A stretch of DNA of 23,872 nt from the IMG/VR virus record IMGVR_UViG_3300022744_000098, positions 1 to 23,872 of that record; one strand, written 5' to 3'. A program made the position numbers and the translations under genes. How positions within the stretch are numbered: position 1 is the stretch's first letter; the number at the start of each line of letters is the position of its first letter. The stretch comes from a virus. Shown here one piece after another: positions 1-23,872 of this stretch. The notes under the pieces are model-generated. The model did no database searches and had not been told where the DNA came from. It was given only the letters and a program-made list of their open reading frames with translations.

Positions 1-295
1 CTCCCGCTCCACCCCCGACCACCCGTAACCCCCCATGGAGCTTCGCCGCGACGGAGGCCGCGTTCACCGCGTCCCGATCCTCCCCGGTGAGCATGATGCT
101 CTCAAGCCGCGTGCCGATTGTCACCCGCAGCCCATCAGGGTCGGCGAGCTCGGCGGCGACACGGCGGCTCGCCTCCGCCCGCATGAGCGCGGCCACCTCT
201 TCGACACGCCTCGCGCGCGCGCCTGAGGGGGGCGCAGACGCGCTTTCAGCTCGGGGGTGGGCCAAGGGAGCCCCCAGAGCCTTCGGGGCCCTCAC
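1..295 (-). CDS. Hypothetical protein, partial (3' end beyond window)
   Basis: The reading frame opens with a GTG at 293-295 that overlaps the stop of the upstream helicase gene (GTGA, 292-295) and stays open to the window edge, giving at least 98 residues. The first 35 or so residues are rich in Ala, Pro and Arg and look disordered. From about residue 40 the sequence becomes more ordered, with MRAEASRRVAAELADPDG followed by a short strand (LRVTIGTRL). No family was recognised. Its position directly after the replicative helicase in the leftward operon suggests an early or replication-linked role, but this is inference only. The C-terminus is not visible. Confidence 0.7.
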   Translation of the reverse strand, partial: MRAPKALGAPLAHPRAESASAPPSGARARRVEEVAALMRAEASRRVAAELADPDGLRVTIGTRLESIMLTGEDRDAVNAASVAAKLHGGLRVVGGGAG

Positions 296-1986
296 GGCTC
301 GTCCAGCAGGTCGGAGAAGGCGTGCTCATAGTGCTCGTCCGTGCCCGTAGTGGGTAGGGACTTCGCGAGGCTGTTTCCGCCCTCGGCTCTATTTCCATAC
401 GCGGAGATTTCGCCTGACCTGGGAAACTGGATAATATTCTCACTACCCACTACGGCCTCCTTCTGCACTGCGTCATGTTCTGTCGCAAGGCGTAAACCGC
501 GCCATCCGTCGACTGGCTTCCCGTAAACTCTCACTTTTCCGTCTGACGCGCCGCGTTCACGGAGCCGCTCTCCGAGGGCCCGAGCGCCCAGCGGAAGGTT
601 CCCGGTCTCCTCGCACCAGGCCAGATAGACCTTCCTTAATTCGCTCCGGACGATGATTTCTTTTGGACCGAACACCATGCGTTCATCGAAGAATTGACCC
701 GTCGCATCGGATTCTTTTCGATATTTTTCGGACGCATCGCGCACCACGGCGGGCTGCTGGAGTCCCTTCGCGTGCCATTCGATGGCGCCGGCGACCGCCC
801 AGCGGAGGATTCCGGGCGCCTCGGCCGCAAGTTTTGCGCTTAGGTGGATGTCCTTCTCGTGGTCCGGGACGAGCACCGTCCACGGGATGAGCTTGATGCG
901 GCGCCAGATCCCGTGGTCGTTCCCCTTCACGACGGGCCGATGGTTGCCCGCGAGCCAGAGCTTGTGACTCGCCTCGAAGCTCCAGAAGTCCTCTCCCATG
1001 CGCCGGCACGAGATGGCGTCGCCGCCGGTGAGGTCCTTGATAAGCGCCTCGTCGAAGGCGCTCCCCTCCTCCACCTCGGGGACCACGACGAAGCGCGCCC
1101 CGAAGAGGCTCGCAAGCTCCGTGGGGTGGCGCTCTCCGCCGCCCTTGCGCCGAAAAAGGAGCCCTCGCGCCGCAACGGTGGAGTAGTCGCCAAGGAGGCT
1201 CCGCAGCGTGCCGAGGAAGGTGCTCTTCCCATTGCTCCCCTTGCCGTAGCAGAACGCAAGAAGCTGCTCGCTCGTGTCGCCGGTGAGGCTGTAGCCCACG
1301 AGGCGCTGGATGTAGCCCACGAGCTCCACGTCGCCGCCCATGGCGCGGAGCAGGAACGCGTCCCACGTTGAGCAGAGCGCGCCGGGGTCGTAGGCGTGCG
1401 GCGCGAGCTTCGTGTTCAGGTCGGCGCGCGCGTGAGGACGGAGCGCGCCGGTGCGGAGGTCCACCGTGCCGTTCGCGACGTTCAGCGCGTGACGGTCGCG
1501 GTCGAGCTCCGTCTGCGTGATGGCGAGCGCCGCGTTGCATCGCGCGAGCTTGAGGGTGGCCGCGAGGCGAGAGCCGCTCTGAGAGTCGATGGCCCACTTG
1601 AAGAGGTCGCGCGCTCTCGCCCCTGCCTTCGCCGCGCGTGGATCGTCGGGGCGCATGCGCTGCGCGCTCATGGCGTCGAAAAGCTGCTGCTGCGCTTCGC
1701 CTGCGAGCCGGCGCGCCGTGGCATGGGCTCGGCGCTCGGCGCCTCCGTTGTCGTCGGCCCGCCAGCGTGTGCCGTCCCATGCGAGCCACTTGTTCCAGGC
1801 GGCGACGAAGCGGAGCGCGTCCCCGTGCCACTCCACGAGGCGCCCAGCGTTCGCGAGGTCCGTGCGCTCGCCGGTGAGCTCGGCGCTCCCGCTCTCGGGG
1901 AGCTCGTCGGATACGGCCTTCGCTGGGCGCCCACGCGGCTTCTTCGGCTTCGCCAGCGTCGCGATGGCCTTCTCGATCTCATCCAC
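292..1986 (-). CDS. Phage/plasmid primase-helicase, P4/D5 family C-terminal region (SF3 helicase)
   Basis: The 564-residue protein has the arrangement of D5_N plus superfamily 3 helicase. A Lys/Pro/Arg-rich N-terminus precedes the D5_N-like region (about 45-240, including ALNVANGTVDLRTG). Walker A is GKGSNGKST (248-256). Walker B-like VVVPEVEEG, the sensor-like LWLAGNHRP and the arginine motif GIWRRIKLIPW follow, and the end is a winged-helix-like tail. Such proteins unwind DNA at phage or plasmid origins as hexamers. I see no DnaG or archaeo-eukaryotic primase catalytic domain at the N-terminus, so primase activity is doubtful and helicase activity is the safer call. The ATG overlaps the end of the preceding gene by 8 bases, as is usual in this operon. 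Confidence 0.93.
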   Translation of the reverse strand: MDEIEKAIATLAKPKKPRGRPAKAVSDELPESGSAELTGERTDLANAGRLVEWHGDALRFVAAWNKWLAWDGTRWRADDNGGAERRAHATARRLAGEAQQQLFDAMSAQRMRPDDPRAAKAGARARDLFKWAIDSQSGSRLAATLKLARCNAALAITQTELDRDRHALNVANGTVDLRTGALRPHARADLNTKLAPHAYDPGALCSTWDAFLLRAMGGDVELVGYIQRLVGYSLTGDTSEQLLAFCYGKGSNGKSTFLGTLRSLLGDYSTVAARGLLFRRKGGGERHPTELASLFGARFVVVPEVEEGSAFDEALIKDLTGGDAISCRRMGEDFWSFEASHKLWLAGNHRPVVKGNDHGIWRRIKLIPWTVLVPDHEKDIHLSAKLAAEAPGILRWAVAGAIEWHAKGLQQPAVVRDASEKYRKESDATGQFFDERMVFGPKEIIVRSELRKVYLAWCEETGNLPLGARALGERLRERGASDGKVRVYGKPVDGWRGLRLATEHDAVQKEAVVGSENIIQFPRSGEISAYGNRAEGGNSLAKSLPTTGTDEHYEHAFSDLLDEP

Positions 1987-2389
1987 GGAGCACCCCCTTC
2001 AGAAGCTCTGCCACGCCCACCTCGATCACCCGCGCCGCGTCCGCTCGCTCCACCTGCCGCTCGAGCGCGCGCCGCTCCTCGAGGGCCACGCGCGACGCCT
2101 CGCCCGTGAGGGCCACCGCCACGGCCAGAAGGCGCATCGTCTCCACCCGTGGCCGTGTCTCCCGCCACCCCTCCACCGCGGCCTCTATCCACTCCGCCCA
2201 CGGCTCGCCGGGGCGCCATGCGGAGAGGCCGAGAGCTACGCGGGAGCGGTCCCCCGTGATGCGCCAGAGTTCGAGCGCGTAGGCGAGCACCTCGCTCTCC
2301 ACCGGCCCGCCATCGTCGAGCAGGAAGCCGTCGTGGACCGCGCCGAAGAGCCTCGCGTCTGCTGTCTCGTCGAGGCTAGAGAGCAGCAC
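1979..2389 (-). CDS. Hypothetical protein, 136 aa
   Basis: The start is a GTG at 2387-2389 preceded by GAGGG about six bases upstream; it overlaps the end of the small helix-turn-helix gene by 14 bases. A longer in-frame extension to 2557 exists but would run over that gene and has shadow-like composition, so the short form is preferred. The protein is predicted to be mostly helical, with a long charged helix near the C-terminus (EERRALERQVERADAARV). No family was recognised. It lies directly before the replicative helicase gene, whose ATG overlaps its stop, so it may be a helicase accessory or loader; that is inference from position only. Confidence 0.7.
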   Translation of the reverse strand: MLLSSLDETADARLFGAVHDGFLLDDGGPVESEVLAYALELWRITGDRSRVALGLSAWRPGEPWAEWIEAAVEGWRETRPRVETMRLLAVAVALTGEASRVALEERRALERQVERADAARVIEVGVAELLKGVLRG

Positions 2390-2582
2390 GGACCCTCGCG
2401 ATGGTGGACTCGGGCGCGAGGCCCTGCCCCCGCAGACCGTCCAGCGTCGTGACGGAGACACCAAGCCTACGGGCCGTCGGTGCGGCTCCGAGCTGCCGGC
2501 AGAGCGCTTCCACCGCGGCGCTCTCCGCCTCCGTGAGCCGCGCCGTGCGCCGCCCACCGTGGTACTGGCTGCCCTTTTTCAT
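2376..2582 (-). CDS. Small helix-turn-helix protein, 68 aa
   Basis: The protein begins MKKGSQYHGGRR and carries a helix-turn-helix-like segment (about 32-55, APTARRLGVSVTTLDGLRG), followed by a short tail that ends ARVRAAL. The pattern of ATARRLGVS and a turn followed by a second recognition-like helix is typical of small phage DNA-binding proteins. The ATG at 2582 overlaps the preceding stop (ATGA, 2579-2582). A longer form starting at 2636 would overlap the preceding gene and is not needed. Likely role is DNA binding within the early leftward operon; target unknown. Confidence 0.7.
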   Translation of the reverse strand: MKKGSQYHGGRRTARLTEAESAAVEALCRQLGAAPTARRLGVSVTTLDGLRGQGLAPESTIARVRAAL

Positions 2583-2722
2583 CGCTGCCTGCGCTTCCGC
2601 GCGCGCTCCGCGTGCACTGCGAGGTGCACCGGGCAACGGCTCCGCGTCCCTCGCTCCGCGCCGCAGTCCGGGCAGAGGCCGCGCATGCGGCGAATCATGG
2701 CCTTCTCGCTCGCTGCGCTCAT
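2579..2722 (-). CDS. Small zinc-finger-like protein, 47 aa
   Basis: The 47-residue basic protein contains CPDC followed after ten residues by CPVH, a CxxC/CxxH arrangement that could bind one zinc ion, and ends in a strongly basic tail (ERARKRRQR). The ATG at 2722 overlaps the stop of the nuclease gene (ATGA, 2719-2722) and its own stop overlaps the next start (2579-2582), which supports it despite its size. Nucleic-acid binding is plausible from the fold type and charge; no specific family was recognised. Confidence 0.65.
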   Translation of the reverse strand: MSAASEKAMIRRMRGLCPDCGAERGTRSRCPVHLAVHAERARKRRQR

Positions 2723-3063
2723 GCTCTGCGCGCCTCGACGGCCGCCAGCGCCTCGGCCACGCTGCGCACCACCACGACGGGCGTGCCCATGGAGCCCCAC
2801 GCCGCGTGACAGGTCACCTGCCCCGCAGAGACGCGCCCCGTGGCGATCTTCAGCTCGATGCCCAGCGCCCGCCCGTCGACGAGGAGCAGCAGGTCAGGCT
2901 GCCCCGTGCGACCGATCTGCACCGGCGGGCCGTAGCCTCCGGCGTAGACGCGGGCGTATTTTCCCACGTGGCGCAGGTCGAGCAGGACCACGCCAGGGAG
3001 GGCGCCGCATGCTCGCGTCACCTCGTCCTGTAGCTGGTCTTCGGGCCTTCGAGCCTGCCTCAT
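2719..3063 (-). CDS. VRR-NUC domain nuclease
   Basis: The 114-residue protein matches the stand-alone VRR-NUC nucleases found beside phage helicases. Visible motifs are an N-terminal EDQLQDEV helix, GQPDLLLL, the ExK-type core GIELKIATGRVSAGQ, and a terminal MGTPVVVVRSVAEAL strand and helix. PD...ExK with the downstream Gln is the PD-(D/E)XK catalytic signature of this family, which cuts structured or flapped DNA. The ATG at 3063 overlaps the SF2 helicase stop (ATGA), so helicase and nuclease are translationally coupled and probably work together in replication or recombination. An upstream extension to 3306 runs antisense-like through the helicase 3' end and was rejected. Confidence 0.88.
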   Translation of the reverse strand: MRQARRPEDQLQDEVTRACGALPGVVLLDLRHVGKYARVYAGGYGPPVQIGRTGQPDLLLLVDGRALGIELKIATGRVSAGQVTCHAAWGSMGTPVVVVRSVAEALAAVEARRA

Positions 3064-4328
3064 GGGAACCTCTTCGCGACTTCTTCGTCCGCCCACCGCT
3101 TCGCCCGCTCCGGGCTCATCCGCCGGCGAGAGATCCCCACGTGTACGAGGCCCGCGTGGTACCGCGCGCGCCGCAGGTCCGCGGGCATCGCCTCGAGCTT
3201 CGCCATCCTTGCGGCCTGCTGGATCCGCCGCACCGGGAGCGCCTTCACCAGCGCGCTCACCCCGCACCGCGGGCAGACCTTCGCCCTCGGGAACACCGCC
3301 CAGCACGCCTCACACCGCGAGAAGGCGAGGCCCGCGAGCCGCTGCGTCACCGCCTCGCCCGTGAGAGACCACTCGTGCTCCACGTCAGGCGGAAGATGCT
3401 GAAACACCGCGCCGCGCACGTCGAGCACCGTGCAGTGCGCCTTGCCGGGGAAGCTACGCAGCCCGCGCCCGATGGCCTGGAGGTAGCGCCCCAGCGTGCC
3501 GAAGGCCGCGTCGAGCGCCACCACGTCTACCGAGGGCTCATCGAACCCCTCGACGAAAACCGACACGCCAACGAGCGCGTGAAGCTCCCGCCGCCGCAGG
3601 GCCACACGGAGGCGCTCGCGCTCTTTCCGCGGCGTCTCCCCGTCGATGTAGCCCGCCGGGTGTCCCGCGTCCGTGAGCCGCTCGACGGTGTACCGCGCCT
3701 CCTCGCGAGACTCGCAGAACACCAGCGCGCGCCACGCACCGGGGAGGCGGCGCAGCTCGGCCACCGCATCGCCGCGCTTCCCTTCGTCGACGGTCACGAC
3801 CATGTGAGCCGGGACGAGCGCGCCCATGGCGGTCAGCTCGCGGACCGAGGGGCCGCACACCATCGCGTCAAAGGACCCGTCGAGGCCCTGCCCGTCGCCC
3901 CGCTGCGGCGTCGCCGTGAGGCCGAGGATGCGCGCCTCGGGGTAGTCCGCGAGGATGGCCGAGACGGTGGGCGCCTCCGAGCGGTGGCATTCGTCCAGCA
4001 CCACGAGGCCCGCCGGCGGCCGTGTGCCCCTCGCGTGCAGCGTGCCGAGGCTGCACACCTGGATGCGGTGTCCAGGCTCCTCGGGGGCCCACGGCGCGAC
4101 GATGCCGCAAGGCACCCCGGCGCTACGGAGGCGGTCCGCCGTGTCTCCGACGAGCGAGTCAAGGTGCGCCGCGAAGACGACGGGGCCAGGCTCCGCGGCG
4201 AGGATGGACGCCGCCGTGTGCGTCTTGCCGGAACCGGTCGGCGTGACCATGCAGACGGCGCGGTTTCCCCGCTCCCACTCGCGGCGAACGCCATCGACGA
4301 GAGCGCGCTGGTAGGGACGCAGGCTCAC
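3060..4328 (-). CDS. SF2 DEAD/DEAH-type helicase with C-terminal zinc ribbon
   Basis: The 422-residue protein starts at a GTG (4326-4328) overlapping the previous stop. It begins with the Q-motif-like LRPYQRALVDGV, followed by Walker A TPTGSGKT (29-36), motif II DECH (112-115), motif III LTATP (137-141) and motif VI QAIGRGLRS (284-292). A C-terminal four-cysteine knuckle (C339, C342, C352, C355) resembles a zinc ribbon. This is the RecG/UvsW-like or restriction-helicase style of phage SF2 enzyme, which remodels DNA with ATP. The 4-base overlap with the VRR-NUC gene suggests a coupled helicase-nuclease pair. The frame remains open upstream to 4658, but that part overlaps two better-supported genes. 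Confidence 0.93.
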   Translation of the reverse strand: MSLRPYQRALVDGVRREWERGNRAVCMVTPTGSGKTHTAASILAAEPGPVVFAAHLDSLVGDTADRLRSAGVPCGIVAPWAPEEPGHRIQVCSLGTLHARGTRPPAGLVVLDECHRSEAPTVSAILADYPEARILGLTATPQRGDGQGLDGSFDAMVCGPSVRELTAMGALVPAHMVVTVDEGKRGDAVAELRRLPGAWRALVFCESREEARYTVERLTDAGHPAGYIDGETPRKERERLRVALRRRELHALVGVSVFVEGFDEPSVDVVALDAAFGTLGRYLQAIGRGLRSFPGKAHCTVLDVRGAVFQHLPPDVEHEWSLTGEAVTQRLAGLAFSRCEACWAVFPRAKVCPRCGVSALVKALPVRRIQQAARMAKLEAMPADLRRARYHAGLVHVGISRRRMSPERAKRWADEEVAKRFP

Positions 4329-4543
4329 ATCAGCCCGCCCTGCCCGCTGGGCTCCCGTGGCGCAGGCACCGCGCCGAGGCGCACGAGGCACGCCTCGCAC
4401 GCCGCGTGCGCCATGCCGCCGCGCGTGTAGGCTCGCGTCGCGAGCCGCTTGCACGGCGCGCCAGCCACCATGACAGAGCACCCGCCGCCGGTGCGATGGA
4501 GCGCTAGCCGTGTCTCCAGCGACGACGCCAGCCGCGCCTTCAC
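4325..4543 (-). CDS. Small Cys-containing protein, 72 aa
   Basis: The start is a GTG at 4541-4543 overlapping the previous stop (GTGA). The protein has a basic N-terminal helix (KARLASSLETRLALH) and four scattered cysteines (GGCS, APCKR, AACEACL), spaced as if to bind a metal ion. No family was recognised. Its stop overlaps the GTG of the SF2 helicase, so the two are co-translated. The same frame stays open upstream to 4786, but that stretch is antisense-like in composition and overlaps the preceding gene. Confidence 0.6.
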   Translation of the reverse strand: MKARLASSLETRLALHRTGGGCSVMVAGAPCKRLATRAYTRGGMAHAACEACLVRLGAVPAPREPSGQGGLM

Positions 4544-4758
4544 TGCGGCCTCCCGCGAGAGAGCGCGCCGGCACGCCGCGAGCCGCGCAGCGCGCTCTCT
4601 TTGTAGCGCGCAGAGCTCGTGTCCGGCGAGTAGGACCGGCGCCGCCCGTCCCTCGCACGCGCCACGCCCCAGCCGTCCAGGTCTCGCTTCGCCCAGGCGT
4701 GGAGCTCGGCGACGACGCGCCGGGCGTCCCGGCGGATCTGGTCGAGGTCGAGGTTCAT
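4540..4758 (-). CDS. Hypothetical protein, 72 aa
   Basis: The protein begins MNLDLDQIRRDARRVVAEL, a clear amphipathic helix, and continues with a basic, probably unstructured C-terminal half. The ATG at 4758 overlaps the preceding stop (ATGA, 4755-4758), and the stop overlaps the next GTG start. No family was recognised; the N-terminal helix and basic tail would fit a small nucleic-acid or protein adaptor, without direct evidence. Confidence 0.6.
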   Translation of the reverse strand: MNLDLDQIRRDARRVVAELHAWAKRDLDGWGVARARDGRRRSYSPDTSSARYKESALRGSRRAGALSRGRPQ

Positions 4759-4907
4759 TTGCACACCTCGACGCGCACGCCGTCACGCGCCCAGGCCCTC
4801 ACATGCTCGGCGGCCCGGAGGTGCGCCACGTCCTCGCGCATGCGCCAGGACCAGCACGCGCCCGTGTCCAGGTCGCGGAAGTTCACCCGCACGTAGACGG
4901 GGATCAT
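4755..4907 (-). CDS. Small hypothetical protein, 50 aa
   Basis: Reading the minus strand from the ATG at 4905-4907 gives MIPVYVRVNFRDLDTG and onward to a TGA at 4755-4757, 50 residues in total. Both ends make ATGA overlaps with flanking genes, which is the main support. The pattern is a beta-hairpin (VYVRVNF, ACWSWRM) followed by a helix (LRAAEHVRAWARDG) and a final strand (VRVEVCK), so it looks like a small folded domain. No family was recognised. Confidence 0.65.
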   Translation of the reverse strand: MIPVYVRVNFRDLDTGACWSWRMREDVAHLRAAEHVRAWARDGVRVEVCK

Positions 4908-5338
4908 GCTCCCTCCGGCGGCGTCTTCGCCTTGCGCTTCTGCCGCGCCTGCTCGATGTGGCCCACCGCACCTCCGGTGAGCCGGTAGGGGATGGGCGAG
5001 ATGCTCCGGGCGACGCGAAGGAGGACGAGATACCCGAGCAGGTCAAGCACCACGTCCTCGTCCTCGTCGAGCGAGGCGACGCGGAGGCGTGAGATCTTGT
5101 CGTCGATCCTCGTGAGGATCTGCTCCACTGGCGAAGCCCTCGAGAAGACCCGCATCGGCTCCAGGGCGCTGTTCCCGTACTTCTGGTTCTTCGCGATGAG
5201 CATGTCCGCCAGCTCGTCGCACTCGGTCCGGATGAGCGCCGCCGCGTCGTAGCTCACTCCCCCTGAGGTGCGCGTCCGTGCAGGTGCGACCTTTCTTGTG
5301 GCCTTCTTCGCGGGTTTCTTGACTTGTTCAGCGTTCAT
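4904..5338 (-). CDS. Nmad1/DUF1599-like phage protein
   Basis: The 144-residue protein has a Lys/Ala-rich N-terminal tail (about 1-25) and then a helical domain with LIAKNQKYGNSAL, RVFSRASPVEQI, RIDDKISRL and DEDVVLDLLGYLVLLR. This set of motifs matches a widespread phage family that I associate with the nucleotide modification associated domain 1 (DUF1599); the helical, acidic-motif layout also recalls MazG-type nucleotide hydrolases. A role in nucleotide-pool or base-modification chemistry is therefore inferred, not shown. The ATG at 5338 follows GAGG by about eight bases. This is the first gene of the leftward early operon after the repressor terminator. Confidence 0.65.
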   Translation of the reverse strand: MNAEQVKKPAKKATRKVAPARTRTSGGVSYDAAALIRTECDELADMLIAKNQKYGNSALEPMRVFSRASPVEQILTRIDDKISRLRVASLDEDEDVVLDLLGYLVLLRVARSISPIPYRLTGGAVGHIEQARQKRKAKTPPEGA

Positions 5339-5420
5339 CGGGGTACCTCTTCCGTTTCGGTGTGCAGTGACTGAAGCACCGTGCAGCGGGGCGCCGCACC
5401 GCTGAACACGGCGGACATTG
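5339..5420 (-). promoter_or_regulatory. Leader of the leftward early operon
   Basis: This 82-bp gap separates the repressor terminator from the first leftward early gene. It holds a purine-rich ribosome site just before the ATG at 5338 and an imperfect inverted repeat CGGTG...CACCG at 5358-5381. I see no convincing -35/-10 pair, so early leftward transcription may start here from an unrecognised promoter or read through from the repressor promoter. It also carries one half of a dispersed repeat shared with 15380-15430. Confidence 0.35.
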
Positions 5421-5450
5421 AAAAGCCCCAGCGCGCAGGCACGCTGAGGC
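5421..5450 (-). terminator. Rho-independent terminator after the repressor gene
   Basis: On the minus strand GCCTCAGCG (5450-5442) pairs with CGCTGGGGC (5433-5425) over nine base pairs including one G-U, with an 8-nt loop, and is followed directly by TTTT (5424-5421). It sits 8 bp past the repressor stop, so it would separate repressor transcription from the downstream leftward operon. Confidence 0.8.
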
Positions 5451-5457
5451 GATGAAT

Positions 5458-5643
5458 TCAGGCAGCGATGGCGCGTTCGACGCACTCACGGATCGCAGCG
5501 CGGGGCACCGCGCCGCGGAGCCAGTAATGCACCGCGGAGGGAGCGACCCCGAGCACGCGAGCGAAGTCCGCCTGTGTGATCTGACGCTTGCGCAGGTGCG
5601 CTCGGAGCGCCGCCGCCCAGCGTCTACGTTCGAGCTTGGTCAT
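5458..5643 (-). CDS. Xre/Cro-type helix-turn-helix repressor, 61 aa
   Basis: The 61-residue protein is little more than a DNA-binding domain. Residues about 21-45 (QITQADFARVLGVAPSAVHYWLRG, here split as QITQADFARVLGV and APSAVHYWLRG) form a classic Xre helix-turn-helix. It is transcribed away from a region with repeated TTCAGAATCG elements, the natural candidate operators. There is no C-terminal dimerisation or autocleavage domain, so it is more Cro-like in size than CI-like. The mRNA is predicted to start only a few bases before the ATG at 5643, so translation is probably leaderless. It most likely controls the divergent early promoters of the phage. Confidence 0.85.
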   Translation of the reverse strand: MTKLERRRWAAALRAHLRKRQITQADFARVLGVAPSAVHYWLRGAVPRAAIRECVERAIAA

Positions 5644-5651
5644 GCCTCACG

Positions 5652-5678
5652 GTTACAATTTTCAGAATCGCGAGGCAA
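5652..5678 (-). promoter_or_regulatory. Predicted leftward promoter of the repressor gene
   Basis: Reading the minus strand, TTGCCT (5678-5673) is followed by CGATTCTGAA in the spacer and by GTAAC near the -10 position (5656-5652). The arrangement TTG-N5-CGATTCTGAA-N5/6-AAC is the same as in the rightward promoter at 5841-5867. The -10 match is weak, so the call rests largely on this mirror-image similarity. Predicted transcription start is near 5645, two or three bases before the ATG. Confidence 0.5.
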
Positions 5679-5705
5679 GCGAATCGCGGTAAATTCAGAA
5701 TCGCG
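5661..5705 (+). repeat. Left operator repeats
   Basis: TTCAGAATCGCG occurs at 5661-5672 and again at 5694-5705, 33 bp apart, and a half-copy GAATCGCG lies between them at 5681-5688. The three GAATCGCG cores are thus 16-17 bp apart, on alternating faces about one and a half turns each. They flank and overlap the repressor promoter and are probable repressor-binding sites. Confidence 0.65.
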
Positions 5706-5724
5706 GCCGAATTACGCTGTAGAC

Positions 5725-5844
5725 ATGAGCGGCTACACCATCGGCGGGCACGCGGTCACCCGCACGGGGCCCGCCGTGTCGACCATCGTGGGGCAGACCT
5801 ACGGGGTTTTCGGGATAATTCTGAATTTCACAACACGCGCTTGA
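5725..5844 (+). CDS. Possible small protein in the switch region, 39 aa
   Basis: An ATG at 5725 opens a 39-codon frame (MSGYTIGGHAVTRTGPAV and onward) ending at 5844. The first 27 codons show the strong third-position GC bias of real genes here, while the last 12 run through the right operators and are AT-rich. There is no Shine-Dalgarno sequence, so translation would have to be leaderless. It may equally be a chance open frame; I have no homologue in mind. Confidence 0.25.
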   Translation: MSGYTIGGHAVTRTGPAVSTIVGQTYGVFGIILNFTTRA

Positions 5845-5858
5845 CGCCCGATTCTGAA
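5819..5858 (+). repeat. Right operator repeats
   Basis: TTCTGAA occurs at 5819-5825 and CGATTCTGAA at 5849-5858, the reverse complement of the left operators, and again the cores are 33 bp apart. A further CAGAATCG lies at 5903-5910 inside the first rightward gene. Inverted orientation and equal spacing relative to the left pair make a symmetrical operator array around the 5706-5818 centre. Confidence 0.6.
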
Positions 5859-5867
5859 TAGTACAAC
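5841..5867 (+). promoter_or_regulatory. Predicted rightward early promoter
   Basis: TTGACG (5841-5846) is a good -35 element. TACAAC (5862-5867) is a possible -10 element at a short 15-bp spacing, and the operator CGATTCTGAA lies between them. Repressor bound there would block RNA polymerase. The predicted start, about 5873-5875, leaves a leader of about 20 bases containing GGTGGAG before the ATG at 5895. Confidence 0.55.
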
Positions 5868-5894
5868 TTCACTGCCTAGAAGGGCGGTGGAGAG

Positions 5895-6143
5895 ATGAAC
5901 TACAGAATCGAATACGCGGACGGCGTGTACCGGGAGAAGATCCCCTGCGAGGCGTGCAACGGGCGGGGGAGCATCCAGCCCGCGCTGTTCGGCGAGCGCG
6001 AGGCGCCGGACACGAGGGAGCGCGAGACCTGCGAGGCGTGCGACGGGCAGGGCTTCACCGTGCTGGAGCTCGACGGGCCGGAGGCCGAAGAGGCCGCGCT
6101 GCACGTGGGGATCCTGACCTCGAGCGGAGCGGTGGCAGCGTGA
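5895..6143 (+). CDS. DnaJ-type zinc-finger (CxxCxGxG) small protein, 82 aa
   Basis: The protein carries two CxxCxGxG repeats, CEACNGRG (18-25) and CEACDGQG (46-53), the zinc-binding knuckle of DnaJ and of many tiny phage proteins. The remainder is short and acidic. It is the first gene of the rightward operon, with GGAGAG just upstream of the ATG and an operator half-site inside its first codons. Function is unknown; zinc binding is expected from the paired knuckles, and the protein probably acts as a partner-binding or nucleic-acid-associated factor. Confidence 0.8.
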   Translation: MNYRIEYADGVYREKIPCEACNGRGSIQPALFGEREAPDTRERETCEACDGQGFTVLELDGPEAEEAALHVGILTSSGAVAA

Positions 6144-6472
6144 GCGCGTACCCTGGGCGGACGAGCGCGGACCTGTACCGCTACGCGCACGCTGCGCTGC
6201 GAGACGCGCGCGGCTGGACCGAGGTGAGGGTGCCGCCGCCGATGGCGCCCGAGCACGCGCGCGCGCTGGAGGGCCGGCGCAGCTTCGCTGTATGCGCGCT
6301 TCTGGTCGAGGCGGACGAGCTCCGCGCCCTCGCGCGCCGGAGGCGGCCGCCCTACATCGAGAGCACCGCGGCGGCCTACGTGGCCGCGCGCACGGAGCGG
6401 GACGGGCTCCTGGGCGCCGAAGTCCCCGCGACCCTCGCGCGCCTCGCGGGGCTGGGGGTGTCCCGTGGCTGA
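6140..6472 (+). CDS. Hypothetical protein, 110 aa
   Basis: The GTG at 6140 overlaps the preceding stop (GTGA), which is why this start is chosen over the longer open frame beginning at 5954. The protein is mostly helical, with LYRYAHAALRDARGW near the N-terminus and FAVCALLVEADELRALARRRRPP in the middle. The pattern resembles a small DNA- or protein-binding helical bundle but no family was recognised. Confidence 0.6.
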   Translation: MSAYPGRTSADLYRYAHAALRDARGWTEVRVPPPMAPEHARALEGRRSFAVCALLVEADELRALARRRRPPYIESTAAAYVAARTERDGLLGAEVPATLARLAGLGVSRG

Positions 6473-6728
6473 CCTGAAGACGACGCAGGAGCGCCGCGAC
6501 CGCTTCCGCGCGTGGCTCCGCGACGGAGCGCGCGACCACCTCAGCATTCGCGCGTGGTGCGTGGCCGAGGACGCGTGCCACGACGTGGACACCCTCCTCG
6601 CCGAGACCGCGAAGCTTCGGGCGGTCGCGGAGGCGGCGGAGGACATGCGGCGCCGCTTCGGAGACGACTACCCGGGCCGATTCGCGGCCCTCGACGCCGC
6701 CCTCGCCGCCCTGGAGGCGCTCCGATGA
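6465..6728 (+). CDS. Hypothetical protein, 87 aa
   Basis: A GTG at 6465 lies eight bases inside the end of the previous gene. The 87-residue protein looks like a continuous helical coiled coil (TLLAETAKLRAVAEAAEDMRR, in short segments) ending LAALEALR. Such short coiled-coil proteins are common fillers in phage early operons. No family was recognised. Confidence 0.65.
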   Translation: MADLKTTQERRDRFRAWLRDGARDHLSIRAWCVAEDACHDVDTLLAETAKLRAVAEAAEDMRRRFGDDYPGRFAALDAALAALEALR

Positions 6729-7057
6729 GCAAGGAGCAACTCACTACCTTCGACGTGGTCCTCGGCGTGAACGGCCCGTGCCTGTACGTGAACGGCTATC
6801 GCATTGACGGCCCGAAGCCGTACGCAGGCAAGTTCCTCTACAGATTCACGGCGACTGCCGACGATCTCAGGGGCGCGGGACTGACTCCGAAGAGGACCGC
6901 CGAGCGCGAGGCTGCGCTGCTCGAGAGTGTGCTGCGCAACGCTCGCCGCTGGGCCGTGGACGCCCGCGAGCGCGAGGTCCTGGTGTCCTCGTCGCACCAC
7001 CTGCTGCGCGCCGTGGACCGCTACGAGGCGTGGCTCAAGGCTCAGGTGAAGCCATGA
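6725..7057 (+). CDS. Hypothetical protein, 110 aa
   Basis: The ATG at 6725 overlaps the preceding stop (ATGA). The N-terminal half is a beta-rich domain (FDVVLGVNGPCLYVNGYRI; FLYRFTATADDL), and the C-terminal half is helical with a possible surface helix (LLRAVDRYEAWLKAQ). No family was recognised. Confidence 0.7.
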   Translation: MSKEQLTTFDVVLGVNGPCLYVNGYRIDGPKPYAGKFLYRFTATADDLRGAGLTPKRTAEREAALLESVLRNARRWAVDAREREVLVSSSHHLLRAVDRYEAWLKAQVKP

Positions 7058-7197
7058 CCCCCGGCGAGATCCTCGTGGTCGAGCACAAGACGGGGCTGCT
7101 CGCCCGTGAGGACATCCCGAGCGCAGAGCGCCTGGAACTGGCGCGCCGGGTGAAGCGCACGTGGGGCGAGGCGAGGGGGCGGACATGGCGCGCCTAG
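7054..7197 (+). CDS. Small protein with a VVEHKT strand, 47 aa
   Basis: The ATG at 7054 overlaps the preceding stop (ATGA) and the frame ends with a TAG at 7195-7197, just inside the nuclease gene. The peptide starts MTPGEILVVEHKTG and continues as a basic helix. VVEHKT is the same motif as the catalytic strand of the neighbouring nuclease, and 15 bases (7078-7092 and 7200-7214) are identical between the two. It may be a remnant of an ancestral nuclease copy, or an unrelated small protein that shares the hexapeptide by chance. Confidence 0.5.
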   Translation: MTPGEILVVEHKTGLLAREDIPSAERLELARRVKRTWGEARGRTWRA

Positions 7198-8132
7198 TCG
7201 TCGAGCACAAGACGACCTCCTCAGACATCGCCCCCGGCTCCACCTACTGGCGGAAGCTGACCCTGGACACGCAGGTGTCCCAGTACCTTGGCGCGACGGA
7301 GGGCGTGGAGGGGATGCTCTACGACGTGATCCGCAAGCCCTCCCTGCGACCCTTCAAGGCGACGCCGGAGGTGGACAGGCGGTACACGAAGGCCGGCGCG
7401 CTCTACGCGAACCAGCGCGAAGCGGACGAGACGCCCGAGGAGTACGCCACTCGCCTTCGCGCGGACATCTCCGAGGACCCGAACAAGTACTACGCGAGGG
7501 GCATCATCGTGCGCCTGCCCGACGAGGCGAGGGAGGCCGCCCGCGACACGTGGCTCGTCGCGGGCTCTATCCGCGAGAGCATGCGCCTCGACGCGTGGCC
7601 GAGGAACCCCGGTAGCTGCGACGCGTACGGCCGCACGTGCGACTACTGGGCAGTTTGCGCGGGCGAGACGACCATCGCCGACGACACGCGCTTTCGCACC
7701 GCGGAGACGCCGCACGAGGAGCTCCCCGGCCTCGTGCACCGGCTGCCGTTGCTCAGTAATTCCGCCATGAGCGCCTACCGCGCATGTCCGCGGAAGTACC
7801 TCTACTCCTACGTGCAGAGGCGGCGGCCCAGCGTGACGCCGCACGCGCTGACCTTCGGCACGCTCATCCACGCGGGTCTCGAGGTGTGGTGGAGCTCCGT
7901 GGACCTCGGCGCCACGCTGGCCGCCGTGCAGGGCGCGCCGGACCCCTTCGATGTGGTGCGCGCGACGGAGCTTCTACGGGGCTACCACGCTCGGTGGGCT
8001 GAGGAGCCTATCCGCGTGCTCGCGGTGGAGAAGCCCTTCGTAGCGCCGTTGGTGAACCCGGAGACGGGCGCGGCGAGCAGGACTTTCGAGTTGGCTGGAA
8101 AGTGCGACGCGATCGCAGAGGTGGAAACATGA
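7185..8132 (+). CDS. PD-(D/E)XK exonuclease, RecB/Cas4-like, with motifs in circularly permuted order
   Basis: The 315-residue protein starts at an ATG at 7185 with AGGGGG about five bases upstream. Residues 5-10 (VVEHKT) hold the ExK motif, followed by the QVSQY motif (30-34), and a cysteine cluster (about 144-158, CDAYGRTCDYWAVC). Then come the normal N-terminal elements: LSNSAMSAYRACPRKY (190-205) and FGTLIHAGLE (224-233). The protein ends with the GKCDAI motif, whose catalytic Asp (D308) is seven residues from the C-terminus. In Cas4/AddB-type nucleases the order is LSxS, GxxxHxxLE, GxxD, ExK, QxxxY, Cys. Here it is rotated at the GxxD/ExK turn. All expected motifs are present once, so activity is plausible, and it probably supplies resection for the adjacent Sak4-like ATPase. 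Confidence 0.85.
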   Translation: MARLVVEHKTTSSDIAPGSTYWRKLTLDTQVSQYLGATEGVEGMLYDVIRKPSLRPFKATPEVDRRYTKAGALYANQREADETPEEYATRLRADISEDPNKYYARGIIVRLPDEAREAARDTWLVAGSIRESMRLDAWPRNPGSCDAYGRTCDYWAVCAGETTIADDTRFRTAETPHEELPGLVHRLPLLSNSAMSAYRACPRKYLYSYVQRRRPSVTPHALTFGTLIHAGLEVWWSSVDLGATLAAVQGAPDPFDVVRATELLRGYHARWAEEPIRVLAVEKPFVAPLVNPETGAASRTFELAGKCDAIAEVET

Positions 8133-9046
8133 ACGTCTCGACCATCAAAAAAGACTCCGCGCCCCTGCCCCCGAGGCAGAACGCGCTCTCTCACGTGCGA
8201 CGGGGCCGCATCTCCGCGCCGCTCCGCGTGCTCTGCTACGGCGCCGAGGGCGTCGGGAAGTCCACCTTCGCGGCGGGCGCTCCGCGGCCGCTCTGGCTCG
8301 GCGCCGAGGGCGGCACGGGGCACCTCGACGTGGACCGCCTGCCCGAGCCGAAGACGTGGGCCGACGTGATGTCCTCCCTCGCCGACGTGCGCCGCGAGGG
8401 ACACGACTACCGCACACTGGTCGTCGACCCGCTGGGGTGGCTGGAGCCGCTCTGCTGGGCGCAGGTCACAGGGGGCGTGGGCACCATCGAGAGCGCCGCC
8501 GGCGGCTACGGCAAGGGCTACGTGGCGGCTCACATGCTTTGGAGGCAGATGCTCCAGGAGCTCGACGCCATCTGGACGGAGCGGTCCATGGCCATCGTCC
8601 TCCTCGCTCACGCGACGATCGAGCAGCACCCGAACCCGAGCGGAGCGACGTGGCCCATGTGGCAGCCGGCGTTGCACAAGCTGCCGCGCGGGTCCTTCGC
8701 GCAGTGGGTAGACCACGTGCTGTTCGCCCAGGTGGAGACGGTGGCGCTGAAGGGCGAGGACAAGCGGACGCTCGGCCAGGCGACGGGCGTGCGCGTGCTC
8801 CACGCTGCGCCCTCGGGGGGCTGGCTGGCGAAGAGCCGCGGCCTCCCCGACGTGATGCCGCTCGCGTGGTCTTCCCTCGTCGAGGCGGAGGACCGCGCGA
8901 CGGCGATGCGCGCGGAGCTCGCCGAGCTGCTGGCAGACATGCCGGAGGACTACGCGGCGAAGGCGCGGGCGGCGGCGACGCAGCCCGGCGTGAGTCTCGA
9001 GGAGTTGGTGAACAAGGTGCGAACGAAGAAAGAGGCAAGCAAATGA
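8129..9046 (+). CDS. Sak4-like RecA-fold ATPase (AAA_24), recombination
   Basis: The 305-residue protein has Walker A GAEGVGKST (38-46), a Walker B-like strand TLVVDPLG with D100, and the sensor-like strand IVLLAHATIE. This layout matches the phage nucleotide-binding AAA_24 group, which contains Sak4 single-strand annealing proteins. Sak4 works with an ssDNA-binding protein in phage recombination, and a putative one is encoded next. The C-terminal 60 residues are helical and charged. The ATG at 8129 overlaps the nuclease stop (ATGA). I infer a recombination role; a packaging or replication ATPase cannot be excluded from sequence alone. Confidence 0.85.
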   Translation: MNVSTIKKDSAPLPPRQNALSHVRRGRISAPLRVLCYGAEGVGKSTFAAGAPRPLWLGAEGGTGHLDVDRLPEPKTWADVMSSLADVRREGHDYRTLVVDPLGWLEPLCWAQVTGGVGTIESAAGGYGKGYVAAHMLWRQMLQELDAIWTERSMAIVLLAHATIEQHPNPSGATWPMWQPALHKLPRGSFAQWVDHVLFAQVETVALKGEDKRTLGQATGVRVLHAAPSGGWLAKSRGLPDVMPLAWSSLVEAEDRATAMRAELAELLADMPEDYAAKARAAATQPGVSLEELVNKVRTKKEASK

Positions 9047-9474
9047 ACATTCCGGCAGGGTACTACCAGGGTCGAGTCGTGGCGGGCGAGGGCGCCTTCG
9101 GCGAGACGAAGAAGGGCGACGTCGAGGCGGTGATCCCCATGGTCATCACGGGCGGCGACCTCGAGGTTCCGGAGCGCGTGACGGTGCGGCTCTACTTCTC
9201 CGAGAAGGCCGAGAAATACAGCGTGGACAAGCTCCGCGCCATCGGCTGGAAGGGCGGAGACATGACCTTCGCGAACTGCCCGAACGAGGTCACCGTCGCG
9301 ATCAAGTACGAGACCTACGAGGGCGAGGAGCGCATGAAGGCCGACATCATGACCGGCCCGCAGGTGAAGCCTCTGGAGCCTGCGAGGGCGCGGGCGTTCT
9401 CTGCGCGTCTCGCGGGTCTCGTTGGCACTCCGGCGGGCGCCTCGAAGGGCGCGGGCCTCGACGGCCTGGACTGA
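9043..9474 (+). CDS. Putative ssDNA-binding protein partner of Sak4
   Basis: The 143-residue protein begins MNIPAGYYQGRVV and shows an OB-like beta pattern, with LRAIGWKGGDM and a YEGEERMKADIM strand, a combination found in phage proteins placed next to Sak4 ATPases. A disordered Ala/Gly-rich tail ends in acidic GLDGLD, as in ssDNA-binding proteins that contact partners through their C-terminus. The ATG at 9043 overlaps the preceding stop (ATGA). ssDNA binding is inferred from fold pattern and neighbourhood, not shown directly. Confidence 0.65.
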   Translation: MNIPAGYYQGRVVAGEGAFGETKKGDVEAVIPMVITGGDLEVPERVTVRLYFSEKAEKYSVDKLRAIGWKGGDMTFANCPNEVTVAIKYETYEGEERMKADIMTGPQVKPLEPARARAFSARLAGLVGTPAGASKGAGLDGLD

Positions 9475-9481
9475 GTACGCA

Positions 9482-9522
9482 GGGCCGCCGTGGTGTGCCG
9501 GGTTCGATTCCTGGCCGGCCCC
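9482..9522 (+). other. tRNA acceptor/T-arm-like minihelix
   Basis: CCGGG-TTCGATT-CCTGG (9498-9514) is a textbook T-arm, with 5-bp stem and 7-nt loop. It is followed by CCGGCCC (9515-9521), which can pair with GGGCCG at 9482-9487 as an acceptor stem of six pairs. Only nine bases separate the 5' acceptor strand from the T-arm, so D and anticodon arms are missing and there is no CCA. It lies in the only sizable gap of the operon (9475-9536), just before the ribosome site of the next gene. It could be a tRNA remnant, an attachment core or an RNA-processing signal. Confidence 0.5.
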
Positions 9523-9536
9523 CGAAGGAGAGAGAG

Positions 9537-9623
9537 ATGCCTAATTGGACGGAGCCTACCGACACGGGCGCGTGGCGCGCCCTCTACAACCTCGGCCGGC
9601 GCCACGAGCGGGGTGAGAAGTGA
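9537..9623 (+). CDS. Very small protein, 28 aa
   Basis: An ATG at 9537 preceded by GAAGGAGAGAG opens a 28-codon frame (MPNWTEPTDTGAWRALYNLG and onward). Its TGA overlaps the GTG of the next gene (9620-9623). The strong ribosome site and the overlap support real translation. The aromatic- and charge-rich composition is not membrane-like, and no family was recognised. Confidence 0.6.
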   Translation: MPNWTEPTDTGAWRALYNLGRRHERGEK

Positions 9624-9997
9624 GCGCCAAGGGGGACCGGGAGCGGGAGCGCCTGGCCGTGGCGCTGGCGGCCTACGCGAAGCTCGAGCGCGATCGGGAG
9701 TACCTCGCCGCCGAGCATCGCAAGTACGCCGAGCTGACGACGGACGACCTCGTGAAGGGGGCCCTCCACATCTGGCACAACTCGCACTGCACTGGCCGAG
9801 GACAGAAGGTGAACGGCGTTGGGCCGGCCGACTGCGTCTACGACGCGGCGCTCGTCTACCGGCTCACTCCGCACCTCATCATCCGACTGGGGTGCATGGC
9901 CTCGCCCGAGATCCAGGCCCTCATCTCGGAGCTTGAGGCGGGACGCCCCGCCAAGTGCCCTATGGCCGGGTGTACCGGCTACGTGGAGCTCCGATGA
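9620..9997 (+). CDS. Hypothetical protein, 125 aa
   Basis: The GTG at 9620 overlaps the previous stop (GTGA). The N-terminal 40 residues form a charged coiled coil (RERERLAVALAAYAKLERD), followed by a compact helical domain with HIWHNSHCTG and IIRLGCMASPE, and a C-terminal CPMAGCTGYV knuckle that may hold a metal ion. No family was recognised. Confidence 0.7.
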   Translation: MSAKGDRERERLAVALAAYAKLERDREYLAAEHRKYAELTTDDLVKGALHIWHNSHCTGRGQKVNGVGPADCVYDAALVYRLTPHLIIRLGCMASPEIQALISELEAGRPAKCPMAGCTGYVELR

Positions 9998-10119
9998 GCG
10001 GCGAGCGCAAAAGGCAAGATGCGCTGCTCAATCTGCTCAATGCCTTGGACCATGGCGGGACCGAGGCGCGCACCTATGCCGCCGCCCTTGCCGCCTACCG
10101 AAAGGCGGTGTCGCGATGA
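9994..10119 (+). CDS. Small helical protein, 41 aa
   Basis: The frame (MSGERKRQDALLNLLNALDH and onward) begins and ends with ATGA overlaps (9994-9997 and 10116-10119). It looks like two short helices separated by GGT. No family was recognised; support comes mainly from the overlaps and the third-position GC bias. Confidence 0.55.
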   Translation: MSGERKRQDALLNLLNALDHGGTEARTYAAALAAYRKAVSR

Positions 10120-10601
10120 GACCGGCGCCGTACTGGGTGGTGCGCGTGGACGGGGCACTCTCGCTCCACACGCACAACGGGCTCACGGTGCGCTTTCGCA
10201 CGCTGAGCGGTGCGCGTGGTCACGCCGAAGAATGGCGCGCGGAACACCCTGAGTCGAAGGTGCAGGTGTTCCGCCGCGTCGTCCGCTCCCGCGGCGCCGA
10301 GGCCGACGACAAACCGACGACCGACCGCCGCGCCGAGGCCGCTTCACGCCGCCGTCCGCGCGCTGAGGGAGGTGGAGAAGTGAGCGCCGCCGACCCCGAG
10401 GTGCAGCACCTGGCCAACCGCATCGCGAGCGTGGCCGACCTCGCCACGACCTCGCTCGTGATTGCCGAACTGCTCGAGCTGCTGCGCCACACGGGCTGCT
10501 CGTGCGACTGCGGTTGCGACTACGATGGCCACGAGGATGCGTGTCATCCGTGCCTCGCGTGTGCGACTGAGGGCGTGATCCGAAGGAGGGTGAAGCTTTG
10601 A
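10116..10601 (+). CDS. Hypothetical protein, 161 aa as read, possibly two genes joined by a frameshift
   Basis: The ATG at 10116 overlaps the preceding stop. The first 65 residues look like a compact domain (MRPAPYWVVRVDGALSL and GHAEEWRAEHPES), and the last 70 carry many cysteines. Codon bias changes frame near 10325-10345: after this point the +1 frame has the high third-position GC of a coding region and ends HAAVRALREVEK at 10382, exactly where a GTG with a GGAGG ribosome site begins a separate frame (10380-10601). The likely ancestral state is two genes; as sequenced a single 161-residue frame is open. Confidence 0.6.
   Translation: MRPAPYWVVRVDGALSLHTHNGLTVRFRTLSGARGHAEEWRAEHPESKVQVFRRVVRSRGAEADDKPTTDRRAEAASRRRPRAEGGGEVSAADPEVQHLANRIASVADLATTSLVIAELLELLRHTGCSCDCGCDYDGHEDACHPCLACATEGVIRRRVKL
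10380..10601 (+). CDS. Alternative shorter gene: Cys-rich protein, 73 aa
   Basis: This is an alternative start within the 161-residue frame: a GTG at 10380 preceded by GGAGGTGGAG. The 73-residue product has a helix LATTSLVIAELLELLRHTG and then a cysteine/histidine cluster CSCDCGCDYDGHEDACHPC that could bind zinc or an iron-sulfur cluster. The strong ribosome site makes this start quite credible. No family was recognised. Confidence 0.5.
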   Translation: MSAADPEVQHLANRIASVADLATTSLVIAELLELLRHTGCSCDCGCDYDGHEDACHPCLACATEGVIRRRVKL

Positions 10602-10768
10602 ACTGCGAATCCACACGACACGACCGCGGGCTAGACAACGAGCGGGCCCGGCTGCTCGCAACCTTGCAGGCCAAGGCCGAGCAGAAGCCGAGGCCGCCGC
10701 GGAGGCCGCCGCTGCTCACGACCCTTGCGCTGGTGGCGCTCGCGATGACACCAACGGAGAAGCCATGA
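10598..10768 (+). CDS. Small TTG-start protein, 56 aa
   Basis: A TTG at 10598 overlaps the preceding stop (TTGA) and has GGAGGG seven bases upstream; the product ends at an ATGA overlap (10765-10768). The N-terminal half is a charged helix, followed by a Pro/Arg stretch and a hydrophobic run LLTTLALVALAM, which might be a short membrane or signal-like segment. Function is unknown. Confidence 0.55.
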   Translation: MNCESTRHDRGLDNERARLLATLQAKAEQKPRPPRRPPLLTTLALVALAMTPTEKP

Positions 10769-11127
10769 CCCCCGACCATCGGCCCTACCTGCGCGCGGGC
10801 GACCTGCGCACGCCGGAGGATGTGCTGGCGTGGCTCGCTCGCCCACGGTGCTGCAAGACGCTCGAGGGGCATGTCGCGCGGCTGCGCGCCCGCCTCGACC
10901 GCGAGCGCCGGCAGGCGTGCAGGCGGGGGGCGCTGGATGCGTGGCGCGGACTCATGCACGTACTCGACTGGCTCGGAGTTCGTCGTGGTGGCCGCCTGCG
11001 CCTGCGACGCCGGCCGCTCCGTCTCTTGCCCACGCACTCGCTCCAGTACCGGGCAGCATCATGGCATACCGCCGCGGACCTCGTGTGCCTCGCCCTCGCC
11101 TTCCGCGCCGCCGCGAGGGCGCGGTGA
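10765..11127 (+). CDS. Hypothetical basic protein, 120 aa
   Basis: The ATG at 10765 overlaps the preceding stop. The product is rich in Arg, with helical VARLRARLDRERRQACRRG and WRGLMHVLDWLGVRR and a C-terminal helix (TAADLVCLALAFRAAARAR). The basic middle could contact nucleic acid, but no family was recognised. Confidence 0.6.
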   Translation: MTPDHRPYLRAGDLRTPEDVLAWLARPRCCKTLEGHVARLRARLDRERRQACRRGALDAWRGLMHVLDWLGVRRGGRLRLRRRPLRLLPTHSLQYRAASWHTAADLVCLALAFRAAARAR

Positions 11128-11714
11128 AAGAGCGTCCCATCCTGTTCTCGGCCCCCATGGTCCGCGCCATTCTCGAGGGGCGGAAGAGCGTCACGCGGCG
11201 GATCGCGAGGCTCGGGATCACACTGTACCCGGGGGAGGAGACCGGGGCGCACGGCTCGCCCTACGGCGCGCCTTGCGATCGGCTCTGGGTGCGCGAGGCG
11301 TGGCACGCGTGCCCCCACTGCGGGCATGATCCCGGCCCTCGACGAGCCTGTCAGGTGGCCTATCGTGCTGGCGGGTGGCGTCGCGCCCCATCGGGTGCGC
11401 CGGACGACGCGGGCGAGCGCGACGATGCGGACGCGCGGCCACTGTCGCCGAAGTGCGCCGCGCATGGCTGGCGCCCCTCTATCTTCATGCCCCGCTGGGC
11501 CTCACGCATCTCGCTCGAGGTGGTCTCGGTGCGTGCGGAGCGGCTCCACGAGATCGACGACGCAGACGCGTGGCGAGAGGGCTGCACGGGCGCCCACACC
11601 TACAGCGCCCGCGACGAGTACCGCGACGGCTGGGACGACATCAACGGCAAGCGCGCGCCGTGGGATAGCAACCCGTGGGTCTGGCGCATCGAGTTCAGGA
11701 GGCTGGAACCGTGA
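11124..11714 (+). CDS. ASCH/PUA-like domain protein
   Basis: A GTG at 11124 overlaps the preceding stop and begins a 196-residue protein. KERPILFSAPMVRAILEGRK, RLWVREAWHACPHCG, RPSIFMPRWASRISLEV, the AWREG motif and SNPWVWRIEFRR are the standard landmarks of phage ASCH-type (PUA-superfamily) proteins, which in other systems recognise or process modified nucleosides or RNA. Two CxxC pairs (CPHC and a later Cys) may bind zinc. It is encoded immediately before an SNF2-like helicase and a DNA methyltransferase, which fits, without proving, a link with DNA modification. Confidence 0.8.
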   Translation: MKERPILFSAPMVRAILEGRKSVTRRIARLGITLYPGEETGAHGSPYGAPCDRLWVREAWHACPHCGHDPGPRRACQVAYRAGGWRRAPSGAPDDAGERDDADARPLSPKCAAHGWRPSIFMPRWASRISLEVVSVRAERLHEIDDADAWREGCTGAHTYSARDEYRDGWDDINGKRAPWDSNPWVWRIEFRRLEP

Positions 11715-13153
11715 AGACCATCGACATCGACGAACTGGACTCTCCACGCGAAGTGAGGGCGGACTACGAGGACTTCGTCCGCGGCAAGCTCTCGACAGTC
11801 CCGGCAACGGGATACGGCGACGTGGCGGCCGACTGGCCCCACATGTTCCCTTTCCAGCGCGACGTATGCCGGTGGGCGTTGCGGCGTGGGCGGGCCGCGG
11901 CGTTCCTCGACACGGGGCTAGGCAAGTCGCGTATCCAGCTCACGTGGGCCGACGAGGTGGCGCGACGCGAGGGCAAGCCCGTCATCATCCTGGCCCCTCT
12001 CGCGGTCGCTTCGCAGACGGTCGCCGAGGGTGCGCGTGTGGGCATCGGCGTGACGTTGTGCCGCGAGGCCGTCGACGTGCGGCCGGGCGTCAACATCATC
12101 AACTACGACCGCATGCATAAGCTCGACATGAGCCAGTTTGCCGGCGTCGTGCTGGACGAGTCGAGCATCATCAAGTCGAGCGGGAGCTCGACCCTTGCCG
12201 CGATCCTGGAAGCCTTCGCGGCCACCCCGTTCCGCCTCGCGTGCACCGCCACTCCGAGCCCGAACGACTACACCGAGCTGGGGACGCACGCCGAGTTCCT
12301 CGGCGTGTGCACGAAGGCGGAGATGCTCGCCGAGTACTTCTGCCACGATGGCGGAGAGACATCGACGTGGAGGCTCAAGGGCCACGCGCGCGAGGCGTTC
12401 TGGCGATGGGTCGCGGGGTGGGCGGCCATGGTCCGCATGCCCTCCGACCTGGGATACCCCGACGACGGGTATGCCCTCCCAGAACTGCGCATCATCTCGC
12501 ACGTCATCCCCGCCGACCATGGATCAGTGAAGGAAACGGGACTTCTGTTTGCCAACGAAGCTCGCACGCTGACCGAGCGCCGCGCCGCCAAGAAGGGCAC
12601 CATGGGCGCTCGCGTCCGGGCGTGCGCGGCGCTCGTCAACGCCGAGGCGAGCGAGCCGTGGGTCGTGTGGGCGGACCTCAACGCCGAGGGCGACGAGCTT
12701 GAGAGGGCATGCGACGACGCGATCCAGGTCGCGGGCGCCGACGACGTCGACACGAAAGAGGCGCGGCTCGTGGCGTTCGCTGAAGGGCGGTCGCGCGTGC
12801 TCGTGAGCAAGGTCAAGATCTGCGGATGGGGCCTCAACTGGCAACACTGCGCGCGCATGGCGTTCGTCGGCGTGAACGACTCCTTCGAGGCGTTCTATCA
12901 GGCCGTGCGGCGATGCTACCGCTTCGGCCAGACGCGCGAGGTCGAGGTACACGTGTTCTCGTCGGAGCTCGAGGGCGAGGTCACGAAGAACCTATCGCGC
13001 AAGCGCGACGACGCGAAGGCGATGGGGGAGGAGCTCGCGATCTGGACGCGAGACGCGGTGCAACAGAACGTGACGGGGCAGGACAGGCAAACGAACGAGT
13101 ATGCGCCGGGGTCGGAGATGCTGATCCCTGCGTGGCTGGAGGTGGGAGCATGA
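11711..13153 (+). CDS. SNF2-like SF2 helicase
   Basis: The GTG at 11711 overlaps the previous stop. The 480-residue protein has a shortened Walker A DTGLGKS (67-73), motif II DESS (149-152), TATPSPND (179-186) and a C-terminal motif VI of SNF2 style (QAVRRCYRFGQ). The DESS rather than DEAH form is usual in phage SNF2 relatives. It is translationally coupled to the DNA methyltransferase downstream, so the pair probably remodels and modifies DNA together. No restriction nuclease is fused or encoded between them, so this is not a complete restriction-modification system as seen here. Confidence 0.9.
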   Translation: MKTIDIDELDSPREVRADYEDFVRGKLSTVPATGYGDVAADWPHMFPFQRDVCRWALRRGRAAAFLDTGLGKSRIQLTWADEVARREGKPVIILAPLAVASQTVAEGARVGIGVTLCREAVDVRPGVNIINYDRMHKLDMSQFAGVVLDESSIIKSSGSSTLAAILEAFAATPFRLACTATPSPNDYTELGTHAEFLGVCTKAEMLAEYFCHDGGETSTWRLKGHAREAFWRWVAGWAAMVRMPSDLGYPDDGYALPELRIISHVIPADHGSVKETGLLFANEARTLTERRAAKKGTMGARVRACAALVNAEASEPWVVWADLNAEGDELERACDDAIQVAGADDVDTKEARLVAFAEGRSRVLVSKVKICGWGLNWQHCARMAFVGVNDSFEAFYQAVRRCYRFGQTREVEVHVFSSELEGEVTKNLSRKRDDAKAMGEELAIWTRDAVQQNVTGQDRQTNEYAPGSEMLIPAWLEVGA

Positions 13154-14103
13154 AGGTCATTACTCAGGCGATCGGGGATTCGTGGGCACTGTATCATGGG
13201 GATACGGTGGACGTGGCGCGAGGCATGCCGGACCGAAGCGTGGACTTCTCCGTCTTCTCGCCCCCGTTCGCGTCGCTCTACACCTACTCAGCAAGCGCCC
13301 GCGACCTCGGCAACGTGCGCGACGACGGCGAGTTCTTCGCCCACTACGACTACCTGATCGCCGAGACCGCCCGCGTCATGCGCCCCGGACGCCTCGTCGC
13401 GATCCACTGCATGACCATGCCGACATCGAAGGAGCGCGACGGCTACATCGGACTGCGCGACTTCCGAGGCGACATCATTCGCGCATACCAGAAACACGGC
13501 TTCATCTTCCACTCGGAGGTGTGCATCTGGAAGGATCCGGTCACGGCCATGCAGCGTACCAAGGCGCTCGGGCTCCTGCACAAGACCATCCGCAAAGACT
13601 CCGCCATGAGCCGGCAGGGGCTGGCCGACTACATGGTCATCATGCGGACGCCTGGCACCAACGAGACCCCGATCGCGCACACGCACGAAGGGTTCCCGGT
13701 GGAGCGGTGGCAGCGGTACGCGAGCGCGGTGTGGGCAACGCGAGGGCCCGACGACGACGAGGGCTTCGCGACCATCCTCGGGACCACGGATCCGCGCGAC
13801 GACTCGAGCACCATCAACCCGAGCGACACCCTGCAATACCGCAGCGCTCGCGAGCACGACGACGAGCGCCACATCTGCCCGTTGCAACTCGGCGTCATCC
13901 GGCGATGCATCCGACTCTGGACGAACCCGGGCGATGTTGTGTGGTCTCCGTTCGCCGGCATCGGCAGTGAGGGCTACGTGGCGATCCAGGAGGGGCGGCG
14001 CTTCGTGGGCGCCGAGCTGAAGCGGAGCTACTACGAGCAGGCCGCGCGCAACCTCATGTCCGCCAAGCCTCCGCAGGCCAGCCTCTTCGCGGGGCTCGCA
14101 TGA
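13150..14103 (+). CDS. DNA methyltransferase, beta-class (N6-adenine or N4-cytosine)
   Basis: The 317-residue protein carries motif IV SPPF (37-40) near the N-terminus and the SAM-binding FAGIGS (268-273) near the C-terminus, giving the IV...I order of beta-class amino-methyltransferases. The SPPF form is more typical of N4-cytosine or some N6-adenine enzymes, so the base is left open. The middle region (about 110-230) would hold the target-recognition domain, here with RYASAVWATRG and many charged residues. The ATG at 13150 overlaps the helicase stop (ATGA). It probably protects phage DNA from host restriction or sets a regulatory methyl mark. Confidence 0.93.
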   Translation: MKVITQAIGDSWALYHGDTVDVARGMPDRSVDFSVFSPPFASLYTYSASARDLGNVRDDGEFFAHYDYLIAETARVMRPGRLVAIHCMTMPTSKERDGYIGLRDFRGDIIRAYQKHGFIFHSEVCIWKDPVTAMQRTKALGLLHKTIRKDSAMSRQGLADYMVIMRTPGTNETPIAHTHEGFPVERWQRYASAVWATRGPDDDEGFATILGTTDPRDDSSTINPSDTLQYRSAREHDDERHICPLQLGVIRRCIRLWTNPGDVVWSPFAGIGSEGYVAIQEGRRFVGAELKRSYYEQAARNLMSAKPPQASLFAGLA

Positions 14104-14156
14104 CCGACTACCTCAAGACGCGCACGGGCCGGCTCTACTGCGACGATGGGAGGTAG
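14100..14156 (+). CDS. Possible 18-residue peptide
   Basis: The ATG at 14100 overlaps the methyltransferase stop (ATGA) and reads MTDYLKTRTGRLYCDDGR to a TAG at 14154. Its end contains the GGGAGG ribosome site of the next gene, so it may be a coupling peptide or a decayed gene. Real translation is uncertain. Confidence 0.3.
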   Translation: MTDYLKTRTGRLYCDDGR

Positions 14157-14159
14157 CCA

Positions 14160-14714
14160 ATGCCGATCCGACCTGAGCAGCGCCGCCTCTACCCGCCGCC
14201 GGCCGAGTGGCGCAAGATCCGCAAAGCCATCCTGGAGCGCGCGGGCAACGCGTGCGAGTGCCGCGGGGAGTGCGGGCACGAGCACGACGGCGGGGCGGCG
14301 TGCGAGGGCGACGGCCGATGCCTCGCGCCTCACGGCCAGACGCTGCACCGCTACGAGTACGATCGCGTCCGCCCTGTCGGCTGGATCGACACCTGGGACA
14401 CCGAGCCCGACTCGGGCGCGGACCTCGAGGCATGCGGCGTCACGCTGCGGCGCCGCGCCCTCGTTCGCGTCGTCCTCACGATCTCCCATCGCGACCACGA
14501 CCCGACGCACAACGACGAGGCGAACCTGCGCGCGCTCTGTCAGAGGTGCCAGGGACCGGGACGCGCTCCGGCGCCGCATGTTCGGAGGTGCGCCGTGAGC
14601 GAGACGTGTCCGAACTGCAGGGGGACCGGCGACACGTGGGAGCATGACCTGGATGGGGACTACGATCGCGTGCCGTGTCGCGAGTGCGACGGCACCGGGG
14701 AGGTGGAGGAATGA
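14160..14714 (+). CDS. HNH endonuclease-like protein, probably frameshifted near its CxxCH motif
   Basis: The ATG at 14160 follows GGGAGG by six bases. The protein shows EWRKIRKAILERAGNACE, paired cysteines, LTISHRDHD with the catalytic His (H110), N122 and LCQRC (126-130), the layout of phage HNH proteins. In relatives LCQRC is followed by His; here CAG gives Gln, and from 14551 the +1 frame has the coding bias (RDRDALRRRMFGGAP, stop at 14598). So the gene seems to have gained one base or lost two at 14549-14551. As sequenced the frame runs into the next gene, giving 184 residues. Nuclease activity is doubtful in this form. Confidence 0.65.
   Translation: MPIRPEQRRLYPPPAEWRKIRKAILERAGNACECRGECGHEHDGGAACEGDGRCLAPHGQTLHRYEYDRVRPVGWIDTWDTEPDSGADLEACGVTLRRRALVRVVLTISHRDHDPTHNDEANLRALCQRCQGPGRAPAPHVRRCAVSETCPNCRGTGDTWEHDLDGDYDRVPCRECDGTGEVEE
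14595..14714 (+). CDS. DnaJ-type zinc-finger mini protein, 39 aa
   Basis: A GTG at 14595 with CGGAGG seven bases upstream starts a 39-residue protein that has CPNCRGTG and CRECDGTG, two CxxCxGxG zinc knuckles. It ends in an ATGA overlap (14711-14714). The start overlaps the predicted end of the frame-corrected HNH gene (GTGA, 14595-14598), which supports it as a separate gene. Function is unknown; it is a second, shorter relative of the protein at 5895-6143. Confidence 0.6.
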   Translation: MSETCPNCRGTGDTWEHDLDGDYDRVPCRECDGTGEVEE

Positions 14715-15076
14715 GCCCAGCGGTCAAACAGAGGTCGCAGATCCGGGAGCTGCTCGCGCACCCGCGCTGCAACGAAGAGATCCGCGTGAGCCTTGCCGAG
14801 GCGCGGCGCGTGCTCGACGCCCACCGGGTCCTCACCGCGCGGTGGGAGGTCCGGCTGATGCGCTACGCCGACGCGCTGCGGTTGGCAGACGAGCGTGCGG
14901 CGCGGGGTGAGACGCCGTTCCTGGACCTGCCGCGTGAGCGCAAGGCCGAGGCCGGCCGGGCCCTCAAGCGGCCGCGCACGGTCGAGGAACGGGACGCCCA
15001 CGCCGTCGCGTTCGTGGCGCCCGACTGGACGCGCGACCCAAGCCTGTTGCCCAAGCGGCCGCCGGGGCGACCGTGA
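14711..15076 (+). CDS. Hypothetical protein, 121 aa
   Basis: The ATG at 14711 overlaps the preceding stop (ATGA). The protein is helical, with RSQIRELLAHPRCNEEIR and an arginine-rich helix (ALRLADERAARGE), and a Pro-rich C-terminus ending KRPPGRP. No family was recognised; it may bind nucleic acid. Confidence 0.65.
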   Translation: MSPAVKQRSQIRELLAHPRCNEEIRVSLAEARRVLDAHRVLTARWEVRLMRYADALRLADERAARGETPFLDLPRERKAEAGRALKRPRTVEERDAHAVAFVAPDWTRDPSLLPKRPPGRP

Positions 15077-15368
15077 GCCCCAAGGCGGAACGGGACGGGC
15101 GTTCTTCGACGCCGTCCACGAGGAGATACAGCGCCAGGAGAGGGTGCGCGCGGCCGATCTCGCGGGTCAGTGGCGACCCACCGAAGCGCGCGCCGAGGAC
15201 CTGGAGAGGGAAGCCGCGGACGCTGACGCCAGGGCTAGGTACCACGCATCCGAGGCGATCCGCCTGTCCGCCTACGCCGAGCGCATGCGCGGCTCGGCGG
15301 TGGCGGGCAGGATCTCCCGGGACCGGGACCGGCTCCGCCAGCGGGCGATCGCGGGGGTGCTGCCGTGA
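15073..15368 (+). CDS. Hypothetical helical protein, apparent frameshift near 15097
   Basis: A GTG at 15073 overlaps the preceding stop and reads VSPKAERDG, but the coding bias then moves to the -1 frame, which reads AFFDAVHEEIQRQERV and continues as a charged helical protein to 15368. One extra G in the GGG run at 15097-15099 would join them. As sequenced, the gene is broken, or it starts at a GTG at 15144. The stop overlaps a GTG (15365-15368), typical of this operon. The corrected product would be about 98 residues, of unknown function. Confidence 0.55.
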
Positions 15369-15439
15369 GCGCCATTCACTACCGCGCGCCGCTGGGCTTT
15401 TCAAACGCCGGCCTGTTCAGTGATGCGCGGGCGCGCACC

Positions 15440-15459
15440 GGGCAAAACATGGGCAAAAC
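15440..15459 (+). repeat. Tandem GGGCAAAAC direct repeat
   Basis: GGGCAAAAC is present at 15440-15448 and 15451-15459, an 11-bp period equal to one helical turn, followed directly by CCGGGCCCGG. This is the form expected of a small activator or repressor site upstream of the promoter at 15491. Confidence 0.55.
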
Positions 15460-15490
15460 TCCGGGCCCGGTCGATTTGTGCGATTCCCGC

Positions 15491-15519
15491 TTGCGCGGGA
15501 TATCCCGCGCATGTAGGGT
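15491..15519 (+). promoter_or_regulatory. Predicted promoter with an 18-bp palindromic operator
   Basis: TTGCGC (15491-15496) and TAGGGT (15514-15519) are 17 bp apart. The perfect palindrome GCGCGGGATATCCCGCGC (15493-15510) fills the spacer, so a bound regulator would exclude RNA polymerase. The palindrome also pairs with a third TCCCGC copy at 15485-15490. The predicted start falls at or next to the ATG at 15526, so the mRNA is probably leaderless. The -10 match is modest. Confidence 0.55.
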
Positions 15520-15525
15520 TTGGAC

Positions 15526-15915
15526 ATGTACTTCGTTCGCGTTTGCAGTCGCCCGAAAGCCGACCTTAAGCACGGGTACTCGTACGCCATGGGTCGCCGC
15601 GGCGATCCGGAGGCGCGGGAACCGGGCCTCTCGGGATACATCGTGGACCTGCCGCGCGAGGGTGTGGCCGGAACGCGCGAAGAGGCGATCGAGGAAGCGG
15701 TCGAGGCGCTCGACGAGCGCATGTGCGTGATCGCACAGTCCGGTCACGACTACTCGCACGGTTGGTTTCTGGCTGTTTATCGTGGACGCCATGTCGGCGT
15801 GGGATGCGACCGCGAAGACTGCTTCGCCCCGATCGAGCTGATCGGGGCCTTCCGCATTCGCGACATTCCGTCGCTCAGCGACGCGATCGCCAAGGTCGCG
15901 AGCGTGATCCCGTGA
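15526..15915 (+). CDS. HicB-like protein
   Basis: The 129-residue protein begins MYFVRVCSRP. It has the HicB-type core: a strand pair followed by GLSGYIVDLPREGVAGTREE and then the helix EAIEEAVEALDERM, which matches the usual VPDLPGCxxxGxTxEEAxxxA pattern. It lacks a C-terminal DNA-binding domain; one is encoded by the next gene. No HicA-type toxin (a small Lys-rich dsRBD-like protein) was found on either side. It may be an antitoxin-derived regulator or an orphan that counters a host toxin. The start is taken as the ATG at 15526; a TTG at 15520 is in frame. Confidence 0.6.
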   Translation: MYFVRVCSRPKADLKHGYSYAMGRRGDPEAREPGLSGYIVDLPREGVAGTREEAIEEAVEALDERMCVIAQSGHDYSHGWFLAVYRGRHVGVGCDREDCFAPIELIGAFRIRDIPSLSDAIAKVASVIP

Positions 15916-16073
15916 CCGCCAAGAGGCGCACCCAGCCCGAGTCCGAGCGGAAGCGCGGGCAGCTGCTCCTGCGCCTCCCCGGCCCCGTGGTGGCCGCCCT
16001 GCGCGAGCGGGCGGCCCGGGAGGGGTGCACGATCTCGGCGCTGGTCGAGCGGGCGCTCGCGGCCTACGCGTAA
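15912..16073 (+). CDS. Ribbon-helix-helix protein, 53 aa
   Basis: The GTG at 15912 overlaps the HicB-like stop (GTGA). The small basic protein reads KRGQLLLRLPGPVVAALRE and then REGCTISALVERALAAYA, the strand-helix-helix of Arc/CopG repressors. Such proteins bind palindromes as dimers, and the 18-bp palindrome upstream of the operon is an obvious candidate site. Together with the HicB-like protein it looks like a HicB antitoxin split into two chains. Confidence 0.75.
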   Translation: MTAKRRTQPESERKRGQLLLRLPGPVVAALRERAAREGCTISALVERALAAYA

Positions 16074-16077
16074 AGAG

Positions 16078-16107
16078 GGCCCCTCGCGCCTTTCGGCGGG
16101 AGGGGCC
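16078..16107 (+). terminator. Intrinsic terminator-like hairpin of the rightward unit
   Basis: GGCCCCTC (16078-16085) pairs with GAGGGGCC (16100-16107) and CGCC with GGCG inside, with a TTTC loop (16091-16094) and one G-G mismatch. It lies five bases after the last rightward stop codon. No T-run follows, so it may need Rho or act in both directions, but its strength and position make a terminator role likely. Confidence 0.75.
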
Positions 16108-16208
16108 GGCACATGACTTTCGCCACGCCAGTGCCTAGGCGCCCGCCGCGTGATCCACTTCCGCGTCGGGGGAGGTTCGGCGCTCGGCCGGTGGAACCTC
16201 GTGAGAGT

Positions 16209-16257
16209 GGGACCGGGGAAGCGCGCTCCCGGTCCCGTCACGCCCCCGCGCCGGGGC
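16209..16257 (-). terminator. Paired hairpins at the end of the leftward late operon
   Basis: Two GC-rich hairpins lie just past the last late-gene stop (16264). One is GCCCC (16243-16247) with GGGGC (16253-16257). The stronger is GGGACCGGG (16209-16217) with CCCGGTCCC (16228-16236), nine perfect pairs enclosing GAAGCGCGCT. Neither has a T-run. They are the natural stop signal for leftward late transcription. The 100 bp between them and the rightward terminator holds no gene I can support. Confidence 0.6.
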
Positions 16258-16263
16258 GGGCTT

Positions 16264-16509
16264 CTACTTCGCCACCAGCGCCCGGACCGCCGCGTCCTTC
16301 GCCTCGAGGAGCTTCCTCAGTGCGACCGTGCGCTCGGGGTTGCGGGGCAGCGTGGCGACGATGCGCTCGGCGAGCTCGCCGAAGGGCTTGCTCGCGGCCT
16401 GGAGCATCGGCGGGAGGTGCTCGTAGGCGAAGAACTGCATGATGTGCTCGGCCGGGGGAGCGGTCGGGGCGGTGAAGGGGACGTCGTCCGCGGTGCGAGG
16501 GATGCTCAT
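16264..16509 (-). CDS. Acb2/Tad1-like small helical-hairpin protein (candidate anti-CBASS sponge)
   Basis: The 81-residue product starts at the ATG at 16509, which overlaps the endolysin stop and has GGAG eight bases upstream; an earlier in-frame start at 16557 is less likely. After a Pro/Ala-rich N-terminus (1-24) comes MQFFAYEHLPPML, LAERIVATLP and ERTVALRKLLEAKDAAVRAL. This pattern is shared by a widespread phage family that resembles the Acb2/Tad1 helical hairpin, which forms oligomers that bind cyclic nucleotides and block CBASS or Thoeris defence. The match is from memory of the family style, so the function is provisional. A late position is compatible with an inhibitor expressed with lysis genes. 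Confidence 0.55.
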   Translation of the reverse strand: MSIPRTADDVPFTAPTAPPAEHIMQFFAYEHLPPMLQAASKPFGELAERIVATLPRNPERTVALRKLLEAKDAAVRALVAK

Positions 16510-17384
16510 GCGTGAGGCTCCGGGGTTGGTGTCACCGTCGTGGCGACTGACCTGCAACTATGGTTATCATAGCAACCACGTCCTTCCGGTTGCCCGGCCG
16601 CGCGCTCGTCCAGGCTGGCCTCCACCACGTGCGTCCCATGCACCGGCCCGCCCATGTCGGGCTCCTCGCCCGGGAGCCCCAGGAGCGCACGGAAGGTCTC
16701 GAGCCCGCCGTTGACCAGGTTGAGGTCCACGTAGCCCGAGACGCCCGGGACCGTGTTCCCGGGCAGCCCCGGCCCGCCGCCGGAGTACTGCCACACCGCC
16801 GCCGCGGGCCAGGGCGGGACCGCCAGCGGGCGATCGGCGTCCGTCGGGCACCACGCCCCCACGTGCGAGTACTGCGCTACCCATAGCGGCCAGCGCGCGA
16901 GCTCTGCGACGTGACGCGCCCCGCGCCACTCGGAGCCGTACACGGGCGCCGTGTAGATCCCCGCGCGGTAGCCGCGGGCCTCGATGCGCTCGCACCACGC
17001 GACGATCCACTCGACGTACGCGTCCGGCCCTCCGAGGCGCGCGGCCGCGCCGCGTTCCTCGAGGTCGAGCCAGATCGGCAGCTCGCCGGGATCGTCCCCG
17101 AGCTCGCACGCGCGGTCGATGGCGTAGTCGGCCTGCTCGAGCGCCGCGCCTCGCACGCGAGCAAAGTGGTAGACGCCGACCGAGAGCCCCGCCATGCGCG
17201 CGCCCTCGATGTGCTCGCGGGTTCGCGGATCTGGGCTCCGCGCCTCGGAGGCCTTCGCGACGACCCCCCGAATCCGGCCCGGCGGACGCCCGAAGGCGGC
17301 TCCGGGGTCGTGCTCGACGACGCGGTCCCAGTCGATGCCCCGCTGCACGCTCGACACGTCGAGGAGGTAGATGCGCTCGGTCAC
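16506..17384 (-). CDS. GH25 family lysozyme, endolysin
   Basis: The 292-residue protein has the GH25 fold landmarks. DVSSVQRGIDW is at the N-terminus (D9), followed by VYHFAR (71-76), IWLDLEE with the catalytic pair D107/E109, GIYTAPVYG (142-150), LWVAQY (167-172) and AVWQY (196-200), ending in GYVDLNL (D220). It would cleave the beta-1,4 bond between MurNAc and GlcNAc in the host wall. There is no signal peptide, so release probably needs a holin. The C-terminal 60 residues are Gly/Cys-rich and may be a cell-wall-binding tail. A GTG start overlaps the previous stop (17381-17384). Confidence 0.93.
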   Translation of the reverse strand: MTERIYLLDVSSVQRGIDWDRVVEHDPGAAFGRPPGRIRGVVAKASEARSPDPRTREHIEGARMAGLSVGVYHFARVRGAALEQADYAIDRACELGDDPGELPIWLDLEERGAAARLGGPDAYVEWIVAWCERIEARGYRAGIYTAPVYGSEWRGARHVAELARWPLWVAQYSHVGAWCPTDADRPLAVPPWPAAAVWQYSGGGPGLPGNTVPGVSGYVDLNLVNGGLETFRALLGLPGEEPDMGGPVHGTHVVEASLDERAAGQPEGRGCYDNHSCRSVATTVTPTPEPHA

Positions 17385-17542
17385 GAGTCCCTCAGCCCGG
17401 GGAACTTCAGCTTCGCGTGCAGCGTCGCGAGCTCCTCGGCCGCGCGGAACATCGCCTCGCGATCGGGGCCGTCGTCGAGCTTCTCGGCGATGACGAGCGC
17501 GAGCTTGGCCAGGCTTTCGAGGACGGCGAGAAAGGCGCTCAC
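17381..17542 (-). CDS. Small helical protein of the lysis region, 53 aa
   Basis: A GTG at 17540-17542 overlaps the preceding stop (GTGA). The product has an N-terminal hydrophobic helix (FLAVLESLAKLALVIAEKL) and a second helix (FRAAEELATLHAKL). Its location next to the endolysin suggests a lysis-related or regulatory role, but the hydrophobic helix is amphipathic rather than a clear membrane span. A longer frame to 17638 is not supported. Confidence 0.55.
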   Translation of the reverse strand: MSAFLAVLESLAKLALVIAEKLDDGPDREAMFRAAEELATLHAKLKFPGLRDS

Positions 17543-17781
17543 GGCGCGCACCGGCCCGTGTACGTGCGGCCGTGGCTCTCGGCCACGCGCTTGCGGCAGG
17601 CCACGTAGCCCGGGCACGTCGACGACTGGAGCACGCACGCCTCGAGCTCGGCGCCGTAGGTAGCCGCCTCGATGGCCGTCTCGGGCTTCGGTGGGCGAGC
17701 GCAGCCGAAGAACACCACGGTGGCGATCCCGATGATGTTGCCCGCGATGCCGTGCACCGCCCAGATCTTCCAGTCCTTCAT
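17539..17781 (-). CDS. Membrane/lipoprotein-like lysis protein, 80 aa
   Basis: The ATG at 17781 overlaps the preceding stop. The protein begins MKDWKIWAVHGIAG, then a hydrophobic stretch IIGIATVVFFGCARPP whose Cys27 resembles a lipobox, followed by a periplasmic-looking part with several cysteines (CVLQSSTCPGYVACRKRV). This is the shape of an outer-membrane spanin subunit or of a small membrane lipoprotein. The lipobox is not perfect (FFGC), so the assignment is tentative. It sits between other membrane genes and the endolysin. Confidence 0.6.
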   Translation of the reverse strand: MKDWKIWAVHGIAGNIIGIATVVFFGCARPPKPETAIEAATYGAELEACVLQSSTCPGYVACRKRVAESHGRTYTGRCAP

Positions 17782-18236
17782 GGTATCGCTCCGATCATGT
17801 GGGCAACGGGGTAGGCACACGAGGCGAGAGAGGCGAGAAGCCCGGCGAAGGCGAGCGCCATCACGGCGCGCGTCGAGGCCGGCGAGTCGAGGCGCGCACG
17901 AGCCCGCGAGGTCCACGAGGGGGGCGAAAGCGTCTCGCGTTCCGTGGCGGGGATCTCCACGAGCTTCTCGAGGTGGCGCAGCATGGTGGCCATGCGGGCG
18001 TCGACGAGTCGCGCTCGCTCGTCCTCGCGTTCGTGCCGGCTGCGCACCTCCGCACGGAAGAGGCTCGCGTCCTGCTCGCGCTCTTCCGCCACCTGCGCGT
18101 GCTCGGCGAGCAGCGCGAGCGTGCGCGTGTGGGCCGCGAGGGTCTGGCGCGAGGCCTCCTCGGCGACGTTCACCAGGTCGTCGCGCAGGGCTCGGATGTC
18201 CCGCCAGTCCACGAGGGCCGTCCCGGGCGGGCTCAT
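17778..18236 (-). CDS. Coiled-coil protein with C-terminal membrane segment, 152 aa
   Basis: The ATG at 18236 overlaps the stop of the previous gene (ATGA). A long charged coiled coil (about 15-105, including HERE and EDERARLVDARM) leads to a C-terminal hydrophobic span (VMALAFAGLLASLASCAYPV, about 123-145) and a very short tail. The arrangement would fit an inner-membrane spanin-like or holin-associated protein in reverse orientation. No family was recognised. The longer open frame to 18677 overlaps the previous gene and is a shadow. Confidence 0.65.
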   Translation of the reverse strand: MSPPGTALVDWRDIRALRDDLVNVAEEASRQTLAAHTRTLALLAEHAQVAEEREQDASLFRAEVRSRHEREDERARLVDARMATMLRHLEKLVEIPATERETLSPPSWTSRARARLDSPASTRAVMALAFAGLLASLASCAYPVAHMIGAIP

Positions 18237-18640
18237 CGGTGGACCGCCCGGTACGCCTCGAGGGCGACCTGCAGCAGCGTCCCCAGCGCGACCAGGCCCG
18301 CGAGCAGCTTGGGCGGGATGACCCCGGTGAGCGACTTGACGAGGGTCGCTGTCCCGCTCGCCGAAGCGCTCGAGGTGGCCTCGATGCGCGCGAGGCGCGT
18401 CTCGTGCTCCCCGAGCTTCGCCTCTTGGGCGAGGTCCGTCTTGCTCGTGCGCGCGTCGAGCTCGGGGAGGCGCGCCGAAAGCCGGAGCACCTCGACGCGC
18501 AACTCGTCGAGCGCCGCAACGTACGGGTCGTCGCTCGCGCGCAGCTCCTCGAGCGACGACTTGCGCGGGATGGGCGTCGGCGCATCCTCGCGCGGCATGG
18601 GAGCGGGTCGCGGGAGCGTGGGAATGCGGTCGTCGTTCAT
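18233..18640 (-). CDS. Coiled-coil protein with C-terminal membrane segment, 135 aa (holin-like?)
   Basis: The ATG at 18640 has GGAG about nine bases upstream. A Pro-rich N-terminus (about 1-28) is followed by a coiled coil (LRVEVLRLSARLPELDARTS) and a C-terminal hydrophobic helix (KLLAGLVALGTLLQVAL, about 110-130). With only one clear span it does not match a classical holin, but its place next to the endolysin and its tail anchor are compatible with one. It is the first gene of the lysis group after a 40-bp gap. Confidence 0.65.
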   Translation of the reverse strand: MNDDRIPTLPRPAPMPREDAPTPIPRKSSLEELRASDDPYVAALDELRVEVLRLSARLPELDARTSKTDLAQEAKLGEHETRLARIEATSSASASGTATLVKSLTGVIPPKLLAGLVALGTLLQVALEAYRAVHR

Positions 18641-18680
18641 GCGGCGGCTCCGGGTGTGACAAACAATGTCCTAGCATGGC

Positions 18681-19178
18681 TCACGACGTTCTGCCGATCA
18701 TCCGCCAGCGTGAGGTGCCGCCGTCGTAGATCAGGATGCACGCGGCGTCCGTGTTGAACCCCTGGTTCACGGCCCCCGGGAACACGAACCGGTTGGCCGC
18801 CACGCTCGCGGCGTCCTCGTGGTTCAGCGCTACGGCGTTCGCGCCCGTGTTGCTGATGACCACGATGCGATTCGCGGCGCCGCCGGCGAGCCCTGTCAGT
18901 GTGGCCCCGAGCGCGTTCGCGAAGGTGAGGAACGTGATCGGCACCGTGGCCGCCGTGGTCATCGCGTGGTCGTTCACGGTGCCCGTGACGGTCGTGGTCT
19001 CGGCGGAGATGATCGACTGCTGCGTGACCGTGATGGTGCACTGGTCGTTCGCCGAATCGTCCACCGCCGTGACGCCCACGAAGTTCACGTACTTGCGCGC
19101 GGTCTGCGCGGTGCCCGCAACCTTGAGCAGCACGGGCAAGAGGTTCGGCAGCCAGCCGGAGAGGTCGAGGGTGGTCAT
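18681..19178 (-). CDS. Putative tail fibre/structural protein, 165 aa
   Basis: The ATG at 19178 overlaps the preceding gene's stop by one base (TGATG). The protein has a hydrophobic N-terminal helix (SGWLPNLLPVLLKV), then beta-rich repeats of short strands rich in Thr/Val/Ala (TITVTQQSIISAETTTVTG) and a compact C-terminal domain that ends IYDGGTSRWRMIG, as in phage tail-tip or fibre heads. Its place after another fibre-like gene suggests receptor binding or fibre assembly. No close family was recognised. Confidence 0.55.
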   Translation of the reverse strand: MTTLDLSGWLPNLLPVLLKVAGTAQTARKYVNFVGVTAVDDSANDQCTITVTQQSIISAETTTVTGTVNDHAMTTAATVPITFLTFANALGATLTGLAGGAANRIVVISNTGANAVALNHEDAASVAANRFVFPGAVNQGFNTDAACILIYDGGTSRWRMIGRTS

Positions 19179-20068
19179 CAGAAGAACCCCTTTGCGGTCA
19201 TGGTGATCACGAAGTTGCGCAGCGCGAGCTCGGCCAGCGCGTTCGTGTTGCCCTCGTTGCACACCACCGCGTAGTAGCTGTATTTCGTCAGACTGATGGT
19301 CTGGTTCTGGTCGGGCGTGAGCGTGATCGAGTGCACCGCGTCGTATGCCGCAGTGCTCGCGCTCGCGTCGTCCACCGTGTTCGCCGCGAGCAGCGAAACG
19401 AGGGTGTCGGTCTCGGGGTTGAATTTCACCAACGCGAGCGAGGGCATCATCAGCGGCAGTGCGCCGTGTCCGCCGGCGCCCTTGAGGTTCAGCTTGAGCG
19501 AGTCGAAGTTCGCCCCGTGTACGAGGTACTGGTTCAGATGAAACAGCACGTGCTTGCCGGTCGCCCCGGCGTTGTTCACGTCAGAGAACTTGATCTGCCG
19601 GCCCTCGAAGTAGTGATACGCCCGACCTGCGTCGGCGCCGGTGGAGTCCGCGTTGAGCGGCATCCAGAACACGGCGCCGCTCATGTCGTGCGTCTTCGCG
19701 ATCTCCGTCGAGCCGCGCGGGCTCCCGTCAGCACAGGCGAATGACCGCGTAACCACGCGGTTCGACTCGGCCGTGAGATCCATGACCCACCGGCCTGCGG
19801 TGCCGTCCGTCGCGGCCAGGATCCACGGCGAGGCCGCCGTGCTCGCCGAGTAGGTGCCCGAGGTCACGAACACGAAGTGCCCATAGCCCCGCACGTACCG
19901 CACAAGGCCGTGCGTTGGCACCAGGATGGCCTGCAGCGCCACGAGCGTGTCGACGAAGTCGTGTTGGTCCCAGATGGCGGCGAGCGGGACGTTGACGTCG
20001 ACCGCGTCAATGGTGTCGCCGTCGCTCGGAATCGTGATGCTGCTCTGCGTGCCGTAAGTCGTGCTCAT
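19178..20068 (-). CDS. Putative tail fibre protein, 296 aa
   Basis: The ATG at 20068 overlaps the previous stop (ATGA). A short N-terminus containing ITIPSDGDTIDAVDVNVPLA resembles the virion-attachment part of phage fibres. The remainder is a long Ser/Thr/Gly- and Asp-rich beta region (GRAYHYFEGRQIKF, LSLLAANTVDDASAS). It follows the tail protein I gene, where Mu- and P2-like phages encode fibres. The receptor is unknown. Confidence 0.6.
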   Translation of the reverse strand: MSTTYGTQSSITIPSDGDTIDAVDVNVPLAAIWDQHDFVDTLVALQAILVPTHGLVRYVRGYGHFVFVTSGTYSASTAASPWILAATDGTAGRWVMDLTAESNRVVTRSFACADGSPRGSTEIAKTHDMSGAVFWMPLNADSTGADAGRAYHYFEGRQIKFSDVNNAGATGKHVLFHLNQYLVHGANFDSLKLNLKGAGGHGALPLMMPSLALVKFNPETDTLVSLLAANTVDDASASTAAYDAVHSITLTPDQNQTISLTKYSYYAVVCNEGNTNALAELALRNFVITMTAKGFF

Positions 20069-20865
20069 GTTCTTGTTCCGTCCCAGTAGTCAGCAGTCGT
20101 GATCCGCGATGGCACGTGCACGCCGCCCACGACCTTGTGAGGTTTGCCCCACGTGCCATCGGGCTCGGGTGCGGTCGGATCGAATGAGGCAGCGTCGAAG
20201 GCGATGATGATGTTGACGCACCTCGTACCGGCCGGCTTCCAGTCGGCGACGATGCCGCGAACCTGCGCGACCTCCGAGGGCGTGGCCGTCGTGCCCCAGG
20301 TCCTCTCGGTGTCACCCCAGAGCTGGCCAGAGCCCCAGTTCGCGGAGTGGCTCCACCGCGTGCCGGGATAGATGATCACCCAGAAACGCGCCCACTGCGG
20401 ACTCGATGGGATCGTCGAGTCCCAATTCCAATTCCCGGTGTTTAGCGTGTATGTCTCGACGCCAGTAGCTGAGCGAGAGAACCAGTTCCCGCGAGCGTCG
20501 ACGGTGCGAAACGAGGAGCCTGCCGCGATGTACTCCTGCAGCTTCTGCATGAGCATGAACGGCGAGCCGCGTTTCTTCGCGTCGTGAAGCCACCGCTTGA
20601 GGCGCGTCGCGTAGCTCGCATCGGTCTCGGGCCCGAGACCTCGGAGCGTGCGCCGGTCGCGCCCGATGGCCTCGAGCGCGCCCGCGATCCCGAGCTCTGC
20701 CGCGGCGTCGGGGTAGCGCGCGAGCATGCCGAGATATGTGCGCCGCATGGCCGCGTCGAGCACGAGATCCAGCGAGTACTGGATCAGCGTGGACTCGTCC
20801 CCATCGGACCCGTCGCCGACGAGCCACCGCGGGCCGAACTGCTTATTTCGGGTCCTGAAATCCAT
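20065..20865 (-). CDS. Tail protein I-like baseplate protein (P2 gpI/Mu gp48 position)
   Basis: The 266-residue protein is encoded one base after the gpJ-like gene. It has helices (LDAAMRRTYLGMLARY, YATRLKRWLHDAKKRG) then a beta-rich region with many Trp and Gly (NTGNWNWDSTIP, GQLWGDTERTW). Order, size and helix-to-strand layout match gpI-like baseplate wedge proteins, although identification rests partly on synteny. It would link the wedge to the tail fibres. Confidence 0.6.
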   Translation of the reverse strand: MDFRTRNKQFGPRWLVGDGSDGDESTLIQYSLDLVLDAAMRRTYLGMLARYPDAAAELGIAGALEAIGRDRRTLRGLGPETDASYATRLKRWLHDAKKRGSPFMLMQKLQEYIAAGSSFRTVDARGNWFSRSATGVETYTLNTGNWNWDSTIPSSPQWARFWVIIYPGTRWSHSANWGSGQLWGDTERTWGTTATPSEVAQVRGIVADWKPAGTRCVNIIIAFDAASFDPTAPEPDGTWGKPHKVVGGVHVPSRITTADYWDGTRT

Positions 20866-20866
20866 A

Positions 20867-22024
20867 TCAGACCGGGTCGTCCTCGAGGTGGATGGTCCCC
20901 GTCACCGTGCCGAGCACGGCCACCTGCCCGTTCGTGAGCGAGGTGTCCCCGCTCGGCACGCTCACCGAGGCGCGGAAGCCCTCGGGGATCGCCTTCACGA
21001 TCGTCGCAAGGATGTCCGACTGGTAAATCTTGCCCGTCGTCGCGGGGGCCACGACGTCTCCGCCGATCGGGCGCCGCGAGAAAAGCACGCCGAGCGCCGT
21101 CGAGACCGCGGTGCGCACCTGGGCGACGGTCTTGTTGCAGCTCTTGTAGAGCCAGAGCTCGTAGGTGACCGCGATGGTCACGTTCGCCGCGGCTGCGACG
21201 ATCGGCGTGTGGCAGAGCGGGAGGCACCACGTGACGATCGCGAGCTGCGCCAGGGCCACGTCGGCCGCGATCGAGCCGCCAGAGGGGCCGGCGAGGTACA
21301 CCGTGACGATGCCCGTCGTCGAATCCCCGTAGGTGCGGACGCGCGTGATCGCCGCGGTGCCGCCGTAGTCGGGATTCCGGGCGAAGTACGCGTATGCGCC
21401 GCGCGCGCCGTCCGGGCTTGTCGCGTCCTGCATGTCCCGGCACTGTTGCTTCGTGACGCTCTCGGCCTGTTCGTCGATGCCCACCGCGGCCGTAGCGTTC
21501 GTGCACGTCACGCCGTCGAGCGGGGTCACCATCCGGGTGATCTCCGCTGCCCCCGCCGAGCTACCCGAGCCCGCCTCGTCCGCCACCACGGTCATCGAGA
21601 GCGTCGTCGCAGGCCCCACGGCGAGCGTGCCGCCCGTGGTGTTGCGGTAGGTCTTGCCGGTCACGCTGGACGAGAAGGTCAGATCGCCAGCGTCGATGAT
21701 GTAGAGGTTCGTCGAGCCGTTCGTGAGCACGACGGTCGTCTCGGCGTAGGTCGCCGCGGGTACGTCGACGCCGTAAGTCTGCTCGGCGTTGACCTTCAGC
21801 CAAACATCCTCGGAGTGATCCAAGAATCCCGACTTGATGTAACCCGTGATGTTCGACTCGAACGCCTCGAGCTTCGCCGACAGCACGTGATAGAGCGAGC
21901 GCGTGGGGTCTCCGACTTGCCACGAGGTCACTGGGAGACCGAGGCTCGTCGCGATGCCCAGCGCGTAGTTGTAGATGGCCGCGCGGGTCTCTTCGAGGAT
22001 GAGTGAGGCAAGCGAGATGGTCAT
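20867..22024 (-). CDS. Baseplate J-like protein (P2 gpJ/Mu gp47)
   Basis: The 385-residue protein shows baseplate J landmarks: an N-terminal helical domain (SLYHVLSAKLEAFESNI), the central GKTYRNTTGG and VADEAGSGSSAGAAEITRM strands that form the wedge scaffold, and a C-terminal DDP-type end after VTGTIHL. Such proteins form the hexagonal baseplate wedge and couple contraction to sheath assembly. The ATG at 22024 overlaps the gp25-like stop (ATGA). Length agrees with Mu gp47-type proteins. Confidence 0.85.
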   Translation of the reverse strand: MTISLASLILEETRAAIYNYALGIATSLGLPVTSWQVGDPTRSLYHVLSAKLEAFESNITGYIKSGFLDHSEDVWLKVNAEQTYGVDVPAATYAETTVVLTNGSTNLYIIDAGDLTFSSSVTGKTYRNTTGGTLAVGPATTLSMTVVADEAGSGSSAGAAEITRMVTPLDGVTCTNATAAVGIDEQAESVTKQQCRDMQDATSPDGARGAYAYFARNPDYGGTAAITRVRTYGDSTTGIVTVYLAGPSGGSIAADVALAQLAIVTWCLPLCHTPIVAAAANVTIAVTYELWLYKSCNKTVAQVRTAVSTALGVLFSRRPIGGDVVAPATTGKIYQSDILATIVKAIPEGFRASVSVPSGDTSLTNGQVAVLGTVTGTIHLEDDPV

Positions 22025-22422
22025 TGGATCCCCAGGATTTCAGCGCTCACCGCGGACACCGCGAGCACGAGGGTGAACGGACCGAGCGTCGTCTTCGCAG
22101 CGATGCTGATCGTGTAGGTGACCGCGGGGCCGGCCGTCGCGCTGACCACGGTGGCCTTCACGGACTCGGTCCGCGGGTCCTTCATCAGCTCGTTCTCGAT
22201 CTTGCCGGGGAGCGAGGCGGCAAAGCTCGGGGTCGCGGCTTTGCCCACGAGGCTCATGAGGTTGAGCCCGTAGTTTTGCTCCTCCTCGCCGCCGATGAGC
22301 GTGCCGCGCGTCGTCGTCAGTCGGCGGTAATACGCCTCGGCCACGAGCTCCACGCCCGAGACGAAGCGGCCCGACTTCATGCCGCGCGTGCAGGAGATGT
22401 CGTAGCCAAAGTAGGTGCTCAT
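22021..22422 (-). CDS. Baseplate wedge protein, gp25/GPW-like (Mu gp46)
   Basis: The 133-residue protein has a gp25-like core: GVELVAEAYYRRLTTTRGTL, YGLNLMSLVG, KIENELMKDPRTESV and strands to the C-terminus. The RRLTTxxGxL and DPR motifs are the family signature. gp25-like proteins initiate sheath assembly at the wedge. The ATG at 22422 overlaps the spike gene's stop (ATGA). Confidence 0.85.
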   Translation of the reverse strand: MSTYFGYDISCTRGMKSGRFVSGVELVAEAYYRRLTTTRGTLIGGEEEQNYGLNLMSLVGKAATPSFAASLPGKIENELMKDPRTESVKATVVSATAGPAVTYTISIAAKTTLGPFTLVLAVSAVSAEILGIQ

Positions 22423-23684
22423 TCGCACTTCACCAGGCTCGAAGCCTCGTTGATGATGCCCATCAGCGCCGTGCCGGGCGTACCTGGCGGTGGCGGAACG
22501 GTCGGAGTTGCAGGGTTGCTCGCGGTGCACCAGAGGACGTCGGCCACGTCCGTGACCTTCCACCACTCGGTGTAGACCGTGAGCAGCGGGCCGAGCTCCG
22601 GAGGCGAGCGGTAGATCATTTTGGCCGTGGTGTCCTTGCAGAAGTACCCGAGGCAGATGTCGTCGCCGTCCCGAGCCACGCCCTTCGTCGCGCCGTCGCC
22701 GAGCTTGATGCTCGAGGAGGCATCGAGCACGAGCGTCGTCGGCACGAAGCCCGAGCCGTCCGCGTCCTCGTAGCCGCACACGTAGGGGCGCGCGGGCGAA
22801 GAGTCCGCGAAGGCCACGAGCACGCGAGAGCCCACCGCCGCGCCGCCCTTGCACCCCGGGAGCCCAGGGCGAGCGACGACGCGCGCGAGGTCCGGCATCC
22901 CCGTCGACACGCGCACGGGCTCGAGGCCGACGCGGTCACCCGAGCGGCTCACGACGCGGTATTCGCTCTGCCCGCGGAACGCGCGGTCCGGGTCGAGGCC
23001 CTCGAAGATCGCGCGGAACGCATCGAGCGCGCGCGAGCTGCCACCGCGCGCGCCGTGCACCGTCGAGCGGAGCCCGTCGGAGCTGACCTCGTGGAGCACG
23101 TCCACCGCCGTGAGGCCGTCGACCACGATCCCCGGAAGAATGGTCGCGATGCTCTCGCTCGCGAGTTCCACACAGCCCCGCGCGAGGTCCACCGGGCCGT
23201 GGGTCACGTTCGCCGGGAGCGTTCCGGGCGTCCGAGCTCCGATGCGCGTCACGCCGTCCTCGCCCACGTACCAGCCGCGCGGCGCGAGCAGCTCGAGCAC
23301 GGCCCGCGCGCGCGCCGCGGGGCGGGCCCAGGACGGTCCCGGGCGCGTTGTCGGCAGGGTGCTGGCCAGGATGGTCTCGCCGCACGAGTCGGCCGCGTCG
23401 AGGAGCACGGTCGAGGCCTTCACCCCGGCGTCGTTCGCGTAGGACTTCGCGGGGATCGTCTTGCCCCATCCGCCCTTGCCGGCGACGACGCGATAGTGCG
23501 AGCGCCCGTTCTCCGGTCCGCCCGAGAGGATCGTGCCCACGAGCGTGAGGTCGGCCACGACGAGCGACACGGATCCCGTGAGCGTGTGCTCGCCGTCGAG
23601 GTCCACTTCGGCGTACCACACGCCCCACGCGGGCAGGTACACGCGCGCAGACGTCGCCAGGATGTTGTTCAGGGTGGCGGTCAT
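22419..23684 (-). CDS. Baseplate assembly/spike protein, gpV-like (Mu gp45 position)
   Basis: The 421-residue protein starts at the ATG at 23684, which overlaps the upstream stop (ATGA); an in-frame ATG at 23699 would give five more residues. The N-terminal 260 residues are a hub-like region rich in strands, followed by an OB-fold-like spike segment (VGSRVLVAFADSSPARPYV), then a Cys-containing C-terminal part with SIKLGDGATKG and CLGYFCKD. This gives the length of a combined hub/spike protein, longer than a simple gpV. It would puncture the host envelope during contraction. Confidence 0.7.
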   Translation of the reverse strand: MTATLNNILATSARVYLPAWGVWYAEVDLDGEHTLTGSVSLVVADLTLVGTILSGGPENGRSHYRVVAGKGGWGKTIPAKSYANDAGVKASTVLLDAADSCGETILASTLPTTRPGPSWARPAARARAVLELLAPRGWYVGEDGVTRIGARTPGTLPANVTHGPVDLARGCVELASESIATILPGIVVDGLTAVDVLHEVSSDGLRSTVHGARGGSSRALDAFRAIFEGLDPDRAFRGQSEYRVVSRSGDRVGLEPVRVSTGMPDLARVVARPGLPGCKGGAAVGSRVLVAFADSSPARPYVCGYEDADGSGFVPTTLVLDASSSIKLGDGATKGVARDGDDICLGYFCKDTTAKMIYRSPPELGPLLTVYTEWWKVTDVADVLWCTASNPATPTVPPPPGTPGTALMGIINEASSLVKCE

Positions 23685-23872
23685 TTCGGCTTCCCCCACG
23701 GAGTCTGCTGGTAGGCCGCGGTGAGCTTCGCGATCTCATCCAGCGCCGCCTGGTTCGGGTCGGGTGCCTTCGTTTTTGCTCCGGCTTTGCTCCCGCTCGG
23801 CGAGCCGCCCGCCTTGCGCGGAGGCTTGTACTCGAGGAACTTCACGACGCGCGTCTGCCCGCCTTTGCCGTC
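23681..23872 (-). CDS. Partial tail protein, C-terminus only
   Basis: Reading the minus strand from the right edge, an open frame of 63 codons (GGQTRVVKFLEYKPPRKAGG, a flexible Lys/Ala linker, then ALDEIAKLTAAYQQTPW) ends with a TGA overlapping the ATG of the spike gene. The start lies outside the window. By position it should be a tail hub, tube initiator or DNA-circularisation-like (Mu gp43/44 region) protein; the fragment alone is not diagnostic. Confidence 0.7.
   Translation of the reverse strand, partial: DGKGGQTRVVKFLEYKPPRKAGGSPSGSKAGAKTKAPDPNQAALDEIAKLTAAYQQTPWGKPK

Follow-up and report, generated by a model that had tools for sequence, protein, structure and literature searches.

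A circularly permuted Cas4/AddB-like exonuclease gene in a phage recombination operon and its permuted relatives

The gene at 7185-8132 of the window (the whole 23,872-nucleotide stretch of viral DNA analysed here) can be assigned with high confidence to the phage Cas4/AddB-like PD-(D/E)XK exonuclease family (phrog_1218) as a working natural circular permutant, the activity of which is predicted. It is a real and conserved gene, very probably encodes an active enzyme, and belongs to a recurrent set of permuted genes. The interpretation as a circular permutant, which had been put forward in a first-pass annotation of the sequence, is supported by the profile alignments, the predicted structure and the relatives described below.

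Organization of the nuclease gene

The 315-aa ORF lies on the plus strand, and its start, stop and motif order were all verified in the sequence of the window. It reads MARLVVEHKTT...QVSQY...C..C..C...HEELPGLVHRLPLLSNSAMSAYRACPRKY...FGTLIHAGLE...GKCDAIAEVET followed by the stop codon, with the ExK motif first and the GxxD motif last, as the first-pass annotation had described. The good ribosome site that it noted corresponds to the GAGGGGG sequence listed in Table 1, and the overlap of the stop with the next gene is likewise present: the TGA (8130-8132) of the nuclease overlaps the ATG (8129-8131) of a Sak4-like gene. For comparison with relatives, the domain was split into the blocks N1 (Cys, FGxxxH helices), N2 (GY..RW to GxxD) and C (ExK to Cys triplet). 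The window protein has the order C-N1-N2, designated type A, and the start codon lies a few residues ahead of the ExK strand in other intact type A relatives too. E7/K9 of the ExK strand are invariant in type A wherever the residue is present, and Q30-x3-Y34 is invariant across all three block orders found, truncated contigs aside. The N1 block contains the fourth cysteine, Cys201 (7785-7787), and His229 (7869-7871), and both the C and the H are invariant in the permuted rows of the alignment. The N2 block contains E282 (8028-8030) and the catalytic D308 (8106-8108); the D is invariant and is placed in the model strand E297-313.

Table 1. Features of the nuclease gene and of the two genes that follow it
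Feature	Position	Strand	Evidence
Probable ribosome binding site GAGGGGG, 5 nt upstream of ATG 7185	7173..7179	+	sequence
Circularly permuted PD-(D/E)XK exonuclease, order C-N1-N2 (type A)	7185..8132	+	phrog_1218/PF12705 swapped blocks; AF2
ExK strand VVEHKT (E7, K9), now the N-terminal strand	7197..7214	+	model strand E2-11
QVSQY, Q30-x3-Y34: QxxxY motif of RecB/Cas4-type nucleases	7272..7286	+	conservation
Cys145, Cys152, Cys158: three of four presumed Fe-S cysteines	7617..7658	+	kept in all permuted sequences
Junction: old C-terminus HEEL + PGLVHRL, then old N-terminus	7713..7745	+	linker 7 aa
N1 block (LSNSAMSAYRACPRKY ... FGTLIHAGLEVWW), normally N-terminal	7746..7901	+	HMM match, E 7e-22
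N2 block (DPFDVVRATELLRGYHARW ... VEKPF ... LAGKCDAI), now the C-terminal strand	7941..8117	+	HMM match, E 1e-28
Sak4-like single-strand annealing ATPase (AAA_24)	8129..9046	+	PF13479 E 2.5e-37, phrog_124 E 1e-34
Small protein in the SSB-like slot of relatives	9043..9474	+	phmmer; position as annotated SSB of Tunturi_2

Homology to the canonical family

The whole window protein matches phrog_1218 with E 1.6e-23, in two stretches of swapped order: residues 187-313 align to profile positions 7-150 and residues 5-162 to positions 157-333. The second of these matches is also obtained with the N-half alone (E = 5e-6), and separate alignment of the halves, a check proposed in the first-pass annotation, thus places both of them in the canonical family with their order exchanged. 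The PF12705 match is limited to the C-terminal part of the protein (190-311 on 2-132). Two canonical phage proteins, P0005 and P0006, align to phrog_1218 in one continuous stretch. The two swapped blocks locate the break at about profile position 150-157, and alignments to canonical relatives position the cut exactly between ...GKCDAIAEVET and MARLVVEHKTT..., where canonical proteins have the beta-turn that links the GxxD and ExK strands. They agree with the earlier claim that the chain is cut precisely in this turn. The fusion of the old C-terminus to the old N-terminus by a short linker, also claimed there, was found as well, and the linker comprises about 7 residues.

The catalytic D, ExK, H and QxxxY residues are all present in the window protein (D308, E7/K9, H229, Q30/Y34) and conserved in the family. 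They do not follow the canonical linear order of H helix, GxxD, ExK, QxxxY and Cys cluster; the order found is ExK, QxxxY, Cys, H helix and GxxD, which is a circular permutation. The protein therefore consists of two halves, each homologous to a part of the canonical protein, which stand in exchanged order and are joined at the natural ends.

Predicted structure

AlphaFold2 gave confident models for the window protein (pLDDT 96.8, pTM 0.90) and for the canonical relative L009 (pLDDT 95.4, pTM 0.89). The two models share a common core fold with the same helices and strands, the order of which is rotated. The window model runs from E2-11 (ExK) through to E297-313 (GxxD), and the L009 model from H10-18 through E120-136 (GxxD) and E142-150 (ExK) on to the end. 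The structure prediction, which the first-pass annotation had called for, thus yields a single confident domain with the canonical secondary structure rotated, and the two catalytic strands form the two chain ends in the model, as had been anticipated. The AlphaFold2 alignment contained the canonical halves as separate rows, and the docking of the halves rests on the within-chain prediction and on the permuted rows, of which 21 are type A and 5 are others.

Because the chain appears still to fold into the canonical domain, D308 in the last strand should sit beside E7/K9 in the first strand. The model thus predicts that E7/K9 and D308 meet in one active site, which H229, E282, Q30 and Y34 would complete, while Cys145/152/158/201 would complete one Fe-S cluster. 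The two halves could instead act in trans as swapped dimers and not within one chain; T7 endonuclease I is an example of a PD-(D/E)XK enzyme with domain swapping. However, the monomer is predicted with very high confidence (pTM 0.90) and the length of the linker equals that of the natural ends, which makes such an arrangement improbable. Assembly of the active site within one chain is preferred.

Foldseek, which aligns structures in sequence order, matched the canonical model to AdnA/B, AddB, the Cas4-family ACE1, RecE and MGME1 with E down to 4e-8 and prob 1.0. The best match of the permuted model was AddB with E 0.013 (TM 0.25-0.28), and most of its matches in the viral library span about 150 columns, which corresponds to one half. 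Such poor sequential matches are what the permutation predicts.

Permuted relatives

About 200 loci were gathered from IMG/VR by profile scans and from one scan of genomes, and the block order of every ORF was assigned by HMM. The distinct sequences comprise 60 canonical (N1-N2-C), 23 type A (C-N1-N2, window included) and 30 of the order N2-C-N1, proportions that are biased because later scans used permuted queries. About a quarter of the loci were permuted in the C-half scan, the query alignment of which contained both orders. In 29 of the 30 N2-C-N1 sequences, designated type B, the cut follows the FGxxxH helix; in the remaining one, L132, it lies one helix later. Both halves are located in one ORF in the 23 distinct type A and the 30 other permuted sequences. 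In the untruncated type A genes, the start codon precedes the ExK strand by a few residues and the stop codon soon follows the GxxD strand, although most of the encoded proteins share only about 42-57% identity with the window protein. The search for homologues of the same order, suggested in the first-pass annotation, therefore returned 22 other distinct type A sequences on other viral contigs. What the annotation had missed is the recurrence: the permutation is found again with two or more further cut points.

Tunturi_1 and Tunturi_2, cultured phages of Acidobacteriota, carry the type B form. Their permuted protein is annotated simply as 'exonuclease', and a text search of the Tunturi phage paper (PMC11924767) gave no reference to a permuted protein. 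The second profile scan of genome contigs yielded three loci, including a type B gene in a Myxococcota MAG (L110). No loci were obtained in the first profile scan of genome contigs, no matches in one scan with the Tunturi protein as a query, and no match to a type B protein on plasmids; the collection contains no close relative of L132. The type B nuclease of L110, at 4000-4800, is located on a Myxococcota/Deltaproteobacteria MAG contig and possibly belongs to a prophage. At 233-1243 of L184, the N1 and C blocks lie in two adjoining ORFs, which may represent a nuclease that is split or frameshifted.

The window comes from one metagenomic virus record, and an assembly or join error might have swapped the halves of a canonical gene in its contig. 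The fusion, however, keeps the reading frame, and the gene has a ribosome site and a stop that overlaps the next gene. The same order occurs in the 22 other distinct type A sequences, identical type A sequences were recovered from separate metagenomes (for example L016/L017/L018 and L114/L115), and cultured phages bear a related permutation. Since independent contigs share the order, an error of this kind is ruled out for practical purposes and its probability is negligible.

Conservation and presumed function

The residues C19, H47, E105, D131, E146/K148, Q169/Y173 and C288/C295/C301 (L009 numbering) are retained wherever a permuted sequence covers the position, with the exception of the ExK motif in 20 type B rows, where D replaces E146. 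Pairwise dN/dS (NG86) is 0.04-0.21 in seven permuted pairs of relatives. Cas4/AddB-type enzymes bind one Fe-S cluster through one N-terminal and three C-terminal cysteines. The window protein displays this four-Cys pattern, with Cys201 before the H helix and Cys145/152/158 ending the C block, and the pattern is invariant in the permuted rows. Judged by the sequence, the window protein is likely to be a metal-dependent exonuclease and to hold a putative Fe-S cluster.

The window gene might also be a decaying or inactive relic of a permuted gene, given that it is a single sequence and the dN/dS figures come from its relatives. All catalytic and Cys residues are nevertheless kept, the relatives are under purifying selection, and frame and operon are intact. 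A relic is thus highly improbable, and the gene appears to be functional rather than broken, as had been stated in the first-pass annotation.

Number and origin of the permutations

Block order changes 6 times by parsimony in a tree of 102 rows. AU tests on 60 rows rejected one clade for all permuted sequences (p = 4e-5), for type B with L132 (p = 0.0015) and for type A with L132 (p = 0.003); type A alone (p = 0.15) and type B without L132 (p = 0.51) were not rejected as clades. Types A and B as one clade, with L132 left out, were rejected as well (p = 0.003). L132, a single contig, is placed among canonical sequences. These results speak against one permutation in a common ancestor with a later shift of the cut point. 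Such a history is compatible with two further tests, in which a clade of types A and B was not rejected on 50 rows under a mixture model (p = 0.37) and one clade gave p = 0.09 on 102 rows with L132 included. We regard it as rather unlikely, yet deserving of consideration. The trees point to at least two independent permutations and most probably to three, of which that of L132 rests on one contig.

In the window protein, a linker of 7 aa separates HxEL, the final conserved residues of the C block, from the N1 block; its median length is 11 in type A and 8 in type B. The canonical C-tail has a median of 7 and the canonical N-head of 4.5. The permuted linker thus approximates canonical tail plus head, which indicates that the natural ends were joined end to end. 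We propose that a tandem duplication followed by the loss of both outer parts would have given an in-frame fusion with new ends. In the window gene the natural ends have been fused, and the chain has been opened anew in the turn that connects the catalytic strands. No duplication remnants were detected beside the permuted genes, where tblastn gave only weak chance-level matches. A small ORF just upstream of the nuclease gene (7054-7197, plus strand, MTPGEILVVEHKTGLLARED...) repeats VVEHKT (7075-7092), with 15 bases identical to the nuclease start. It was rejected as a duplication remnant: it lies in another frame and is absent upstream of the other permuted loci scanned.

The N-terminal and C-terminal cysteines would bind one Fe-S cluster, and the natural ends would therefore already be close to each other. 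We propose that this cluster acts as a 'staple' that made permutation easy: by holding the natural termini adjacent, it would ease in-frame fusion and later truncation. Overall, we lean slightly towards a recurrent permutation with at least three independent events, three cut points and the same join, brought about because the Fe-S cluster staples the natural termini.

Operon and phage neighbourhood

The Sak4 gene is located downstream of the nuclease in 22 of 23 type A, 25 of 26 type B and 51 of 56 canonical loci, and also in the L132 locus. Relatives of the 9043..9474 protein, detected by phmmer, lie downstream of the nuclease in 22 of 23 type A loci; the protein matches no Pfam family. The SSB-like gene often comes next after Sak4, and it is annotated as SSB in the Tunturi phages. 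Since permuted and canonical loci have the same neighbours, the permuted gene fills the canonical operon slot. Cas4/AddB/lambda-type systems provide the basis for a role in end resection that feeds single strands to an annealase. By analogy, the nuclease probably resects DNA ends and supplies single strands to the Sak4 annealase. The three genes would then form a recombination module consisting of an end-resecting exonuclease, a Sak4 annealase/ATPase and an SSB-like protein.

Several other features were observed in the same phage. The sequence GTGTGCCGGGTTCGATTCCTGGCCGGC at 9490-9525 (plus strand) resembles a tRNA T-arm and 3' end and might be an attachment-site core; neither ARAGORN nor Rfam detected a tRNA there. 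An N6/N4 DNA methylase gene (13132-14103, plus strand, PF01555 E 2e-17) adjoins a SNF2-like helicase ORF (11675-13153), and a 184-aa protein (14160-14714, plus strand) carries a DnaJ-like CxxCxGxG zinc motif in its tail. A D5-type primase/helicase (295-1986), a DEAD/ResIII-type helicase (3063-4328) and a glycosyl hydrolase family 25 endolysin-like protein (16509-17384) are encoded on the minus strand.

Significance and comparison with known systems

No report of circular permutation in this PD-(D/E)XK, AddB or Cas4 family was found in the full-text literature searched, which took in few subscription journals, in line with the remark in the first-pass annotation that no natural permutant of this phage family is known to have been described. 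Permuted nucleases are under-annotated because sequential profile and structure searches see one half at a time. Natural enzyme permutants are uncommon, and a nuclease cut between its two catalytic strands is striking. The canonical and differently permuted forms, found in one operon slot of related phages, are a ready set for testing the constraints that termini, folding order and metal clusters impose on an enzyme. Recurrent permutation, if true, makes this nuclease family a natural experiment in protein topology. Engineered permutants whose termini lie at the active site could be of practical use.

Circularly permuted phage DNA methyltransferases are known (PMC7824862). These other natural permutants are phage DNA enzymes like the window protein, but their fold differs. 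A close comparison is the exonuclease of the Tunturiibacter phages Tunturi_1 and Tunturi_2 (XJP11549.1, XOB77130.1). It shows the same C-to-N fusion and the same residues, and is closely followed by Sak4 and SSB, as is the window nuclease. Its new ends lie past the FGxxxH helix (type B), whereas the window protein is of type A. The phrog_1218 exonucleases of actinophages and Pseudomonas phage PMBT14, designated 'Cas4-family' or 'RecB-like', share all motifs, the four cysteines, size and neighbourhood with the window protein; their order is the canonical N1-N2-C, in contrast to C-N1-N2 in the window. PF12705 PDDEXK_1, AddB, AdnA/B, the Cas4-family ACE1 (9iab), RecE and MGME1 represent the fold family of the canonical relative and have the H, D, ExK and QxxxY motifs in common with the window family, whereas the solved structures of AddB, AdnA/B, ACE1, RecE and MGME1 match the permuted model only poorly at best when aligned sequentially.
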